NCBI RefSeq assembly: GCF_009707865.1
Contig: NZ_WMBA01000004.1
Span: 124,001 to 188,000, forward strand
Direction: 5' to 3'
Length of the DNA: 64,000 nt
From: Amycolatopsis pithecellobii
Lineage (GTDB): Bacteria; Actinomycetota; Actinomycetes; Mycobacteriales; Pseudonocardiaceae
This document shows, in pieces, positions 1 through 64,000 of this stretch (position 1 is its first letter; every line of letters begins with the position of its first letter). A program made the translations under genes and the position numbers. The notes beneath the pieces are model-generated. The model ran no database searches, had not been told where the DNA came from, and saw nothing but the letters and a program-made list of their open reading frames with translations.

Positions 1-313
1 CGTGACCGCCGTGCCGGGGCTGGCCGCCTACCACGCCGCCAAGGGCGCGGTACGGACACTGACCAAGAACGCGGCGATCAGCTACGCCCAGGACGGCATC
101 CGGGTCAACTCCGTCCATCCGGGTTTCGTGGACACCCCGATGACTCAGGCCAACGATCCGGCGGTCAACGCCGTCATCATCGGCGCCACGCCGCTCGGCC
201 GGGCCGGCCGGCCGAGCGAGATCGCCTGCGCCTGCCTGTTCCTGGCTTCCGGCGAATCCAGTTTCGTCACGGGCGCGGAACTCGCGGTCGACGGCGGTTA
301 TCTCGCCCAGTGA
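1..313 (+). CDS. SDR family oxidoreductase, C-terminal part (gene starts upstream)
   Basis: Classical short-chain dehydrogenase/reductase using NAD(P); only about 103 C-terminal residues are in the window. Seen: the YxxxK catalytic pair as YHAAK near the left edge, the RVNSVHPG segment followed by DTPM (cofactor/substrate loop), and the usual family C-terminus with FVTGAELAVDGGY. It ends 13 bp before the bicupin gene, so it is probably part of the same operon. The N-terminal glycine-rich motif is outside the window, so cofactor preference cannot be judged. Confidence 0.93.
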   Translation, partial: VTAVPGLAAYHAAKGAVRTLTKNAAISYAQDGIRVNSVHPGFVDTPMTQANDPAVNAVIIGATPLGRAGRPSEIACACLFLASGESSFVTGAELAVDGGYLAQ

Positions 314-326
314 AAAGGAGATCGTG

Positions 327-1097
327 ATGGAATTCGTCCGCAGGTTCGAACCGGGCCGCCTCGCCGGGGACAGGTTCGACCACCAGCCCCTCGCGGATCT
401 CGAAAGCTGCCTGATCGAAGGTGTCCGGGCGCCGCACGGCGCCGTCGGTTTCGACCGGCACTCCCACGACGCGGCCGACCAGCTCTACTACATTTTGGAC
501 GGTCGGATGAGCCTGGAGCTGAACGGAGACCACTACGACGTCGAGGCCGGCTCCGTCGTCTTCATCCCCGCGGGCACGCCGCACCGCAACGAATACCCGC
601 ATTCCGGCACCGAACTCCACCTCGACGTCATGCTCCCGCCCCCGCCGCGCGGTGTCCCGCTCGCCACCCCGGCCGCGCCGGACGAACGCGGCGGCCCTGG
701 CACGGCCTATGTCCGTGCGGCGGCGGACATTCCCGGTAAGGAGGTCCTGCCCGGTTTCCACATGCGGGTCCTCGCCGACCGGGACACCGGCAGCGGGCGC
801 ACCTCGTTCCGCCTCGCCACCGTGGAAGAGGGCTCGCCGGGAACGCCGTGGCACATCCACGACTTCGACCAGCTCTACTTCATCCTCGACGGCGCACTCG
901 ACATCGACATCGCGGGCCGGCACGTCCGGGCCACCCGCCACGACCTCGTCGTGCTCCCCGCGGGGGTGCCGCATCGCAACCGCAACAGCGGTCCCGGCCC
1001 GGAGAGTCACCTGGTGCTGCTGGTCCCCGAACCGGCCCGCGGGGTGACTCCCGACCAAGGGGTCGACTTCGCGCTGACCGGCCGCAGTTTCGGCTGA
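327..1097 (+). CDS. Bicupin protein, two cupin domains
   Basis: Cytosolic protein of 256 residues with two tandem beta-barrel cupin domains. Domain 1 shows HSHDAADQLYYILDGRM then PAGTPHRNEY; domain 2 shows HIHDFDQLYFILDGAL then PAGVPHRNRN. Both keep the HxH...H pattern expected of a metal site. Bicupins include gentisate dioxygenase- and quercetinase-like enzymes, so ring cleavage or isomerisation in the operon's pathway is plausible but unproven. ATG 327 is preferred over GTG 324 because AAAAGGAG sits just upstream at 313-320. The gene lies between the partial SDR and an alpha/beta hydrolase. Confidence 0.88.
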   Translation: MEFVRRFEPGRLAGDRFDHQPLADLESCLIEGVRAPHGAVGFDRHSHDAADQLYYILDGRMSLELNGDHYDVEAGSVVFIPAGTPHRNEYPHSGTELHLDVMLPPPPRGVPLATPAAPDERGGPGTAYVRAAADIPGKEVLPGFHMRVLADRDTGSGRTSFRLATVEEGSPGTPWHIHDFDQLYFILDGALDIDIAGRHVRATRHDLVVLPAGVPHRNRNSGPGPESHLVLLVPEPARGVTPDQGVDFALTGRSFG

Positions 1098-1117
1098 CGT
1101 CCGAAAGGAACCAAGAC

Positions 1118-1927
1118 ATGTCCACGATTTCCGTCGACGGCGACGTCGGCCTGCACTACCGGATCGCCGGATCGGGACCGGCGCTGGTGTTCCACCCGGG
1201 GTTCGCCAACACGCTCGACGTGTGGAACTGGGTCGTGCGCGAACTCGCCCCGCACCGCACCTGTGTCACGTTCGACCCTCGCGGCCATGGGGCGTCGGAC
1301 AAACCCGATTCCGCCTACACACTCGACGAACTGGCCGCCGACACGATCGCCCTGACCGAACGGCTCGGCCTGACCGGCGTCACCCTGGTCGGCCATTCAC
1401 TCGGCGGCGCCGTAGCCCTGCAGGCCGTGCTGAAGCACAACGCCGACGGCCGGATCGCGCGGCTGGCGCTGCTCGCTCCCGCGGCGCCACGGTTCCTGGC
1501 CGCGGACGATCTCGACCTCGGCACGCCGCCGGAAGCCTTCGCGGGCCTGCGCCAGGCGCTCGCCGAGCGCACCGTGCCCACGGTGCTGCAGACCGGCGAG
1601 ATCTTCTACCACCAGACCGATGCGGAGACCGCACGCTGGCTCACGGAGAAATGTCTGGACATGCCGGTGCACCTGGCGGAACGCTACTTCGGTCAGCTGG
1701 CCGGGATCGACTTCCGGCCGCAGCTGGCCGAAGTCGGGGTACCCGTGCTCGTGGCCTGGGGCGAGCACGACCGGATGGCCGACCCGCGGTGGGCAGGCTG
1801 GCTGCGCGAACAGAACCTGCCGGGCTGGTCGGTGCGGACACTGGCACACAGCGGCCACGGAGCGATGGTCGACGAACCGGGCCGGCTCGCCGAACTGCTC
1901 CGCGAATTCAGTGGCGGCCAGTCATGA
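1118..1927 (+). CDS. Alpha/beta hydrolase
   Basis: Hydrolase of 269 residues. Seen: the oxyanion segment FHPGFANTLDVW, the strand FDPRGHGASDKP, the nucleophile elbow GHSLGG (Ser), an acidic residue in the late VAWGEHDRM segment, and His in SGHGAMVDEP, giving a complete Ser-Asp-His triad. The family includes enol-lactonases, meta-cleavage product hydrolases and esterases. The start follows GAAAGGAA by a normal distance. The stop overlaps the flavin reductase start by 4 bp (ATGA), which suggests translational coupling. Confidence 0.9.
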   Translation: MSTISVDGDVGLHYRIAGSGPALVFHPGFANTLDVWNWVVRELAPHRTCVTFDPRGHGASDKPDSAYTLDELAADTIALTERLGLTGVTLVGHSLGGAVALQAVLKHNADGRIARLALLAPAAPRFLAADDLDLGTPPEAFAGLRQALAERTVPTVLQTGEIFYHQTDAETARWLTEKCLDMPVHLAERYFGQLAGIDFRPQLAEVGVPVLVAWGEHDRMADPRWAGWLREQNLPGWSVRTLAHSGHGAMVDEPGRLAELLREFSGGQS

Positions 1928-2400
1928 CCGCGTTCACCGACGTGATGGCCGGGGTGCCGACGCCGGTATCGGTGGTGACCGCGATGGACGGTGACCGGCC
2001 GCACGGCACGACCGTGAGCGCGTTCGCGTCGCTGTCGCTGACGCCACCGATGCTGCTGGTCTCCCTCGACCGCCGATCGGATCTGCTGACGCTGGTGCGC
2101 GCGAGCGGCCGGTTCGGGGTGAATGTGCTGTCACGAGAGCAGGCCGCGGTCGCGAAGGCGTTCGCCGTCAAGGGCGCGTCGAAGTTCGACGGGATCGCCT
2201 GGCGGCCGGCGAACGACCTGCCCCGGCTGGACGGGGTGTCGGGCTGGCTCGCGTGCGAGGTGTCGGACCTCGTCGACGGCGGTGACCACGTCGTCGCGCT
2301 CGGCACTGTCCTCGCCGCGGAGTCTTCCGGGCTCGCTCCGCTGACCTACCACGCCCGTTCGTTCGGCACGCACGTCACGTTCGAGGGGGTGGCGACATGA
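1924..2400 (+). CDS. Flavin reductase (FMN-binding split barrel)
   Basis: Protein of 158 residues of the HpaC/RutF type, which reduces FMN or FAD with NAD(P)H to supply a separate monooxygenase. Seen: [29 protein letters not shown] and [10 protein letters not shown], all typical of the flavin-binding core; the length is normal. It overlaps the hydrolase upstream and ribBA downstream by 4 bp each. Being followed directly by a flavin-synthesis gene suggests the operon feeds a flavin-hungry enzyme; no monooxygenase of this operon is inside the window. Confidence 0.92.
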
Positions 2401-3623
2401 CCCGCCAGGCTCCCGCCCAAGTGGTCCAGACCGCGGTCGCCGCGCTCGCCGCCGGGGGACTGGTCGTGGTGATCGACGACGCCGACCGGGAGAACGAGGG
2501 CGATCTGGTCGGGGTCGCCGAGTTCGTCACCGAGGAGCGGATGGCTTTCCTGGTACGGCACACCACCGGCATCGTCTGCGCGCCGATGCCCGCCGAGCGC
2601 TGCGACGAGCTTCACCTGCCCCAGATGGTCACCGACAACACCGACACCCACGGCACCGCCTTCACGGTGACTGTGGACCACGCCGGCACCGGTACCGGTG
2701 TGTCGGCCGCCGATCGCGCCGCAACGGTACGGGCGCTGGCCGATCCGCGCACCGGCGCGGCTGACCTGAGGCGACCGGGCCACGTGTTCCCGCTGCGTGC
2801 CCGGCCCGGTGGGGTGCTGGTGCGGGCCGGTCACACCGAGGCGGCCGTCGACCTGGCGCGACTCGCCGGTACCTCCGGGGTCGCCGTGATCAGCGAGATC
2901 ATCGCACCCGACGGATCGATGCGGCGTGGCGATTCGCTGCGCGCGTTCGCCGCCGAGCACGGGCTGCCCGTCCTCGCGATCGCCGATCTCGTCCGCCACC
3001 GGCGTGCCACCGAGCGCATGGTCGAGCATGTCGCCACGGCCGCGCTACCGACGACATGGGGTGAATTCCGTGCACTGGCCTATCGCTCCACTGTGGACGG
3101 TTCCGAACACCTCGCCCTGGTCCTCGGTGATGTCGCCGGTGCCCGGGAGGGTGTGCTGACCCGGGTGCACAGCGAATGCCTCACCGGTGACGTTTTCGGT
3201 TCGCTGCGGTGCGATTGCGGAACCCAGCTGGCGCAAGCGATGCAAGCGATCGCCGCCGAAGGCACGGGGGTGCTGGTGTACCTGCGCGGGCAGGAGGGCC
3301 GTGGCATCGGGCTGGCCCACAAGATCCGCGCCTATGCCCTGCAGGAACAGGGCCTGGACACCGTCGACGCGAACCTGGCGCAAGGCCTCCCCGTCGACTC
3401 GCGCAGCTACGGCGTCGGCGCACAAATCCTTGCCGGCCTTGGTGTTCGCCGCGTCCGGCTGATCACCAACAACCCCGCGAAGTACACCGGCCTCGACGGA
3501 TACGGGCTGCGGATCGTGGAACGGGTCGCACTGCCCGCCGGCGCCACCCCCGAGAACGTGCATTACCTGCGCACGAAACAACAGCGGCTCGGGCACCTGC
3601 TGGAGCTGGAGAGGAGTAGCTGA
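2397..3623 (+). CDS. ribBA: Bifunctional DHBP synthase / GTP cyclohydrolase II
   Basis: Riboflavin synthesis enzyme of 408 residues. The N-terminal half (about 1-205) is 3,4-dihydroxy-2-butanone 4-phosphate synthase, with DADRENEGD at 28-36, [12 protein letters not shown] and [14 protein letters not shown]. The C-terminal half is GTP cyclohydrolase II, with zinc ligands Cys261, Cys272 and Cys274 and the [15 protein letters not shown] loop. All expected catalytic motifs are present, so it looks active. It is unusual here because it sits inside a catabolic operon, next to a flavin reductase and away from other rib genes, and is joined by 4-bp and 1-bp overlaps. Confidence 0.95.
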
Positions 3624-4873
3624 TGACCGCACTCGACGACCGCCGCTATCACGGCTTCGGTCCCCGGCCCGACGGGACATACGCGCTCTCCGGTCCCCGC
3701 ATCGACCCCGCGAACAGGCCGCCCGAGATCCTCGCCCTCATGCCGGACGTGGTCGCCGCCGCCGCCGAACCCTTCGTCGGCATCACCACCGACGGATCGC
3801 CGGTGCCGGACCTTTTCGCGGTGCAGGACGAGGATTTCGACCCCAAGCCCGCGGTTCACGCCGCGGAAAACTTCCTGGCCGCGCTGAGCGCCGGGCAGCG
3901 AAAGTCCGCCCGGTTCGACATCGACGCGAAGCAGTGGCGGCTGTGGACCAACGCCTACCCGACCTGGGAACCGCACGGCGTGTATCTCGACGACGTCGGA
4001 CAAGGTCAACGCGACGCGGCGCTGGCCGTCATGGAAGCGAGCCTGTCGGCCAAGGGATTCTCCGACGCCAGGACCGCCATGCGGCTCAACGCCGCGCTCG
4101 GCGAGCTGATCGGGCAATACCCCGGCACGTTGAAGGAATACGCCTATTTCTTCGCGCTGTACGGCACTCCGTCCGTCACGAGTCCCTGGGGCTGGCAGCT
4201 GTGGGGACACCACCTCGTCCTGCACTGCTTCGTCCTCGGCAGCCAGCTGGTGCTGACCCCGGCATTCGTCGGCGCCGAACCGGTCACCGCCGACCGCGGA
4301 ACCTACCAGGGCCTCCGGTTGTTCGACGCCGAGCGCGAAGCCGGGCTGGCGCTGCGCCGCAGTTTCACCCGGCGGCAGGAGCGTCGCGCCGTATTGCATC
4401 GCTCGTTGCTCTCGGCCGAGTTGCCGGCGGACCTGGTCAACTTCGTCGACGGCAGGCATAAGGGCGGCGCGGGACGGGACAACCGGGTCATCCCTCTTGA
4501 AGGACTGCGCGCCGGCAATCTGTCCGCCGGCCAGCAAGACCTGCTGCTCGACCTGATCGGCACCTACGCCGGCCGCGCGCCCGCCGGCCCCGCGGCCGCG
4601 CTGATGGCCAGGATCCGGGCCCACCTCGACGAAACCCACGTCGCGTGGATCGGCGGTGACGCCGACGGGGACGCCTTCTACTACAAGGTGCACAGCCCGG
4701 TCCTGCTCATCGAATACGACTGCCACCAAGGCGTGTTCCTCGACAACGAAGAACCCGAGCCGTTCCACGTGCACACCATCGTCCGCACCCCCAACGGCGG
4801 CGACTACGGCCACGACCTCCTGCGCCGCCACTACGCCCAGCACCACCACCACTCGGAAGGAACCAAGCCATGA
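3623..4873 (+). CDS. DUF3500 domain protein
   Basis: Protein of 416 residues of the DUF3500 family, whose function is not established. Seen: the family-like core YGTPSVTSPWGWQLWGHHL, several His residues (HHLVLH, HVHTIVR) and a His-rich C-terminus ending in a QHHHHS run. No signal peptide or membrane segment is evident. The start overlaps the ribBA stop by 1 bp (TGATG) and the stop overlaps the next SDR by 4 bp, so it belongs to the same operon. The conserved histidines would suit a metal site, but that is inference. Confidence 0.85.
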   Translation: MTALDDRRYHGFGPRPDGTYALSGPRIDPANRPPEILALMPDVVAAAAEPFVGITTDGSPVPDLFAVQDEDFDPKPAVHAAENFLAALSAGQRKSARFDIDAKQWRLWTNAYPTWEPHGVYLDDVGQGQRDAALAVMEASLSAKGFSDARTAMRLNAALGELIGQYPGTLKEYAYFFALYGTPSVTSPWGWQLWGHHLVLHCFVLGSQLVLTPAFVGAEPVTADRGTYQGLRLFDAEREAGLALRRSFTRRQERRAVLHRSLLSAELPADLVNFVDGRHKGGAGRDNRVIPLEGLRAGNLSAGQQDLLLDLIGTYAGRAPAGPAAALMARIRAHLDETHVAWIGGDADGDAFYYKVHSPVLLIEYDCHQGVFLDNEEPEPFHVHTIVRTPNGGDYGHDLLRRHYAQHHHHSEGTKP

Positions 4874-5703
4874 CCGGACGGCTCGAGGGCAAAGTCGCCC
4901 TCGTCACCGGCGCCGCACGCGGCCAGGGCCGCAGCCACGCGATCCGCCTGGCCGGGGAAGGCGCCGACATCATCGCGATCGACTCGTGCACCGACATCGC
5001 CACCGTCGCTTATCCATTGTCCACAATGGAGGATCTGGACGCCACGGCCGCGGAGGTCGCCGGACTGGGCAGGCGCATCGTGACGGCGAAGGCCGACATC
5101 CGTGACCTTGACGGGCTTACCGCGGCGGTGGACCAGGGCGTAGCTGAGCTCGGCGGCCTGGATGCGGTGTGCGCGAATGCCGGTATCTGCTCCACGGGCC
5201 GGCTCACGGAGCTGTCCGCCGAGGCCTGGCGGGACATGATCGATGTCAACCTCACCGGGGCCTTCTACACCTTGAAGGCGACGGTGCCGCATCTGCTGGC
5301 CGGTGGTCGCGGCGGGTCGATCGTGTTCACCAGTTCGTCGCTGGCGCTGCGTGCCGCGCCGAACCTGGGCCACTACACCTCGGCCAAGGACGGGCTGCTG
5401 GGCCTGATGCGTACCGCCGCACTGGAACTCGCGCCGCACCACATCCGGGTCAACTCCCTGCATCCATCCACAGTGGACACACCGATGATTCACAACCCGG
5501 ACAACTACCGGATGTTCCTCCCGGAGGTACCCAACCCCACTCGCGAACAGGTCGAGCCGGTCTACCAATCCGTCAACGCATTACCGCACCCGTGGGTCGA
5601 GCCGATCGACATCTCCCATGCGCTGCTGTATCTCATCTCCGACGAAGCCCGCTACGTCACCGGCGTCGCGCTTCCCGTCGATCTCGGCTACGCACTGCTC
5701 TGA
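4870..5703 (+). CDS. Mycofactocin-coupled type SDR oxidoreductase
   Basis: Dehydrogenase of 277 residues. Seen: nucleotide motif TGAARGQG at 13-20, an extra segment after the cofactor Asp (DSCTDIATVAYPL), NAG, Ser155-157, and Tyr169/Lys173 in HYTSAK. The GARGQGRSHA-type motif with that insertion marks the mycofactocin-associated SDR group (carveol dehydrogenase-like), whose nicotinamide cofactor is tightly held and re-oxidised through mycofactocin. Last gene of the operon; its 3' end overlaps the convergent LacI gene by 47 bp. An intragenic palindrome containing TTGTCCACAA lies at 5013-5030. Confidence 0.92.
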   Translation: MTGRLEGKVALVTGAARGQGRSHAIRLAGEGADIIAIDSCTDIATVAYPLSTMEDLDATAAEVAGLGRRIVTAKADIRDLDGLTAAVDQGVAELGGLDAVCANAGICSTGRLTELSAEAWRDMIDVNLTGAFYTLKATVPHLLAGGRGGSIVFTSSSLALRAAPNLGHYTSAKDGLLGLMRTAALELAPHHIRVNSLHPSTVDTPMIHNPDNYRMFLPEVPNPTREQVEPVYQSVNALPHPWVEPIDISHALLYLISDEARYVTGVALPVDLGYALL

Positions 5704-6736
5704 CGACTTCGGGTTCTTCATCGGCCGGGGCGGCCGTGGAGGCCCGGATCACCAGTTCTGGTTCCAGGGCCACGGTGGTGGGGGGTTCCTGGTTCTGGTC
5801 GAGCTGGCTGAGCATCGTGGTGGCGACGCGGCGGCCCAGCGCGTGGCTGGGCAGGCGCACGGTGGTCAGTGGCGGTGTGAGGTGGCCGGTGAGGGGGGCG
5901 TCGTTGTAGCCGACGATGGAGATGTCCTCCGGGCAGCGCAGTCCGGCCTCGCCCAGGGCGTCGAGGGCCCCGATGGCCATCAGGTCGTTCTGCGCGACGA
6001 TCGCGGTGGGCCGGGGCCCCCCGGCGGCCAGCAGCGCGGCGGCGAGTCGTCTGCCTTCGGCGGTGGTCGGTTCCCGGGCCGGCTCGCCGGTGGTGACCTC
6101 GGTGCAGCCGTATTCGGTGAGCACGTCCTGAAACCCGCGGGCACGACCGGCGAACGACGAGACGTCCTGCGGTCCGCGGAGCTGCGCCAGCCGCCGGTGC
6201 CCGAGCTTGACCAGATGCTCGGTCACCAGCCGCGCCCCCAGCACATCGTCGTGGGTGACCGTGTGATGCCCACCCCCGCTGACCCGCCGAACCGCCAGCA
6301 CCACCGGCACCGATTGTTCCACCGTGGCAAGGAAATCCCCGTCCCCGGCATGCGCGGCGCTGATCACGATTCCCTCCACCCGGCGGGCGACCAGTTGCTC
6401 ACACACCCGCCGCAACGTCTCGGGATCCTCGTGCGTCTCCGACACCGCGATCAGATAGCCCCGCGGGCCGAGTACTTCCTCCACGCCCCGCAGGATCGGC
6501 GGCAGGAACGGGTTCCCCAGATCCGCCACCACCACGCCGATCAGACCGGTACTGCCCTTGCGCAACCCCCGCGCCAGCACATTGATCCGATACCCCAGTT
6601 CCCTGGCGACGGCCTCCACCCGTTGGCGGGTCTCGGCATTGACCAGATGGCGACGATCCGGATCCAACGCCCTCGACGCCGTCGCCACGTGCACGCCCGC
6701 CCGCACCGCGACATCCTTCAACGTCACATCCGCCAT
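5657..6736 (-). CDS. LacI family transcriptional regulator
   Basis: Repressor-type protein of about 359 residues. The N-terminal helix-turn-helix reads TLKDVAVRAGVHVATASRAL, followed by the hinge region and a periplasmic-binding-protein-like sensor domain (GLIGVVVADLGNPF, NDLMAIGALDAL, SIVGYNDAPL). ATG 6736 is preferred over GTG 6751 because GGAGGGG lies about 6 nt upstream of it. A symmetric site, CTGCAACTGTTTGCAC, lies 55-70 bp upstream of its own start, and the same motif occurs twice between the neighbouring amidohydrolase and ABC importer, so it probably controls itself and both of those units. Confidence 0.93.
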   Translation of the reverse strand: MADVTLKDVAVRAGVHVATASRALDPDRRHLVNAETRQRVEAVARELGYRINVLARGLRKGSTGLIGVVVADLGNPFLPPILRGVEEVLGPRGYLIAVSETHEDPETLRRVCEQLVARRVEGIVISAAHAGDGDFLATVEQSVPVVLAVRRVSGGGHHTVTHDDVLGARLVTEHLVKLGHRRLAQLRGPQDVSSFAGRARGFQDVLTEYGCTEVTTGEPAREPTTAEGRRLAAALLAAGGPRPTAIVAQNDLMAIGALDALGEAGLRCPEDISIVGYNDAPLTGHLTPPLTTVRLPSHALGRRVATTMLSQLDQNQEPPTTVALEPELVIRASTAAPADEEPEVVRAVRSRDRREARRR

Positions 6737-6790
6737 ACCCGGCCCCTCCACCCAGAACGGTCCCCGCAGCCTCCCGTGAGGCTACCCGGC

Positions 6791-6806
6791 CTGCAACTGT
6801 TTGCAC
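6791..6806. promoter_or_regulatory. LacI-type operator, copy 1 (upstream of the lacI-type gene)
   Basis: CTGCAACTGTTTGCAC: half-sites CTGCAA and TTGCAC around a 4-bp centre, matching the two sites at 8452 and 8555 in layout. Position suggests autoregulation. Inferred from symmetry and recurrence. Confidence 0.6.
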
Positions 6807-6932
6807 CCAACCTACCGTTCCCGGCGTGGCCACACCGCCGATTCCGGCGGATCGCCAGCTTGTGTTTCATAAGCGGCGGAGCCGCTTGCTGTGGGCCGTC
6901 AACCCGCACCGCTGCCTGCACCGCTGTGCAAA

Positions 6933-6950
6933 CCACTTTCGAAACAGTGG
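6933..6950 (-). terminator. Possible hairpin after the amidohydrolase gene
   Basis: CCACT/AGTGG arms around TTCGAAAC lie directly after the amidohydrolase stop codon (minus strand). There is no U-rich tract, so it may only stabilise the 3' end. Weak candidate. Confidence 0.25.
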
Positions 6951-8387
6951 CTAGTCCGATATCTCGATCCGGAACCCCTGCGCCCACCGCTCGCGAATCG
7001 GCTGCTCAGGGATCAACGAAAACCGTCGGCGGATGTCGGCTCTCGAGCGCTCCAGCGCGTCGCGCAGTGCCGGCCAGTCGATGCCGACGAGCTTGCCATT
7101 CCGCTTCACGATCCGTCCGTCGACCATCACCGTGTCGACAAGGCTGGGGTTGCCGTAGTTCACGACCGCGGCGTAGGGATCCCACATCGGCGTCAATCCC
7201 AGCGCATCGGTCCTGAGCAACAGCAGATCCGCTTTCTTGCCCACGGTGAGGCTGCCCGTGAGGTCGCCGAAACCGATGGCCTCGGCCGCGCGCACCGTGG
7301 CGATCTCGAGGACCTTTTTCTGATGCACTTTGCGGGTCATCTTGAGGGGGTTCTGCAATGACCGCTCCAATCGCCATTCGTTCAACAGCGCCCGCATCTG
7401 CCCGAACATGTCGCCGCCGAAGTCGATCGTCGCGTCGATCCCGATGCTCGATTGCCCGCCCAGCCGCGTGAAGCGATTGACGACCGGATAAGCCCCGTAG
7501 GTCATCTCGATCTCGATCGCGGAACTGACCGAGGCGCCACCGTCGATGATCATCCGGAGTTCGTCGTCGGTGAGATGGTTCCCATGCACGAAAAGGAGAT
7601 CCGGACGGATCTCGCCCGCCTCGTGCAGCTCCCGCACCACGTTGAGTGGTTCACGGGAGCTCATGCCGACATGGATGCTGATGCGCGCGGGCCGCAACGT
7701 GCGGCTCCATCGCAGCTCCTCGAGCATCGACTCCGATTCGGGAAGGGTCTCGAACTCGCGGGAGGCGATCCCGAAACGCACCCGGGCCGACTCGTCGGCG
7801 AAGTACGTGTCGCGGATACGGGTCGCGTTCTTCTTGTGCCACTCGTTGAGCGGGCCGTTGACCTCGCCAAGGAGACGAGGCAGATCCGACGCGTCCTGTC
7901 CGGGCTTGTAGGCGAGATTCCGGTATGTGCCGTAGCAGAAGATTCCGCGGATGCCGGAGTCGATGATGCCCTCCGCCAAGCCGTCCGAATGGGCTTCCGA
8001 CAGTTGCAGGTGCGAGTGATCGACCAGCGTCGTGATGCCCGAATCGAGCGCCTCCAGTGCGCCGACCCGGTTTGCCAGCGCCGCGTCTTCGGGCTCGTAG
8101 CAGATGCAGTACATGCCGCGGATGTAGGTCAGGTAGTCGAGGAGATTCCAGTCGGTTCGCACGCCGTGCAGCGGCGTTTGCCACGTGTGCCGGTGGGTGT
8201 CGACGAAACCGGGGCACAGCACCGTTCCCGACGCGTCGATGACCTGCGCGTCATCGATGTCCAGATTCGGCGCGATGGCCGCGATGAGATCGTCTTCGAC
8301 GAGCAGATCTCCCACGGCCAGGTCCTCGGACTTGCCGTCCATCGGGAGAATGGTCGCGCCTGTGAACAGAGTGCGGTGTTTGTTCAT
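6951..8387 (-). CDS. Metal-dependent amidohydrolase (deaminase/chlorohydrolase type)
   Basis: Amidohydrolase-superfamily enzyme of 478 residues (SsnA/AtzA/guanine-deaminase-like group). Seen: CPGFVDTHRHTWQTP with HxH at 65-67, a metal His in ISIHVGMSS, HGNHLTDDEL, the late Asp in GIDATIDFGGD, and the C-terminal GKKADLLLLR strand. Such enzymes deaminate or hydrolyse purines, pyrimidines, triazines and related N-compounds. ATG 8387 is taken; ATG 8399 is possible, and neither has a strong Shine-Dalgarno sequence. It is divergent from a polyamine-type ABC importer and shares its operator motif, so the importer probably brings in its substrate. Confidence 0.9.
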   Translation of the reverse strand: MNKHRTLFTGATILPMDGKSEDLAVGDLLVEDDLIAAIAPNLDIDDAQVIDASGTVLCPGFVDTHRHTWQTPLHGVRTDWNLLDYLTYIRGMYCICYEPEDAALANRVGALEALDSGITTLVDHSHLQLSEAHSDGLAEGIIDSGIRGIFCYGTYRNLAYKPGQDASDLPRLLGEVNGPLNEWHKKNATRIRDTYFADESARVRFGIASREFETLPESESMLEELRWSRTLRPARISIHVGMSSREPLNVVRELHEAGEIRPDLLFVHGNHLTDDELRMIIDGGASVSSAIEIEMTYGAYPVVNRFTRLGGQSSIGIDATIDFGGDMFGQMRALLNEWRLERSLQNPLKMTRKVHQKKVLEIATVRAAEAIGFGDLTGSLTVGKKADLLLLRTDALGLTPMWDPYAAVVNYGNPSLVDTVMVDGRIVKRNGKLVGIDWPALRDALERSRADIRRRFSLIPEQPIRERWAQGFRIEISD

Positions 8388-8428
8388 GTGCCAATCCATC
8401 GTGTCAGCGGGGGCGGGATTTGCATCGC

Positions 8429-8467
8429 ATCCTATTTCTTGCCGACTGTTCGTGCAAACGATTGCTC
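8429..8467 (-). promoter_or_regulatory. Amidohydrolase promoter with overlapping LacI-type operator (copy 2)
   Basis: On the minus strand, -35 TTGCAC (8457-8452), a 17-nt spacer, then -10 TAGGAT (8434-8429). The operator GTGCAAACGATTGCTC at 8452-8467 covers the -35 box, so a bound LacI protein would block polymerase. Spacing and motif are read directly; activity is inferred. Confidence 0.6.
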
Positions 8468-8523
8468 CGTCGGGTGGTCGACATGAAGTTGGGCCCTGAG
8501 CACGTTGTCGAGCCGAGCGAGGC

Positions 8524-8570
8524 TTGCACGGGGCAACCCCTTCGGCTAGCATCCCTGCAAACGATTGCAG
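8524..8570 (+). promoter_or_regulatory. ABC importer promoter with LacI-type operator (copy 3)
   Basis: -35 TTGCAC (8524-8529), a 17-nt spacer, -10 TAGCAT (8547-8552), then CTGCAAACGATTGCAG (8555-8570) over the expected transcription start. The operator is CTGCAA-N4-TTGCAG, fully symmetric in its arms. It lies 24-39 bp before the binding-protein gene. Confidence 0.65.
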
Positions 8571-8593
8571 CCTCAATGGTGAGGAGTAAGAAC

Positions 8594-9679
8594 ATGGCGC
8601 TGTCACATCGGAGGGGTGTCGCCGCGACGATGACAGCTCTCGTCGCGGCCGTAACGCTCGCGCTCACGGGGTGTGCTTCGTCGAGTGGCTCGGGATCCAC
8701 CGGCCCACTGGTGATAGCCAACTGGGGCGGTGCGCCGAGCAAGGCATATCAGTCCGCATATCTCGGCCCGTTCACGGCTGAGACAGGGATTGCGGGACAG
8801 CAAGTGGATGCGCCGGGCGTATTCGTGGCCCGCGTCGAGGCGCAGGCCAAGGCCTCGCGTGTGCAGTGGGACATTCTCGAATCCATTACGGGAGCGGACA
8901 CCGCCCATCTCGCCAACGAGGGGCTTCTCGACCCGGTGCCGCCCGATGTCAAGGACCGGCTCATCAAGGCGGTCGGTCAGGAGAACGTCACCGATTACGG
9001 GTTTCACAGCGGTGGTACGGCCATGCTGATCGTGTGCAATACCCAACGGGTCCCCGTCTGTCCGCAGAACATGCAGGAATTCTGGGATGTCCACAAGTTT
9101 CCGCAGAAGCGGGCGATCATCGGCATAAATCCGGTGTATCCGATCAGCCAGGCCGAGATCGCGCTGGGCGTGCCCAGGGACAAAGTCGCCTCGACGCCTA
9201 TCGACGTCAATGCGACATTCGCGAAACTGAAGGAACTGCGCCCGTTCGTGTCGGTGTTCTACACCTCGTCCGACCAAGGTACCCAGGCGCTTCAGAATGG
9301 CGAAGCCGATATGGCGATCTTCTACGCGACCCGCATCTACGACGAGCTCCTCCCGCAGGGCAACTACAAGGCGGTCTGGACCGACGGCGTTCTCGCGGAC
9401 GGCACCAGCGTCGTACTCAAGGATGCGCCGAACAAGGCAGCTGCCTGGCAGCTGATGGAGTGGATCGCCAATCACCCTGAGCAGCAGGCGAAGTTCGCCC
9501 TGGCCGCATCGAAGTCGGCCGTGGATCCCAAGGCGCTGGATTTCGTGCCGCCGGAGAAACGTGCGCAATTCAGCAACGCGCCCGAGCACAAGGGACAGCT
9601 CGCCACGCCGAATGTTGCCGACTTCACGGCGAAGTTCGACGAGATCAACCGGCGTTGGCAGGAATTCATCGCGGGGTGA
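8594..9679 (+). CDS. ABC importer substrate-binding lipoprotein (polyamine type)
   Basis: Extracellular solute-binding protein of 361 residues of the PotD-like group. Seen: a basic then hydrophobic signal ending in the lipobox LTGC, then VIANWGGAPSKAYQ as in spermidine/putrescine-type binding proteins. ATG 8594 is chosen over 8576 because GAGGAG precedes it by 7 nt. First gene of a four-gene importer operon (binding protein, two permeases, ATPase). The ligand is unknown; linkage to an amidohydrolase suggests a cationic or N-rich compound. Confidence 0.9.
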   Translation: MALSHRRGVAATMTALVAAVTLALTGCASSSGSGSTGPLVIANWGGAPSKAYQSAYLGPFTAETGIAGQQVDAPGVFVARVEAQAKASRVQWDILESITGADTAHLANEGLLDPVPPDVKDRLIKAVGQENVTDYGFHSGGTAMLIVCNTQRVPVCPQNMQEFWDVHKFPQKRAIIGINPVYPISQAEIALGVPRDKVASTPIDVNATFAKLKELRPFVSVFYTSSDQGTQALQNGEADMAIFYATRIYDELLPQGNYKAVWTDGVLADGTSVVLKDAPNKAAAWQLMEWIANHPEQQAKFALAASKSAVDPKALDFVPPEKRAQFSNAPEHKGQLATPNVADFTAKFDEINRRWQEFIAG

Positions 9680-9722
9680 CCACCGCTCGACACCAACGCT
9701 CGCCAGAAGGGTGTGACCAGAA

Positions 9723-10589
9723 TTGACGGCGTCAATGCAATTACGGCGTGAATGGACGCCCTATATCCGAAAACGCTACGCCCTGGTGGCGGTATTGCCG
9801 GCGGTGATATTGCTGGGCGTCTTCGTGCTGTATCCGCTTGTGTTGCTGTTCGTGGAATCGAGCGCGGACGGTTTTGAAGCGTACGGGCGAATCCTCTCGA
9901 GCGGATCCGGGCGAAAGGCGATTTTCACGACGTTCACGGCGAGTCTGATCGTGACGGCTCTTGTTCTCGTGGTCGGGAGTCTCATCGCTTGGACGATCCG
10001 CACGACGACGCGCGCTGGGGTGCGCGGGCTTTGCTGGGCGTGCGTGCTGATCCCGTTCTGGATGGGGACAATTGTCAAGAACTACGCCATTATCCTGCTC
10101 ATCTCGAAAGAAGGGGTTGTCAACACCGCCCTCGGGTGGTTCGGCCACAAGCCGGTTCAGCTGATGTACACCACGCCGGCGGTCGTGCTCGGAATCTCAT
10201 ATTCACTGGTTCCGTTTGCTGTGCTGACCGTTCATGCCGTGTTCCAGACGATTGATGTGAATCTCCTCCGGAACGCCGAGGTGCTGGGCTCGACAAGGTC
10301 GGGCGCACTCCTGCGGGTGATGGTGCCACTGGCGACACCGGGCTTGATCGCCTCTGGAGCCGTCGTTTTCGCCCTCGCGGTGGGTTTCTATGTCACACCG
10401 GTCACGCTGGGTGGAGCCCAGGCGCCCTTCCTGGCCGGCCTGATCCAGACGAACATTCTGGAGTACTTCGACTATCCCGCGGCGGCTGCACTCGCGATGA
10501 TCCTGCTGGGGGTGGCACTTCTGATGATGATCGTCACCATCGGACTCGTCGGCCCGGGAAGTATTCGTAAAGCAATCACGAGGTCGTGA
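9723..10589 (+). CDS. ABC importer permease 1 (PotB-like)
   Basis: Inner-membrane permease of about 288 residues with six or so hydrophobic segments (VAVLPAVILLGVFVLYPLVL and others) and the cytoplasmic EAA-type loop around NAEVLGSTRSGALLRVMVPL. TTG 9723 is taken as the start, because the nearest AAGG-type site is 12 nt upstream; ATG 9735 is an alternative with a poorer distance. It pairs with the next permease and the PotA-like ATPase. Confidence 0.88.
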   Translation: MTASMQLRREWTPYIRKRYALVAVLPAVILLGVFVLYPLVLLFVESSADGFEAYGRILSSGSGRKAIFTTFTASLIVTALVLVVGSLIAWTIRTTTRAGVRGLCWACVLIPFWMGTIVKNYAIILLISKEGVVNTALGWFGHKPVQLMYTTPAVVLGISYSLVPFAVLTVHAVFQTIDVNLLRNAEVLGSTRSGALLRVMVPLATPGLIASGAVVFALAVGFYVTPVTLGGAQAPFLAGLIQTNILEYFDYPAAAALAMILLGVALLMMIVTIGLVGPGSIRKAITRS

Positions 10590-10590
10590 A

Positions 10591-11397
10591 ATGTCTGAAA
10601 TTCTTGACAAACTGGCCAGAATGTCCGTGCGGGTCATACTGGCCGCGACCGTTTTCATCATCCTCGCCCCGGTCGTCGTGATACTCGTGATGTCCGTCTC
10701 GCAGCAGATCCACTTCGCGTTCCCCCCGGATGGTTTCGGCTGGCGCCAATACCAGGAACTGTTTCACAACCCGGTGTGGATGCGCTCGATGGGGCTCTCC
10801 CTCTCCCTGGCGCTGCCGGCCGCCGCACTCGCCGTCGTGGTGGCGCTGCCCGTCTGCCTGGTCGCGCAGCGAAGCAAAGTCCCCGGCAGGAATCTGCTGC
10901 AAGGGGTGGCCGTAACCAGCATCATCATTCCGATGTCCGCGTTGGCCGTTGGACTGTTTGCGCTTTTCTCCCGGCTGGGCCTTACTTCTTCGAATGGGGG
11001 GCTCATCATCGCGGAGGCCGTGGTGGCGCTGCCCATCGTCGTGATCGGCATTGCCGCCGGATTGAGCAAGATCCCGCGTACGGCCGAGTTCGCGGCCATG
11101 ACGATGGGGGCCTCCCTTGTCCGGTCGATCGTGGAAATCACCGGCAGGGCGCTCTTGCCGGCGATATTGGCGAGCGCGGTGATGGGATTTCTCCATGCCT
11201 TTGACGAGGTGGTGATCGTCAATTTCGTGGGCGGACCGGGACAAGTCACCCTGCCCAAGGCGATTCTCGATTCAGTTCAGTACTCCATTGATCCGGTCAT
11301 CACGGCAGCCGCATCGCTTCTGATGCTCGGCTCCGCACTATTGATGATTGTCGCTGCCATTGCCGGACGAATTGTGATGAAGAGGCGACGAGGATGA
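10591..11397 (+). CDS. ABC importer permease 2 (PotC-like)
   Basis: Second permease, 268 residues, with an N-terminal membrane helix (VFIILAPVVVILVMSV), further helices and an EAA-like loop near AAMTMGASLVRSIVEITG. It starts 1 bp after permease 1 ends and its stop overlaps the ATPase start by 4 bp, so the proteins are made together. The family forms heterodimers with PotB-like subunits. Confidence 0.88.
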   Translation: MSEILDKLARMSVRVILAATVFIILAPVVVILVMSVSQQIHFAFPPDGFGWRQYQELFHNPVWMRSMGLSLSLALPAAALAVVVALPVCLVAQRSKVPGRNLLQGVAVTSIIIPMSALAVGLFALFSRLGLTSSNGGLIIAEAVVALPIVVIGIAAGLSKIPRTAEFAAMTMGASLVRSIVEITGRALLPAILASAVMGFLHAFDEVVIVNFVGGPGQVTLPKAILDSVQYSIDPVITAAASLLMLGSALLMIVAAIAGRIVMKRRRG

Positions 11398-12473
11398 CGA
11401 ACACGGAAACGATCATGGACGACGATCAGGTGCTGGTGCTGGACGGCGTGGCCAAGCAGTACGGCGGGCTGCCGGCCCTCTCGCCGACGAGCCTCACTGT
11501 TCAGCGCGGCGAATTCTTGACCCTGCTGGGGCCGAGCGGTTCCGGGAAGAGCACACTGCTCAAGCTCATCGCCGGGTTCGAGTCGCCCAGCAGCGGGGCA
11601 ATCTTGCTTCGGTCCCGTGACATCTCCGGACTGAGTCCTGCACAGCGGCAACTGGGAATGGTTTTTCAGAGCTACTCTCTTTTTCCGCACCTGACGGTGG
11701 CGAAGAACATCGAGTACGGCCTCAAGCGCCGGAAATGGTCGTTGCCTCGCCGGCGAGCGCGGGTGGCCGAGATTCTGGCGATCGTGAAACTCGAGCATCG
11801 GGCCGAAGCACTTCCGGCGGAGCTGTCAGGTGGTCAGCAGCAGCGGGTGGCGGTGGCACGTGCACTGGCCTACGACCCCGACGTGCTGCTGATGGACGAG
11901 CCGCTCGGTGCTCTTGACCGGACACTCCGGCTCGAAATGGAGTCCGAGATCAAGCGAATCCACGGCGAACTCGGGACGACGTTCATCTACGTCACCCATG
12001 ACCAGCAGGAAGCGATGCACCTGTCGACCCGCATCGCGATCATGAACAACTCGCGGGTGGTGGCACTCGGCACGCCGGACGACCTGTTTCGCAATCCGCC
12101 GAACGCATTTACGGCCGAGTTCTTTTCCGACGCGACCACGGTCCCGGCGGAAATAGATTCGGAGAAACGCTTCCGGTGGGAAAATGGCACGGGGTACTGG
12201 GAGGCGCCCGCGGGAATGTCGCCCGGCCGCTACACGCTGGGCATCAGGCCGCGTGCCGCGCGATGGGGAATTGTCGAAGGCGCACCGGCACTGCGGGGTA
12301 AGGTGCGAAGCTCGATGCTTTTCGGGGACGAGGTTCGCGTCCTGATCGACTCGGATACCGTCACTGGTCTGCGCGTGATCGTCCCCGCCCGTGCCACCGG
12401 TTTCAGCCCGGGGGAGCACGTGGACGTGTCCATTCCCTGGGAGGATGCGATCCTGCTCCCGAGGGAGACGTGA
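11394..12473 (+). CDS. ABC importer ATPase (PotA-like)
   Basis: ATP-binding subunit of 359 residues. Seen: Walker A GPSGSGKST, Q-loop in MVFQSYSLFPHLT, signature LSGGQQQRVAVARAL, Walker B VLLMDEPLGALD, and the switch His in YVTHDQQEA. The C-terminal 120 residues match a TOBE-type regulatory domain (LGIRPRAARW). It energises the importer encoded just upstream. It ends 23 bp before the convergent cupin gene. Confidence 0.94.
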   Translation: MTNTETIMDDDQVLVLDGVAKQYGGLPALSPTSLTVQRGEFLTLLGPSGSGKSTLLKLIAGFESPSSGAILLRSRDISGLSPAQRQLGMVFQSYSLFPHLTVAKNIEYGLKRRKWSLPRRRARVAEILAIVKLEHRAEALPAELSGGQQQRVAVARALAYDPDVLLMDEPLGALDRTLRLEMESEIKRIHGELGTTFIYVTHDQQEAMHLSTRIAIMNNSRVVALGTPDDLFRNPPNAFTAEFFSDATTVPAEIDSEKRFRWENGTGYWEAPAGMSPGRYTLGIRPRAARWGIVEGAPALRGKVRSSMLFGDEVRVLIDSDTVTGLRVIVPARATGFSPGEHVDVSIPWEDAILLPRET

Positions 12474-12480
12474 GTTGTGC

Positions 12481-12495
12481 AGCCGCGCGCCGGCT
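12481..12495. terminator. Small GC hairpin between convergent genes
   Basis: AGCCGCGCGCCGGCT folds with 5-bp arms in the 23-bp gap between the ATPase and the convergent cupin gene. It could act as a bidirectional terminator, but it is short and has no U tract. Confidence 0.25.
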
Positions 12496-12496
12496 C

Positions 12497-12988
12497 TCAG
12501 GTGAAGTCGGTGGCAGGTTCGGTGGCGTAGCGGGCCATCGTCCCGATGTTCGCCTGTGGGGTCAGTTCCTGGCCGCTCGCGATCATGTCCCGCAGGTCAC
12601 GGAAGTACTGCACGTACAGGTCGGGCGTGAAAGTGCTGAGCATGACGGCCGGCTCGTCGGTCACGTTGGCGAACGTGTGCGGGGCGCCGGGCGGGACCAT
12701 CACGAGCGTGCCCGCGGTCGCGTCGTAGTCCTTGTCCCCGACGGTGAACCGCACCGCACCGGAGATGACGTAGAACCCCTCATCGTGCTGGGCGTGGCGG
12801 TGCTGCGGCGGTCCGGGAGTGTGCGGGGCGAGGACGGACTCGGCGAGCCCGAGGCGGTGCCCGGTGTTCCGGCCGTCCTCGAGCACGCGCAGTCGCGTGG
12901 TGCCCAGGACGATCGTCTCACCGGCGTCCGGGCCGACCACCGACACCGCGGGGTCGGCCGCCTCACGGGCTTTCGGTTCCTCAGTCAT
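12497..12988 (-). CDS. Single-domain cupin protein
   Basis: Small cytosolic protein of 163 residues with one cupin barrel. Seen: PPQHRHAQHDEGFYVISGAV (HxH...E-type metal motif) and PPGAPHTFANV (second His motif). Often such proteins are isomerases, dioxygenases or sugar-binding enzymes; no specific activity can be given. It is divergent from the LysR gene across an 80-bp gap holding an ATAC-N7-GTAT site, so it is the likely target of that regulator. Confidence 0.87.
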   Translation of the reverse strand: MTEEPKAREAADPAVSVVGPDAGETIVLGTTRLRVLEDGRNTGHRLGLAESVLAPHTPGPPQHRHAQHDEGFYVISGAVRFTVGDKDYDATAGTLVMVPPGAPHTFANVTDEPAVMLSTFTPDLYVQYFRDLRDMIASGQELTPQANIGTMARYATEPATDFT

Positions 12989-13042
12989 GATCCGATTTCA
13001 CCGCCGGAGCCCGGTGACTGTCCAAGACCAATTCCGGGATGC

Positions 13043-13061
13043 CGATACCGCACGGGTATCG
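13043..13061. promoter_or_regulatory. LysR-type operator between cupin and LysR genes
   Basis: CGATACC and GGTATCG, perfect 7-bp arms, around a 5-bp spacer; it contains ATAC-N7-GTAT (13045-13059), the textbook LysR-type box with T-N11-A. It sits just upstream of the LysR start and in the divergent gap. Confidence 0.65.
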
Positions 13062-13068
13062 TCGCCGC

Positions 13069-13959
13069 GTGGAGCTACGTACGCTGCGCTATTTCGTGGC
13101 CGTCGCCGAGGAACTCCACTTCGGCCGCGCTGCCGCCAGGTTGCAGATGAGCCAGCCGCCGCTGAGCCGGGCGATCCGGCGGCTGGAGGCCGAGGTCGGC
13201 GCCGCGCTGTTCACCCGGTCGTCCGCCGGGGTCACCATGACGTCGGCGGGGGTGGTCCTGCTCGAAGAGGCCCGAGCCCTGCTCGACCAGGCGGATCGGG
13301 CCTTCGTACGCGTCGCTGCGGCAGCCGGCGCGGCGACCATCACCGTCGGCATCCTCGGCGACAACACCGACCGCGGCATCACCCGCCTTGCCGGCGCCTA
13401 CCGTCGAAGGCACCCCGGCATCGACATCCTCGTCCGCGACACCGACCTGACCGATCCCACCTGCGGGCTGCGTGCCGGACTGGTCGACGTCGCCCTGACC
13501 CGCGCGCCGTTCGACGAGACCGCACTGACGGTGCGTGAGCTGCGCGCCGACCCGGTCGGCGCGGTCCTGCGCGCGAACGACCCGCTGGCCCACCGCGATC
13601 ACCTGCGGCTGGCCGACCTGGCGGACCGCCGATGGTTCCAGTTCCCGCCCGGGAGCGACCCGATCTGGCAGTCGTACTGGAACGGCGGGAAACCGCGCGA
13701 GGGCCCGGTGGTGCGCGTCGTGCAGGAATGCCTCCAGGCCGTGCTCTGGAACGGCACCGTGGGGATCACCCCGCTCGGGCACGACCTGCCGGGCGACCTG
13801 GCCGTGGTCCCGCTGATCGACATGGCCCCCAGCCGCGTGGTGGTGGCGTGGAACGAGGGCGACACCAACCCGTTGATCAGGTCGTTCGTGCAGGTCGCGA
13901 CAGCCGCCTATCACGAGCCGGCAGCGGAAACGCTTACCCCGCGCTTCGCCCAAGCGTGA
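13069..13959 (+). CDS. LysR family transcriptional regulator
   Basis: Regulator of 296 residues. The N-terminal winged helix reads ELRTLRYFVAVAEELHFGRA then LQMSQPPLSRAIRRLEAEVG, typical of the family; the rest is a substrate-binding sensor domain. GTG 13069 is chosen because VELRTLRYF is the family's usual N-terminus. It is divergent from the cupin gene with a LysR box in between. Downstream lie only gene remnants. Confidence 0.92.
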   Translation: MELRTLRYFVAVAEELHFGRAAARLQMSQPPLSRAIRRLEAEVGAALFTRSSAGVTMTSAGVVLLEEARALLDQADRAFVRVAAAAGAATITVGILGDNTDRGITRLAGAYRRRHPGIDILVRDTDLTDPTCGLRAGLVDVALTRAPFDETALTVRELRADPVGAVLRANDPLAHRDHLRLADLADRRWFQFPPGSDPIWQSYWNGGKPREGPVVRVVQECLQAVLWNGTVGITPLGHDLPGDLAVVPLIDMAPSRVVVAWNEGDTNPLIRSFVQVATAAYHEPAAETLTPRFAQA

Positions 13960-13993
13960 CGCGTCTAGCCCGGCGAAGCACGGGGCCTCGCGG

Positions 13994-14340
13994 CTACTCG
14001 GCCGGCAGGAGGTCGCGCAGCTGCGCCCGGGAGGCCAGGCGCACGATCTGCTGCTGCTGTGCGTGTTCGAACGGCCACCGCTCGACCTCGAGTGCCGCAC
14101 GGAAATGGCGCTCGGCCTCTTCGGCAGCCGACAACGCCGCGGCACGGTGCAGAAGTGAGGCGAGACGGAGCGAGGTATTGCCGCCCAGCGCTCGCGTAGC
14201 CGTGTTGAGCAACGGGGCCACGTCGCCGGATCGGCCGATACGCGCCGCCGCGGCGGCAAGGTCGGCCAGGACCGCATAGCTCGCATGGAAATGGACCGGC
14301 TCGCCCTCCGCGGTGAAGGCCGACCGGATGTGATGGAACG
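13994..14340 (-). pseudogene. Remnant of a LuxR/MalT-type regulator (TPR region)
   Basis: The open frame continues to 14491 but only the part below about 14340 looks like protein: an alpha-helical stretch with ALGGNTSLRLASLLHRAA and HFRAALEVERWPFEHAQ, the end of the helical-repeat region that precedes the HTH in large LuxR regulators. No HTH and no ATPase domain remain. It abuts the BKACE remnant on the other strand, so both were cut at about 14340-14350. Assignment is moderately sure. Confidence 0.5.
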
Positions 14341-14348
14341 CGGCGTCA

Positions 14349-14594
14349 TCGGAAGGCGAGGTGTGGCAGGTGACCGCGATCGGCAGGGCCAATCTGTCGT
14401 TGACCGCGATGGGGCTTGCGCTGGGCGGCAACGCCCGAGCCGGGCTCGAAGACACCCTGTATCTGCGCAAGGGCGAACTCAGCCAGGGCAACCTGCCGCT
14501 GGTCTCGCGTGCGGCTCAGCTCGCCGGCGATCTCGACCTGACCATCGCCGGTCCCGGGGAAACCGAGAAACTGCTGCAGCTGCCACCCCGCTGA
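14349..14594 (+). pseudogene. Remnant of a BKACE (beta-keto acid cleavage) enzyme, C-terminus only
   Basis: About 80 residues match the C-terminal end of the BKACE/DUF849 family: VWQVTAIGRANLSL, GLALGGNARAGLEDTLYL, then RGEL-like KGELSQGN. These enzymes cleave beta-keto acids with acetyl-CoA and are about 270-300 residues long; some 200 N-terminal residues are missing and there is no promoter or start of its own. It is a truncated relic at a rearrangement junction. Confidence 0.65.
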
Positions 14595-14611
14595 ACCCCC
14601 GGGGTCTCCTC

Positions 14612-15289
14612 CTAATGCGGCCGCGCCAATTCCACGAGGAGCCGTGCCAATTCCGCGGGGCGGCTGAGGAAGGGGGAGTGGTCGGCACCGATCATCTCGT
14701 GCGCCTCGATGCCGAGTCGCTCCCGCGCGGCCCGGCGCGCCCATACCGGATTGACCGCGTGGTCCTCGGTCGGGACGACATATGCCGACTCGGTGTCCGG
14801 CCAGACCCTCAGTGGTGTCGTTTCGCGGAAAGGCATTTCCGCTTGGGGCCGGATCTGCGTCAGTGCCCACGCCGCGTCGGCGTCGCCGGCTGCGTTGTAC
14901 AGGCCGTCGCGGTAAGCGGATGGGCCGGCCTGGGGTGAGAAGAGCAGCATTTCGGGCTCGGCCGCCAACTGTTCGAGCAGGGTCCTGCCGGGTATCGGAA
15001 GCGCGCCCGACAGGAAGATCATCTTGCGGACGGGTCGTTCCGTTGCCACCAACGGAATCGTGAGCCCGCCCAGTGAGTGGCCGACCAGGACAAGGTCGCC
15101 GTCGAGGTCGGCGAGCGCCTCGAGGACCACCTCGGCATAGCGCCCGGCACCGGCCGTCTCGTCCTCGCTGGGCAGATCCATGGCCACCGCGCTGTGCCCG
15201 AGCGTATCGAGTGCGCCGATCACGCGCTGCCAGCACCACGCTCCATGAGAACCGCCATGCACCAGAACGAAAATCGTCTCACGCGCCAT
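14612..15289 (-). CDS. Alpha/beta hydrolase, tandem copy B
   Basis: Hydrolase of 225 residues. Seen: FVLVHGGSHGAWCWQRV near the start, nucleophile elbow GHSLGG, and late His in GADHSPFLSRP. It is a close paralogue of the next gene. ATG 15289 overlaps the stop of copy A by 11 bp (ATGGCGCGTGA) and has AAGGAG just upstream inside copy A, so translation is coupled. The family (salicylate-esterase/HNL-like group) hydrolyses small esters. Its 3' end carries a 163-bp block nearly identical to copy A. Confidence 0.9.
   Translation of the reverse strand: MARETIFVLVHGGSHGAWCWQRVIGALDTLGHSAVAMDLPSEDETAGAGRYAEVVLEALADLDGDLVLVGHSLGGLTIPLVATERPVRKMIFLSGALPIPGRTLLEQLAAEPEMLLFSPQAGPSAYRDGLYNAAGDADAAWALTQIRPQAEMPFRETTPLRVWPDTESAYVVPTEDHAVNPVWARRAARERLGIEAHEMIGADHSPFLSRPAELARLLVELARPH
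14625..14787. repeat. 163-bp near-identical block, copy 1 (partner at 15310-15472)
   Basis: The 3' end of hydrolase copy B repeats 685 bp away in hydrolase copy A with about four visible differences, whereas the rest of the two genes is clearly more divergent. This suggests recent duplication with gene conversion. Confidence 0.85.
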
Positions 15290-15971
15290 GCGCCTGCTCC
15301 TTCGATACCGCCAATTCCACGAGGAGCCGTGCCAATTCCGCGGGGCGGCTGAGGAAGGGGGAGTGGTCGGCACCGATCATTTCGTGCGCCTCGATGCCGA
15401 GTCGCTCCCGCGCGGCCCGGCGCGCCCATACCGAATTGACCGCACGGTCCTCGGTCGGGACGATGAACGCCGCGTCGACGTCCGGCCAGGCCTTCAGCGG
15501 AGTCTCCTCGTGGTACGGGGTCTGTGCTTGCGGCCGGATCTGCGCCAGCGCCCACGCGGCATCCGCATCGGCCGCTGTCCCATACAGCCGGCGACGGAAC
15601 GCGGATGGCCCGTCAGGATTGGGAAAGACCATCTCTGGTTCCGTTTCCTGTTGCTGTATCAGGCTTTTGCCGGGCATGGGCAGCACGGCCGAGAGGAATA
15701 TCAGCGTGCGGACCGGACGTTCCGCCGCGACCAGCGGAATGGTCAGCCCGCCCAGAGAGTGCCCGACGAGAACAACGTTGCCATCGACGTCGGCGAGTGC
15801 GTCGAGGACCACCTCGGCGTAGCGCTGGGCACCGGCCGAGTCGTCGTCGCAGGGCAGATCCATGGCCACCCCGCGGTGCCCGAGGACGTCGAGCGCGCCG
15901 ATCACACGCTGCCAGCACCACGCTCCGTGACACCCACCGTGCACCAGACCGAATACCGTTTCGAGTTCCAT
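15279..15971 (-). CDS. Alpha/beta hydrolase, tandem copy A
   Basis: Hydrolase of 230 residues and paralogue of the gene at 14612. Seen: FGLVHGGCHGAWCWQRVIG, GHSLGG nucleophile elbow, GADHSPFLSRP His motif. ATG 15971 follows AGGAGGT. It lies 16 bp after the ABC permease gene on the same strand, so it is probably co-transcribed with the importer, implying the imported compound or a derivative is an ester or amide substrate. Confidence 0.9.
   Translation of the reverse strand: MELETVFGLVHGGCHGAWCWQRVIGALDVLGHRGVAMDLPCDDDSAGAQRYAEVVLDALADVDGNVVLVGHSLGGLTIPLVAAERPVRTLIFLSAVLPMPGKSLIQQQETEPEMVFPNPDGPSAFRRRLYGTAADADAAWALAQIRPQAQTPYHEETPLKAWPDVDAAFIVPTEDRAVNSVWARRAARERLGIEAHEMIGADHSPFLSRPAELARLLVELAVSKEQAHGA
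15310..15472. repeat. 163-bp near-identical block, copy 2 (partner at 14625-14787)
   Basis: Second copy of the block described at 14625. It encodes the C-terminal about 54 residues of copy A, including RERLGIEAHEMIGADHSPF, identical in both proteins. Confidence 0.85.
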
Positions 15972-15987
15972 TTCCACCTCCTCGTGA

Positions 15988-16821
15988 CTAATGGTGCGCG
16001 GGCCGCCAGCGCAGAAATCGTCGTTCCGCGAGGGAGGCGATCTGATCGAGTACGCCCGCGATGATGACGGTGGCGATGATGGCCGCGAACACGTTGGGCA
16101 TCTGGAAGAACCCTGACCCGGACACGATGACATAACCCAGCCCGACCTGGCCGAGGAACATCTCGCTGACGATGGCGGCGGACAGGCCGTAGGCCAGCGA
16201 GAGGCGCGCCGCGGCGATGATCCAGGGAACCGTCGCGGGAAGGACCACCCAGTAGATCGTCTGCCACCGGGACGCGCCACACAGCTTGGCCAGGGTGAGC
16301 TGGTTCCGCTCGGTGGCCTGCGCGCCGGTGATGACGTTCGTGAGGGCGATGAAGAACACCAGTGACACCACCAAGGCGATGGCCGAGTTGGTGCCGGTCC
16401 CGAACCACAGGACGAACAACGGGGCGAGGGCGATGCGGGGCATCGAGTTGATCACCGTGACGAGCGGGTTCAGCACTTTCGTCGCGGTCTGCGACAGTCC
16501 GATGACGAGGCCGGAAATGGTGCCCGCGGCCATGCCGATACAGAAGCCGATCATGGCCGCTTTGAGCGTCTCGAGCGAGGCGGCTCGCAAGCTGCCGTCG
16601 TGGATGCCGTTGACGAACGCCTGCACGGTCGCGCCCGGGCTGGGGACGAAGAGGGGGTTCACCAGCTTCGTCGTGCAGATCAGCTGCCACGCGCCGATGG
16701 CTGCGGCGACCAGGATGATCCGCGTGGCGATCACGAAGGCCCGGCGATATCCCTGGCGCGGAACCGGCGGAGCATCGTCGAGCTGGGCTGGGTTGGTCGT
16801 GACGACCTCGGTGCCGGTCAC
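15988..16821 (-). CDS. ABC importer permease (SsuC/TauC-like)
   Basis: Membrane subunit of 277 residues of the nitrate/sulfonate/taurine importer family. Seen: a cytoplasmic N-terminus, then IILVAAAIGAWQLICTTKLV, FVPSPGATVQAF, several more helices, and the EAA-type loop around LTLAKLCGASRWQTIYWVVL. GTG 16821 abuts the ATPase stop and has GGAGG upstream. It works with the ATPase and binding proteins encoded upstream on the minus strand. Confidence 0.9.
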   Translation of the reverse strand: MTGTEVVTTNPAQLDDAPPVPRQGYRRAFVIATRIILVAAAIGAWQLICTTKLVNPLFVPSPGATVQAFVNGIHDGSLRAASLETLKAAMIGFCIGMAAGTISGLVIGLSQTATKVLNPLVTVINSMPRIALAPLFVLWFGTGTNSAIALVVSLVFFIALTNVITGAQATERNQLTLAKLCGASRWQTIYWVVLPATVPWIIAAARLSLAYGLSAAIVSEMFLGQVGLGYVIVSGSGFFQMPNVFAAIIATVIIAGVLDQIASLAERRFLRWRPAHH

Positions 16822-17652
16822 TTATTCGCCTCCGCGTAGCTCGTGCCAGATTTCCTTCATATACGACTGGAACCGGGTCGATTCGAAGATGAGCTGCTCG
16901 GCCGACCGCGGTCGTGGCAGTTCGATCCGGCGAGTCGCCCGCACGGTCCCGGGGCTGGGCGACATGGACACCACGACATCGGCGAGCGCGACGGCTTCCG
17001 CGACGTCGTGGGTGATGAGGATGACGGTCGGCTTGCGGCGTTCCCAGATGGACAGAAACAGGTCCTGAATGACCACGCGTGTCTGGGCGTCCAGCGCGCC
17101 GAAGGGTTCGTCCATCAAGATGATGCGTGAGCCGGTCGCGAACGTCCTGGCGATCGCCACCCGTTGCCGCATGCCTTGGGAGAGCTGGTGCGGGTGGTGG
17201 TCCAGGACCTTCTCCAGGCCGACCGCCGAGATCATTTCCCGGGCGCGATCCAGCCGGGACTTGCGTGATTCGCCGGCGAGCTGGAGTGGGAACTCGACGT
17301 TGCCCAGTACGGTCCGCCACGGCAGCAGGGAGTCCTGCGCGGGCATGTAGCCGATGTCGCTGCTCACGGCGCGGACCGGTTTTCCGTCGACGGATACGCG
17401 GCCCTCGGTGGGGCGCAGCAGTCCGGAGACGAGATTCAGGATGGTGGTCTTACCACAGCCGCTGGGCCCGACGACCGCACAGAACTCTCCTTGTTCGACG
17501 GTGAACGAGACATCCCGGATCGCCGGGCGCCGGGTCTTGCCCGCCAGGAAGGAGTGGCCGACCGCCTCCAGCTCGATCGTTCCCCGCGGTGCTGTCGCTG
17601 TGGTCCGCGTACCGGGCACCGGCTTGGCCAGCCCGGCAGCTGATCCCTTCAT
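16822..17652 (-). CDS. ABC importer ATPase (SsuB/TauB-like)
   Basis: ATP-binding subunit of 276 residues. Seen: Walker A GPSGCGKTT, Q-loop YMPAQDSLLPWRTV, signature LSQGMRQRVAIAR, Walker B IILMDEPFGALD, switch LITHDVAEA. ATG 17652 follows AAAGGA by about 10 nt. It lies 14 bp after the nearer binding-protein gene. Confidence 0.93.
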   Translation of the reverse strand: MKGSAAGLAKPVPGTRTTATAPRGTIELEAVGHSFLAGKTRRPAIRDVSFTVEQGEFCAVVGPSGCGKTTILNLVSGLLRPTEGRVSVDGKPVRAVSSDIGYMPAQDSLLPWRTVLGNVEFPLQLAGESRKSRLDRAREMISAVGLEKVLDHHPHQLSQGMRQRVAIARTFATGSRIILMDEPFGALDAQTRVVIQDLFLSIWERRKPTVILITHDVAEAVALADVVVSMSPSPGTVRATRRIELPRPRSAEQLIFESTRFQSYMKEIWHELRGGE

Positions 17653-17666
17653 ATCGATCAAATCCT

Positions 17667-18686
17667 TTACTTCAGTACCAACTCGGACTGGTGTGCGGTG
17701 ACGTTCTTGCCGTAGGCGAGGTTGTATGCCTTGACCGCGTCGTCGAACTGGCTTGCGGTGATGTTCTCGGCCCCGGCGAACGACGGCGCCAGGCCCCTGA
17801 TGAGGCCCGTGAGGTCGGGTTCGCCGACGCCGGGGTAGTCCGGCGCGACGGCTTTGGCGATGGCGGGCGCGTTGGCGGGGTCGGACAAAAAGGCGTTCGT
17901 CGCGGTGATCGCGGACCGGAAGCGGTTGATCACCTCGGGGTTGGCGTTGGCGAACTGTTTCGACGCGAGGTAGACCCAGGCATTCGCATTCAGCAGGAAT
18001 TCGGGACCCTGACCATTCTGGACGTCGACGATCGTGTCGACGTCGCCGGCGAGTTGTTGCTGGACGGGCTGGACCGAGGTGACACAGTCGATCCGCTTTG
18101 CCTTGATCGCGGCGATTTCGGCGGGGACGCTGCCCACCGTCACCCACGACACCCTGGCCGGGTCAACACCCGCGGAGACCAGCAGCGCACGGGTATAGAT
18201 GTCGGGCGCCCCGCCCGGTGCGGTAGTGCCGATCGACTTGCCTGCCAGCGAACTGATGCCGGCCGGGTAACCCGGGACCGCACCGACGCCCTTGCGGCAC
18301 TGCAAGGCGAGCGGTTCCCTGGTCTCGCCTCCGGAGGCGATCACGAGGTCACCGCCGGAACTGTTCGCCGCGATCGTGACCGGGATCGTGCTGATGGCGA
18401 TATCCAGCTGCCCGGAGCTCAGCAATTGTGTCGCCGAGTTGCCGTTGTTGGTGGTGAGCGGTTGTACGTCGAGGCCTGCCTTCTCGAAATATCGCATTTC
18501 GCGGGCCAGGAACAGCGGCAGTGTCACCAGCGATCCGCCGATGAGATTCAGCTTGATCGGCAACGGGGCGGGGCCACCGGTGGCCTCATCGCGCGGGGAG
18601 GTCGAACTTCCGCATGCCGTGGCCGCCAGGGCACAAGCCGCGCTCACGGCGAGGCAGAAAAGGCGTTTTCGCAGAGAGGGTCGCAT
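17667..18686 (-). CDS. ABC importer substrate-binding lipoprotein, tandem copy 2
   Basis: NMT1/SsuA-like solute-binding protein of 339 residues. Seen: signal peptide RKRLFCLAVSAACALAATAC with lipobox Cys, then INLIGGSLVTLPLFLAREM-type start (here LNLIGGS), and the C-terminus NLAYGKNVTAHQSELVLK. It is a paralogue of the gene at 18689 with only 2 bp between them. Two binding proteins for one permease/ATPase set suggests broadened ligand range. Confidence 0.91.
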   Translation of the reverse strand: MRPSLRKRLFCLAVSAACALAATACGSSTSPRDEATGGPAPLPIKLNLIGGSLVTLPLFLAREMRYFEKAGLDVQPLTTNNGNSATQLLSSGQLDIAISTIPVTIAANSSGGDLVIASGGETREPLALQCRKGVGAVPGYPAGISSLAGKSIGTTAPGGAPDIYTRALLVSAGVDPARVSWVTVGSVPAEIAAIKAKRIDCVTSVQPVQQQLAGDVDTIVDVQNGQGPEFLLNANAWVYLASKQFANANPEVINRFRSAITATNAFLSDPANAPAIAKAVAPDYPGVGEPDLTGLIRGLAPSFAGAENITASQFDDAVKAYNLAYGKNVTAHQSELVLK

Positions 18687-18688
18687 AG

Positions 18689-19699
18689 CTATTTCAGCAC
18701 CAATTCGGATTGGTTTGCGGTGATGTTCTTGCCGTAGGCCAGGTTGTATGCCTTGACCGAATCCTCGAACGCGCTCGCCGGGATCGTCTCGCCGTCGGCG
18801 TAGGTCGCCTGCACGGCCCTGACCAGGGTCACGAGCTCGTCATGGCTGACCCCGGGATAGTCCGAGGCGACCCCGGTGGCGACCGCCGGGGCGTTGGCAG
18901 GGTCGGCCAGGAATGCGTTGGCTGCCTTGATCGCCTGCCGGAAGCGGGTGATGACTTCGGGATTGGCCGTCGCGAACTTGTTCGTCGTGGCCGCCACGCC
19001 GTATGCGGCGTTCGTCAGAATGGCGGGTCCTTCGCCCTTCTGCACATCGACAATGGTCTGTACCTCGTCGGCCAGCTGATGCTGGATCGGCTGGAACGAC
19101 ATGACACAGTCGACGCGTTTCGCTTTGATCGCGGCAATGAAATTGGGCACCCCGCCCAGCGGGACCAGCGAGACCTTGGCCGGGTCCACGCCCGCCGAAC
19201 TCAGAATGATGCGCCCGAAGGTGTCGCTCGCCGCGCCGACGGCCGTGATGCCGATCGACTTGCCTGCCAGCGAAGTCACGCCGGCCGGATAACCAGGTGT
19301 CGCGCCGATGTCCTTCCGGCACTGCAGCGCGACCGGAGCATGCCGCTCGAGCCCGGACACTATCGCGATGTCGGCGCCGGCGGCGCGCGCGTTGATCGCA
19401 CTCGGGATGTCGATGGAGGCGACATCCAGCTGTTCGGAGGTCAGCAGCTGGAGCGCCGAGGTGCCGAGGTTGGTCGTGACCGACTGGGCCTGCAACCCGG
19501 CTTTGGCGAAATACCCCATGTCGCGAGCCACGAAGAGCCCCAGTGTCGTCAGCGATCCGGCCGTCAGGTTCATCCGGAAGGTCAAGTTGGGTGCTCCGTT
19601 GGTGGGAGCCGGGGCCGGGCCGGCGCACGCGGTGGCCGCCGCAAGGCAGACCGCGGTCGTGGCGATGCCGACGACACGTTTGCGGATGGACGAAAACAT
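18689..19699 (-). CDS. ABC importer substrate-binding lipoprotein, tandem copy 1
   Basis: NMT1/SsuA-like binding protein of 336 residues. Seen: signal with TTAVCLAAATAC lipobox region, TAGSLTTLGLFVARDMGYF at the mature N-terminus, IKAKRVDCVMSFQPIQHQ ligand-lobe segment, and C-terminus NLAYGKNITANQSELVLK, which is almost that of its neighbour. GGAG lies 7 nt before the start. First gene of the minus-strand importer-hydrolase operon; the promoter region holds RpiR-type sites. Confidence 0.91.
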   Translation of the reverse strand: MFSSIRKRVVGIATTAVCLAAATACAGPAPAPTNGAPNLTFRMNLTAGSLTTLGLFVARDMGYFAKAGLQAQSVTTNLGTSALQLLTSEQLDVASIDIPSAINARAAGADIAIVSGLERHAPVALQCRKDIGATPGYPAGVTSLAGKSIGITAVGAASDTFGRIILSSAGVDPAKVSLVPLGGVPNFIAAIKAKRVDCVMSFQPIQHQLADEVQTIVDVQKGEGPAILTNAAYGVAATTNKFATANPEVITRFRQAIKAANAFLADPANAPAVATGVASDYPGVSHDELVTLVRAVQATYADGETIPASAFEDSVKAYNLAYGKNITANQSELVLK

Positions 19700-19746
19700 C
19701 GTTGTTCTCCTTGTTGTCCGTGCACCGGCCGCGATTCAGGTCCGGT

Positions 19747-19790
19747 TGTAGCATCGACTACGCAAACTTGCCAGAACTGTAGTATATACG
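19747..19790. promoter_or_regulatory. RpiR-type operator pair upstream of the importer operon
   Basis: A 16-bp palindrome TGTAGC-ATCG-ACTACG (19747-19762) and a half-site TGTAGT at 19778-19783, start-to-start 31 bp. On the minus strand the half-site overlaps a TATACT hexamer that could be the -10 box. The same pair with the same spacing is found before the MFS gene and in the RpiR/oxidoreductase gap. Confidence 0.65.
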
Positions 19791-19833
19791 CCAGCGCGTG
19801 CCAAGGGGTGCGCCGGTGTCACCGGCGCCCGGC

Positions 19834-21153
19834 TTACGCCAACGGCTGCCGGGCCGTCTCCTTGAAGGTCAGGACCGCGACGAAACCGAACACGGCGGCC
19901 GCGACCAGATACCAGGCCGGCGCGGAACCATCGTGCGTCCACGTCACGAGAAACGCGGCGATGAACGGGGCGAATCCACCGAAGATCGCCGTCGTCGAAT
20001 GGTAAGGAATCGAAAGCGCGGTGTACCGAACCTGCGCCGGGAACAATTCCGCCAGAGCTGCCGTGGCGGGGCCGACGGCCATGCCGAGCAGCACGACGCA
20101 CACGAGCAGCAGAAGCATGACACCCCAAGCCGGGCTGTTCTGGAGCAGCAGAAAAACCGGGTACGACACCACGGCGAAGAGTGCACACGCGGTGAGCATC
20201 GGCGGCTTGCGGCCGATGCGATCGGACAACGCGCCGAAGATCGGAGTCGCCACCGCCAAGGCCGCCGACTCGATCGCCATCGTCAGGTTCGCGAGTGCCG
20301 GACTGAAACCGGCCCAGGTGACCAGCCACGTCGCGAGGTAGGTCAACAGGATGTAGTACGCGACCCCCATCAATGCCACGAGGCCAACCGCTTTCAGCAT
20401 CGGGCGGCGCGCGGTCCTGAACGCTTCTCGGAGCGGCGCGGTGGCCACCTGTTCATTCGCTTTCAGCGTCTCGAATGCACTGGTCTCGGGTGCCGACCGG
20501 CGAAGGATCCACGCCGGGATCACGATCAGGGCGCCGGCCAGGAACGGCAGCCGCCATCCCCACGACTCGACGGCCGAGGCGGGCATCACCGCGTTGATCA
20601 AGGCCGCCACGCTCGCGGACAAGGTGAGCGACAGCGCCACCGAGCTCAATTGCCAGCTGGTGGCGAACCCTCGGCGGCCCGGCGGGGACGACTCGAGCAT
20701 GTAGGTGGCGGATCCGGCCCATTCACCACCGCTGGCGAATCCCTGAAGCAAACGCAACACGGTCAGCAGGACCGGGGCGGCGAGACCGATCTGGTGATAG
20801 GTCGGGGCGCAGCCGATCAGAAAGGTGGCGACCCCCATGCCGAGTACCGAATATGTCAGAGCCTTCCGGCGGCCGCCCCGGTCACCGACATGCCCGAACA
20901 CGATCGCGCCGAGTGGACGGGCAAGGAAACCGACACCGAAACTCGCAAATGTCAGGAGCAGCGCCGTGCTCTGACCGCCCGCGAAGAACTGCCGGGCGAT
21001 GACGAGCGCGAAGTACCCGTATACGCCGAAGTCGTACCATTCCAACAGGTTTCCCACGGCGACCGTCGACACAAGCCGCCCCAGTGACAACCGGGTTCGT
21101 GGCTCGGCAGGGGATACTTCACGTTCCACACTGGTCAAGTCTTCCGCGGACAT
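19834..21153 (-). CDS. MFS transporter, metabolite:H+ symporter (MHS) type
   Basis: Twelve-helix carrier of 439 residues. Seen: VAVGNLLEWYDFGVYGYFA at helix 1, RPLGAIVFGHVGDRGGRRKAL (loop 2-3 signature), LQGFASGGEWAGS and a central cytoplasmic loop, then GALSDRIGRKPPML. These features are those of the ShiA/ProP/KgtP family, importing organic acids or zwitterions. GGAG is 7 nt before the start. Monocistronic on the minus strand, with RpiR-type sites in its promoter. Confidence 0.93.
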   Translation of the reverse strand: MSAEDLTSVEREVSPAEPRTRLSLGRLVSTVAVGNLLEWYDFGVYGYFALVIARQFFAGGQSTALLLTFASFGVGFLARPLGAIVFGHVGDRGGRRKALTYSVLGMGVATFLIGCAPTYHQIGLAAPVLLTVLRLLQGFASGGEWAGSATYMLESSPPGRRGFATSWQLSSVALSLTLSASVAALINAVMPASAVESWGWRLPFLAGALIVIPAWILRRSAPETSAFETLKANEQVATAPLREAFRTARRPMLKAVGLVALMGVAYYILLTYLATWLVTWAGFSPALANLTMAIESAALAVATPIFGALSDRIGRKPPMLTACALFAVVSYPVFLLLQNSPAWGVMLLLLVCVVLLGMAVGPATAALAELFPAQVRYTALSIPYHSTTAIFGGFAPFIAAFLVTWTHDGSAPAWYLVAAAVFGFVAVLTFKETARQPLA

Positions 21154-21200
21154 CGGCGGACTCCTCCCGGCTGTGCCACGTATACGACCGTCGGCCGCCG

Positions 21201-21237
21201 TGTAGCAAAAACTTCCTGGATGTCGGCCGACTGTAGT
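21201..21237. promoter_or_regulatory. RpiR-type operator pair upstream of the MFS gene
   Basis: TGTAGC-AAAA-ACTTCC (21201-21216, degenerate right arm) and half-site TGTAGT (21232-21237), start-to-start 31 bp, as at 19747 and 22171. It lies between the MFS start and the 3' end of the RpiR gene. Confidence 0.6.
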
Positions 21238-21271
21238 AAACGCGTCAGGGAGGAGGCAAGGGGTGGAGGAA

Positions 21272-22144
21272 TTACCCTTCCGCGTCGAGCTTGCCGCCGA
21301 CGATGTCGGCGCGCAGCGCGTTGAGCCGCTCGTAGGACCGCACGGCGTCGGTCTGACGCTCCGCCGAGACGGACAGGTTCAGGGCGCGGGCGACGATCAT
21401 GCCCATGACGACGCCGTCGCTGGTGCCGGTGGTGGTGGGCGGCGTGGCCAGCACGACGTCCACACGCTCCCGCAGTGCCTCGCCGAGTGTCTCGCTGACC
21501 AGAATCGTGGTGGCCCCGACCTTCGCCGCATACTCGAGCACTACGTCGATCTCGCGGAACTGGCGCAATGTCGCGAACACGACGAGCACATCGGACTCGT
21601 TCATGTCGAGCAGGCTGTCGGCGAGCGAGAAGCCCGTCGCTTTGATACTCGTGCTCGGCTTTCCGGCGCGGTGAAGGCAGATGCTGAGATAATCGGCGGG
21701 ACATCCGCTGGGGCCGATGCCGTAGGTGATCACGCGAGCGGCACTCGTCATGGCGTTGATGGCGCGAGTCCAGCTGTCCGTGTCGAGATCCGCTTCGAAC
21801 TGCCGCAGCAGCAATGCGGTGTCCAGGAGAACCTTCTTGGCTCCGAAATCCGAGCCACTGATCTGTTCCAGCTGATCATCCAGCACCTTCGACGGGTCGC
21901 GATGGCGACCCGAGATGGCCAGAGCCGACCGGCGCAACTCCCGGAAACTCGGATACCCCAGCTTCTTTGTCGTCCGCACCACCGTCGCATCGCTCGTCGA
22001 CGTCAAACTCCCCAGCTCCGCCGTCGAGGACACAGCGACCAATGCCGGATTCGCCGCCATGAACTCCGCAACCACCGCCTCGCCCGGCGTCAACGACACC
22101 ACGAGCGCCGCAACCCGCTCATGCAACGGAGCATCCGAATTCAA
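21272..22144 (-). CDS. RpiR family transcriptional regulator
   Basis: Regulator of 290 residues. The N-terminal HTH_6 domain (about 1-75) includes TPGEAVVAEFMAANPALVA and TSDATVVRTTKKLGYPSF; the C-terminal SIS domain has ITYGIGPSGCPADYLS and VVFATLRQF. These proteins sense phosphorylated or acidic metabolites. TTG 22144 is the start, preceded by GGGAGG. It sits in the middle of the uptake/degradation block and is divergent from the oxidoreductase gene. Confidence 0.92.
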   Translation of the reverse strand: MNSDAPLHERVAALVVSLTPGEAVVAEFMAANPALVAVSSTAELGSLTSTSDATVVRTTKKLGYPSFRELRRSALAISGRHRDPSKVLDDQLEQISGSDFGAKKVLLDTALLLRQFEADLDTDSWTRAINAMTSAARVITYGIGPSGCPADYLSICLHRAGKPSTSIKATGFSLADSLLDMNESDVLVVFATLRQFREIDVVLEYAAKVGATTILVSETLGEALRERVDVVLATPPTTTGTSDGVVMGMIVARALNLSVSAERQTDAVRSYERLNALRADIVGGKLDAEG

Positions 22145-22159
22145 CTTGAGGCCTCCCTC

Positions 22160-22217
22160 TTGTCATGTGTTGTTGTGAATACTACAGTTCGACCGGAGAG
22201 ATGAAGTGTTCGCTTCA
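22160..22217. promoter_or_regulatory. RpiR-type operator pair and promoter for the oxidoreductase-hyu operon
   Basis: Palindrome TGTTGT-GAAT-ACTACA (22171-22186) and a second one, TGAAGT-GTTC-GCTTCA (22202-22217), start-to-start 31 bp. A plus-strand promoter TTGTCA (22160-22165), 17 nt, TACAGT (22183-22188) overlaps the first site. It would control RpiR itself and the divergent operon. Confidence 0.65.
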
Positions 22218-22240
22218 ATAAAGCTGGTCGGAGGTCACGC

Positions 22241-23371
22241 GTGGAGGTCGCGGATTTCATCGTCGTGGGGGGTGGCGTGTATGGCGCCTCTCTTGCGTAC
22301 GAGCTGGTCATCAGGGGGTCGTCGGTCACGGTACTCGAGGCCGGCCGGCTCGCATCGCGAGCATCGGGCGGACCGGGAAAGCGCGGGGTGCGCGCCAACG
22401 GGCGCAATTCGCGGGAACTGGTGCTGGCGCGGGAAGCCCTGGCGATCTGGCCGGCCCTGGCGGCCGAACTCGGTGGCGACACCGGGTTCGAGCGGCTCGG
22501 TGGCCTGATGCTGGTGGGTTCGATGGCCGAGTATGGCGAGATCGGGCTGGCCCGCGCGGAGGCGCACCAGCGGCTTCAGTCCGGGCACGGGATCGGTTCC
22601 CGGCTGGTCGGCGGTTCGGAACTGCGGGCACTGGAGCCCGGTGTCGGCGAATCCGAGATCGCCGCCTTGTTCAACCCGCACGAGGGTATTGCCGATCAGC
22701 AACTGACGGCCCGTGCGTATGCGGCCGCGGCGGGCAAGCTCGGCGCATCGGTCCGGGAGGCGACCGAAGTCGACAGATTCGGCGCCCAGCCGCGTCCCTG
22801 GGTGCGGTTGGGTGATGGCTCGGAACTCGTGGCCCGCAGGGCGATCGTGCTCGCCACGAATTTCGGCACGAACGCGTTGCTCGAGCGATCGGGGCGGCCC
22901 CACCTTCCTTTGTGGACAATGGCGCCCCAGGTGCTGATGTTCCAGGCCAAGGACGATTACCAGCCACGGCATCTGGCCGGGCACCTCCAGAAGATTCTGT
23001 CCGTGAAGCCACTGGCCGAGGGCATCACGATGATCTCCGGCGGCATGCGTGGCAGGTGGGACGACGACACGGCGCGAGGCCGGCCCGTCGAGAGCGACAT
23101 CCAGGAAAGCCTCGACGTCGCCGCATCGGTCTTCCCGCCGCTCCGCGACGGCGTCCTGGTGGCCGCGGACGCCAGTTCGCCGGAGACCTATACGCCCGAT
23201 GGCTTGCCCTACCTCGATTTCCTCGACGAGGACCACCGGGTCTTCGTGGCGACCGGCTGGCACGGCCACGGCTTCGCCATCGCGCCGGCGGTGGCGAAAC
23301 ACGTAGCGGAGTGGCTCACCACCGGCCGGCGGGGCGATTTGCTTGCCCCATTCAGGATCCGTCGCCGGTAG
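22241..23371 (+). CDS. FAD-dependent oxidoreductase (DAO family)
   Basis: Flavoenzyme of 376 residues of the D-amino-acid-oxidase/sarcosine-oxidase/glycine-oxidase group, which oxidises secondary or primary amines. Seen: FIVVGGGVYGASLAYEL (FAD dinucleotide motif), E in TVLEAGRLASRASG, RGVRANGRNSREL, and the C-terminal GWHGHGFAIAPAVAK motif. GTG 22241 follows GGAGG by 7 nt. First gene of an operon with hyuB- and hyuA-type genes, so an N-substituted amino acid from lactam or hydantoin opening is a reasonable substrate. Confidence 0.91.
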   Translation: MEVADFIVVGGGVYGASLAYELVIRGSSVTVLEAGRLASRASGGPGKRGVRANGRNSRELVLAREALAIWPALAAELGGDTGFERLGGLMLVGSMAEYGEIGLARAEAHQRLQSGHGIGSRLVGGSELRALEPGVGESEIAALFNPHEGIADQQLTARAYAAAAGKLGASVREATEVDRFGAQPRPWVRLGDGSELVARRAIVLATNFGTNALLERSGRPHLPLWTMAPQVLMFQAKDDYQPRHLAGHLQKILSVKPLAEGITMISGGMRGRWDDDTARGRPVESDIQESLDVAASVFPPLRDGVLVAADASSPETYTPDGLPYLDFLDEDHRVFVATGWHGHGFAIAPAVAKHVAEWLTTGRRGDLLAPFRIRRR

Positions 23372-23438
23372 TCGCGGCTATGGGCAACTGAAATCGCACG
23401 CTAGCCTCACATCGGAAAACGTGAAGGATTCATCCCAG

Positions 23439-25058
23439 ATGACACAGTCCGAACTGGATTCGGTGACCGTCGACATCATCGGTCACCACCTGGTCGCCAT
23501 CTCCGAGGAGATGGGGGTGGCCATGATGAGAGCCGCCTACTCTCCCAACATCAAAGAGCGGCGTGACTGCACAACAGCGCTGCTGGACACTTCCGGTCAT
23601 TCCATCGCACAGGCCGAACACATCCCGATCCACATGGGCTCGATGATCGGGTTCATCCCGGGGATCGTCGCGCAGTACGACGGGGACATTCATCCCGGCG
23701 ATATCTTCATCTCCAACGACCCATACCTCGGGGGCAGCACACACCTGCCGGACGTCTCGGTGGTGGCGCCGTTGCACGTCGCGGGGGAGTTGGTGGGATT
23801 CGCCGCGGCGGTCGCCCACCATGCCGAGTTCGGCGGTTCGCTGGGCGTCGCGCCGGACATCTACTCCGAAGGCCTGCGGCTGCCCATTCTCAAGATCGTC
23901 GATCGCGGTGTCCTCGACGAAGCGCTGATCCGGCTGATCCAGCTCAACACTCGCGTACCCACCGAACGTCTCGGTGATCTCCGGAGCCAGTTCGCCGCCG
24001 TGTCGCTGGGCGTGCGCCGCTACGACGCGCTGCTGGCACGTTATGGCCCTGGCGCCGTGGTCGAGGCCACCCACGTGTGGCTCGACAAAGCCGAGGCCCA
24101 GGCCCGCGCGGCGTTACAGGAAATGCCCAAGGGGCGCTTCGAATTCGCCGACCGGATGGACTCCGACGGAGCAGGCACGGTCGACATCCCGATTCGCGTG
24201 GCGATCGAGATCGACGACGAGCGCATCGCGGTCGATTTCACCGGCACCGCCGGTCAGGTGGCCGGCCAGATCAACACCGCACGAGCCGCGGTGGAGGCGT
24301 CCGTTTACTACACGATCAAGACCATCCTGGACCCCACTCTTCCGGCGAATGCGGGGTTCTACCGGATTGTCGAGATCACCATTCCACGCGGATCCCTGCT
24401 GAATTCCGTCGCGCCCGCACCGGTCTTCATGCGATCCGATTCCTGCCAGCGCGCGGTCGACGCGATATTGGGAGCGTTCAGCCAGGCGTTGCCGGACCGT
24501 ATTCCGGCCGCGTCCAACGGTTCGATCACCGCCATGGCCTTCAACGGCTACGACGCGACCCGGCAACGACCGTTCGCCTACACCGAGGTCATCGCCGGGG
24601 GCGCGGGCGCACTGCCCACCGCGGACGGCCAGGACGCCGTGCAGACGCACATCACGAACACGGCGAACACCCCCGTCGAAGCGGTGGAGCAGAGCTATCC
24701 GTTGCGTGTCACGAAATACGCGCTCCGCGACGGATCGGGTGGGGCGGGCCGGTTTCGTGGCGGTATCGGCATCATCCGTGAGCTGGAGACCTTGAACGAC
24801 GACATCCGCCTGCTGGTCAAAGGCGATCGGGTGAACAACGGTCCATGGGGGTTGCAAGGCGGGGGGAGCGGCCTGCCCTTGGCGTTCGTGCTCGACCCCG
24901 AATCGGACCACCCGCGAACCTTCACCCGGTCCGACAACGGAACCCCCCTGCGCCCGGGAACCATCGTCCGGGCGATGACCGCCGGCGGCGGCGGCTTCGG
25001 CAGCCCGCAGACGGAGGACGAAACCGGCACCGACAAGGAGAAAGGCGACGCGAAGTGA
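23439..25058 (+). CDS. Hydantoinase B / oxoprolinase family subunit
   Basis: Protein of 539 residues of the HyuB family (N-methylhydantoinase/5-oxoprolinase beta type). Seen: the typical N-terminus DIIGHHLVAISEEMGVAMMRAAYSPNIKER-like region, DPYLGGSTHLPDV, and the C-terminal GGSGLPLAF / TAGGGGFGSP motifs. ATG 23439 follows GAAGGA. The stop overlaps the hyuA-type start by 4 bp. The subunit pair opens cyclic amides with ATP. Confidence 0.93.
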   Translation: MTQSELDSVTVDIIGHHLVAISEEMGVAMMRAAYSPNIKERRDCTTALLDTSGHSIAQAEHIPIHMGSMIGFIPGIVAQYDGDIHPGDIFISNDPYLGGSTHLPDVSVVAPLHVAGELVGFAAAVAHHAEFGGSLGVAPDIYSEGLRLPILKIVDRGVLDEALIRLIQLNTRVPTERLGDLRSQFAAVSLGVRRYDALLARYGPGAVVEATHVWLDKAEAQARAALQEMPKGRFEFADRMDSDGAGTVDIPIRVAIEIDDERIAVDFTGTAGQVAGQINTARAAVEASVYYTIKTILDPTLPANAGFYRIVEITIPRGSLLNSVAPAPVFMRSDSCQRAVDAILGAFSQALPDRIPAASNGSITAMAFNGYDATRQRPFAYTEVIAGGAGALPTADGQDAVQTHITNTANTPVEAVEQSYPLRVTKYALRDGSGGAGRFRGGIGIIRELETLNDDIRLLVKGDRVNNGPWGLQGGGSGLPLAFVLDPESDHPRTFTRSDNGTPLRPGTIVRAMTAGGGGFGSPQTEDETGTDKEKGDAK

Positions 25059-27094
25059 GGATCGGCATCGATATCGGCGGCACCTTCACCGACGTGTTCG
25101 CCGTGTCCGGCGGCCGGACGTTCATCGCCAAGGTACCCAGCTCGTATCCGGACCCGTCCGCGGTGATCGAGTCCGCTGTGCGAGCCGTACTGGACAAGGC
25201 CGGGAAGGCCGGTGCCGACGTGAGCGCCCTCATCCACGGCACCACGGTGGCGACGAATGCGATGATCGAGCGGCAACTCGGTGTGGTCGGGCTGATCACG
25301 ACCGCCGGCTTCCGCGACGTCCTCGCGATCGGACGGCAGACCCGGAACACGCTGTACCGGCTGGACTTCACACCGCGCTGGGTACCGGTCGAGAGAGAGC
25401 GGCGCCTCGAAGTCACCGAGCGCACCGACTACACCGGGCAGGTCTTGACGGCACCCGATCGCGGTGAAGTCGTCGCCGCGGCGGAGACGCTGGTGGCCCG
25501 AGGTGCGACCGCCGTCTGCGTTGCCTTTCTGCACTCGTATGCCAACGACACCAACGAACGCGAGGCCGCGGCCTGGATCAGGCGAGCGTTCCCCGACCTC
25601 GACGTGTGGACGTCGGCGTCGGCGGTGCCGGAGTTCCGCGAGTACGAACGGTTCGCGACCGCCGTCATGGATGCGGCACTCGGCGAGACGATGACGACCT
25701 ACCTCGGCAGGTTCACCGACCAGGCACGGTCGGCCGGAGTGGTCGGTGAACCGTACGTGATGGAATCCTCCGGGGGCGTCGTCCGGATGTCGGAGGCGGC
25801 CGTCCACCCCACGCGGACACTGCTTTCGGGTCCCGCGGGCGGGGTGCTCGGCGCCATCAACCTTGCCAAGCGGCACGACCGGGCCGACCTGCTGACGTTC
25901 GACATGGGTGGCACCAGCGCCGACATCGGGGTGATCCGGTCCGGCGCACCGGATGTCGTGAACATCCGCCACTTCCAGGATCTGCCGGTACTCGGCACGA
26001 CCGTCGCGCTGGAGGCCATCGGTGCGGGCGGCGGCAGCATCGCGTGGATCGATCAGGGCGGGCGCCTGCAGGTCGGCCCGCGCAGCGCCGGATCGGTACC
26101 CGGGCCTGCCGCCTACAACAAGGGCGGGACCGAAGCCACGGTCACCGACGCGCATGTCGTACTCGGGACGCTGCCCGCCGCGGCCCGGCTCGGCAACTCC
26201 TTCGGCGTCGACCGGGACCTGGCGATCGCCGCCGTCGAACGGTCGGTGGGCGCCCCGCTCGACCTCGACGTGATCAGCGCGGCCCATGCCATCCTCGACA
26301 TGGTCAACACCAACATGGCGCTCGCCGCCCGGCGGGCAACGGTGGCGCGCGGCATCGACCCGCGGGCCCTGACCCTGGTCGCCTACGGTGGCGCTGGGCC
26401 GCTGCATGCCACCACACTGGCGGGGGAGCTGGGCATCGAGGAGGTCATCGTCCCGGCGCATCCCGGCATGCTGAGTGCGATGGGCCTGCTCGTGTCGGAC
26501 CTGCGCAAGGAGTTCATGCGGTCCTTCGTGGTCGACGTGAGCCCGGCGACCGTCAACCAGCTTTCCGACACCGCGAAGGTCCTGATGGCCGAGGCCTTGG
26601 CATGGCGGGACGAGCAGGGCGAGACCGGAGACTGGAGCGCGGGTATCGAGGCGGAACTGCGGTATCGCGGCCAAGAGCACACGCTGCGGGTGGCTCTTCC
26701 GGATCTCCCGTGGGAGCACACGACGGCGGATCTCATCGCCGATCGCTTCGGCGAGTCGCACGAACAGCTCAACGGGTACCGGGTGACGGGCGAGGACATC
26801 CAGATGATCAGCCTCCGCGTCACGTGCGCCATCGATGTCGGCGGCTCCGGTCTTCGACTCCAGTACGCCTCGGGTTCCGGTGTGGACCTGGCTTCGCCGG
26901 ACACGCCCGTGTGGTGGACGCGGCACGAAGCCGTCCCGACGCCGGTGTTCTCGGCGCCCGACCTTCACCACGAAGACTGGATCAAGGGCCCCGCCATCCT
27001 GGTGCAGGAGGACTCCACCTGCGCCGTCGCCCCCGGCTACCGCTTCCGCACCCTGCCCGAGACGGGCGGCATCGCAATCCAGCGAATCCCGTAA
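25055..27094 (+). CDS. Hydantoinase A / oxoprolinase family subunit
   Basis: ATP-using subunit of 679 residues. Seen: RIGIDIGGTFTDVF at the N-terminus, IHGTTVATNAMIER, SGPAGGVLGA and DMGGTSADIGV (actin-like ATPase fold), and YGGAGPLHA in the second half. GTG 25055 is inside the hyuB stop (GTGA). Together with HyuB it forms the ATP-dependent hydantoinase/oxoprolinase-type enzyme; acetone- and acetophenone-carboxylases are more distant members, so the substrate is open. Confidence 0.93.
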   Translation: MRIGIDIGGTFTDVFAVSGGRTFIAKVPSSYPDPSAVIESAVRAVLDKAGKAGADVSALIHGTTVATNAMIERQLGVVGLITTAGFRDVLAIGRQTRNTLYRLDFTPRWVPVERERRLEVTERTDYTGQVLTAPDRGEVVAAAETLVARGATAVCVAFLHSYANDTNEREAAAWIRRAFPDLDVWTSASAVPEFREYERFATAVMDAALGETMTTYLGRFTDQARSAGVVGEPYVMESSGGVVRMSEAAVHPTRTLLSGPAGGVLGAINLAKRHDRADLLTFDMGGTSADIGVIRSGAPDVVNIRHFQDLPVLGTTVALEAIGAGGGSIAWIDQGGRLQVGPRSAGSVPGPAAYNKGGTEATVTDAHVVLGTLPAAARLGNSFGVDRDLAIAAVERSVGAPLDLDVISAAHAILDMVNTNMALAARRATVARGIDPRALTLVAYGGAGPLHATTLAGELGIEEVIVPAHPGMLSAMGLLVSDLRKEFMRSFVVDVSPATVNQLSDTAKVLMAEALAWRDEQGETGDWSAGIEAELRYRGQEHTLRVALPDLPWEHTTADLIADRFGESHEQLNGYRVTGEDIQMISLRVTCAIDVGGSGLRLQYASGSGVDLASPDTPVWWTRHEAVPTPVFSAPDLHHEDWIKGPAILVQEDSTCAVAPGYRFRTLPETGGIAIQRIP

Positions 27095-27106
27095 CCCCCA
27101 GCCACC

Positions 27107-27194
27107 GCGCGAGTTGAGCGTTGCCTGGGCGCGAGTTGCGGGTTGGCCGGGCGCGAGTTGAGCGTTGCGGGCGCGCGAGTTGCGCATGCTCTCC
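27107..27194. repeat. 22-bp tandem repeat, four units
   Basis: The core GCGCGAGTTG begins at 27107, 27129, 27151 and 27173, an exact 22-bp period. The second half of each unit varies around AGCGTTGC. It lies directly after the hyuA-type stop codon. Function unknown. Confidence 0.8.
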
Positions 27195-27387
27195 CGCGAA
27201 GATCTCGGTTTCGGCGGCGAGGGAGAACGCAGGTCCTTTGTGGAGGGTGGGGCACGCACGCGGCGGTCGGCTCGGCCCCGTGCGAAGCATCACCGGCCCG
27301 ATTGAGAACCTGCGTCATCTCCCTGGCCGGACGGCCGTTTCCCTAACCCATGAGCGAGCTGCTGTCCTCGATGGCGGAGCAGGCGCC

Positions 27388-27435
27388 TTGACTCGGGTGG
27401 TTCGGAGTGCTCTAATTTACGTGTCGTAACGTAAA
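27388..27435 (+). promoter_or_regulatory. Promoter with TetR-type operator
   Basis: -35 TTGACT (27388-27393), 17-nt spacer, -10 TCTAAT (27411-27416), followed by TTTACGT-GTCGTA-ACGTAAA (27416-27435) with perfect 7-bp arms; a nested TTACG-TGT-CGTAA is present too. The palindrome covers the start point and touches the AAAGGAGG ribosome-binding site. Confidence 0.75.
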
Positions 27436-27445
27436 GGAGGCACTG

Positions 27446-28423
27446 ATGCAGACGGCCACGCTGGGACAGCTTGTTGTCTCCGCTCAGGGACTGGGCTGTA
27501 TGAGCATGAGTGAGCACTACGGCCCGAGGGACTGGGATCGGTCGATCGCGACCGTGCACCAGGCACTCGACCTGGGTGTCACCTTGCTGGACACGGCCGA
27601 CATCTACGGTGCAGGGCACAACGAGGTGCTGCTGGGACGGGCAATCGCCGGCCACCGCGACCGGGTTGTGGTGAGTACGAAGTTCGGGGTCGACCGCTCG
27701 GCGGGAGATCATCGACGCCGGGTTCGCGGGGAACCGGACTACGTCCGCCGCAGTTGCGAGGCGTCGCTGCTGCGGCTGGGTGTCGATCAGATCGACCTCT
27801 ACTACCTGCACCGGCCGCCGCAGGATGTCGACCTGGCCGAGACCGTCGGGGCGATGGCGGAGCTGGTCACGGCCGGCAAGGTTCGCTACCTGGGGTTGAG
27901 CGAAGTCGACGCCGACCAGCTCCGGCGGGCACATGCGGTGCATCCGATCACCGCCGTCCAGAGCGAATACTCCCTGTGGTCCCGGGAGGTCGAGGCCCTC
28001 GCGCCGGCCATGGCCGAGCTGGGGGCCGGTCTGGTCGCCTACTCGCCGTTGGGCCGTGGGCTGCTTGCCGGCGAGGTCGACCCGTCAACGCTGGGGGACA
28101 ACGATTCCCGACGGGGTCATCCCCGTTTCCAGGGCGAAAACGCGGTCAACAACCAGCGTCTCGCCGCCGCGGTGAGCGCGCTGGCCGGGGAACGGGGGAT
28201 CACCGGCGCCCAGCTTTCGCTCGCCTGGGTGCACGCCCGCAACCGCGGGCTCGGGATCCCCGTGGTCCCCATCCCCGGTACGAGCAGCCCGGAACACGTC
28301 GCTGCGAACGTCGCGGCGTCGGACGTGCAGCTCGACGACGAGGTGCTGGCCCAGCTGGAACCGCTCGCCGATCGCGTCTCGGGTGACCGGTACGGCGCCC
28401 TGCAGAACACGGGACGGCCGTGA
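27446..28423 (+). CDS. Aldo/keto reductase
   Basis: NADPH-dependent reductase of 325 residues, (beta/alpha)8 barrel. Seen: catalytic Asp and Tyr in LLDTADIYGAGHNE, Lys in VVVSTKFG, His in YYLHRPPQ, then LSEVDADQLRRA and the cofactor segment IPVVPIPGTSS. AAAGGAGG lies 7 nt before the start. First gene of an operon with TetR, hydrolase and CMD genes; the stop overlaps the TetR start by 4 bp. Confidence 0.94.
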   Translation: MQTATLGQLVVSAQGLGCMSMSEHYGPRDWDRSIATVHQALDLGVTLLDTADIYGAGHNEVLLGRAIAGHRDRVVVSTKFGVDRSAGDHRRRVRGEPDYVRRSCEASLLRLGVDQIDLYYLHRPPQDVDLAETVGAMAELVTAGKVRYLGLSEVDADQLRRAHAVHPITAVQSEYSLWSREVEALAPAMAELGAGLVAYSPLGRGLLAGEVDPSTLGDNDSRRGHPRFQGENAVNNQRLAAAVSALAGERGITGAQLSLAWVHARNRGLGIPVVPIPGTSSPEHVAANVAASDVQLDDEVLAQLEPLADRVSGDRYGALQNTGRP

Positions 28424-29025
28424 CCACCGGCGAGGCCCGGCGACCTCGCGGCCGGCCGCGGGACACCACCCTGGAGAGTCGTGTACTCGAGGCGGCCACG
28501 GAGTTGTTGCTGGAAGGCGGCGTGGCCGCGTGCACCGTGGAGGCGGTGAGCAAGCGCAGCGGGGTGAGCAAGCCGACGATCTACCGGCGCTGGCCGCAGC
28601 GCACCGCCCTCGCGATCGACGCCTTCGCCGCGCACATCGCCCACCAGGTGCCACTGGCCGAGACCGCGGACACGGCTGCCGACCTGCTGGGTTCGGTGAC
28701 CGCGCTGGCCGGGCAGTACCAGGGCCGCGACGGCCGGGTCTTCGTCGAGCTCATCGCCGCCGCAGTCCTCGAACCCGGCACCGCCGACCTGCTCAACGAA
28801 CGGTTCTTCGCCCCGCGGCGGGAGGCGTTGCGCGCGCTGTGGAAGCGCGGCGTCGACCTCGGTCAGCTCGATCCGCACGTCGATGCCGACCTCATGATCG
28901 ACCTGCTGTTCGGGCCCACGACCTTCCGGATGCTGCTCGGCCGGCAGATCGATGCCGAGACGGCACTGGAGCTCGCCCGCGCCGCGCTGCGCGGATTCAC
29001 CACCCATCCCACGCACGATCAATGA
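28420..29025 (+). CDS. TetR family transcriptional regulator
   Basis: Regulator of 201 residues. The N-terminal HTH is RVLEAATELLLEGG then RSGVSKPTIYRRWPQRTALA, typical of TetR proteins; the C-terminal ligand domain ends with a helical ARAALRGF segment (TetR_C of the AefR/YxaF-like sort). GTG 28420 is in a GTGA overlap with the reductase. Autoregulation through the palindrome at 27416-27435 is inferred. Confidence 0.93.
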   Translation: MTTGEARRPRGRPRDTTLESRVLEAATELLLEGGVAACTVEAVSKRSGVSKPTIYRRWPQRTALAIDAFAAHIAHQVPLAETADTAADLLGSVTALAGQYQGRDGRVFVELIAAAVLEPGTADLLNERFFAPRREALRALWKRGVDLGQLDPHVDADLMIDLLFGPTTFRMLLGRQIDAETALELARAALRGFTTHPTHDQ

Positions 29026-29038
29026 CGGAGGTCCCACC

Positions 29039-29815
29039 ATGCTTCCCGTAACCGACACCGCCCAACAGGGGACCCCGGCGGTTCCCGGGCGCACCCTGGT
29101 GATGTCGCACTCGTTCAGCTTCTCGCGGCGCGAATGGGTCGAAGCCACGCCGCTGTTGTCCCGGCATTTCCGCACCGTGGCGATCGACGCACCGGGACAC
29201 GGCGAGGCGGCCGACATCCCCGGATACACGATGCGCCAGATGGCAAGGCAGTTCGCGGCCACGATCAACGAACTCGAGCTGACCGACTACGTCCTGCTCG
29301 GGCACTCGATGACCGGCAAGGTGATGCAGATCCTCGCCAGCCGGGAGGGCAAGGCGCTGGGCCTGAAAAACCCGCCCGCCAAGCTGATCCTGCTCACCCC
29401 GACCCCGCTGGGCCAGGAGGTCGGCGGGCCGCAGCTTCGGGAATCTCTCAAGGCGAGCGCCCGGGATCGCGCCGACGCCGAGCAGTTCGTCCGGGACCGC
29501 AGCGCCCTGCCGCTCCCGGCTGAGGTGTTCGACCGGGCGTGCGAGGACTACCTGCGCGTGAACCGCCACGCGTGGGACGCCTGGCTGGAAGAGGGCGTCT
29601 ACGAGGACTGGACCAATCGCTGCGCCCCCATCGACATCGAGACGCTGCTGATCGTCGCCGACTTCGACCCCGTCTGGGGCTTGGAGATGCAACGCAAGGA
29701 AACGCTCCCCAGCTTGACCCGCGCCGAGATCGTCACCATCGACGCCGGGCATCTCGTCCCGATGGAAGCGCCGGAGAAGCTGGCCGACCTCATCACCCCG
29801 TTCGCCTCGTCATGA
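29039..29815 (+). CDS. Alpha/beta hydrolase
   Basis: Hydrolase of 258 residues. Seen: the N-terminal strand TLVMSHSFSFSRREW, IDAPGHGEAADIPG, the nucleophile elbow GHSMTG (Ser), acid in LLIVADFDPV and His in DAGHLVPMEAPEKLA. GGAGG precedes the ATG. Its stop overlaps the CMD gene by 4 bp. It probably cleaves an ester or C-C bond in the pathway of this TetR-controlled operon. Confidence 0.9.
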   Translation: MLPVTDTAQQGTPAVPGRTLVMSHSFSFSRREWVEATPLLSRHFRTVAIDAPGHGEAADIPGYTMRQMARQFAATINELELTDYVLLGHSMTGKVMQILASREGKALGLKNPPAKLILLTPTPLGQEVGGPQLRESLKASARDRADAEQFVRDRSALPLPAEVFDRACEDYLRVNRHAWDAWLEEGVYEDWTNRCAPIDIETLLIVADFDPVWGLEMQRKETLPSLTRAEIVTIDAGHLVPMEAPEKLADLITPFASS

Positions 29816-30429
29816 CGACCGACTGCACCCCAGGCGACGGCGACGTCGCCTGGGGTGGGCGGCTGCCCCTGGTGCGCAGTGGCCCCATGGATGCCGGCCA
29901 ATCCGCGTGGGAACGTGAGCTCCGGGCCGTGGTCGTGCCGTGGGCGCAACCGTCCGGTATGGCGGTGACGACGGCGGAGGGCGATCTCATCGGTCCGTTC
30001 AACGCCTTCGTGCACAGGCCGCGACCGGGACGGGCGTTCATGGCTTGGGTCCTCGACGATCAGGCCGGATCAAGCTTGACCCCGGTGCTGCGCGAAATCG
30101 CGATCCTCACCGTCGCAACCGCGTGGAACAGCGGCTACGAGATCTACGCCCACACCGCGGTCGCGAGGCACGTGGGTGTCGCCGAGGAGGTGATCACCTC
30201 GATCATCAGCGGCACGACGACCGATCGGCTCTCCGCGGTCGAGGCCGTCGTGCATCGCTTCACCGACGAACTCGTCCGCGAGCACTCGGTCTCGACCGGA
30301 ACCTACGATCGCGCGATTCAAGCGGTCGGTCGGCACGGAGTGCTCGACCTGGTCAACGTCATCGGCATCTACCTCGCGACCGCGGCGCTGCTCAACGCCT
30401 TCGAAGTTCCCGCGCCTCGCCAAGAATGA
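29812..30429 (+). CDS. Carboxymuconolactone decarboxylase family protein
   Basis: Protein of 205 residues of the CMD/AhpD fold. Seen: LIGPFNAFVHRP, REIAILTVATAWNSGYEIYAHTAVAR, typical of the helical core. The CxxC of AhpD peroxidases is absent: the equivalent segment is GYEIYAH, so disulfide chemistry is unlikely and a decarboxylase/isomerase-like role is possible. A relative with GYELYSH is at 43022. Last gene of the operon. Confidence 0.85.
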   Translation: MTTDCTPGDGDVAWGGRLPLVRSGPMDAGQSAWERELRAVVVPWAQPSGMAVTTAEGDLIGPFNAFVHRPRPGRAFMAWVLDDQAGSSLTPVLREIAILTVATAWNSGYEIYAHTAVARHVGVAEEVITSIISGTTTDRLSAVEAVVHRFTDELVREHSVSTGTYDRAIQAVGRHGVLDLVNVIGIYLATAALLNAFEVPAPRQE

Positions 30430-30458
30430 CAAGAATGAGGGGCCGCGCGAGGCAGGTG

Positions 30459-31445
30459 TCAGTTCAGGGTGGCGCTCAGCCCGGTCGATCGCAGCCGGGC
30501 TTCGAAGAATTCCGCGGCGGTGATCGACGGGTATTTCCGTGGGTCGGCACGCCAGCGTTGCGCCGGCTGGAGATCGACGTCGGCGCGTGGGTAGATGAAC
30601 AGCGGACTGGAGTACCGGCTGTGGCCGGTCGGGGTAGCAGGCGTGTCGATGCGGTGCACGGCGGATCGCAGGTGGCCGCCGGTGAGGTACTGCAACATGT
30701 CCCCGACCTGGACGATCGTGTGATCCTGGGGGGCGGTGCCTTCGATCCAGCCGCCGCCGCGGAGTTTGACCTTGAGACCCTTGCCGGTCGAGGGCGGAAG
30801 GACGGATACGAGGTTCCCGTCGGTGTGCCGGCAGCCCCAGACGACTTGTCCGACCTGATCCGTGGTGATCGGTGGATAGCACAGCGGTCGCAGTGCCGTG
30901 CTCGCGTCCCGGGTGAGGTCGGCGAAGTAGCCGTCGGGACAGCCCAGCTGTGGTTCGAGGGCGTGCAGGATCGCCAGGCCCACCTCGTTGAGGGCGTCGA
31001 ACAAGGAGAGCGTGTGGTCGCGGAACGCCGGGGCGTTTTCGGGCCAGACGTTGTCGGCGTAGAAGGCCGGGAAACGCACTGGGAGTGTGGGGTCGGTGAT
31101 CGATTCGGGGCCGATGAGCCAGCATGACCGCTGGTCGGGTTGCGGCTCACCGTCCATTCCGGAGCGCCGGCAGGCCGCGGCCGTTTCGACGCCGAGTGGG
31201 GTATAGCCGCGCAGGTGGTGAATTCCGGGCCGCCGGTACCGCTCGAGCTCGTCGGCCGGACGGCTGAATACGTCGGCATATGCGGCATAGGCCGCGGGCA
31301 GCATCCGCGCGACATTTCGAGTGTGGACGAAGACGAAGCCGATTTCGCGCAACCCGCGCTCCACGGTCTCGCCGAACTCACGCCGCCGGGTCGCCGACGC
31401 GGCCGTCGCGTCGGCGAGTTCGACCCGGGGAATTTCCCGCATCAT
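30459..31445 (-). CDS. 2-oxoglutarate/Fe(II)-dependent oxygenase (isopenicillin N synthase family)
   Basis: Non-heme iron oxygenase of 328 residues. Seen: N-terminal DIOX_N domain (GLREIGFVFVHTRNV), metal triad His207-x-Asp209 in GCRHTDGN and His264 in HLRSAVHRI, and the oxoglutarate-binding RxS at Arg277/Ser279 in RYSSPLF. All four key residues are present. The ATG pair at 31445/31442 is preferred, though no clear ribosome-binding site is seen; starts up to 31481 are possible. It is divergent from the VOC-FAH-ligase operon across a gap with a GntR-type palindrome. Confidence 0.9.
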   Translation of the reverse strand: MMREIPRVELADATAASATRRREFGETVERGLREIGFVFVHTRNVARMLPAAYAAYADVFSRPADELERYRRPGIHHLRGYTPLGVETAAACRRSGMDGEPQPDQRSCWLIGPESITDPTLPVRFPAFYADNVWPENAPAFRDHTLSLFDALNEVGLAILHALEPQLGCPDGYFADLTRDASTALRPLCYPPITTDQVGQVVWGCRHTDGNLVSVLPPSTGKGLKVKLRGGGWIEGTAPQDHTIVQVGDMLQYLTGGHLRSAVHRIDTPATPTGHSRYSSPLFIYPRADVDLQPAQRWRADPRKYPSITAAEFFEARLRSTGLSATLN

Positions 31446-31517
31446 GTCGGCACGGTAAGGGCACCACATCCGCGCGGACAAGGGACGGCCGCGGGACCTT
31501 TACCGTGACAACTGCCG

Positions 31518-31561
31518 AATCTAGAGATTATGTTGACTTCTCGAAACTCTCGGCTTAAGGT
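31518..31561 (+). promoter_or_regulatory. GntR-type operator and promoter of the VOC-FAH-ligase operon
   Basis: Palindrome AATCTAGAGATT (31518-31529) followed by -35 TTGACT (31533-31538), 17-nt spacer, -10 TAAGGT (31556-31561). A second element TTCTCGAA lies in the spacer. The palindrome matches those at 35451 and 37134. Confidence 0.7.
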
Positions 31562-31636
31562 CGTGAGATAGAGCAGCGCGCCGCAGTGCCGGACATGCGC
31601 CCATCCACGATCCACTCGACCAACGGAGGTCACCTC

Positions 31637-32191
31637 ATGAGCACGCAACTTCCACTCCGTCTCCACCACTACGGCTGGATAGTCGACGACCAGGAAGCCA
31701 ATCGGCGTTTCTACGAGGATGTGATCGGCCTGCCCCTGATCGCCACCTGGACCGAGATCGAGGAGGTCGGCGGGTCCGAGCGCGCCCTCTCCCACACCTT
31801 CTACGGCTTGGCTGACGGCAGCGCACTGGCCTTCTTCCAGATGGCTGACCCGCAGGACCAGCGGGAATTCAACACGAAGATCAACCCGACCCCGATCCGC
31901 CACGTCGCCTTGAAGGTGGAACAGGAGACCCAGGACGCCATCCGCAAGCGCCTCGCCGAGGCCGGCTACACGGAACCGAGCACCTTCGTGGTCAATCACG
32001 GCTACTGCGTGTCGCTCTACACCGTGGATCCCAACGGGCTGCAGCTCGAATTCACCGTCGACCATCCCGATGTGGAGAACATCAACGCCGAGCGGCTGCG
32101 CACGGCACACGCCGACCTCGCTCGCTGGCTCGGTGGCGACCACACCAGCAACAACGCCTGGCGCCCGCAGCAGCCTGCCGATCAGTCATGA
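31637..32191 (+). CDS. VOC family protein (glyoxalase/extradiol dioxygenase fold)
   Basis: Single-domain vicinal-oxygen-chelate protein of 184 residues. Seen: LRLHHYGWIVDDQEANRRFYEDVIG (N-terminal His ligand region), IRHVALKVEQE (second His), and DPNGLQLEFTVDH (Glu ligand). The HHE metal set is therefore present. It may be a dioxygenase, isomerase or lyase. GGAGGT precedes the ATG. Its stop overlaps the FAH gene by 4 bp, one of three VOC-FAH pairs in the window. Confidence 0.9.
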   Translation: MSTQLPLRLHHYGWIVDDQEANRRFYEDVIGLPLIATWTEIEEVGGSERALSHTFYGLADGSALAFFQMADPQDQREFNTKINPTPIRHVALKVEQETQDAIRKRLAEAGYTEPSTFVVNHGYCVSLYTVDPNGLQLEFTVDHPDVENINAERLRTAHADLARWLGGDHTSNNAWRPQQPADQS

Positions 32192-33147
32192 AGTGGGCCA
32201 CCTATATTTCTCCCGCGACTCGCGCCCAACGAGCCGGACTGATCGTCGACGACCGGATATTCGGCCTCGAACAGGGGGTGAGCCTCCTCGGTCTCCTCGG
32301 CGACGATGGTTCGGCGCTGGCGGCGGCAGGCGAAAAGGCGACCAGGGATCCCCGCGAGGTTGTTGCGGTCGAAGATGTCGAACTGTGTGCACCGATCCCT
32401 CAGCCACCATCAATTCGAGACTCGGCCTCGTTCGAAGCACATCTGCGCGCCGGATTCGCGGCCTTCCGCGTGCCATTCGATTTCGACAATTGGTACCAGC
32501 ACCCGATGGTGTATTTCACCAACCCGCATGGTCTGACCGGCTCCGGTGCCACGATTCCCGCCGCCGCCGGTTCGCAGTGGCTGGACTATGAACTCGAAGT
32601 CGCGGCGGTTGTAGGCCGGGCGGGTGCCGATGTCGATGTCACCGAGGCGGAAGAGCTGATCGCCGGCTACTGCATCTTCAACGACTGGAGTGCGCGCGAC
32701 ATTCAGGGGCACGAGGTGAAGTTTCAGGTCGGTCCGTTCAAGACCAAGGACTGGGCGATGACGACGGGCCCCTTTCTCGTCACCAAAGACGAACTGGAGC
32801 CCTTTCGGAAGGGCAATTCTTTCGATCTCGAGATGAAGGCGTTCGTCAATGGCCGGCAGTACAGCAAGGGAAATCTGTCGGACATGTATTGGAGCTTTGC
32901 CGAGCTTGTCGCGTATTCGTCTCGCGGTACCTGGGTCAAGCCGGGCGATCTCATTGCGTCGGGAACAGTGGGCACCGGCTGTATTCTCGAGCTTTCCGCG
33001 ACGAATAACCCGGACGAATACCCGTGGCTCACTGCCGGCGATGAAGTGGTCCTCGAAGTCGAGGGTCTCGGACGGCTCGTCAACAGCCTTGTCGAGCCGC
33101 CTCCCGTCCGGGAGTGGCGCCGAAAGAGCACATCGGTGACGCCGTGA
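32188..33147 (+). CDS. Fumarylacetoacetate hydrolase family protein
   Basis: FAH-fold enzyme of 319 residues. Seen: QWLDYELEVAAVVGRAG (acidic metal ligand region), WSARDIQGHEVKF, GPFKTKDWAMTTGPF and the C-terminal PGDLIASGTVGTGCILE. Members hydrolyse acylpyruvates or decarboxylate/hydrate ring-cleavage products. Overlaps VOC upstream and the acyl-CoA ligase downstream by 4 bp each. Confidence 0.93.
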   Translation: MKWATYISPATRAQRAGLIVDDRIFGLEQGVSLLGLLGDDGSALAAAGEKATRDPREVVAVEDVELCAPIPQPPSIRDSASFEAHLRAGFAAFRVPFDFDNWYQHPMVYFTNPHGLTGSGATIPAAAGSQWLDYELEVAAVVGRAGADVDVTEAEELIAGYCIFNDWSARDIQGHEVKFQVGPFKTKDWAMTTGPFLVTKDELEPFRKGNSFDLEMKAFVNGRQYSKGNLSDMYWSFAELVAYSSRGTWVKPGDLIASGTVGTGCILELSATNNPDEYPWLTAGDEVVLEVEGLGRLVNSLVEPPPVREWRRKSTSVTP

Positions 33148-34709
33148 CGCCGACGACGTTGCCCGCCCTGCTCGCTGGACGGGCGGAAGCGAGTCCCGAG
33201 GATCCCTTCGTCCGCTTCGGGGACGAGTCGGTCTCTTACGGCCAGATGCGGGCCCGCGCGGAGCAGGCCGCAGCGTCCCTAGCCACGGCGGGTGTCGGCC
33301 GCGGAGACCGGGTCGCGATCATGCTCCCCAACTGCCTGGAATTCCTCGACATCTGGTTCGGCGCGGCTCTTCTCGGCGCGGCGTTCGTGCCGGTCAACAT
33401 GGGCCTCAAGGGCGACGGTCTCCGCTACGTCATCGAGCACAGTGAACCGCGGGTGATCGTCGCCGACGAGTCCGTCGTCCCGGCTTTGAGCGCGGCGCTG
33501 CCCGACGGCGGCGCCCCAGTGCTCTGTTTCGTTCGGGGTGCGGCATCTCCGGGATGGCCATCCCTCACCGAGTTCCTCGCGGGCTCGTACGCCGTGCCGC
33601 GGTTGCCGGCCGTTTCCTCCGCGGATCTGGCGTCGATCCTGTACACGTCAGGGACCACAGGTCCCCCGAAGGGCGTCCTGAACTGTCATAACGCCTACTC
33701 CACCGCGGCGTACGAGTTCATGCACAGGTATGTCCGGGTCCGTGACGATGACGTCTTGTACACCAGCCTGCCGCTGTTCCATGTGAACGCGCAGATGCTG
33801 ACCACCTGCGGCTCCCTCCTGTCCGGGCGGCCGATGGTGCTGGCTCCGCGGTTCAGCGCGTCCGGATTCCTCGATGACCTGCGCCGCACCGGCGCGACGG
33901 TGTTCAACTACATCGGCGCGATGCTGACGATGATCGCGAAGCAGCCCGCGCGGACGGACGACGCGGAGCACCGGGTGCGGCTGGCGGTGGGCGGGGCCGC
34001 CCCCGAGCCGTTGTGGCCGGCCTTCGAGAAGCGCTTCGGCCTGCGGATTCTGGAGATCTACGGACTCACCGAGACGGCCACGTTCTGCCTGGGGAACCCA
34101 CCGGACGACATCCGGGTCGGAAAGCTCGGCCTGCCGACGAGCTGGGCGGAAGTGCGGGTCGTCAGGAGCGACGGAACGGAAGCGGCCGACGGCGAGCCCG
34201 GCGAGATCGTGATCCGGAGCAAGCGGCCCCACATCCTGTTCCGCGGCTATTTCAAGGACAGCGCCGCGACCGAGGCCGCCATGAACGATGGCTGGTTCCG
34301 CTCCGGGGATCGTGGAAGGCGTGACCCCGACGGGTATTTCGTCTACCTCGACCGGCTCAAGGACTCGATCCGCCGCCGCGGCGAGAACATCTCCTCCTAT
34401 GAGGTCGAACAAGTCGTCAACTCTCATCCGGCTGTCGCCGAGAGTGCTGCGATCGGTGTTCCCTCACCACTCGGCGAGGAGGACGTCATGATCGTGATCG
34501 TGCTGAAGCCGGGCTCGGGCGAGCTCGATCCCGCGGAACTCGTGGCCTTCTGCGGTGAGCACATGGCACCGTTCATGGTGCCCAGATACGTGCGCTACGT
34601 GGATCAGCTGCCCAAGACCGCCACCGAGCGCGTCCAGAAGTACGTCCTGCGCGAGGTCGGTATCGAGGGCTCGTGGGATCGAGAAGCCATGCCCGCGGCA
34701 CGAACGTAG
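33144..34709 (+). CDS. Acyl-CoA/acid-CoA ligase (AMP-binding)
   Basis: Adenylate-forming enzyme of 521 residues. Seen: ILYTSGTTGPPKGV (P-loop-like AMP motif), IYGLTETATFCL, GWFRSGDRGRRDPDGYF and RRGENISSYEVE. The A10 motif reads PKTATERVQKYVLR, so the usual GK is ER and the next Lys, in VQK, would have to serve. Related CaiC-like ligases show similar variants. It is the last gene of the operon, converting an acid from the VOC/FAH steps to a CoA ester. It ends 7 bp before the convergent GntR gene. Confidence 0.92.
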   Translation: MTPTTLPALLAGRAEASPEDPFVRFGDESVSYGQMRARAEQAAASLATAGVGRGDRVAIMLPNCLEFLDIWFGAALLGAAFVPVNMGLKGDGLRYVIEHSEPRVIVADESVVPALSAALPDGGAPVLCFVRGAASPGWPSLTEFLAGSYAVPRLPAVSSADLASILYTSGTTGPPKGVLNCHNAYSTAAYEFMHRYVRVRDDDVLYTSLPLFHVNAQMLTTCGSLLSGRPMVLAPRFSASGFLDDLRRTGATVFNYIGAMLTMIAKQPARTDDAEHRVRLAVGGAAPEPLWPAFEKRFGLRILEIYGLTETATFCLGNPPDDIRVGKLGLPTSWAEVRVVRSDGTEAADGEPGEIVIRSKRPHILFRGYFKDSAATEAAMNDGWFRSGDRGRRDPDGYFVYLDRLKDSIRRRGENISSYEVEQVVNSHPAVAESAAIGVPSPLGEEDVMIVIVLKPGSGELDPAELVAFCGEHMAPFMVPRYVRYVDQLPKTATERVQKYVLREVGIEGSWDREAMPAART

Positions 34710-34716
34710 GGGAAGG

Positions 34717-35397
34717 TCAGCTGCGTACTTCGGGTTGGCCGGCCTTCTTGTTCAGTGCGTCGGTGGTGCGCTGGATGTGCTGCGCGATGAGGCAGGCCGC
34801 ATTCATTTCGTCGCGGGCAACCACGGCGTCGAGGATCTGCTGGTGCTCGAGCGCCACGTCGCGCTCGGGGTCCGGGGCCATCGACCCGGACCACCACCGG
34901 TAGAGCGACGCCGTTTCGCGCAAGGACGTCGCGATGGACAGGAGTTGGGCGTTCCCGCACCCTTGCAGGGTCGCGTGGTGGAACGCCTCGTGCGCATCGA
35001 CCCAGTCTTCGCTGATTTCGCCGGTTTCCGTCGTTGCCGGGGTATGGGCGAGGGTGTGGTGTGCGGCGATCACCGACGACTCCCATTGAAGGTCGCCGTG
35101 CGCGATCGCGCGGCGCACGACCAGGCTTTCGATCTCAATCCTGGCTTCGGTGATCTCGTTGAGGTCGCTCAGGTTCAGTGTCCGGACCCGGAACCCCTGC
35201 TGTGGCAAGGCGACGGCCAGGCCTTGCTCGGCCAGGCGCATCAGCGCCTCGCGGACCACCGACTGGCTGACGGTGAAACGGTCGGCCAAATCGACGAAGC
35301 GGAGCCGGGAGCCAGGCGGGAGCGTTCCACGCAGGATTTCCTTGCGGACCTCCTCGTAGACAAGCGCAGACCGGGTCGTCGAGATTTGGCTGGACAT
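34717..35397 (-). CDS. GntR family regulator (FadR subfamily)
   Basis: Regulator of 226 residues. The N-terminal winged helix is VYEEVRKEILRGTLPPGSRL then VSQSVVREALMRLAEQGL; the C-terminal FCD domain has RIEIESLVVRRAI, Asp/His positions in DWVDAHEAFHHA, and DEMNAACLIAQHIQRT. Such domains bind carboxylic acid ligands, often with metal. A palindrome TATCTCGAGATT lies 54 bp upstream; its equivalents at 31518 and 37134 mark the likely regulon. Confidence 0.93.
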   Translation of the reverse strand: MSSQISTTRSALVYEEVRKEILRGTLPPGSRLRFVDLADRFTVSQSVVREALMRLAEQGLAVALPQQGFRVRTLNLSDLNEITEARIEIESLVVRRAIAHGDLQWESSVIAAHHTLAHTPATTETGEISEDWVDAHEAFHHATLQGCGNAQLLSIATSLRETASLYRWWSGSMAPDPERDVALEHQQILDAVVARDEMNAACLIAQHIQRTTDALNKKAGQPEVRS

Positions 35398-35450
35398 GGA
35401 ACCATGATATCCAACTGCGGGACTGAACCGTTGGCGCGGGAAGATGGCGC

Positions 35451-35462
35451 TATCTCGAGATT
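35451..35462. promoter_or_regulatory. GntR-type operator upstream of the GntR gene
   Basis: TATCTCGAGATT, the central ten bases perfectly symmetric (ATCTCGAGAT). It lies between the GntR start (35397, minus strand) and the FAH stop, consistent with autoregulation. Confidence 0.7.
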
Positions 35463-35481
35463 TGGCGGCCGCTTGGCAGGC

Positions 35482-36330
35482 TCACACGAATCGCTGTTTG
35501 AGCTCGCCGATGCCTTCGACCCAGCTGCTCAGCTCGTCGCCGGGACGCAGGAAGCGCTGGGGGGTGCGGCCCGCGCCGACCCCGGACGGTGTCCCGGTGA
35601 AGATCACGTCCCCCGGGTACAAGGTGACGATCGTGGACAGATACGCCACCAGCTGCGGGACCGGGAAGATCATGCTGGTGGTCCGTGCTTTTTGCACCTG
35701 TTCGCCGTTGACGGCGCAGCCGATCTCCAAGTCGTCCGGGTTGGGCAGCTCGTCGGGCGTGACCAGCACCGGACCGGTCGGGGAGAAGCCAGGATGCGAT
35801 TTGGCCATGCTGAACTGCGGCAACGGCCCGCGTAGTTGCAGCTGCCTTTCGGACAGGTCCTGCCCCACGGTCAGGCCGGCCACGTACTCCCACGCACGGG
35901 AGGAGTCCACGCCGCGCGCGGTGCGCGAGACGATCGCCACCAGTTCGACCTCCCAGTCGACGGATCCGGCGGGCAGCGGCACGTCGGTGACGGGTCCGGA
36001 GAACGAGCTGGGGTACTTGGTGAACACCATCGGCTCATCGGGCAGAGTGCCGAGGCCCCCCTCGGCGGCGTGATCCCGGTAGTTGACTCCGATGGCGAAG
36101 ACCTGACGAGGGGCGGGCGCCACGGGGCCGAGAAGCCGCGGGTCTCCGATGCCGGTTTCGGCGCCGGCGGCTGGTCCGCCTTGGTCCTGTGCCCATCGGC
36201 GAAGGTCGTCGAACGATTCGTAGGCGGCTTGCGGATCCGGCCCGAATCGGCCGCCGCTCGCGGTGGCGACATCCACGGGACCGTCAGGGGTGAGAAGGGT
36301 CAGACGGCCGTCGACGTTGGCGATACGCAT
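35482..36330 (-). CDS. Fumarylacetoacetate hydrolase family protein
   Basis: FAH-fold enzyme of 282 residues. Seen: VFAIGVNYRDHAAEGG (catalytic/metal region), FTKYPSSFSGP, SVDWEVELVAIVSRTARG (acidic ligand), GQDLSERQLQLRG, and C-terminal PGDVIFTGTPSGVGAGR. Family members act on acylpyruvates or 2-hydroxymuconate-type products. GGAG is 8 nt upstream of the ATG. It follows the deacetylase-like gene by 38 bp on the minus strand; both share the promoter region with the GntR-type palindrome at 37134. Confidence 0.93.
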   Translation of the reverse strand: MRIANVDGRLTLLTPDGPVDVATASGGRFGPDPQAAYESFDDLRRWAQDQGGPAAGAETGIGDPRLLGPVAPAPRQVFAIGVNYRDHAAEGGLGTLPDEPMVFTKYPSSFSGPVTDVPLPAGSVDWEVELVAIVSRTARGVDSSRAWEYVAGLTVGQDLSERQLQLRGPLPQFSMAKSHPGFSPTGPVLVTPDELPNPDDLEIGCAVNGEQVQKARTTSMIFPVPQLVAYLSTIVTLYPGDVIFTGTPSGVGAGRTPQRFLRPGDELSSWVEGIGELKQRFV

Positions 36331-36368
36331 AGGTGACTCCAGCTGTAGGTGTGCCGTGGTAAGCCGGG

Positions 36369-37058
36369 TTACCCGGCCCCGTTGGTGAGGTGGGCCAGGG
36401 AATGCCGTAGCCGGCCTTGCCTGATGGGGACACAGGAGTCGGGGAATTCGGTGACGGTCTCGACGTCCATCGCGGCCAGTCCGGCCAGGAACGCCGGCAA
36501 CCGGTCCATCGCCCCGGTGTCCAGGTCGTGGACGACCACCACGGACCAGTCGGTGCGCGCCACGTACGCGAGAGCGTGGTCCACCCAGCTTGTCGTGTTC
36601 TCCCAGTCGCGCGGCACGCAGTTCCACAGCGCGCACGTGTAGCGATGCTGCTCGAGATACCGCACGGCCTCCGGGCTGAACACACGCTTGTCGAGGACGC
36701 CGCCCGCGGCGTTCGGCCGGAACAGGCGCTCGCCTTCGGTCTCGCTGGTACCGGCCAGCGCGTCGATGTCGTCCTCGATGGCCATGATCTCCGCGGCCAC
36801 CGCGTCGTCAGGATCCTCGGCGGCGCCGAGCTGGACGGTGTGGGTGGCCGTGTGATGGCCGATGCGGTGCCCCTCCGCCGCCGCCCGCCGCGCGAGGGCC
36901 AGGCCGCCCGGCTGCTGCAGCTGGGTGCCGACCACGAAGAACGTGGCGAGCGTGCGATGGGCCGCCAGCACGTCGAGCACCTTGTCGGTCACGCCCGGGG
37001 TCGGCCCGTTGTCGAAGGTGAGCGTCACTCGCCTGCGCTCGGCTGCTTTGCCGGCCAT
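36369..37058 (-). CDS. Polysaccharide deacetylase family protein
   Basis: NodB-fold protein of 229 residues. Seen: TLTFDNGPTPGVTDK, where the usual TFDDGP carries Asn in the second acidic position, and GHHTATH, the HxxxH metal motif. No signal peptide is seen, so it is probably cytosolic. The family includes cytosolic C-N hydrolases such as PuuE-like allantoinases and cyclic imidases, so hydrolysis of a small amide or imide is as likely as sugar deacetylation. It is upstream of an FAH gene on the same strand. Confidence 0.87.
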   Translation of the reverse strand: MAGKAAERRRVTLTFDNGPTPGVTDKVLDVLAAHRTLATFFVVGTQLQQPGGLALARRAAAEGHRIGHHTATHTVQLGAAEDPDDAVAAEIMAIEDDIDALAGTSETEGERLFRPNAAGGVLDKRVFSPEAVRYLEQHRYTCALWNCVPRDWENTTSWVDHALAYVARTDWSVVVVHDLDTGAMDRLPAFLAGLAAMDVETVTEFPDSCVPIRQGRLRHSLAHLTNGAG

Positions 37059-37075
37059 GGAAGACCTCCCGAATA

Positions 37076-37145
37076 TTTCTCGAAGTTGGCTCGCTATTGC
37101 GAGATTGAGGACATAGTATCATGACAAGGAAATAATCTCGAGATT
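37076..37145. promoter_or_regulatory. GntR-type operator region between deacetylase and FMN reductase genes
   Basis: Palindrome AATCTCGAGATT (37134-37145), a hairpin CTCGC-TATT-GCGAG (37090-37103) followed by a GAGATT half-site, and TTTCTCGAAG (37076-37085), a motif also seen at 31537. It lies in the divergent gap. Confidence 0.7.
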
Positions 37146-37167
37146 TTAGCGAGGAGAGTCAGCGCCC

Positions 37168-37740
37168 ATGAGCGACCTGAAGATCGCGATCATCGTCGGC
37201 AGCACCCGGCCCGGCCGTAACGGCAAGGCCGTGGCCGACTGGGTTCTGGACAAGGCCGGCATGCGCACCGGCGCGAAGTACGAACTGGTGGACTTGGCGG
37301 ACTACCCACTGCCGCATCTGGACGAGGCCCTCTCGCCGGCCTTGGGGCAGTACTCGGGGGCGCACACCAAGGCCTGGGCCGCGACGATCGCCGCCTATGA
37401 CGGGTTCGTCTTCGTCAGCCCGGAATACAACCACTCCACCTCGGGCGTGCTGAAGAACGCCATCGACTACCTGTATGCCGAGTGGCACAACAAGGCGGCG
37501 GCCTTCGTCTCCTACGGCACCCTGGGTGGCGCCCGGGCGATCGAACATCTCCGCGCGATCTGCAGTGAACTTCAGATCGCGCACGTCCGTCAGCAGGTCT
37601 CCTTCTCGGTTTTCACGGACTTTGAGGGTTTCTCTGTCTTCAAGCCGGCCCCCGAGCACGGGGAGGCCGCGGCAACCCTGTTCGACCAACTCGAGTCGTG
37701 GGCCGGCGCGTTACAGATGGTCCGGGCTGAATTGCGGTGA
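37168..37740 (+). CDS. NADPH-dependent FMN reductase
   Basis: Flavodoxin-fold reductase of 190 residues. Seen: AIIVGSTRPGRNGKAVADW (FMN phosphate loop), FVSPEYNHSTSGVLKNAIDYL (flavin-binding PEYN motif), and GTLGGARAIEHLR. Supplies reduced FMN or reduces quinones. Strikingly like the gene at 59346. It is divergent from the deacetylase-FAH operon, with the GntR-type palindrome in the gap. It ends 7 bp before the convergent VOC gene. Confidence 0.93.
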   Translation: MSDLKIAIIVGSTRPGRNGKAVADWVLDKAGMRTGAKYELVDLADYPLPHLDEALSPALGQYSGAHTKAWAATIAAYDGFVFVSPEYNHSTSGVLKNAIDYLYAEWHNKAAAFVSYGTLGGARAIEHLRAICSELQIAHVRQQVSFSVFTDFEGFSVFKPAPEHGEAAATLFDQLESWAGALQMVRAELR

Positions 37741-37747
37741 TGCGGGC

Positions 37748-38224
37748 TCAGCCGGGGGTGGGGGGCTGCGCGTCGCGTGAGGTGTACAGCCATGGCGAGT
37801 GCAGGTCCGCCGTGGCGTGGTCCCATTCGTGGGTCTCTTCGGTGTACACCCGCAGTGCGAGCCCGTCGGGGTCGAGGAACACCAGGGTCCAGCCGAGGAG
37901 GCCGCGCAGCTGGGGGGAGTGCTCGACGCCTTCGGCGTCCAGGTGCCGGATCCACGCCTCGATATCGGAGCGGCCGGGGACGGAGAAGATGAGCGGGTCG
38001 AACCCTTTGCAGCCGGCGGCGGTCAGCGGCGCCAGGCGTAGCTCGATCATCGGCAGGGTGGGGACCTCGAGGATGTAGGCGGTGAGCGTGCCGTCCGGCG
38101 CGTAGTGGTTGAACTCGGGCCGATAGGTGGCGTCGAGAACGCGCTGATACCAGGTCCGGCTGGTGTCCAGGTCGCTGACCGGGATCCGGATGTGGTGGAT
38201 GCCGTTGAGGGCTGGTGCGCTCAC
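37748..38224 (-). CDS. VOC family protein
   Basis: Single VOC domain, 158 residues. Seen: GIHHIRIPVSDLDTSRTWYQRVL (His ligand), FDPLIFSVPGR and FLDPDGLALRVYTEETHEW. The middle His is not clear (DPLIFSV in place of H-A-F), so the metal site may be incomplete or different from the other VOC proteins. GTG 38224 overlaps the FAH stop by 4 bp. Confidence 0.86.
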   Translation of the reverse strand: MSAPALNGIHHIRIPVSDLDTSRTWYQRVLDATYRPEFNHYAPDGTLTAYILEVPTLPMIELRLAPLTAAGCKGFDPLIFSVPGRSDIEAWIRHLDAEGVEHSPQLRGLLGWTLVFLDPDGLALRVYTEETHEWDHATADLHSPWLYTSRDAQPPTPG

Positions 38225-39168
38225 CGGTGTGTTCCCTTCTCACTCGTGGTCGGCTGCGGGGCGGCGATGATCCGGTTCGCCGTACCGCCGAGTCCGGTGA
38301 TGTCGGTCCGGACCAGGTCACCGGGTTGAAGGTAGAGCGGCGGGTTCCGGAAGGCCGCTACTCCCGCCGGGCTGCCGGTGCAGATGAGATCCCCGGGCAT
38401 GAGCGTGAGCACCGTGGAGAGGTAGGAGATGATCCGCGGCACGTCGAACACGAGGTCCGTCAGGTCCGAATCCTGGCGGAGTTCGTCGTTCACCCAGGTA
38501 CGGAGCCGGATCGCGGCCGGGTCTCGGAGATCGTCCAGCTCGTCGAGGGTGACCAGCGCCGGGCCGCTGGGGCAGAAACCGTCGTAGCTTTTCCCGAGGT
38601 AGGGGTTGCGGTAGAACTCGTGATCCTCGTGGACAGCACGTTGCAGGTCACGGTCGGACATGTCGTTGACGACGGTCACCCCGGCGACGACGTCCAGGGC
38701 CCGCTCCTCGGGGACGTCGCGGGCAGCAGTCCCGATGACCACGCCAAGCTCCACTTCGTAGTCGAGGGTCTCCACGCCCGGCCGTCGCACGACGTCGTCG
38801 GCTGGTCCGACGACCGTTCCGGATGCCTTTCCGACTGCCATCGGCCGGTGGGGCGGCACTCCGCCGGAGATGGCCGCTGCCTCCGTGATGTGGGAATAGG
38901 TGTTGGCGCCCATGAGGATCACCTGGCCGGGGCGTGGTATCGGCGGCCCGATACGCGTGCCCGACACCGGCACCAGGTCGGTGTCTTCGGCTTCCTCGAC
39001 GAGCAGGGCGGCCATCTCTCGCCAGTATGGCAACGAGATCAGATCGGTCGGTGTGCCGACAGCATGATGTCCGCGCCGCGCGAGCGCGCGACGGACATCG
39101 AGTAGCCGGTCATCGAGTAGGATGCCCGGACTTTCGCCCTGCGAGGGCCCGAAGCTGGCGAGGCGCAC
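38221..39168 (-). CDS. Fumarylacetoacetate hydrolase family protein
   Basis: FAH-fold enzyme of 315 residues. Seen: ILMGANTYSHITEA, VETLDYEVELGVVIGTAARD (acidic metal ligands), NDMSDRDLQRA, GKSYDGFCPSGPALV and PGDLICTGSPAGVAAFR. GTG 39168 is chosen for AGGGAG five nt upstream. Upstream on the minus strand, 95 bp away, ends the LuxR gene, so it may be read from its own or the LuxR promoter. Confidence 0.92.
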   Translation of the reverse strand: MRLASFGPSQGESPGILLDDRLLDVRRALARRGHHAVGTPTDLISLPYWREMAALLVEEAEDTDLVPVSGTRIGPPIPRPGQVILMGANTYSHITEAAAISGGVPPHRPMAVGKASGTVVGPADDVVRRPGVETLDYEVELGVVIGTAARDVPEERALDVVAGVTVVNDMSDRDLQRAVHEDHEFYRNPYLGKSYDGFCPSGPALVTLDELDDLRDPAAIRLRTWVNDELRQDSDLTDLVFDVPRIISYLSTVLTLMPGDLICTGSPAGVAAFRNPPLYLQPGDLVRTDITGLGGTANRIIAAPQPTTSEKGTHR

Positions 39169-39263
39169 GACGCTCCCTGGGGGTGGACTTCCCGCATTTC
39201 CGCGGCGGTCATCCAGGATGTACTTCCCGGCGTGTGCCCGGCAGCCACATTTGTGGGGGTTCG

Positions 39264-40241
39264 CTAAAGCAGTCCCTGTAGCCGTGCTTGGAAGACGGCT
39301 TCGCCGCGCGAGTGCGCATCCAGCTTGGTGTAGAGCGACTTCGAGTAGGTGCGCACGGTCTGGGTCGTCAGTCCGAGCTGCCGGGCGATCTGGTGGTAGG
39401 ACGACCCGGAGTCCAGTTCGCGCACCAGGTCGAGTTCGCGTGGGGTCAACGCCGGCGCTGCAGGTGCCGGTCCGGTTGTCGCCGGCTTGGGCTTGGCCTG
39501 CTTGACGGCTGCGAGAATCCGTTTCTTCGGCCAGTGTCTGGCGATGACGATGGGAGAACCGTTGACCATCCGGGATTCGCGGTCGGTGACGATGACGTCT
39601 GCCCATGCCGGGGAATCGGGCAGCTGCGGCGCATGCGGACCGTGGAGCAGCCGGACTTCGGCGTCGAGACCGTGCTCGAGGATACGGGCCAGTCCTTCGG
39701 CGGCGAGCATGTCCCGATGCAGGACGAGCACGCGGAGTACGTGGGCCGGGGCGAGGCCCAGTGCTGTGGCCAGGGTGGGTGCGGCAGCGGTGATGCCACG
39801 GGCGATCGCATCCCAGGAGGCGCGGTGGTCGCACGAGGACAGCAGGACGGCGCCGCCGGTCCGGTCCTGGACGGCGATCGGAATTGCACATCCGGCGCGG
39901 TGGCCGGCTATCTTGGCTATCCGGTCGAGGAGCCGGTCGAAACCCGGTTCGCGGACGAAGTCGCCCGACGCCCAGGTTCGTCCCGCTGTGACCGCCTCCA
40001 GGCGGGTCGACTGCTGGGGGAGGACGACGGCTCCGGGCCGGATGACGTCCGTGCCGGTGACGGCGAGCACGCGGCCTTCGCGGCGGTCGACAGCGGCCAA
40101 GGTGACGTGCTGGACCTCGGCCCGTCGACGGATGAGATCGGCCAAGCGCCGTGCCTTGTCCGGCCGCGCCCCCGCCGCGATACGCCTGACCTCCGCGTCG
40201 AGCCCGGCCGGCTCGGCGGGCCTGACGTCGTTGTGCACCAC
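39264..40241 (-). CDS. LuxR family transcriptional regulator with GAF-like sensor
   Basis: Regulator of about 325 residues. C-terminal HTH: LTPRELDLVRELDSGSSYHQ, QLGLTTQTVRTYSKSLYTKL. The N-terminal half resembles a GAF-type sensor (VTLAAVDRREGRVLAVTGTD, CAIPIAVQDRTGGAVLLSS), followed by a receiver-like stretch with VLVLHRDMLAAEGLARIL. The start is uncertain: a GTG pair at 40241/40238 is used, and GTG 40301 is possible. The neighbouring FAH-VOC pair is the natural target. Confidence 0.85.
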   Translation of the reverse strand: MVHNDVRPAEPAGLDAEVRRIAAGARPDKARRLADLIRRRAEVQHVTLAAVDRREGRVLAVTGTDVIRPGAVVLPQQSTRLEAVTAGRTWASGDFVREPGFDRLLDRIAKIAGHRAGCAIPIAVQDRTGGAVLLSSCDHRASWDAIARGITAAAPTLATALGLAPAHVLRVLVLHRDMLAAEGLARILEHGLDAEVRLLHGPHAPQLPDSPAWADVIVTDRESRMVNGSPIVIARHWPKKRILAAVKQAKPKPATTGPAPAAPALTPRELDLVRELDSGSSYHQIARQLGLTTQTVRTYSKSLYTKLDAHSRGEAVFQARLQGLL

Positions 40242-40379
40242 CGGACGAGCATAACCGCGGAAAACCCTCGCCGACCGCCGTCGTGGACTACCCGCCACCA
40301 CAGGTCTCGATGGGGCGCGCCGCCGGAAGTGCGCGGGCAGCTGGCGGTAGTGCTCGCGATCGTGGCCCTCGGCTATTAC

Positions 40380-41045
40380 TCAGCCCGTGTCGTCATCGGG
40401 CCGTCCGGCGTGCGGTGTTGCGAGCTGGTCGAAGCAGTAGTAGAGCGCCAGCGCCCCGTGCACCGCCAGGGTCGCGATCGCGTTGACGAACGACAGGCCG
40501 ATGGTGGCCAGGTAGGCGATGTTGCCGAGGCCGAATCGGCGCAGCGCTGCCCGGGCGGCGACCGGGTCGACGTGCTTGTGCAGCAACCCGACGTCGCGGG
40601 TGACGGCGATCCACAGCACGCTGTAGGCGACGCCCATCGCGAGCATGGTGGTGCTGTAGACGGCCGCGGCGATGTGCGCATCCGCACCCGCAGTGAGGTA
40701 TTCGGCCAGCAGCCGGGTCGGGAAGGGGAGCGCGGACACCACGAGCAACAACCCGAGGTTGGCGAACAGGACCGACCGGTCGACCAGGTTCACCATGCTG
40801 AACATGGTGTGGTGGTTGACCCAGATGATGCCGATGACCAGGAAGCTGACCAGATAGGCGAAGTACGACGGCCACTGATGCGCCAGGGCGGAGCCGAGTC
40901 CGCCCGCACCGACCTGGTCGCGCGCCGGCACCGCAAGGTCCAGTACGAGCAGTGTGATGGCGATGGCGAACACTCCGTCGCTGAAGGCTTGCAGTCGTCC
41001 GCTCGGAGTGCGCGTGCCGCCGTGGTCGCTGGGTTGGTCAATCAT
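40380..41045 (-). CDS. TMEM175/DUF1211 family membrane protein
   Basis: Integral membrane protein of 221 residues with about six helices. Seen: the family signature RLQAFSDGVFAIAITLLVLDL at helix 1, then WVNHHTMFSMV and further hydrophobic segments. Bacterial members are K+-conducting tetramers. ATG 41045 follows GGGAAG. It is divergent from the ABC exporter pair and has no obvious link to the catabolic genes. Confidence 0.92.
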   Translation of the reverse strand: MIDQPSDHGGTRTPSGRLQAFSDGVFAIAITLLVLDLAVPARDQVGAGGLGSALAHQWPSYFAYLVSFLVIGIIWVNHHTMFSMVNLVDRSVLFANLGLLLVVSALPFPTRLLAEYLTAGADAHIAAAVYSTTMLAMGVAYSVLWIAVTRDVGLLHKHVDPVAARAALRRFGLGNIAYLATIGLSFVNAIATLAVHGALALYYCFDQLATPHAGRPDDDTG

Positions 41046-41232
41046 GGTGGCGCTTCCCTGGAATTGACAATCATGGCGCGCAGAACAGCTCATGGAATCC
41101 TACGGCGCGCACCGCGTCTCCCTCACCGATTCCACCGGCCGGCTGACAACGGCACGGCCATGTTCACATCCTCTTCTCAGCCTTGTGAAAACTGCACCGT
41201 GTAGTGTGGTTTCTTGAGAGAAGGGGGCATAC

Positions 41233-42177
41233 ATGACGGAGTCCAAGGCGGGCCCCGCGTCCACGGCCGGTATCCAGGCGCGGGGCCTTACCAAGCGATA
41301 CGGGAACAAGGTCGTGGTAGACGACCTGTCGTTCACCGCGGAACCGGGCGTCATCACCGGATTCCTCGGGCCCAACGGAGCCGGCAAGAGCACGACCATG
41401 CGGATGCTCCTCGGGCTCGCGAAGCCCACCCGCGGCAGCATCACGATCGGCGGCCGGCGCATCGCCGAGCTCGACGACCCGGGTCACACGATCGGTGCCC
41501 TCCTGGACGCGCGCGCCGTCCATCCTCAGCGCACCGCGTTCGACCATCTCCTCGCGTTCGCCCAGGCCGCGGGCCTCGACCGGACACGGGCCGGTGAGGT
41601 GCTCGATCTCGTGGGCCTGACCGCCGCGGCCTCCCGCCGGGCGGGGGAGTTCTCACTGGGGATGAAGCAGCGCCTCGGCATCGCGACCGCCCTGCTCGGC
41701 AACCCGGGAGTGCTGGTGTTCGACGAGCCCTTGAATGGTCTGGACCCCGAGGGTATCCGCTGGGCGCGCACCCTGATGCGGAACCTCGCGGCGGAGGGCC
41801 GGACCATCCTGTTCTCCAGCCACCTGATGTCCGAAATGGAGCTGACCGCGGACCGCCTCGTGGTGATCGGTCAGGGCAGGCTTGTGGCCGAGTCGTCGCT
41901 CGAGGAGTTCGTGCGGGCGCACACGACGCAGATCGTCACGGTCTCTTCACCGGCACCGGAAGACCTGGCGCGTGCCCTGGGGCGGGCCGGGTTCGTATTC
42001 GACCGAGGCGAGACCGGCAACCTTCTGGTCACCGGGGCCGACACGGCCATCGTCGGCAAGATCGCGGCGACCGAGGGGATCCCGCTCGAGGAGCTCACCT
42101 GGGTCCGTGAGTCCCTCGAGGACGTATTCCTCCGGCTCACCCACGACGTCACCGAGTACGGAAGCCGTGCCGCATGA
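41233..42177 (+). CDS. ABC transporter ATPase (ABC-2 exporter type)
   Basis: ATP-binding subunit of 314 residues, DrrA/BcrA-like. Seen: Walker A GPNGAGKST, signature FSLGMKQRLGIA, Walker B VLVFDEPLNGLDPEG, switch ILFSSHLMSEMEL. The C-terminal 90 residues form the extension typical of exporters. GAAGGGGG is upstream of the ATG. It overlaps the permease gene by 4 bp. Confidence 0.94.
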   Translation: MTESKAGPASTAGIQARGLTKRYGNKVVVDDLSFTAEPGVITGFLGPNGAGKSTTMRMLLGLAKPTRGSITIGGRRIAELDDPGHTIGALLDARAVHPQRTAFDHLLAFAQAAGLDRTRAGEVLDLVGLTAAASRRAGEFSLGMKQRLGIATALLGNPGVLVFDEPLNGLDPEGIRWARTLMRNLAAEGRTILFSSHLMSEMELTADRLVVIGQGRLVAESSLEEFVRAHTTQIVTVSSPAPEDLARALGRAGFVFDRGETGNLLVTGADTAIVGKIAATEGIPLEELTWVRESLEDVFLRLTHDVTEYGSRAA

Positions 42178-43025
42178 AACTCCAATGGACCAGACCACAC
42201 CGTCCTGATTGGACAAGGTTGCGCCCGGCCGACCTCGCCCACGTTGTCCGGGATGCGATCCCGGCCAGGAACACGATTCGTTCCGAATGGACGAAACTGC
42301 GCAGCGTCCGCAGTACCTGGATCCTTGCACTCACCGCCATCGTCGCGGGGGTCGGGCTCAGCGTGCTCGGCATGTCCGATCTGCTCAGCACTCCGGCGTC
42401 GCAGGTGCCGCCCGATTGGGATCCGACCGCGGGCAGCCTCAAGGGTTTCCTCTTCGCCCAGCTCGTCATCGGGATGCTCGGCGCGTTCAGCATCACGCCC
42501 GAATACGCCAGCGGAATGATCGGCGGCAGCCTCGCCATGGTGCCGTCGCGATCCCGCCTGCTGGTCGCGAAGACGCTTGTGGTGGGGGCGATCGCGCTGG
42601 TCGTAAGCCTGTTCACCACGCTGATCAGCTTCACGGTGGTGCAGCTGAGCGTCAAGGGTGCCGGCCTGCCCGCCGCCGGGCTCGGTGACCCCGGTGTCCT
42701 CGGCGCGCTCGTCGGGGCCACGCTGTATCTGACGTTCGTGGCGCTCATCGGGGTGGCGGTCGGGGTACTGACCCGGTCGAGCACCAGCAGCCTCGCCGTC
42801 CTCGTCGGTGCGCTGCTGCTCGTGCCCGCCCTCGCTCCGGGACTGCCCGGCGCGATCGGTGACGCGTTCGGCCGGTACTGGCCGATCACCGCGGGCCAGG
42901 CCGCTTACACCGTGGTCCCGGTCGGCGGCATGGTCTCGCCGGGCTCCGGGCTTTTCATCCTCCTCGTGGCCACGGTGGTCGTCACCGTCGTGAGCCACTC
43001 CGCCTTCCGTACCAGGGACGTGTGA
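42174..43025 (+). CDS. ABC-2 type permease
   Basis: Membrane subunit of 283 residues. Seen: a cytoplasmic N-terminus with SEWTKLRSVRSTWILALTAI, typical of these permeases, then about six hydrophobic segments. It forms an exporter with the ATPase upstream; the cargo may be a toxic compound or antibiotic. The stop overlaps the CMD gene start by 4 bp (GTGA). Confidence 0.9.
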   Translation: MKLQWTRPHRPDWTRLRPADLAHVVRDAIPARNTIRSEWTKLRSVRSTWILALTAIVAGVGLSVLGMSDLLSTPASQVPPDWDPTAGSLKGFLFAQLVIGMLGAFSITPEYASGMIGGSLAMVPSRSRLLVAKTLVVGAIALVVSLFTTLISFTVVQLSVKGAGLPAAGLGDPGVLGALVGATLYLTFVALIGVAVGVLTRSSTSSLAVLVGALLLVPALAPGLPGAIGDAFGRYWPITAGQAAYTVVPVGGMVSPGSGLFILLVATVVVTVVSHSAFRTRDV

Positions 43026-43600
43026 TCACCGTGCGAATCAAGCCCATCAGCCCGGACCAGCTCTCCGCGGAGCAACAACAGCTCGACGAGCAGATTCGCC
43101 GGATGCTCGGCGGGCTGCGCACCCCGTTCACCACGATCGACGAAAACGGCGCGCTGGTCGGGCCGTTTCCCGTGATGCTGCACTTCCCGGAGCTCGCCAG
43201 GCCGTTGCTGGATTGGTCCACGGCGGTCACCACCGTGAGCGTGCTTCCGGTGCGGGTCCGTGAGGTCGCCATCCTCACCACCGGGGCCCGATACGGTGCC
43301 GGATACGAGCTCTATTCGCACAGCAGAATCGCGCGGGCGGCCGGGCTTTCCGGCACCGTCGTCGCGGCTCTGGTGGCTGGGCAGCGGCCGGCCGAGCTGA
43401 CGCCGGAGGAGGCCGTCGCCCATGATGTGGCGGCTCGTCTTTACACCGGCGGGCCGATGCCCGGTGCGCTCTATCGCGCGGCCGTCCGGTCGTTCGGCGA
43501 ATCCGGTACCGCGGAACTCGTTTTCCTGATCGCGCAGTACGCCGGCATTTCGTTGGTGCTCAACGCTTATGACGTCCCGGCGCCGCCCGACGCCGAGTGA
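43022..43600 (+). CDS. Carboxymuconolactone decarboxylase family protein
   Basis: Protein of 192 residues, CMD/AhpD fold. Seen: LVGPFPVMLHFPELA, REVAILTTGARYGAGYELYSHSRIAR. Like its relative at 29812 it lacks the CxxC pair and has GYELYSH in its place. GTG 43022 overlaps the exporter permease stop. About 85 bp of non-coding sequence separates it from the amidohydrolase, so they may be one operon. Confidence 0.87.
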   Translation: MITVRIKPISPDQLSAEQQQLDEQIRRMLGGLRTPFTTIDENGALVGPFPVMLHFPELARPLLDWSTAVTTVSVLPVRVREVAILTTGARYGAGYELYSHSRIARAAGLSGTVVAALVAGQRPAELTPEEAVAHDVAARLYTGGPMPGALYRAAVRSFGESGTAELVFLIAQYAGISLVLNAYDVPAPPDAE

Positions 43601-43684
43601 TGCCGCTGCGGGACCTGCCCGATCCGGTCGTGGAGGTAGGCCGAAAGCGCGTCGAGATCCGGAAGGAAGAAGGGCCAAGGGAGC

Positions 43685-44983
43685 ATGGAGATCGAGAACA
43701 AGTCGCCACTGCGGGTGCACAACGTCCGCCTCGTCGACGGTGTCAGCGACGCCGCGGTGCCGGATGCCGTGCTGGAGGCGGATGCCGACGGGCGGATCAC
43801 CTTCGCCGGCCCGGCCGGCGAAGCGCCGCCGGCATCGCGGGATATTCCGGCGATCGACGGCCAGGGCGGCACGCTGCTGCCCGGGTTCTTCGACTGCCAC
43901 GTCCACCTGGGCCTGCCGTCGAACCGGTCGGTGGTGGAACAGGCGCTCACGACGGGCGATGTCATGCGCATGATCCAGACCACCCACCGGCTGCGGGAAA
44001 CCCTGGAATCGGGCATCACGTCGGCGCGTGACCTGGGTGCGCTGCCGGCGGCCTATCGCGACGCCGTCGCCGGCGGGCAGTTGGCAGGGCCACGGTTGCA
44101 GGTCGCGGTCGGGATCATCAGTCACACCGGCGGGCATGCGGACGCCACGCTGCCCAGCGGGCTGCACCTCGACTTCGACTTCTGTGTGCTGGCCGACGAC
44201 GTGCGTGAGGTGCGGCTCGCGGCGCGCCGGATGCTGCGCGACGGCGCCGACGTCATCAAGGTCTGTACCAGCGGCGGGATCAGCAGCGCGACGGACGATC
44301 CCGACGACGAGGACCTGCTTGACGAAGAGGTCGCCGCCGTCGTGGACGAAGCTCGCCGGCACCGTGGCCGCCCGGTCGCGGCACACGCGCAAGGGCGCGC
44401 CGGTATCCTCGCCGCGATCCGCGGTGGAGTCCGCTCGGTCGAACACGGTTTCGGTATCGACGACCGCGGTTGCGACCTGCTGGGGGAACGGGGCGCGTTC
44501 CTCGTGCCGACCTTGGCGACCGTGTTCCGGCCACTGGAGCGGAGCAAGACCTCGCCCTGGCACTACGAGAAGAAGCGGCGCTGGAACGAGTTCACCAAGA
44601 AGAACATCGCCGCCGCCATCGAGCGGAAGGTGAGCATCGCCGCGGGGACCGACGCCGGGATCACCCCGCACGGACACAACCTCGCCGAACTGTCGCATCT
44701 CGTCGAGCTCGGCATGAGCCCGATGGATGCCATCCGCGCCGGCACGGTGCACAGTGCACGGCTGCTCGAGGTCGACGACCGCCTGGGCACGCTGCGCCCC
44801 GGCATGCTCGCCGACCTGGTGATCTGCGCCGGCGACCCGGTGCGGGACATCACCCTGCTGTCCGCTCCGGAAAACATCGTCGTCGTCGCCCAGCAGGGAG
44901 TGGTGCGAAAGAACACGCTGCCCACCGAAGCAACCGGAGAAACCTTTGTCGCGCAACACATTCTGGAAGGACACCATGACTGA
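43685..44983 (+). CDS. Amidohydrolase (imidazolonepropionase/prolidase-like)
   Basis: Metal-dependent hydrolase of 432 residues. Seen: GFFDCHVHLG with His72/His74, Lys192 in DVIKVCTSGG (position of the carboxylated Lys of binuclear enzymes), His234 in AAHAQG, His254 in VEHGFGID, and Asp323 in AAGTDAG. All five ligands are present, so it is probably active, on a peptide-like, carbamate or lactam bond. Its end overlaps the FAD monooxygenase start by 8 bp. Confidence 0.92.
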   Translation: MEIENKSPLRVHNVRLVDGVSDAAVPDAVLEADADGRITFAGPAGEAPPASRDIPAIDGQGGTLLPGFFDCHVHLGLPSNRSVVEQALTTGDVMRMIQTTHRLRETLESGITSARDLGALPAAYRDAVAGGQLAGPRLQVAVGIISHTGGHADATLPSGLHLDFDFCVLADDVREVRLAARRMLRDGADVIKVCTSGGISSATDDPDDEDLLDEEVAAVVDEARRHRGRPVAAHAQGRAGILAAIRGGVRSVEHGFGIDDRGCDLLGERGAFLVPTLATVFRPLERSKTSPWHYEKKRRWNEFTKKNIAAAIERKVSIAAGTDAGITPHGHNLAELSHLVELGMSPMDAIRAGTVHSARLLEVDDRLGTLRPGMLADLVICAGDPVRDITLLSAPENIVVVAQQGVVRKNTLPTEATGETFVAQHILEGHHD

Positions 44984-46550
44984 CACAGCCAGGGCCGATG
45001 TCATCGTCATCGGAGCCGGGCCCACCGGACTCACGCTGGCGTGTGACCTGACCCGACGCGGCTTCGCCGTGCGGATCCTCGAGCGGGACCCGGCGGCGAA
45101 CCGCGCCACCCGGGCCAAGACCATCCAGCCGCGTTCGCTGGAGGTGCTCGACGACCTGGGCGCGGTGGACCACGTCCTGCGCCACGGTGTGGCCAGGCTG
45201 CCGATGCGGTTCCACGAACAGGGCGGTGCGGTCGTGGACAAGCCGCCGATTTCGGTCTCGGCCGACGACTCCGCCCACACGCCGTATCCCGATCCGTTGC
45301 AGATCGGCCAGTTCCACGTCGAATACGCGCTGCGGCAGCGACTCGAAGAGCTCGGTGGCCGCGTCGAATTCGGGGTGGAAGCGACCGGTATCGAGCAGGA
45401 CGACGACGGGGTCACCGTCGCGCTGCGGACCGCGGACGGCGAGCAGACCACCCGGGCCCGCTACGTGGTGGGTGCCGACGGCGGCAAGAGCAGCACCCGG
45501 AAGTTCATCGGGCTGCCGCTGGTGGGCAAGACCTACGAGGAGCAGCGCTGGTACATCGGGGATGTCACCGTGGGCTCGGATCTCGACCGGGACCACATGC
45601 ATATCTGGCCGTCCGATCAGGGCATGCTCGGCCTCACCCCGCTCGGTGACGAGCTGTGGCAGTTCCAGAGCCCCATTCTGCCCGGGGAAATCCCCGGCAC
45701 CCCGTCGCTGGAGTTCTACCAGCAGCTGTTCGACGAACGCGCCGGCAAGGGCACCGTCGAACTGACCAGCGCCGGCTGGCTGTCGGTGTACCAGATCAAC
45801 GTCCGCATGGTGGAGACCTACCGCAAGGGCCGCGTCCTGCTCGCCGGCGACGCCGCCCACGTGCATTCCGCCGCGGGCGGTCAGGGCATGAACACCGGTA
45901 TCCAGGACGCTTACAACCTGGGGTTCAAATTGGACAGCATCCTCAACGGTGCGCTGTGGAAGCTCCTGGACACCTACGACGACGAACGTATCCCGGTCGC
46001 CCGCCGGGTGCTCGAGATGAGCACGGCCAAGATGGCCAGGGCCATGCGGGAGGCGGGCAGCGGCGAGGAGGGCCTGGGCTCCGCGCTGGCCGACATCGGC
46101 GACGGCCAGATGAACACCGGTCTGGGCATCCACTACCGCGACAGCCCCATGATCTACCCCGGCGGCAGTGAAGCCGGGCCCGTCCCGCAGCCGGGTGACC
46201 GGGCGCCGAACGCGACCGGCCTCGAAGGCGAGGAATTCCGCGGAGACGTGTTCGACCTCCTGCGCGGCATGCACTACTCGCTGTTCGTGTGGGACCACAG
46301 CGAGCCGGTCATCTTCGACAACGCCAAGCCCACCCACATGCATGTGCACCGCATCGGCCCGGCGGCCGGCAGCACCATCGTCGACGCCAAGGGCGAGTTC
46401 GAGCGGATTTACCAGCCTTACCCCGGCGAGATCCTGCTCGTCCGTCCCGACGGCTACCTCTTGGCGCGCCTGCCGGCGGGTCAGGAGATGGATCTCATCA
46501 ACCATCTGGCCCCGTTCCGGTCGATCGGCAACACCGTCCGGCCCTACTAG
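44976..46550 (+). CDS. FAD-dependent aromatic monooxygenase
   Basis: Class A flavoprotein hydroxylase of 524 residues. Seen: VIVIGAGPTGLTLACDL (GxGxxG at 13-18), the conserved RYVVGADGGKSSTRK (DG motif), and RVLLAGDAAHVHSAAGGQGMN (GD motif). The last about 130 residues resemble the thioredoxin-like C-terminal domain of phenol/3-HPP hydroxylases. GAAGGA lies just upstream. It hydroxylates an aromatic ring; followed by an MFS transporter 9 bp later. Confidence 0.93.
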   Translation: MTDTARADVIVIGAGPTGLTLACDLTRRGFAVRILERDPAANRATRAKTIQPRSLEVLDDLGAVDHVLRHGVARLPMRFHEQGGAVVDKPPISVSADDSAHTPYPDPLQIGQFHVEYALRQRLEELGGRVEFGVEATGIEQDDDGVTVALRTADGEQTTRARYVVGADGGKSSTRKFIGLPLVGKTYEEQRWYIGDVTVGSDLDRDHMHIWPSDQGMLGLTPLGDELWQFQSPILPGEIPGTPSLEFYQQLFDERAGKGTVELTSAGWLSVYQINVRMVETYRKGRVLLAGDAAHVHSAAGGQGMNTGIQDAYNLGFKLDSILNGALWKLLDTYDDERIPVARRVLEMSTAKMARAMREAGSGEEGLGSALADIGDGQMNTGLGIHYRDSPMIYPGGSEAGPVPQPGDRAPNATGLEGEEFRGDVFDLLRGMHYSLFVWDHSEPVIFDNAKPTHMHVHRIGPAAGSTIVDAKGEFERIYQPYPGEILLVRPDGYLLARLPAGQEMDLINHLAPFRSIGNTVRPY

Positions 46551-46559
46551 GAGCGCTTC

Positions 46560-48017
46560 ATGGAAAAGACCAGCACCACGAAGCACACCGGATGGAACAG
46601 ACTGCTCGCCGGTCAGGCGGCCATCCTGCTCCTGGTGAACGTCATGGTGGACACGGTGATCACCGCGCCGATCATCGTGCTGCCCACAATGCTCGAGCAT
46701 TTCGGGCAGGACGAGCCTGCCTGGCTCAACTCGAGCGCGATGCTGGCCGGCGCGATGTGGTCGCCCCTGCTCGGGAAGGCGGCCGACCGCTACGGCAAAC
46801 GCAAGATCCTGGTGCTGACGCTGACGATCGCCGCGGTGGGCGCACTCGTGTGCATGCTCGCGCCCACCCTCTGGATCTTCGTGGCCGGGCGGGTGATCCA
46901 GGGCGCGGCCGTGGCCTCGCTGTTCCTCACGGTCGGGATCGTGAAGGACATCTGCGCACCCCGGATCGGGATGATCGTCACCGGGATCGTGACCACCGGT
47001 AACGCGATCTTCGGGATCGGCTCCGCGTTCCTGTTCGACTACCTGGCCCAGCACACCGGTTACCAGGTGGTGTTCATCATCTCGGGCGCGCTGGCGGTCG
47101 TCACGGCGTTCCTGGTGCGGTTCCTGCTGCCCGAGTCGGTGATCAGGACACCGGGCCGGATCGACGTCCGCGGGGCGCTGCTGCTCGGTGGCGGTCTGGC
47201 TCTGGTGGTCGCCTACATCAGTTTCGGGTCGGAATACGGCTGGGGCGTTTCGGTTCCGCTTCTGCTCGTCGGGTTCGTCGTGCTGGGCATCTGGTACGTG
47301 GTGTCACGCCGCACTCCCGAGCCGGTGGTGGACATCAACAACCTCGGCCGGCCACTGATCCTGACGTTGCTGGTGGTCGTGCTCGGCACCGGCGCGTATC
47401 AAAGCATGCTGCAGCTGTTCAGCCTGCTGAGCGACGTGTCGCCGGAGCTGGGGCTCGGCTATGGGCTCGCGGGCGCGAGCGGTGCGGCGATCGGTTTGCT
47501 GCTCGGCCTGCCGTCGGTCGGGATCGTGCTCGGTGGCACGCTTTCGGGAGCGATCTCGACCCGGATCGGGCCGGCTCCGGCACTGGCCGCCGGGGTGGCG
47601 CTCGGGACGCTGGCGACCCTGGGGTTGTTCATCGCCGCGGACACGCTTCCCCTCGCGGTTCTCTGCTCGATCATGCTGAGCATCACCGCGGGCACGCTCG
47701 TGACGTCGGGCTTCAACATGGCGGGAATCCTGGCGCCGCCCGAGCGCCAGGGCACGGTGTCCAGCCAGGTCATGGTCATGGTCGCGATCGGTTCGGTGTT
47801 CATGAACTTCATCGGCGCGGCGGTGCTCAAGGGCAACCAGGTGACCGTCGACGGCAAGTCCATGAACTCGGCCACGGGCGTGTTCACCTATATCGGGATC
47901 GGGCTGGTCGCGTTCGTGATCGCCGGGGTGCTGGCCGTGCTGCTGGTGCGCACTCAGCGACGCACCAGCCCGATACCGGCGGCGCCGGAGTCCGCGGCGG
48001 CGAGCGAACTGGCGTGA
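46560..48017 (+). CDS. MFS transporter (drug:H+ antiporter type)
   Basis: Carrier of 485 residues with about 13-14 hydrophobic segments. Seen: the N-terminal LLVNVMVDTVITAPIIVLPTM, motif A-like GKAADRYGKRKILVLT, and helix-rich C-terminal half. The DHA2-like size suggests export or uptake of an aromatic compound handled by the preceding monooxygenase. GAGCGCTTC lies ahead of the ATG, a weak ribosome-binding site. Confidence 0.92.
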   Translation: MEKTSTTKHTGWNRLLAGQAAILLLVNVMVDTVITAPIIVLPTMLEHFGQDEPAWLNSSAMLAGAMWSPLLGKAADRYGKRKILVLTLTIAAVGALVCMLAPTLWIFVAGRVIQGAAVASLFLTVGIVKDICAPRIGMIVTGIVTTGNAIFGIGSAFLFDYLAQHTGYQVVFIISGALAVVTAFLVRFLLPESVIRTPGRIDVRGALLLGGGLALVVAYISFGSEYGWGVSVPLLLVGFVVLGIWYVVSRRTPEPVVDINNLGRPLILTLLVVVLGTGAYQSMLQLFSLLSDVSPELGLGYGLAGASGAAIGLLLGLPSVGIVLGGTLSGAISTRIGPAPALAAGVALGTLATLGLFIAADTLPLAVLCSIMLSITAGTLVTSGFNMAGILAPPERQGTVSSQVMVMVAIGSVFMNFIGAAVLKGNQVTVDGKSMNSATGVFTYIGIGLVAFVIAGVLAVLLVRTQRRTSPIPAAPESAAASELA

Positions 48018-48157
48018 GGGAACTCGGTCTTCGAGGACGTCCACGAGGGATGTCACAAGCCGCCGAGCGTGTCCTGAGGGTGCCCACAAGACACTGACTC
48101 GCCGGAGGCGGTCTCTGGCGGAACGGCGTGAACCCATCCCGAGGTGGCCGCAGCCGC
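48018..48157. other. Convergent gap between MFS and APC permease genes
   Basis: 140 bp without a gene. It has a loose hairpin (GTGTC 48069-48073, GACAC 48090-48094) but no convincing terminator with a U tract. Nothing else is seen. Confidence 0.5.
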
Positions 48158-50161
48158 TCAGGAGCTGCGCTGGGTGGTGACGCCGCGGCGGATGTCGCCC
48201 GGCAGTGGCCGGACGCGCTGCAGGTCGCGGCGGGATGTCGAGCGAAGCTGCCAGGGGACGCTGGTGACCATGACGCCGGGCTCGAACAGCAGCCGTCCTT
48301 TGAGCCGCAGCGAGCTCTGGTTGTGCAGGATGTTCTCCCACCAGTGGCCGACGACGTATTCGGGGATGTAGATGCAGACGACGTCGCGGGGGCCGGCGCG
48401 GCGGAGGTGCTTGACGTACTGGACGACGGGCCGGGTGATCTCCCGGTAGGGGGATTCGATGACCTTGAGCGGGATCTTCATGCCGCGTCGTTCCCACTGC
48501 CGTTGGAGTTCGCGGGTGTCGGTGTCGTCGACGTTGACGGTGATCGCGGTGAGGGTGTCGGGGCGGGTGGCGCGGGCGAAGGCGATCGCGCGCTGGCTGG
48601 GTTTGTGCAACGTGGATACCAGGACGATCGCATGGACCCGGCTGGGCAGAAGTTCGAGCTCGTCGTCGGGCTGGAGTTCTTCGCGCACCTGGGTGTAGTG
48701 GCGGTGGATGGCGCGCATCAGCACGTAGAGCACGGGGATCGCGATGACGACGAGGTAGGCGCCGTGGGTGAACTTCGTGATGAGCACGACGACGAGGACG
48801 ATGGCGGTGAGCAGCGCGCCGACGGCGTTGATCAGCCGCGAGCGCCGGATCGCCGTCCGCTCCCGCGCGCCGGTCGTTTCGGCGAGGGCCCGGTTCCAGT
48901 GCCGGACCATTCCGGCCTGGCACAGGGTGAACGAGGTGAAGACGCCGAGGATGTAGAGCTGGATCAGGCGGGTGGTGGAGCCGTCGAAGGCGAAGATCAG
49001 GATCCCGGCGATGAGGGCGAGCGCGACGATGCCGTTGGAGAACGCGAGCCGGTCGCCGCGGGTGTGCAGCTGGCGGGGCAGGTAGCGGTCCTGGGCGAGG
49101 ATCGAGGCCAGCAGCGGGAAGCCGTTGAACGCGGTGTTGGCGGCGAGGATCAGGATCAGCGCGGTGGTGGCTTGCAGGAAGTAGAACAGGAACGCGTGGT
49201 CGCCGCCGAACACCGCGGCGCCGATCTGCGAAATGACGGTCCGCTGCGGGTCGGTCTGGCAGTTCCCGGCGAACCCGGCGAGGTCGCAGGTGTTCTCCGC
49301 GATGTGCACCTTCGTGATCAGTGCGAGCGCGGTGATGCCGCCGAACATCACCACGGCGATGGTGCCCATGGCGGTCATGGTGCGCGCGGCGTTGAGCGCC
49401 TTGGGTTTGCGGAACGCCGGGACGCCGTTGGAGATCGCCTCGACGCCGGTGAGCGCGGTGCAGCCGGACGAGAACGACCGCAGCAGCAGGAAGATCAGCG
49501 CCAGCCCGGTGAGCCCGGCCTGTTCGGGCCGGATGTCGTAGGAAGCGCTCTCGGCCACCGGGGCGTGCCCGGTGAACGTGCGGGTGAAGCCGATGACGAT
49601 GACCAGCATCACCGCGCCGATGAACAGGTATGTCGGCGTGGCGAAGGCGCGTCCGGATTCCCGGATGCCGCGCAGGTTCATCGCCATCAGGATGACGATG
49701 AACCCGATGTTGAGCGCGATCCGGTAGTCGTTGAGCTCGGGCACCGCGGAGATGATGTTGTCCACGCCGGAGGCCACCGACACGGCGACGGTCATGATGT
49801 AGTCGACCATCAGCGCGCCCGCAACCACGAGGCCCGCGCGGGAGCCGAGATTGCGCGAGGCGACTTCGTACGAGCCGCCGCCGCTCGGGTAGGCGCGCAC
49901 CACCTGCCGGTAGGACAGCACCACCACCGTCAGCAGGACGGCGACGCCGAGCCCGACCCACGGAGCCAGCGTCAGGTATGCCAGCCCGCCGATGGACAGG
50001 ATGAGCAGGATTTCCTGCGTCGCATAGGCGACCGAGGACAACGGGTCGCTGGCGAAGATCGGCAGGGCGAGCCATTTGGGCAGCAGAGTCTCGCCGAGGG
50101 TGTCGCTCCGGAACGGCCGTCCGAGTACCAGCCGTTTGAGCCATGACGTGGGTGCTGGCAC
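48158..50161 (-). CDS. APC family amino acid/polyamine permease
   Basis: Membrane carrier of about 667 residues. Seen: PIFASDPLSSVAYATQEILL, SYRQVVRAYPSGGGSYEVA (family helix 1-3), SFSSGCTALTGVEAISNGVP and about twelve helices, then a long cytoplasmic tail (about 170 residues) with VHAIVLVSTLHKPSQRAIAFA, a UspA-like regulatory region. This size and tail are usual for actinobacterial members. GTG 50161 is taken because the family often starts at VPAPTSWLKRLVLGRP. Confidence 0.9.
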   Translation of the reverse strand: MPAPTSWLKRLVLGRPFRSDTLGETLLPKWLALPIFASDPLSSVAYATQEILLILSIGGLAYLTLAPWVGLGVAVLLTVVVLSYRQVVRAYPSGGGSYEVASRNLGSRAGLVVAGALMVDYIMTVAVSVASGVDNIISAVPELNDYRIALNIGFIVILMAMNLRGIRESGRAFATPTYLFIGAVMLVIVIGFTRTFTGHAPVAESASYDIRPEQAGLTGLALIFLLLRSFSSGCTALTGVEAISNGVPAFRKPKALNAARTMTAMGTIAVVMFGGITALALITKVHIAENTCDLAGFAGNCQTDPQRTVISQIGAAVFGGDHAFLFYFLQATTALILILAANTAFNGFPLLASILAQDRYLPRQLHTRGDRLAFSNGIVALALIAGILIFAFDGSTTRLIQLYILGVFTSFTLCQAGMVRHWNRALAETTGARERTAIRRSRLINAVGALLTAIVLVVVLITKFTHGAYLVVIAIPVLYVLMRAIHRHYTQVREELQPDDELELLPSRVHAIVLVSTLHKPSQRAIAFARATRPDTLTAITVNVDDTDTRELQRQWERRGMKIPLKVIESPYREITRPVVQYVKHLRRAGPRDVVCIYIPEYVVGHWWENILHNQSSLRLKGRLLFEPGVMVTSVPWQLRSTSRRDLQRVRPLPGDIRRGVTTQRSS

Positions 50162-50246
50162 ACCGGCAGCCTGCCCCGCGCGCGACCGGACCGGCGTACG
50201 GATTTCGTCAAGATCCGCGCTGCGACGTAGAAATTCCGTTAAGGGT

Positions 50247-50792
50247 CTATTGCTCCTTCGGAGCCGGGCCGGACGACCAGGCGCCATCGATGAATGTTGC
50301 CGCCATGACGCACGGCTCGGGGCCCTCGATGCGCCAGCCGTGGATGCAACTTTGCAGGACCATCACGTCGCCGGGGCGCAGCAGCACATCGCGGCCCTCG
50401 GTCAAGGCCCACATCTTGCCGGACAGGACCACGATGTAGTTGAGGGTGTCCGTCCGGTGCATGGACGGGTGCTTGGCCGACTCGAGGTACTCCACGCTGG
50501 GAATATGCGCGGTCCCGAGCTGGGCGTGGACGGCCCGCATCTCCTCGGGCGTCTTGTCGTCGTGAGTGCCGGGTGCCCAAGAGACGATCCGGAACACCGC
50601 GCCGCCGTCCGGCGCCTCGTGCACGAACTTCGCCCCGGCCGTCGGGTCGGTCGTTGCCGCCAGGTCGGCCGGTGTGGTGGTGTTGAACCACAGATCCCTG
50701 GCCCCCGACGGTCCATCGAACATCACGTCTTCGTCCTGCAGGACGTCGGACAGTCCGTCGCTCCGATTCCCCAAGACATACTTCCTGGGCAC
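50247..50792 (-). CDS. Cupin domain protein
   Basis: Single cupin of 181 residues. Seen: HPSMHRTDTLNYIVVLSGKMW (metal His/Glu-like region) and CIHGWRIEGPEPC. It starts at GTG 50792 with AGGAAG just upstream. The C-terminal segment ATFIDGAW is typical of small cupins that may be isomerases or dioxygenases. It is the last gene of the minus-strand ring-cleavage operon. Confidence 0.87.
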   Translation of the reverse strand: MPRKYVLGNRSDGLSDVLQDEDVMFDGPSGARDLWFNTTTPADLAATTDPTAGAKFVHEAPDGGAVFRIVSWAPGTHDDKTPEEMRAVHAQLGTAHIPSVEYLESAKHPSMHRTDTLNYIVVLSGKMWALTEGRDVLLRPGDVMVLQSCIHGWRIEGPEPCVMAATFIDGAWSSGPAPKEQ

Positions 50793-50817
50793 AATGCTTC
50801 CTCTCGTGTGGCGCGAA

Positions 50818-51741
50818 TCAGGCCGGCTCGGCAACGACACGGTTCTCGAGGCGGCCGATGCCGGGGATCTCGACCGTGACGACATCTCCGGGCTTCAGGT
50901 ACCGCCCGGTGAACTGCGCGAGTCCACCTCCGGTGCCCGTCGCGATCAGGTCGCCCGGTTCGAGCGTGCAGCGCTGTGAGATCCAGGCGACCACCTCGGC
51001 GGCGGAAAACCGGCGCTCAGCGGTCGTTCCGTCCTGCCGGATCTCGCCGTTGACCCACGTCCGAACCGGTACGGCGCCGGGGTCGATCTCGTCCGGGGTG
51101 ACGACGAAGGGCCCGGTGGGCCCGAACGTCTCCAGGCTCTTGCCCATCCACAGGGTGGGCGTGTCGAACTGCCACTCGCGGATCGACACGTCGTTGCCCA
51201 CGGTGTAGCCGCCGATCACCTCGTGTGCCGCGGATACCGGCAGCCGGCGAGCCCGGCGGGCGATGACGACGACCAGTTCCCCTTCGTAGTCGAGCTCGCG
51301 CGCGTCCGGCGGAGCCCAGATGTCGTCGCGCGGCCCGGCGACACAAGACGTCTGCTTGTTGAACACCACCGGCACATGCGACGCCGGGTACGCCGCGTTC
51401 GTCGCGGCCACCACGTGCAGACGCCTGCGGAAAGCCTCCGGCAGATCCGGCTCCGCCAGCATGTCGGCGGGGTCGTGGTGCGAGTTGAACGCCATCGCCA
51501 GGTACTTGGGCGGAACCGGGACCGGCGCCAACAGCTCGGCACTACTCGCCACGACGCCCGCCCCGGCGCGCGCCAGTTCCCGCGCCCGGTCGGCCAGCCG
51601 GGCACGACCGGGCGGGTCCAGGGCCAGAGCCCCGACAATCGAGCGCTCCGCACCGCCCACTTCCGTGAGGGGCACGAGCCTGTCGTCCGCGAGGACCGCG
51701 TCGTGCGCGACGCCGTCGCGGGCGTACCGCGCGAACTTCAC
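50818..51741 (-). CDS. Fumarylacetoacetate hydrolase family protein
   Basis: FAH-fold enzyme of 307 residues. Seen: LAMAFNSHHDPADMLAEPDL (catalytic loop), ARELDYEGELVVVIARRAR (acidic ligands), GNDVSIREWQFD, GKSLETFGPTGPFVV and PGDLIATGTGGGLAQF. GTG 51741 overlaps the VOC stop by 4 bp. This is the third VOC-FAH pair in the window, and it follows a dioxygenase, so it probably hydrolyses the ring-cleavage product. Confidence 0.93.
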   Translation of the reverse strand: MKFARYARDGVAHDAVLADDRLVPLTEVGGAERSIVGALALDPPGRARLADRARELARAGAGVVASSAELLAPVPVPPKYLAMAFNSHHDPADMLAEPDLPEAFRRRLHVVAATNAAYPASHVPVVFNKQTSCVAGPRDDIWAPPDARELDYEGELVVVIARRARRLPVSAAHEVIGGYTVGNDVSIREWQFDTPTLWMGKSLETFGPTGPFVVTPDEIDPGAVPVRTWVNGEIRQDGTTAERRFSAAEVVAWISQRCTLEPGDLIATGTGGGLAQFTGRYLKPGDVVTVEIPGIGRLENRVVAEPA

Positions 51742-52349
51742 AGTGGCACACCGCCCGGCACCGGCATATGCGGGTCGTAGCCCGCGGTCACCTCGTTCTT
51801 GTAGGCGCCCTTCCACGCCTTCTCGTGGATCTCCTGGTGGGACAGCCCGTCGGCGAGCTCCTGCGACACGAGCACCGGGTCGAAGTAGGTGCCGAACGGG
51901 TCGGCGCGGAACTCCGGAGAGGTGCGCATGTACTCCTGGGCCTCCCGCTGGGTCGGGAAGTTGTCGACCTGCAGCTCCACCGAGTTGCCGTCGGGATCGG
52001 AGTAGTACAGCGCCATCGCCATCCCGTGATCGACCGACATGTGCGGCAGGATGCCCTCGCCGCGCAGGCGGTCGAACGTCGCGATCAAGTCGGCGAGCGA
52101 GGGGTAGTCGAACGCGGTGTGGTGCAGGCCGGTGTGCGGCACCTTCTCCGGGTCGTTGTGCATGCCGTCGAGGGTGATGAACACGACGCGATGGTGGGCG
52201 TCGTCGTTGCTGGTGAACGCGGCGAAGTCGTTTTTGAAGATCACCTTCACGCCGATGACCTTGGCGTAGAAGTCGATCATCTCGTCCATCCGGATGGTCT
52301 TGAGGTTGATGTGGTGCAGCGGGGGCTGCACGATTCGCTCGGTCGCCAT
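51738..52349 (-). CDS. VOC extradiol dioxygenase-like protein
   Basis: Single-domain VOC protein of 203 residues. Seen: LHHINLKTIRMDEMIDFYAK (His ligand), TGLHHTAFDYPS (second His) and DPDGNSVELQVDNF (Glu ligand), so the 2-His-1-carboxylate set is complete. The C-terminal extension carries a Phe/Tyr-rich stretch. ATG 52349 has GGAG at 7-nt distance; ATG 52355, in a 4-bp overlap with the lactonase gene, is also possible. Catechol-type ring cleavage is likely. Confidence 0.91.
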   Translation of the reverse strand: MATERIVQPPLHHINLKTIRMDEMIDFYAKVIGVKVIFKNDFAAFTSNDDAHHRVVFITLDGMHNDPEKVPHTGLHHTAFDYPSLADLIATFDRLRGEGILPHMSVDHGMAMALYYSDPDGNSVELQVDNFPTQREAQEYMRTSPEFRADPFGTYFDPVLVSQELADGLSHQEIHEKAWKGAYKNEVTAGYDPHMPVPGGVPL

Positions 52350-52351
52350 GC

Positions 52352-53377
52352 TCATGCTCCGTTCTCGTCGAGTGGGGCCAGTTCGGATTCGGGTTGGGGT
52401 GGTGCTGCGGGCCGGTGCTGGTGACGCAGGGGCAGCCCGGCCACCGGTGAGTCGAAGCTGAGCAGGTGCGGCATCAGCAGCGAACCCATGAACACCGTGC
52501 GCAGGTCCGGTCCGCCGAAGCCGATGCTGGTCAGCGTCTGGATGTGCCGGCCTCGGCAGCCCAGGATCGTCGGGAACTCGATCGCGCCGGCGTCGTACTG
52601 GGCCGCGAGTGCGGAGAGGCCGGCCGCGTTGGGGTCGTCGAACACGGTGTGTGTCCGGCCCTCGGGTGTGATGATCACGAGGCCGTTGCCCGACAGCAGC
52701 GCCACCCACACGTTGCCGTCGACGTCCAGCGCGATGCCGTCGGGCAGGATGCCGGGGCCGAGGGTCGCGGGGCCGACGACCTCCTTGTCGGTCAGACCGC
52801 CCTCGGGGGTGACCCGGAAACGAAGGACCCGCTGGGCCATCGTTTCGGGCACATAGGCGTAGGACTCGGTGGCGTCGAGGCGCACCTCGTTGGGCCAGCG
52901 GAGCCCGTCCGCGACGATGCGTGCCTGACCGTCCTCCAGCACGGCGATATATCCGGTCGCCCGTGCGGGGTCGGCCGGCCCGTGCGGAGGCGCGGTGCTG
53001 GTCGCGACGGCGATCCACAACCGGCCGCGGGAGTCGAGGAACACGTAGTTCGCGCTGCCGATCGGCCGGCCCTCGATGGTGTCGAGCAGCAGCTCGGACT
53101 TGCCATCGAGCTGCAGCCGGTAGAGGTTCCCGTCGCCGGTGTTGTTGACGATCAGCGAGTCGTCGTCGGCGAGCGCCATCGTGGTCGGTGCGTCATGCGG
53201 CACGCGGCCGATCCGCCACTGGCGCCCGTCCGGCGCGATACGCGTGATGTAGCCCTTGTTCGACGAGGTGAAGACCGTTCCGTCGCGAAAGGCGAGGACG
53301 TTCTCGGGGCGGGCGAGACCGTGGCCGACCCGCCTGAGGTCGGTGGGCTGCAGGGTGAGCTCGGTGATACCGCTCAT
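52352..53377 (-). CDS. SMP-30/gluconolactonase-like beta-propeller
   Basis: Six-bladed beta-propeller protein of 341 residues, SGL family. Seen: ARPENVLAF (N-terminal Glu ligand), NYVFLDSRGRLWIAV, LRWPNEVRLD (Asn ligand) and LPDGIALDVDGNVWVAL (Asp ligand), typical of a calcium/zinc lactonase site. It probably opens a lactone in the pathway. It overlaps the FAD monooxygenase stop by 4 bp. Confidence 0.91.
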   Translation of the reverse strand: MSGITELTLQPTDLRRVGHGLARPENVLAFRDGTVFTSSNKGYITRIAPDGRQWRIGRVPHDAPTTMALADDDSLIVNNTGDGNLYRLQLDGKSELLLDTIEGRPIGSANYVFLDSRGRLWIAVATSTAPPHGPADPARATGYIAVLEDGQARIVADGLRWPNEVRLDATESYAYVPETMAQRVLRFRVTPEGGLTDKEVVGPATLGPGILPDGIALDVDGNVWVALLSGNGLVIITPEGRTHTVFDDPNAAGLSALAAQYDAGAIEFPTILGCRGRHIQTLTSIGFGGPDLRTVFMGSLLMPHLLSFDSPVAGLPLRHQHRPAAPPQPESELAPLDENGA

Positions 53378-54900
53378 GCCGTCACTTCTTTCCTGGTCGT
53401 GCTGGTGGTGTTTGCACCCAGCGCCACGTCGAGCTGCGCGGTGAGCGCGGCGAGGCCGGTGGCCGTGCGCGCCGTTCCGTGGACGTACTTGTCGGGCCGG
53501 ATGATCACCGCACCGGCGTCGTGCTCGGTCAGCCATTCCTCGTACCGTGCCGCGGTGGCATCGAGGACGACCGCGCCCAGCTCGCGCCAGGTCGCGCGAG
53601 TGCGCTCGTCACACGCCGCCAGCACGTCGGCTCGGGCGATGACCGAAAAGGACAGTCCGAGGTGATCGTCGAGGCGGGTCCCGTCGGTCAGGAATGGCTG
53701 GAGCGACAACGTCCCGGCAGGCGGTGGAGTCGTCCCGTGCAGGCCGGAGCCCAGCGGTGGCCGCGAGTCCGGTCGCTGCTCACCCTCGATATCGGGTCGG
53801 CGTCCGGCGGCGAGGTCCTCGATCGCGCGGGCGATCCCGCTGGAGATCAGCGTCCAGGTGCGGGTGTGCGGCGCGCGCTCGGCGTAGTAGGTGTCCAGCA
53901 CGGTGTCCGCGGCCCGTCCCTGCAGGCAGAAGGCGAGCTTCCAGGACAGGTTGGCCACGTCGCGCAGGCCTGAGCACAGGCCTTGACCCGCTTTGGGCGG
54001 CATCTGGTGCGCTGCGTCGCCGGCCAGGAACAGGCGCCGGTCGCGCCACCGCGTCGCGAGCGTGGCCGCGAAGATGTAGGCGTCGGCGCGCTCCACGACC
54101 GCTGTCTCGGGTGTCACCCACCGCTCGACGAGCCTCCACACCGTCTCCGGGGTCTCCAGCGACTCGTCGGACTCGTGGTCGAACGCCTTGAACTCGATCC
54201 GCCGCCGGTGTTCGCCGGTGGGGACGAAGGTGTAGGTCCGCTCCGGTGGGGCGACGGCAACGGTGTGCAGCTCGTCGTCGACGTCGCCGACGTCCTCGTT
54301 GATCAGGAGGTCGACGACGAGCCACCGCTGCGTGGCGTGCAGATCCTCCGTCTCCACACCCATCGACCGGGCGACGGCCGAGTGCGCACCGTCGCAGCCG
54401 ACCACGTAGCGCGCGGGCACGGTGAACGTGCTGCCTGAGTCGATGTCGTAGGCCGTGACCTCGGCGTGGTCGGCGTCCTGCGTGACGCCGGTGACCTCGA
54501 CGCCGTAGCGCGCCCTCACCAACGGGGCTGCGCCGAGGATCTCGCGCATGCGCGACTCGAAGGTCGGTTGGTGGAACATGTAGTCCCGTCGCCACGCCTG
54601 GTCGCCGATCTCCCGGCCCAAGGTGGAGTTGGCCACCGGCGTGCGCGTGCTGTCGTAGAGGGTGAACGACGATGGCGTGTAGAACGTCGGCTCCAGCTCG
54701 CCGGTCAGTCCCATCGCCTGCATGATCCGTACTGCCTCGTCGTCGAGGTGCGTCGCTCGTGGCTTGACCACGCCGTGGCGACCGCGATCGAGCAGCACGA
54801 CCGTCAGTCCATGACGCGCCAACAGGGCGGCCATGCTCAGCCCCACGGGGCCGGCTCCCACCACGGCCACGTCGGCCATCTCTTGCTCGGTGTCGGTCAT
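53374..54900 (-). CDS. FAD-dependent aromatic monooxygenase (MhpA-like)
   Basis: Class A flavoprotein hydroxylase of 508 residues. Seen: VAVVGAGPVGLSMAALLARHG (GxGxxG at 15-20), RYVVGCDGAHSAVARSM (DG motif), RLFLAGDAAHQMPPKAGQG (GD motif). It resembles 3-(3-hydroxyphenyl)propionate hydroxylases, which make the catechol for extradiol cleavage; two such dioxygenases are adjacent. No strong ribosome-binding site precedes ATG 54900. It is the first gene of the minus-strand operon; the divergent gap has CGAAAC repeats. Confidence 0.93.
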   Translation of the reverse strand: MTDTEQEMADVAVVGAGPVGLSMAALLARHGLTVVLLDRGRHGVVKPRATHLDDEAVRIMQAMGLTGELEPTFYTPSSFTLYDSTRTPVANSTLGREIGDQAWRRDYMFHQPTFESRMREILGAAPLVRARYGVEVTGVTQDADHAEVTAYDIDSGSTFTVPARYVVGCDGAHSAVARSMGVETEDLHATQRWLVVDLLINEDVGDVDDELHTVAVAPPERTYTFVPTGEHRRRIEFKAFDHESDESLETPETVWRLVERWVTPETAVVERADAYIFAATLATRWRDRRLFLAGDAAHQMPPKAGQGLCSGLRDVANLSWKLAFCLQGRAADTVLDTYYAERAPHTRTWTLISSGIARAIEDLAAGRRPDIEGEQRPDSRPPLGSGLHGTTPPPAGTLSLQPFLTDGTRLDDHLGLSFSVIARADVLAACDERTRATWRELGAVVLDATAARYEEWLTEHDAGAVIIRPDKYVHGTARTATGLAALTAQLDVALGANTTSTTRKEVTA

Positions 54901-54922
54901 GCCCCGATCGTGGCGGCGGCCC

Positions 54923-54965
54923 CGAAACACGGGCGAAACGTCCACCTGGTTTCGCGGTGGTTTCG
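54923..54965. promoter_or_regulatory. CGAAAC repeat array in the divergent gap
   Basis: CGAAAC at 54923-54928 and 54934-54939, then inverted GTTTCG at 54949-54954 and 54960-54965. Both pairs have 11-bp start-to-start spacing, symmetric about the centre. The same direct pair occurs in front of the MalT-like gene (63008 and 63019). Candidate site for that regulator. Confidence 0.65.
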
Positions 54966-55040
54966 GCGCCGCGGGCACAGTTGCGCTCATCGTGCCCGGC
55001 GCAGCCCCCTGTGTACGGACGCTCGAGGAGGAGCGAAGAG

Positions 55041-55958
55041 ATGGCCATCAACCGGATCGACCACGCCGCCGTGCGGGTCGACGACCTCGGTCAAGCCCTG
55101 GAATGGTACGAGGGTGTCCTCGGACTCACCGTGCTCGACCGCAACGCCGAACGGGCCCTGCTGGCGTGCTCCGGTGACGCCGTCGACGTCACGCTGGTGG
55201 CAGGTGGGCAGAGCCTCGTCAGTTTCGCGTTCGGCGTCGACCACGCCGACGACATCGACGAGATCGTCTCCCGGCTCACGGCCAACGACGTGCCGTTCGA
55301 GCGGTACAAGGAGCCCGACCGGCCGGGCCACGGCGAGATCCTCGGCTTCGACCTGCCGAGCGGGCACCGGATGGAGTTCGTCGCCGGCTACGGCGACCGG
55401 GTCGCGGGCGTGACCGAGCTGGCCTCGGACGGAACGTTCCGGCCGACCGATATCGATCACATCAACCTGCTCGGTACGGCCGACCCCAAGGATGTCTCCG
55501 ACTTCATGAAGATGGTGCTGGGCTTCAAACAATCGCTCGTGCTGACGATCGGCGGCAGCTGGGCGGCGTCGTGGTTGCGGGCGACCAAGCGGGACCACGA
55601 CCTCGCCTACATGGGGGCGCAGCGGGCGTCGGACCGCCTGCACCACATCGCGTTCGCCGTCGAGGACGGGAACCACTACTTCCGGCTCAGCGACCGCCTC
55701 GTCGAAACGGGCAACCGCTGGGAGTTCGGTCCAGGGCGGCATATGGCGGGCGGCGCCGGCAACACGACGGGGTTCGGGACGAACTGTTTCGCCTATGCGT
55801 TCGACCCGGCCGGCAACCGCAACGAGTTCAGCTCCGACATGGGCGAGTTCGAGGACCACGAGTCGTACACGGCCGAGACCAGCCCCGGGAAGTTCCCGGA
55901 GATCATGAACGGCTGGGCCTACAACATGCCGGAGTCGTTCATGACCATCGGCAGCTGA
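55041..55958 (+). CDS. Two-domain extradiol dioxygenase (BphC-like)
   Basis: Type I extradiol dioxygenase of 305 residues with two VOC modules. The first (1-120) begins IDHAAVRVDDLG; the second (about 135-275) carries the catalytic iron set His140 (IDHINLL), His202 (LHHIAFAV) and Glu262 (NRNEFSSD). The order and spacing fit 2,3-dihydroxybiphenyl/catechol dioxygenases. GAGGAGGAGCGAAGAG precedes the ATG. First gene of a plus-strand operon reaching the ferredoxin reductase. Confidence 0.93.
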   Translation: MAINRIDHAAVRVDDLGQALEWYEGVLGLTVLDRNAERALLACSGDAVDVTLVAGGQSLVSFAFGVDHADDIDEIVSRLTANDVPFERYKEPDRPGHGEILGFDLPSGHRMEFVAGYGDRVAGVTELASDGTFRPTDIDHINLLGTADPKDVSDFMKMVLGFKQSLVLTIGGSWAASWLRATKRDHDLAYMGAQRASDRLHHIAFAVEDGNHYFRLSDRLVETGNRWEFGPGRHMAGGAGNTTGFGTNCFAYAFDPAGNRNEFSSDMGEFEDHESYTAETSPGKFPEIMNGWAYNMPESFMTIGS

Positions 55959-55962
55959 GCGG

Positions 55963-56415
55963 ATGTCAGGGAACAGCACCCGCGACGACGTCGTGGAGAC
56001 CGTCCACCGGACCTGGTGGAACGTCGACCGCGAGCTCGGTATCGGCGGCGAGCTGTTTTTCACCGACGACGGGACCTGTGTCATGCCGGCGCTGACGATG
56101 TGCGGACGCGCGGAGATCGCCGCAGGGTACGCGCGGCGCCAGGCCAACGGACCGCGCCTCTCGCGACACCTGGTGTCGAACGTCGTCGTCCGGATCACCG
56201 GCGAATACGCCACGGCGACCTATGTGCTGTCGCTGTTCGCCGGCAACGGACACGCCCCGCTCGCCGTCGAGTCGCCGTCCGCGATTTGCGACGTCGACGA
56301 CGAGCTCGTGCTCACCGAGGCCGGCTGGCTCGTCCACCGGCGTGAGCTCACCGCGGTGTTCGTGGCGGCAGGCAACGACTCGGTCATGCTCCGCCGGGCA
56401 GGCTCTGATGCCTGA
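55963..56415 (+). CDS. SnoaL/NTF2-like protein
   Basis: Small cone-shaped alpha+beta protein of 150 residues, in the SnoaL-like/ketosteroid-isomerase fold. Seen: ETVHRTWWNVD, VMPALTMCGRAEIAAGYARR, ATYVLSLFAG. Such folds include isomerases, dehydratases and oxygenase small subunits; no catalytic residue can be fixed. It follows the dioxygenase by 4 bp and overlaps the hydrolase gene by 8 bp. Confidence 0.85.
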   Translation: MSGNSTRDDVVETVHRTWWNVDRELGIGGELFFTDDGTCVMPALTMCGRAEIAAGYARRQANGPRLSRHLVSNVVVRITGEYATATYVLSLFAGNGHAPLAVESPSAICDVDDELVLTEAGWLVHRRELTAVFVAAGNDSVMLRRAGSDA

Positions 56416-58825
56416 GCCCCCGGTCGTCCTGCTGCACGGCTGGGGCGGTTCTCACGCCGGCACGTGGCAGGACTCGGACCTGGTGCGGTCGCTGCACAGG
56501 GCCGGCCGGAAGGTGATCGGGATCGACCTCCCGGGACACGGTCACGGAACCGTGTCCCGGGAGCCGGGGGATTACGAGCTCATTGCCGATCTCGTCGCGG
56601 CCGCGCTGCCCCGCGACGCCGTCCTCGACGCGGCCGGGTTCTCACTCGGCGGCAAGATGCTGCTCCAGCTCGCGGCCGAACAGCCCCGGCGCTTCCGGCG
56701 GCTGGCCATCGGCGGTGTCGGCGAGAACCTGTTCCGGGCGGAGGCCGGTGACGCGGTATCGGCCGCACTGCTGGACGGGCTGCCACCCGATGCGCCGGCC
56801 GCCCTGCGCTCCGTCGTCGACGAGGCCCGCGCGTCGGGCAACGACCTGCTGGCCCTGTCGGCCGTCATCCGGCGACCACCCCGGCCGATCGCCCCGGATG
56901 TGCTGCGTGCGATCCGCGCGGACGTCCTGCTCGTCGTCGGCACCGACGACGCCATCGCGGGATCGCTCACGCCGCTGGCCGACGCGATACCGGCGGCGGA
57001 GGCGATCGTCGTACCCGGGCTCGACCACATGGCAACCCCGAGATCGCCCGAGTTCCAGGGTCGAGCCGCCGCTTTCCTGCTGAGGACCGATGAACGTACC
57101 CCGTCTGATGGAAAAGAGGAGAGCACAGTGGCTCGGATAGTCGAACCGGACCTGGTCATCGACAAGGACGTCGTGATCCCCCTCCGCGATGGCGGACACG
57201 TGGTGGCGAACGTCTACCAGCCCCTCGGCGAGGGGCCGTGGCCGGTGATCCTCAACTACAGCCCGTACGGCAAGGACGTGCACTTCTCCAACTTCTGGCC
57301 CGAGGTCTTCGCGGACCTGAAGGAGAACCACCCGGAGATCACCGGGCAGTCGTCGCTGCGCCACATGGCGTTCGAGACGCCCGACCCCGAGGTCTGGACC
57401 CGCATGGGATATGTGGTGGTGCGGGTGGACTCGCGCGGCGCGGGCAAGTCTCCCGGTTTCCTTGCGCCCAACTCGCCGCAGGAGTTCCTCGACGCCTGCG
57501 ACGCGGTCGAGTGGGCAGGGCGCGCGCCGTGGAGCAACGGACGGGTCGGGCTGCTCGGTATCTCCTACTACGCCTCGAGCCAGTGGATGATCGCCCAGCA
57601 CCGGCCGGAACACCTCGCCGCCCTCCAGCCCTGGCAGGGCACCAGCGACTTCTACCGCGACCGCACCCGCCAGGGCGGGATCTTCTCCAGCGGCTTCGTC
57701 GGGTACTGGTGGGAGCTGGTGTACACCAACCAGCACGGCAACGGGGCGTCGCGTTACCGCGACTACTTCACCGGGGAGCGCAACACCGGCCCGGCGCTGC
57801 CCGCGGCCGAGCTCGCGGCGAACCGCGTCGACTACCTCCGGGATGTGCTCGACCATCCACTCGAGGACGACTGGTACCGGGCGCGCAGCGCGGACCTGAC
57901 CAAGATCGAGATCCCGGCGCTCGTCGGTGCCAACTGGGGCGGCCTGCAGGTGCACTTGCGCGGCACGCTGCTGGGCTTCACCGGGATCGCCTCGGAGCGC
58001 AAGTGGCTGCGGGTCCAGCGCGGTTCGTACTTCCTTTCCTTCTACCACCCGGACAACATCGAGACCCAGCGTCGCTTCTTCGACCGCTTCCTCAAAGGCG
58101 ACGAGCCGGCATGGTCCGACGACGAGCCCCGCGTGCAGTACGTGGTCCGGGCCGTCGACGACACCGTGGCACGCACCGTCGAGACGAGCGACTGGCCCGC
58201 GCCCGACGCCGCCGAGCTGCGCCTGCACCTCGACGCCGCGACGATGACGCTGGGCACCAGCGAACCCACCGCCGCGGCGCGGACCGACTACTCGGCGCTC
58301 GACGGCGCGGCCGTGTTCACCACACCGCCGCTGACCGATGCGCTCACCTTCGCCGGTCCGCTGCACCTGCGGTTGCGGCTCGCGAGCTCCACCACCGACG
58401 CCGACGTCTTCGTCGCGCTGCGCGCCTACGCTCCCGACGGCACCGAGGCCACGTTCTTCGCCGCCAGCGGGCCCGGCTCGACGGTGTCACTGGGCTGGCT
58501 GCGTGTCTCGCATCGCAAGGTCGACCCGGCCCGGTCGGGCTTCCTGCGGCCCTTCCACAGCCACGACGAGGAGCAGCCGCTCGTACCGGGACAGGAGTAC
58601 GACCTCGACGTCGAGATCTGGCCGGCGAGCCTGCACCTGCCGGTGGGGTCGCGGCTCGAGGTGAGGGTGCTGGGCCACGACTTCGCCCGCACCGCCGACG
58701 GCGCGGGATTCAACGGCCACGCCGACCCCACCGACCGCCCGGCCGCGGTCTTCGGGGGCACGCAGACGCTCGTCACCGGGCCCGGCGTGCCGTCCTACCT
58801 GGGCCTTCCCCGAATCCAGCATTGA
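56408..58825 (+). CDS. Fusion: alpha/beta hydrolase plus CocE/NonD esterase
   Basis: One open frame of 805 residues. Residues 1-235: an alpha/beta hydrolase with VVLLHGWGGSHAGTW, GFSLGG (Ser elbow), and GLDHMATPRS (His), like ring-fission-product hydrolases. The remaining about 566 residues are a CocE/X-Pro dipeptidyl-peptidase hydrolase with LNYSPYGKD, DSRGAGKSPG, GLLGISYYASSQW (Ser) and a C-terminal beta-jellyroll domain. No stop separates them. A GTG at 57128 with AGAGGAG upstream could start the CocE part alone. Whether both forms are made is unknown; a lost stop or an assembly error are alternatives. Confidence 0.82.
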   Translation: MPEPPVVLLHGWGGSHAGTWQDSDLVRSLHRAGRKVIGIDLPGHGHGTVSREPGDYELIADLVAAALPRDAVLDAAGFSLGGKMLLQLAAEQPRRFRRLAIGGVGENLFRAEAGDAVSAALLDGLPPDAPAALRSVVDEARASGNDLLALSAVIRRPPRPIAPDVLRAIRADVLLVVGTDDAIAGSLTPLADAIPAAEAIVVPGLDHMATPRSPEFQGRAAAFLLRTDERTPSDGKEESTVARIVEPDLVIDKDVVIPLRDGGHVVANVYQPLGEGPWPVILNYSPYGKDVHFSNFWPEVFADLKENHPEITGQSSLRHMAFETPDPEVWTRMGYVVVRVDSRGAGKSPGFLAPNSPQEFLDACDAVEWAGRAPWSNGRVGLLGISYYASSQWMIAQHRPEHLAALQPWQGTSDFYRDRTRQGGIFSSGFVGYWWELVYTNQHGNGASRYRDYFTGERNTGPALPAAELAANRVDYLRDVLDHPLEDDWYRARSADLTKIEIPALVGANWGGLQVHLRGTLLGFTGIASERKWLRVQRGSYFLSFYHPDNIETQRRFFDRFLKGDEPAWSDDEPRVQYVVRAVDDTVARTVETSDWPAPDAAELRLHLDAATMTLGTSEPTAAARTDYSALDGAAVFTTPPLTDALTFAGPLHLRLRLASSTTDADVFVALRAYAPDGTEATFFAASGPGSTVSLGWLRVSHRKVDPARSGFLRPFHSHDEEQPLVPGQEYDLDVEIWPASLHLPVGSRLEVRVLGHDFARTADGAGFNGHADPTDRPAAVFGGTQTLVTGPGVPSYLGLPRIQH
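57114..57130 (+). promoter_or_regulatory. Internal ribosome-binding site and in-frame GTG start for the CocE domain
   Basis: AGAGGAGAGCACA directly before GTG 57128, in frame with the hydrolase before it. The residues after it (VARIVEPDLVIDKDVV) look like a natural CocE N-terminus, so a separate 565-residue esterase could be made. Confidence 0.65.
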
Positions 58826-58837
58826 GAGAGCAGGTCA

Positions 58838-59311
58838 ATGTCACCCGTCGCGGTCGCGGTCCTCTTAGCCGCAGTCCTCTTCAGCCTGACGATGATCGTC
58901 GTGAAAAGCGGCCGGCCCTGGGCCCACGCCGCCACCGGCGTCACCGGTGCCGCCTACCACTTCCTGCTGCTGCCCGCCGTCGCCGAACTGCCCGCGCCGG
59001 CCTGGGCGAAGGCGGCCGGCTACGGGTGGCTGGTGCTCGACGGTGCGCTCGGCGGCGCACAGGTCGCGAAGCTGAACCCGGAAATCACCCATCAGCTGCG
59101 GTCCGGCGCGCACCTTCCCGCAGCGGTGTGGGTGGCCGCGGCAGGCCTCTCCGGAACGTGGTGGCTGGCCGTCGTGGGGGTGTTGTTCGCGATCATGCAG
59201 GCCGGCTCCACGCTGCTGATCAACACCAAGCTGCTGCGACCGTGGACGTTCTGGGTCCAGGCCGGACTGAACGTCACCTGGATGGCCGCCGTCGCGGTGA
59301 CCCTCGCTTGA
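58838..59311 (+). CDS. Small membrane protein, function unknown
   Basis: Protein of 157 residues with about four hydrophobic segments (VAVLLAAVLFSLTMIVV and others), DoxX-like in layout but without a recognised signature. GAGAG lies near the ATG. It sits 12 bp after the fusion gene and 34 bp before the FMN reductase, so it is part of the operon. Could help in uptake or in housing a membrane-linked redox step; no clear homologue is recognised. Confidence 0.75.
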   Translation: MSPVAVAVLLAAVLFSLTMIVVKSGRPWAHAATGVTGAAYHFLLLPAVAELPAPAWAKAAGYGWLVLDGALGGAQVAKLNPEITHQLRSGAHLPAAVWVAAAGLSGTWWLAVVGVLFAIMQAGSTLLINTKLLRPWTFWVQAGLNVTWMAAVAVTLA

Positions 59312-59345
59312 AAGTTCGAATCTGTTGACACCGGAAGGAACATTC

Positions 59346-59912
59346 GTGAGCACGCTGAAGATCGCCGTCATCCTTGGCAGCACCCGCCCCGGCCGTAAGG
59401 GCAAGGATGTTGCGGAGTGGGTGCTGACCAGGGCGAAGGGGCGCGCCGGCGCTGACTATGAGCTGATCGACCTCCTTGACCACCCGCTACCGCATCTGGA
59501 CGAGGCGGTGCCGCCGAGCAGGGGCACGTACGCCGGCGAGCACACCAAGGCCTGGGCCGCCAAGATCGGCGAATACGACGGCTACATCTTCGTCACCCCT
59601 GAGTACAACCACTCCACATCGGGAGTGCTGAAGAACGCGATCGACTACCTCCACGCCGAATGGAACAACAAGGCGGCCGCGTTCGTCGGGTACGGGGCGC
59701 TCGGCGGGACGCGGGCGATCGAGCACCTGCGGGCGATCGCGAGCGAGCTGCAGATCGCCCACGTGCGTCAGCAACTGTCTTTCTCGCTGTTCACCGACTT
59801 CGAGAACTTCACCTCGTTCCAGCCCGCTGCGCTGCACGACGGCGCTGCCGACGTCCTGTTCGACCAGCTCGAGTCCTGGGCCGGTGCGATGAAGGCCGTC
59901 AGGGCCGCGTGA
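59346..59912 (+). CDS. NADPH-dependent FMN reductase
   Basis: Flavodoxin-fold reductase of 188 residues, close paralogue of the gene at 37168. Seen: AVILGSTRPGRKGKDVAEW, FVTPEYNHSTSGVLKNAIDY, GALGGTRAIEHLR. GTG 59346 is chosen for AAGGA six nt upstream. The stop overlaps the ferredoxin reductase by 4 bp. It may feed reduced FMN to an oxygenase, or reduce quinones formed from catechols. Confidence 0.92.
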   Translation: MSTLKIAVILGSTRPGRKGKDVAEWVLTRAKGRAGADYELIDLLDHPLPHLDEAVPPSRGTYAGEHTKAWAAKIGEYDGYIFVTPEYNHSTSGVLKNAIDYLHAEWNNKAAAFVGYGALGGTRAIEHLRAIASELQIAHVRQQLSFSLFTDFENFTSFQPAALHDGAADVLFDQLESWAGAMKAVRAA

Positions 59913-61099
59913 GTCACGTCGTGGTGGTGGGCGCCGGCCTGGGCGGGGTGCGCACGGTCGAGCAGTTGCGCACCGCCGGATATCAGGGCGGCATCACGCT
60001 GGTCGGCGACGAGCCGCATGCGCCGTACGACCGGCCGCCGCTGTCGAAGCAGGTGCTGGCCGGCACCTGGACGCCCGAGCGGATCACGCTGCGCGATCAT
60101 GACGGGCTCGCCGAGTTGAACGTTCGCACCCACTTCGGCGTGCCGGCAACGGCGTTGCACGCCGGCGCCGTCGCTCTCGCCGATGGGACCGTGCTCGACG
60201 CCGACGCGGTGGTGATCGCGACCGGGGCCGAGGCTCGCAGGCTGCCCGGCCAGCCGCCCGGGGTGCATACCTTGCGCACCCTGGACGACTCGCTGGCGCT
60301 GCGCGTGGCGTTGGACGGTGCCCGGTCACTGCTGGTCGTCGGCGCCGGTTTCATCGGCGCCGAAGTGGCGAGCGGCGCCCGTGCCCGGGGGATCGGCGTC
60401 ACGGTGCTGGAAGCCATGCCGGTGCCCTGTGAGCGCGCACTCGGGCCGCAGCTCGGTGTCCTATGTGGACGATTGCTCACCGAGGCGGGCGTCGACCTGC
60501 GGCTGGGTACGCGACTGAGCCGTTTCGTCGACGCGAACACCGTCGAACTCGCCGACGGCAGCCGCGTATCGGCCGACGTGGTGCTGGCCGGGGTGGGCGC
60601 CACCCCCCGATCGTCCTGGCTGGACAAGGGCGACGTCGGCCTCGAGACGGCGAACGGCGTGGCATGCGACGAGCGCGGCCGGGTGGATGGGGCGTCCGGC
60701 GTGTGGGCGGTCGGCGACGTGGCCGCGTGGCAGGACCCGGTTCGCGGTGGCAGGTTCCGGCACGAGCACTGGACGAACGTCGTCGACCAGGCCGCCGTGG
60801 TGGCGCGCGATATCGCGGGCGCGGACCCACCGCCGGCCACCGTGCCGTACTTCTGGTCCGACCAGTTCGGCATGAAGATCCAGCTGGTCGGCAGGCCGGA
60901 TCTGGCCGGCACCATCGTGCCGCTGCGCGGTGAAGGCCTGACCGGTGGCCCGGTCAAAGGCACGGTCGCGGGTTACTTCGCAGGCGACCGCCTGGTCGCG
61001 GTGGTCGGCTTCGGTGCGGCCCGCTACCTGGCGAAGTACCACGCCCTGGTACTCAGGGGAGCCGGCCGGGCGGAAGCCACCGCCCTGGCGCAAAGCTGA
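59909..61099 (+). CDS. Ferredoxin reductase (FAD, pyridine nucleotide-disulfide family)
   Basis: NAD(P)H:ferredoxin reductase of 396 residues. Seen: VVVVGAGLGGVRTVEQL (FAD motif), YDRPPLSKQVLAG, IATGAEARRLPG, LLVVGAGFIGAEVASGARARG (NADH motif) and VWAVGDVAAW (second FAD motif), plus the C-terminal reductase domain. GTG 59909 lies in a GTGA overlap. It is the natural electron donor to the ferredoxin and P450 encoded on the opposite strand. Confidence 0.94.
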   Translation: MSHVVVVGAGLGGVRTVEQLRTAGYQGGITLVGDEPHAPYDRPPLSKQVLAGTWTPERITLRDHDGLAELNVRTHFGVPATALHAGAVALADGTVLDADAVVIATGAEARRLPGQPPGVHTLRTLDDSLALRVALDGARSLLVVGAGFIGAEVASGARARGIGVTVLEAMPVPCERALGPQLGVLCGRLLTEAGVDLRLGTRLSRFVDANTVELADGSRVSADVVLAGVGATPRSSWLDKGDVGLETANGVACDERGRVDGASGVWAVGDVAAWQDPVRGGRFRHEHWTNVVDQAAVVARDIAGADPPPATVPYFWSDQFGMKIQLVGRPDLAGTIVPLRGEGLTGGPVKGTVAGYFAGDRLVAVVGFGAARYLAKYHALVLRGAGRAEATALAQS

Positions 61100-61216
61100 C
61101 GACCACCACCCCCGGCGGACACGCTTCGCGCGACTGCCACATTCAACTCCGGCTGGTCCGCCGGTTGGCCGCGGATCTAGGGCGCCCCTGGGAAAAACCC
61201 GCGCCGTCGGACCGGC

Positions 61217-61527
61217 TCACCCCAGCTCGGGTCCGTCGCGGATTTCGGCAGCTTCCGCCCCGGTGAGGTCGTAGGTCTTGCCGGCGTGTGCGGCCGGGTC
61301 GACCAGCACCGCGGCGGTGGCGGCCGCGAGGTCGGAGCGCAGGACCGGTGCGACCGCGGCGTCACCGGCCGGCGCCGCGAGCTCCCCGGCGTCGACGGCT
61401 CCCGCGACGTCACGGGCGATGAACTGAACGTAGATCGCGTTCGCCAGCAGGGTCGTCGTAGTCCCCACGGCGGACCTCCACGCCGCGATCGGCCAGGTCG
61501 GTCACGGCGCCGGGATCACGGCGGTCA
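61217..61527 (-). pseudogene. Remnant of an NmrA/QorB-like NAD(P)-binding protein
   Basis: The minus strand gives, in one frame, DPGAVTDLADRGVEVRRGDYDDP (about 61515-61450, split here as an N-terminal piece) and, in another, NAIYVQFIARDVAGAVDAGE and HAGKTYDLTGAE. Both are NmrA/QorB-family segments, but the middle is missing, the frame is shifted and both ends are cut. A decayed gene. Confidence 0.6.
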
Positions 61528-61719
61528 GGGGGATAGGCGCAGTGCCGCGACCGGGCACGCCAGCACACCCGCCTCGGCGCCCGGGCGCTGGTCCGGCCCC
61601 ACCTCGCTGAGCAGGATCTCGAGCTCGCCGTCGTCGTCCAGCCGGTAGATCTCCGGTGCGCTCATTTCGCACCGCCCGTGTCCTTCGCAACGGTCGCGGT
61701 CGACCTCCACACGCGCCAT
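61525..61719 (-). CDS. 3Fe-4S ferredoxin
   Basis: Small electron carrier of 64 residues. Seen: RCEGHGRCEMSAPEI (the Cx2(H)x2C-like start of the cluster motif) and LACPVAALRL (final Cys), with three Cys in the pattern typical of P450-linked 3Fe-4S ferredoxins. It lies 2 bp after the P450 gene on the same strand and passes electrons from the reductase at 59909 to it. Confidence 0.92.
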   Translation of the reverse strand: MARVEVDRDRCEGHGRCEMSAPEIYRLDDDGELEILLSEVGPDQRPGAEAGVLACPVAALRLSP

Positions 61720-61721
61720 GG

Positions 61722-62921
61722 TCAGCGTCCTCCTGCGGGCACGACCGAGACCGGCAGCTTCGCGAGCCCGCGGATCGTCGGGTTGAGGTGGCGGACGGGC
61801 TCGCCCGCGAGTTCGAGGCGGTCGACGCGGCGAAGCAGCGCGGAGATGAGGGCCTGAGCCTCGATCCGGGCCAGGCCCTGGCCTGCGCACCCGTGCACGG
61901 CGTGGCCGAACGCGAGGTGGTCGAGGGGTCTGCGCCGGATGTCGAAGTGGTCGGGATCCGGGTAGTGGCGCTCGTCGCGGTTGGCCGAGGCGAAGCTCAC
62001 GACGACCCGGGCGCCAGCCGGAAGGGGTTCGCCGCCCATCTCGACGGCGCGCGTCGTCACGCGGGTGAAGTTCTGCGCCGGGGATTCCAGCCGGAGGCAT
62101 TCCTCGAACCCACTGCCGATCTGGCTCGGATCAGCCTTGAGCAGCTTCCAGAGCCCGGGGTCGGCCGCCAGCAGCCGAAGATAGTTGCCCAGGGAGTGCA
62201 CCGTGGTGTCCATCCCGGCGACGAGGTATGCCGTCATCAGCGGGACGGCGGCGTCCGGTGCGATCCTGCCCTCGTCCACGGCGTCGAGAATCGCCGCGCC
62301 CCAGCTACCAGGGGTGAGCTTCTCCCGGCTGGTCATCTCACCGATGTAGCGCTGGTGGGCCATGATCTCCGGAACGCGGGCCTCCAGCCGTTCGTCCATC
62401 GGACCCATGCCGGCGAACATGGCATCGGCTCCGGGGAGCAGGACCTCGCGGCCCTGCACGGGTAGCCCGATCAGGTCGGCGACAACGTCGACGGGCAGCC
62501 GCGCGGCGAGGTCACCGACACCGTCGAAGGTGCCCTGCTCGACCGCGTCCCGGACAAGCGAGTCGGCCTGCTCCGCGATCTGGGTGCGCAGTTTCGCCAG
62601 GGCCCGGGGTGCGAGTTTCTCACTGAGGACGGCGCGTAGCACGGCATGCTGGGGGTCGTCGGACGCGAGGACGGTGCCCGCCTGCAGGCCGTTCATCCGG
62701 TCGTTGATGCCCACCCCGGAGGCCGAGGAGAAGGTCATGTCGTCCGCCAGCACGGCCCGGACGTCGGCGTAGCGGGCGACCACCCAGACGGCGTGACGGC
62801 GAAGGTGCACCGCCGCACCCGCGTCCCGCAGCTCGCGGTAGGCCGGGTAGGGATCGGCGAGAACGGCATCGCTCCAGAGATCGAGGTCGGACACGGGAGT
62901 CGGTCGGGCTGCGGTGGACAT
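61722..62921 (-). CDS. Cytochrome P450
   Basis: Soluble bacterial P450 of 399 residues. Seen: I-helix AGMDTT at 235-240 (oxygen-activating), ExxR at Glu274-Arg277, and the heme-binding loop FGHAVHGCAGQGLAR with the Cys ligand at 345. The K-helix and meander (SANRDERHYPDPDHFD) are normal. It hydroxylates or dealkylates a substrate using the adjoining ferredoxin. Divergent from the MalT-like regulator. Confidence 0.95.
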   Translation of the reverse strand: MSTAARPTPVSDLDLWSDAVLADPYPAYRELRDAGAAVHLRRHAVWVVARYADVRAVLADDMTFSSASGVGINDRMNGLQAGTVLASDDPQHAVLRAVLSEKLAPRALAKLRTQIAEQADSLVRDAVEQGTFDGVGDLAARLPVDVVADLIGLPVQGREVLLPGADAMFAGMGPMDERLEARVPEIMAHQRYIGEMTSREKLTPGSWGAAILDAVDEGRIAPDAAVPLMTAYLVAGMDTTVHSLGNYLRLLAADPGLWKLLKADPSQIGSGFEECLRLESPAQNFTRVTTRAVEMGGEPLPAGARVVVSFASANRDERHYPDPDHFDIRRRPLDHLAFGHAVHGCAGQGLARIEAQALISALLRRVDRLELAGEPVRHLNPTIRGLAKLPVSVVPAGGR

Positions 62922-63007
62922 GAACTACCTCGGCGTCGAGTTGTGGGGTGAGCAGTCCGGCGGTCGAGCGCTACCGGACGCGATGAGCACCACTGTGCCC
63001 GCGGCGC

Positions 63008-63056
63008 CGAAACCGGGGCGAAACCGCGGCCGGCACTTGGGAGCCGGCCGTAAAAT
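63008..63056 (+). promoter_or_regulatory. CGAAAC direct repeats and possible leaderless promoter of the MalT-like gene
   Basis: CGAAAC at 63008-63013 and 63019-63024, 11 bp apart, matching those at 54923. A -10-like TAAAAT at 63051-63056 sits 6 bp before the GTG start with a poor -35, suggesting an activator-dependent, leaderless transcript. Confidence 0.6.
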
Positions 63057-63062
63057 CGTCCG

Positions 63063-64000
63063 GTGATCATCAATGCCAAGCTGGTCGCACCCGATCTCCC
63101 GCGTGCGTGGGTTCGGCGACCACGGCTCGCGACGCGGATCGCGGACGTCGTGACGTCCGGTCACACGGTGTGGGTCTGTGCCACGGCGGGTGCCGGTAAG
63201 ACCACCGCCGTGGTCGAGGCGCTCTCCGGGGGACCGGTCCCCGTCGCGTGGCTCACCCTCGACTCTTCGGATCAGGCCCCGGGGCGGCTGCTGAACTATC
63301 TGGAAGCGGCGCTGGCCCGCGTGTATCCGGATCTGGCCGGTGTTGCCGGCTGTGCGCTCGCCGCGCGTACCCCGCATATCGACACGGCCGGGCTGCTGGC
63401 GGACGCGATCGCCGACCGCCCCGTCGTCCTGGTGCTCGACCAGCTGGAACGGCTCGCGGACGCACCGAAGGCGCTCGCGATCATCGCCGCCCTGGCGCGG
63501 TACGCGCCTCGATCGTTGCGCCTGGTCCTGTGCAGCCGACGCGAGCTGACGCTCGATACCCCCTCGACGGCGGCCTGGGCGGACGTGATTCGCGTGGGGG
63601 AGGCCGATCTGGCGTTCACCGTGGCGGAGGCGGGCGCCGCGCTGGCGCTGCGCGGTGGTGGGGAGCTCGACGCCGAAGGCGCGGTCGCCGCGACCGGCGG
63701 GTGGGTCACCGGCGTGCTGTTCGAGGCCTGGCGGTCCGACCAGCATGTGCACGGGGCCGGTGGTGAGGCCGACCCGCTGCACGGCTACCTGGCCGCCCAC
63801 ATCCTCGCCGATCTCAATGACGTCCAGCGCGAGTTCCTCGTCCGCACCGCACTGTGCGACGAGGTGACCGTGCGCCGGTGCGAGGCGCTCGGTGTACCCG
63901 AGTCGGGTGCACGCCTGGGTGAGCTGCGTCGGCTGCACCTGCCCGCGACGTGGAGCGCTGAGCGGAAGGCGCTGCGCTGGCATCCCCGTCTGCGCGAGTA
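63063..64000 (+). CDS. MalT-type LuxR regulator, N-terminal part (runs off the window)
   Basis: Open frame from GTG 63063 to the window end, about 312 residues. Seen: the start LVAPDLPRAWVRRPRL typical of STAND/MalT-like regulators, Walker A ATAGAGKTT, Walker B VVLVLDQLERL, and RLVLCSRRE (sensor). The LuxR HTH would be beyond the edge. It is the likely activator of the ring-cleavage operons; CGAAAC repeats lie before it and before those operons. Confidence 0.88.
   Translation, partial: MIINAKLVAPDLPRAWVRRPRLATRIADVVTSGHTVWVCATAGAGKTTAVVEALSGGPVPVAWLTLDSSDQAPGRLLNYLEAALARVYPDLAGVAGCALAARTPHIDTAGLLADAIADRPVVLVLDQLERLADAPKALAIIAALARYAPRSLRLVLCSRRELTLDTPSTAAWADVIRVGEADLAFTVAEAGAALALRGGGELDAEGAVAATGGWVTGVLFEAWRSDQHVHGAGGEADPLHGYLAAHILADLNDVQREFLVRTALCDEVTVRRCEALGVPESGARLGELRRLHLPATWSAERKALRWHPRLRE

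Follow-up and report, generated by a model that had tools for sequence, protein, structure and literature searches.

Transcriptional regulators of the RpiR family, including those with crystal structures, are reported to be tetrameric, and the account in which this is described names three members for which repression has been examined at a molecular level (PMC12713135). A pairing of operator sites is described for Escherichia coli MurR (EcMurR), a tetramer of which is proposed to bridge two sites that together span 47 bp over the -35 and -10 elements (PMC12713135, citing Jaeger and Mayer 2008). RccR, by comparison, has an operator described as a TGTAGT/ACTACA repeat, with sites of 15 bp (a linker of 3) or 28 bp and two aceE sites that lie 68 bp apart (PMC5489143). 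This protein is reported as tetrameric in the RccR-KDPG structure, where the ligand phosphate is held through Ser139, Ser183, Ser185 and Ser188 (PMC10810197). HexR is described as binding the consensus TTGT-N7-8-ACAA as a dimer (PMC5489143). Members of the family may also act positively, as reported for NanR of Streptococcus pneumoniae (PMC12713135) and for GlaR.

The regulator and its neighbouring genes

The 64-kb stretch of Amycolatopsis pithecellobii DNA analysed here (the window) harbours a gene for an RpiR-type regulator (21272..22144, reverse strand, TTG start), the proposed binder of the operator pairs described below. The protein belongs to the RpiR family, as both an HTH_6 domain (1.5e-08, 35 bits, cut-off 28.3) and a SIS domain (4.6e-06, 26.9 bits, cut-off 25) are recognized by Pfam. 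It falls well short of HexR in NCBIfam (32.7 bits against a cut-off of 296), and its best matches by sequence among solved structures are 8ju9 and 8k3b, the former described as the Pseudomonas aeruginosa RccR entry (PMC12713135). The serine-rich phosphosugar loop (SxSG/SxTG type) is missing from the SIS domain, the window protein reading FATLRQFRE where RccR has ISQSGRSKD. At this position EcMurR has ISYSGSK and two paralogues from the same genome have VSHTGAT and ISHTGAT; the serine loop is absent from a third paralogue as well, and 22 of 34 aligned rows read AP-x-R-x-F-x-E. This loop is a usual feature of the family rather than a defining one, and its loss bears on the effector and not on membership. 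The novelty lies in a clade whose phosphate loop has been replaced and which adjoins cyclic-amide genes.

On the forward strand lie genes for a FAD-dependent oxidoreductase of the DAO family (22241..23371; Pfam DAO 3.1e-50; best NCBIfam match glycine oxidase ThiO, below cut-off), a hydantoinase B/oxoprolinase-type subunit (hyuB, 23439..25058; Pfam 3.3e-171) and a hydantoinase A/oxoprolinase-type subunit (hyuA, 25055..27094; Pfam Hydantoinase_A 2e-80). The best NCBIfam matches of the two subunits are caprolactamase beta and alpha, respectively. The two caprolactamase scores, 258.6 and 424.9 bits, fall below the cut-offs of 1000 each, and the hyu products are only relatives of CapAB within the hydantoinase/oxoprolinase superfamily. 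The reverse strand carries an MFS metabolite/H+ symporter gene (19834..21153; Pfam MFS_1 3.2e-42; best NCBIfam match TIGR00883 metabolite/H+ symporter, below cut-off) and an importer operon. The latter encodes two NMT1-like substrate-binding proteins (18689..19699, Pfam NMT1 4.7e-22; 17667..18686, 8.7e-20), which share 59.7% identity over 313 aa by blastp, an ATPase (16822..17652, with an ATG start read from the sequence; Pfam ABC_tran 2e-33 for the tested 16822-17640) and a permease (15988..16821; Pfam BPD_transp_1 6.3e-24).

Proposed operator pairs on three predicted promoters

A first-pass annotation of this DNA had proposed that paired RpiR operators, about three helical turns apart, occupy three promoter regions. 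All six of the 16-bp sites that it quoted are present where it placed them, and the start-to-start offset of 31 bp is exact in all three pairs. Before the importer operon, operator A1 (TGTAGTATATACGCCA, 19778..19793, reverse strand) overlaps the predicted promoter and A2 (TGTAGCATCGACTACG, 19747..19762, reverse strand) lies 31 bp away, past the expected transcription start; A2 is the sole zero-mismatch match in the genome to the single-site pattern. The MFS gene is likewise preceded by a promoter-overlapping operator, B1 (TGTAGTAAACGCGTCA, 21232..21247, reverse strand), with B2 (TGTAGCAAAAACTTCC, 21201..21216, reverse strand) at the same distance. Between rpiR and the oxidoreductase gene, C1 (TGTTGTGAATACTACA, 22171..22186, forward strand) is followed at 31 bp by C2 (TGAAGTGTTCGCTTCA, 22202..22217, forward strand). 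Each pair has the layout 16 + 15 + 16 = 47 bp. The A, B and C regions are alike at 19-20 of 24 half-site columns against just 25-28 of 83 other columns, and this divergence outside the half-sites rules out a recent duplication of a promoter cassette. An additional motif borne by the spacers was also considered and dropped, as the window spacers share only two bases after ACTACA, and these are shared because the -10 element covers them.

The pairs sit on predicted core promoters, in agreement with the placement first proposed. For the importer operon, a consensus scan predicts TTGGCA-N17-TACAGT (19776..19804, reverse strand) as the best promoter in register, its -10 lying within the ACTACA end of A1 plus GT. 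The promoter predicted for the MFS gene, TTGCCT-N18-TACAGT (21230..21259, reverse strand), is weak (8/12 matches) and absent from the stricter scan, whilst that of the oxidoreductase-hyuB-hyuA operon, TTGTCA-N17-TACAGT (22160..22188, forward strand), is returned by both promoter scans. By eye, identical hexamers with the same spacing can be made out upstream of the oxidoreductase gene in the nearest relative (L024 sequence). C1 overlaps this predicted -10 together with a possible -10 of rpiR, TAGTAT (22179..22184, reverse strand), which has a poor -35 (6/12 matches in all). The best predicted promoters of A, B and C agree in the base of the upstream operator from which TACAGT starts, and in each the other operator falls just beyond the expected start. 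Because genes on the same strand flank both the A and the B pair, the second site is more than an operator serving a divergent promoter; for the same reason, a layout with one operator for each divergent promoter was discarded.

Confinement of the pairs to the locus

Loose matches to a single site are not distinctive. At ≤3 mismatches the 16-mer shows no enrichment in the window (57 matches against a shuffle mean of 48.55, with 15 of 100 shuffles reaching 57), and at ≤2 mismatches its 159 + 172 genome matches are fewer than those of the backward control (941 + 971). Bare TGTAGY...TGTAGT half-sites offset by 30-32 bp occur at three places in the genome (A, B and one other), the backward control giving 4 + 1. 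A lone loose site or a bare pair of half-sites therefore has little meaning. The full pair pattern at ≤3 mismatches matches A, B and C alone in 7,899,446 bases (3 forward + 3 reverse); its backward control has 2 + 1 matches. As the pattern was derived from the same three sites, its zero-mismatch matches arise by construction, and the informative part of the scan is the absence of any other match in the genome. The first-pass annotation had asked for a genome scan and had named a pair common elsewhere as evidence against its proposal: single sites proved frequent, but full pairs are confined to the three places in this locus.

An independent matrix of 16 columns was built from 42 sites in the upstream regions of 20 relatives, with the locus itself and its nearest relative excluded. 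The six operators take ranks 1-6 among single sites in the window (in the order C1, A1, A2, C2, B1, B2), and over offsets of 17-120 the three 31-bp pairs take ranks 1-3 with 38.4, 35.6 and 29.9 bits, whereas 31-bp pairs in 60 random Markov windows score 11.7 at most. The three other HTH_6 genes above the cut-off in the same genome have no site of ≥9/12 in the 350 bp before the HTH stretch. That the pairs are a product of chance or composition, such that AT-rich promoter patches in a window of 68% GC happen to resemble TGTAGT, would fit the behaviour of the loose single matches, but the genome pair scan, the relatives' matrix and, as described below, the upstream counts and class-level relatives all far exceed chance. 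Sequence statistics thus already refute this explanation, and its probability is negligible.

Conservation beside rpiR homologues

Relatives were found by genome searches with the regulator protein. A contig scan with the same protein returned no relative, and a protein search of 72,556 plasmid records gave 562 with a match, all below 60% identity and the best among the matches listed near 33%. For the upstream counts, 10 of the 82 places from the first homologue search were omitted and two further loci were added from a second search. The resulting 74 upstream regions (own included) contain on average 1.18 sites each, compared with 0.025 after shuffling. At least two sites are present in 36 of the regions, and in 33 of these 36 a pair is spaced by 28-32 bp. 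Similar regions were then collapsed into 48 clusters, each represented by its member with most sites, of which 21 have no site scoring ≥9, four have one and 23 have at least two. Neighbouring sites lie 28-32 bp apart in 20 of these 23, and the three multi-site clusters without such a pair have offsets of 51, of 20 and 55, and of 53. In relatives of the same class but outside the order (L118-L120), exactly 31 bp is kept at 43% protein identity. The spacing, first put forward as a constant 31 bp, is thus exact in the window and its close clade but ranges over 28-32 bp in relatives and is missing from 3 of the 23 clusters.

This range bears on whether the two sites act together. The sites could be genuine RpiR operators, each bound by an independent dimer that strengthens occupancy with neither bridging nor any strict need for three turns; the drift of the spacing across clades, the few clusters with offsets of 51-55 bp or with three or four sites, and the proposal that Vibrio vulnificus NanR dimers occupy two adjacent sites (PMC12713135) all accord with this. 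However, random placement of two sites yields 28-32 bp in 8%, so independent dimers fail to explain pairs in 20 of 23 clusters; clusters with three or four sites have more chances of such a pair, but among the 17 clusters that hold just two sites, 15 also fit. Nor does this explanation account for exactly 31 bp at three otherwise unlike window promoters, or sit well with the tetramers reported in RpiR crystal structures, and we regard it as unlikely.

At a threshold of 18/24, a pair was detected in 8 of 20 relatives' 20-kb loci, always beside rpiR; none of the 20 loci shows pairs at several promoters, which were seen in the window only. In the nearest relative (G120, 75% identical) the outer half-site has decayed, and a looser threshold returns from its locus the decayed pair and, at 940, another 28-bp match. 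In 15 of the 20 paired clusters the rpiR reading frame may begin inside the right-hand operator, so the conservation of this operator could be partly coding; neither the left operators nor any of the three pairs in the window is affected in this way. Within the relatives' spacers, a common GTCAAT is read as a putative opposite-strand -35, and a purine run is possibly the Shine-Dalgarno sequence of rpiR. Where relatives have an outward -35, the -10 borders on the other operator, whereas in the window type it lies in the upstream operator.

These features allow a further explanation, in which the -10 fixes one site and the start codon of rpiR, or another promoter, fixes its partner, so that the spacing is a by-product of these signals rather than of protein geometry. 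The -10 hexamer does overlap operator ends, in 19 of 29 rows checked a start codon of rpiR is possible at position 5 of the right operator, and 5 of 28 clusters have, between their sites, a -35 (TTGACC/T, N18) directed away from rpiR; this clustering was restricted to offsets of 28-32 (the spacing claim rests on the 48-cluster set). Against this, pairs A and B keep 31 bp although both lack a divergent gene and are clear of the annotated starts, and the position of the promoter shifts between the window type and the relatives whilst the spacing remains about 31. A by-product of this kind is considered very improbable.

A proposed mechanism

From the observed sites, their spacing, confinement and conservation with rpiR homologues, and their register with the predicted promoters, we infer that the A, B and C pairs are quite probably operators of the adjacent RpiR regulator, bridged by its tetramer, through which the importer, MFS and oxidoreductase-hyu genes would be repressed until an inducer releases them. 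One dimer would bind each 16-bp palindrome TGTAGT-N4-ACTACA, and two such dimers, which a spacing of 31 bp places on one face of the helix, would be joined as a tetramer via their SIS domains. At all three promoters the upstream operator would overlie the -10 along with some of the spacer between -35 and -10, and the downstream operator would span about +8 to +23. As the operators flank the start site, a bound tetramer would clamp it and block RNA polymerase. The central pair also overlies the possible rpiR promoter, which may allow autoregulation. A small molecule of the pathway, bound in the SIS pocket, would free the DNA and switch on import and breakdown together; this inducer is probably not a phosphosugar but the ring amide or the product of its opening. 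Repression is suggested by site position alone, given that some RpiR proteins activate. Comparative evidence thus gives good support to the proposal made at the outset, of paired RpiR operators about three turns apart that would co-regulate importer, MFS, rpiR and oxidoreductase-hyu genes; full pairs are confined to the locus in this genome, and such pairs follow rpiR homologues across genera to class-level relatives.

Few RpiR regulators have defined operators. It is tentatively suggested that the 28-32 bp pair may act as an intrinsic ruler in a large branch of the RpiR family that has abandoned the sensing of phosphosugars in favour of a ring amide or an amino-acid-like molecule, with tetramer assembly setting the regulon. 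If so, it is the assembly of a tetramer on paired sites, and not affinity for a single site, that defines the regulon, and regulons could be read from genome sequence. The spacing rule, which holds across genera to class-level relatives, makes the weak motif of a single site specific enough for prediction across a whole genome (three places in 7.9 Mb). The findings fit the tetramer as the working unit of the family, which the NanR preprint describes as possibly more important than thought (PMC12713135). The replaced phosphate loop implies that the inducer of this subgroup should be of a new class, and the subgroup adjoins relatives of ATP-dependent ring-amide hydrolases, which are of interest for lactam and hydantoin breakdown.

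Comparison with known RpiR systems

HexR, with which the first-pass annotation had compared the locus, shares with it the RpiR family, a pseudo-palindromic operator and a site before its own gene, but this comparison has to be corrected: the TGTAGT/ACTACA half-sites of the window are those described for RccR, not the HexR consensus, and the paired layout is that proposed for E. coli MurR, the available text of PMC5489143 reporting no fixed pair for HexR. S. pneumoniae NanR resembles the proposed system as a dimer-tetramer protein whose tetramer can hold two DNA molecules; it differs in being an activator whose site is a near-palindrome of 18 bp, some 55 bp before the -35, beside which its authors, in the account available, found no adjacent second full site (PMC12713135). 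Among the best literature matches, no earlier description of 31-bp RpiR pairs of this kind was found.

The palindromic half-sites equal those reported for Pseudomonas RccR. The window site is 16 bp with a linker of 4 and a pair offset of 31, and three of the four aligned pocket positions are not serine in the window protein; the locus is thus not of the RccR type, with its 15- or 28-bp site and pocket serines. The differences from MurR lie in the half-site sequence, in the serine loop (ISYSGSK, with a reported phosphorylated-sugar ligand, against FATLRQF) and in the presence of the pair at three promoter regions, two of which are not divergent. In common with the window, MurR has its regulator gene divergent from a catabolic operon and, as reported, two adjacent sites on one promoter region with a span of 47 bp. 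This geometry rests on the account in PMC12713135 and on E. coli MG1655 itself, where the best repeat in the 200-bp stretch holding the murR-murQ intergenic region has an offset of 32 bp with 12 of 18 bases alike. The window pairs share the spacing of the MurR-type layout, with two sites in one promoter region offset by about 31-32 bp and 47 bp in all.

Proposed paired operators at three predicted promoters

The six sites of pairs A, B and C lie where the first-pass annotation had placed them when it proposed an RpiR regulon with paired operators, and the two members are offset by 31 bp in every pair. Pair A (sites starting at 19747 and 19778) precedes the importer operon, pair B (21201 and 21232) the MFS gene, and pair C (C1, 22171..22186; C2, 22202..22217; both plus strand) lies between rpiR and the oxidoreductase gene. 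With all three read the same way round (A and B on the plus strand, C on the minus strand), they take the form TGWAGC-N4-ACTWCN, 15 bp, TGTAGT-N4-RCNNCA. Across the 7.9-Mb genome (144 contigs), a full pair pattern of this type with at most three mismatches matches A, B and C alone (three forward and three reverse matches, each place being read on both strands; 2 + 1 matches in the backward control), which bears out the expectation that the pair is not common elsewhere. A plainer pattern, TGTAGY followed 30-32 bp on by TGTAGT, finds three places in the genome, A and B among them (backward control, 4 + 1), and single loose sites are frequent, with no enrichment. A palindromic matrix built from 42 training sites in 20 relative regions, with the own locus and the nearest relative left out, gives the six sites of the window the top six ranks. 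Over offsets of 17-120, its three best-scoring pairs are the 31-bp pairs A, B and C (38.4, 35.6 and 29.9 bits); the next pair, at 26.4 bits, has one site in common with them, and the best 31-bp pair across 60 random windows scores 11.7 bits.

The window has a GC content of 68%. The rpiR gene (21272-22144, minus strand) is divergent to the FAD oxidoreductase gene, behind which lie the hydantoinase/oxoprolinase-type genes hyuB and hyuA; the opposite flank holds an MFS symporter and an ABC importer that has two NMT1-like binding proteins in tandem. The closest curated enzyme names are caprolactamase subunits and glycine oxidase ThiO and, because every score falls below its cut-off, the pathway is named only as 'ring-amide type'. 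Two tandem duplications were observed, both on the minus strand: the NMT1-like proteins (17667-19699; 60% identical) and a pair of alpha/beta hydrolases (14612-16160; 75% identical over 219 aa). In the nearest relative, an ABC importer of the amino-acid type (SBP_bac_3) is enclosed by the oxidoreductase and hyu genes, behind which comes an MFS gene; apart from the pair next to rpiR, none occurs near these genes. The window's importer is of a different type, and importer and MFS gene form separate units, each with its own pair. Pairs matching at least 18 of 24 positions at offsets of 29-32 occur in eight of 20 relatives' loci (20 kb each), always beside rpiR; within this comparison, only the window has so far shown the pair at more than one promoter.

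Promoter register and proposed mechanism

For 19600-22400, where 0.3 promoters would be expected, a consensus scan predicts two. The oxidoreductase gene is preceded by TTGTCA-N17-TACAGT and the importer by TTGGCA-N17-TACAGT. A weaker predicted promoter of the MFS gene, TTGCCT-N18-TACAGT, has its -10 element in register with these, and in all three TACAGT starts at the TACA of the upstream, promoter-overlapping operator. Transcription would start about 7 bases past TACAGT, and the second operator would then span about +8 to +23. A possible rpiR -10 element, TAGTAT, lies inside C1, with a poor -35. In five of 28 clusters from a separate clustering restricted to offsets of 28-32, TTGACC/T-N18-TAC--T faces away from rpiR, and its -10 falls at the other operator's outer edge; the position of the promoter therefore shifts between clades, with the spacing remaining near 31.

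These features are probably best explained by an RpiR tetramer that would bridge both palindromes of a pair on one helix face, covering the transcription start site, and that a pathway ligand would release from the DNA.

In RccR, four serines are described as binding the phosphate of the ligand (PMC10810197); the window protein lacks serine at three of the four aligned positions. The serine/threonine loop is kept by two paralogues in the same genome and by EcMurR. The third RpiR paralogue of the genome (L127, at C75) also lacks the SxTG/SxSG loop, reading TFRRYS. The loop region reads AP-x-R-x-F-x-E in 22 of 34 aligned rows and AT-x-R-x-F-R-E in the window protein and its nearest relative. As the usual phosphate-binding loop is replaced, the protein sequence suggests that the inducer is likely to be non-phosphorylated.

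Conservation of the spacing

Homologues of the regulator were found, own genome counted, in 53 of 390 family (E ≤1e-30), 7 of 397 order (E ≤1e-35), 7 of 394 class (E ≤1e-33) and 2 of 19 genus genomes (E ≤1e-20). Given the last count, the regulator is sparse in its own genus, the pattern expected of a gained or often-lost gene. Upstream DNA was taken from 72 of 82 places in the family search and two from the order search; at a 9-of-12 threshold, these 74 regions hold 1.18 sites each, against 0.025 in shuffles. At least two sites occur in 36 regions, 33 of which contain a 28-32 bp pair. Collapsing similar regions leaves 48 clusters (at least two sites in 23, one in four, none in 21), and neighbours stand 28-32 bp apart in 20 of the 23, and in 15 of the 17 limited to two sites; random placement of two sites would give 8%. 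Counted over all neighbouring sites, the spacings are 31 (10 times), 30 (five), 29 (three), 28 (two), 32 (one) and 51 (two), with 20, 25, 38, 41, 47, 53 and 55 once each. Among six class-level homologues, the spacing is 31 bp in three (43% protein identity), 30 in one and 28 in one; the sixth has no such pair.

In a tree of 34 proteins, support is weak for 14 of 31 inner branches, and several long branches come together. Of the six rows with a 30-bp spacing, all but L053 group on a single, fully supported branch, and the 31-bp rows are scattered over the remaining branches. The spacing therefore appears to be a trait of clades, shifting by one or two bases.

Individual upstream regions vary. 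L104 (G374) carries four sites, two 31-bp pairs in front of one rpiR homologue, and three sites occur in L043 (41+31), L102 (47+30) and L106 (51+29). Uncommon spacings are seen in L040 (G285; 51 bp) and, in G266, L093 (20 plus 55) and L116 (53 bp); 51-55 bp is about five helical turns. L019 and L020, two rpiR homologues of G003, which belongs to the same genus, lie on opposite strands with about 2 kb between them and have no site of at least 9-of-12 upstream.

A possible rpiR start codon within the operator is both a curiosity and a caveat. In 19 of 29 rows (L025-L033, L035-L039, L041, L044, L045, L078 and L104), an ATG or GTG occupies position 5 of the right-hand operator and is in frame with rpiR, with no stop between; the operator would then code for the N-terminal residues, often M/V-x-T-T/S. 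A further five rows have an ATG beginning at the last base of that operator. The right-hand operator is wholly upstream of every possible rpiR start in only five of 20 paired clusters, the window's own included, and these still show 29-32 bp.

Comparison with known RpiR-family regulators

Two-site bridging by EcMurR was reportedly proposed by Jaeger and Mayer in 2008, as cited by the NanR preprint. In the MurR operator stretch of E. coli MG1655, the best repeat falls at offset 32, with 12 of 18 bases alike. The EcMurR tetramer is described as a proposed bridge between two sites 17 bp apart, spanning 47 bp in total over the -35 and -10 elements (PMC12713135), and with this, the paired geometry has a precedent in principle. 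The half-site is the one described for RccR (PMC5489143). As far as the literature was searched, what is new is that the spacing is conserved across a large clade, that one regulon would use the pair at several of its promoters and that pairing is combined with a changed effector loop.
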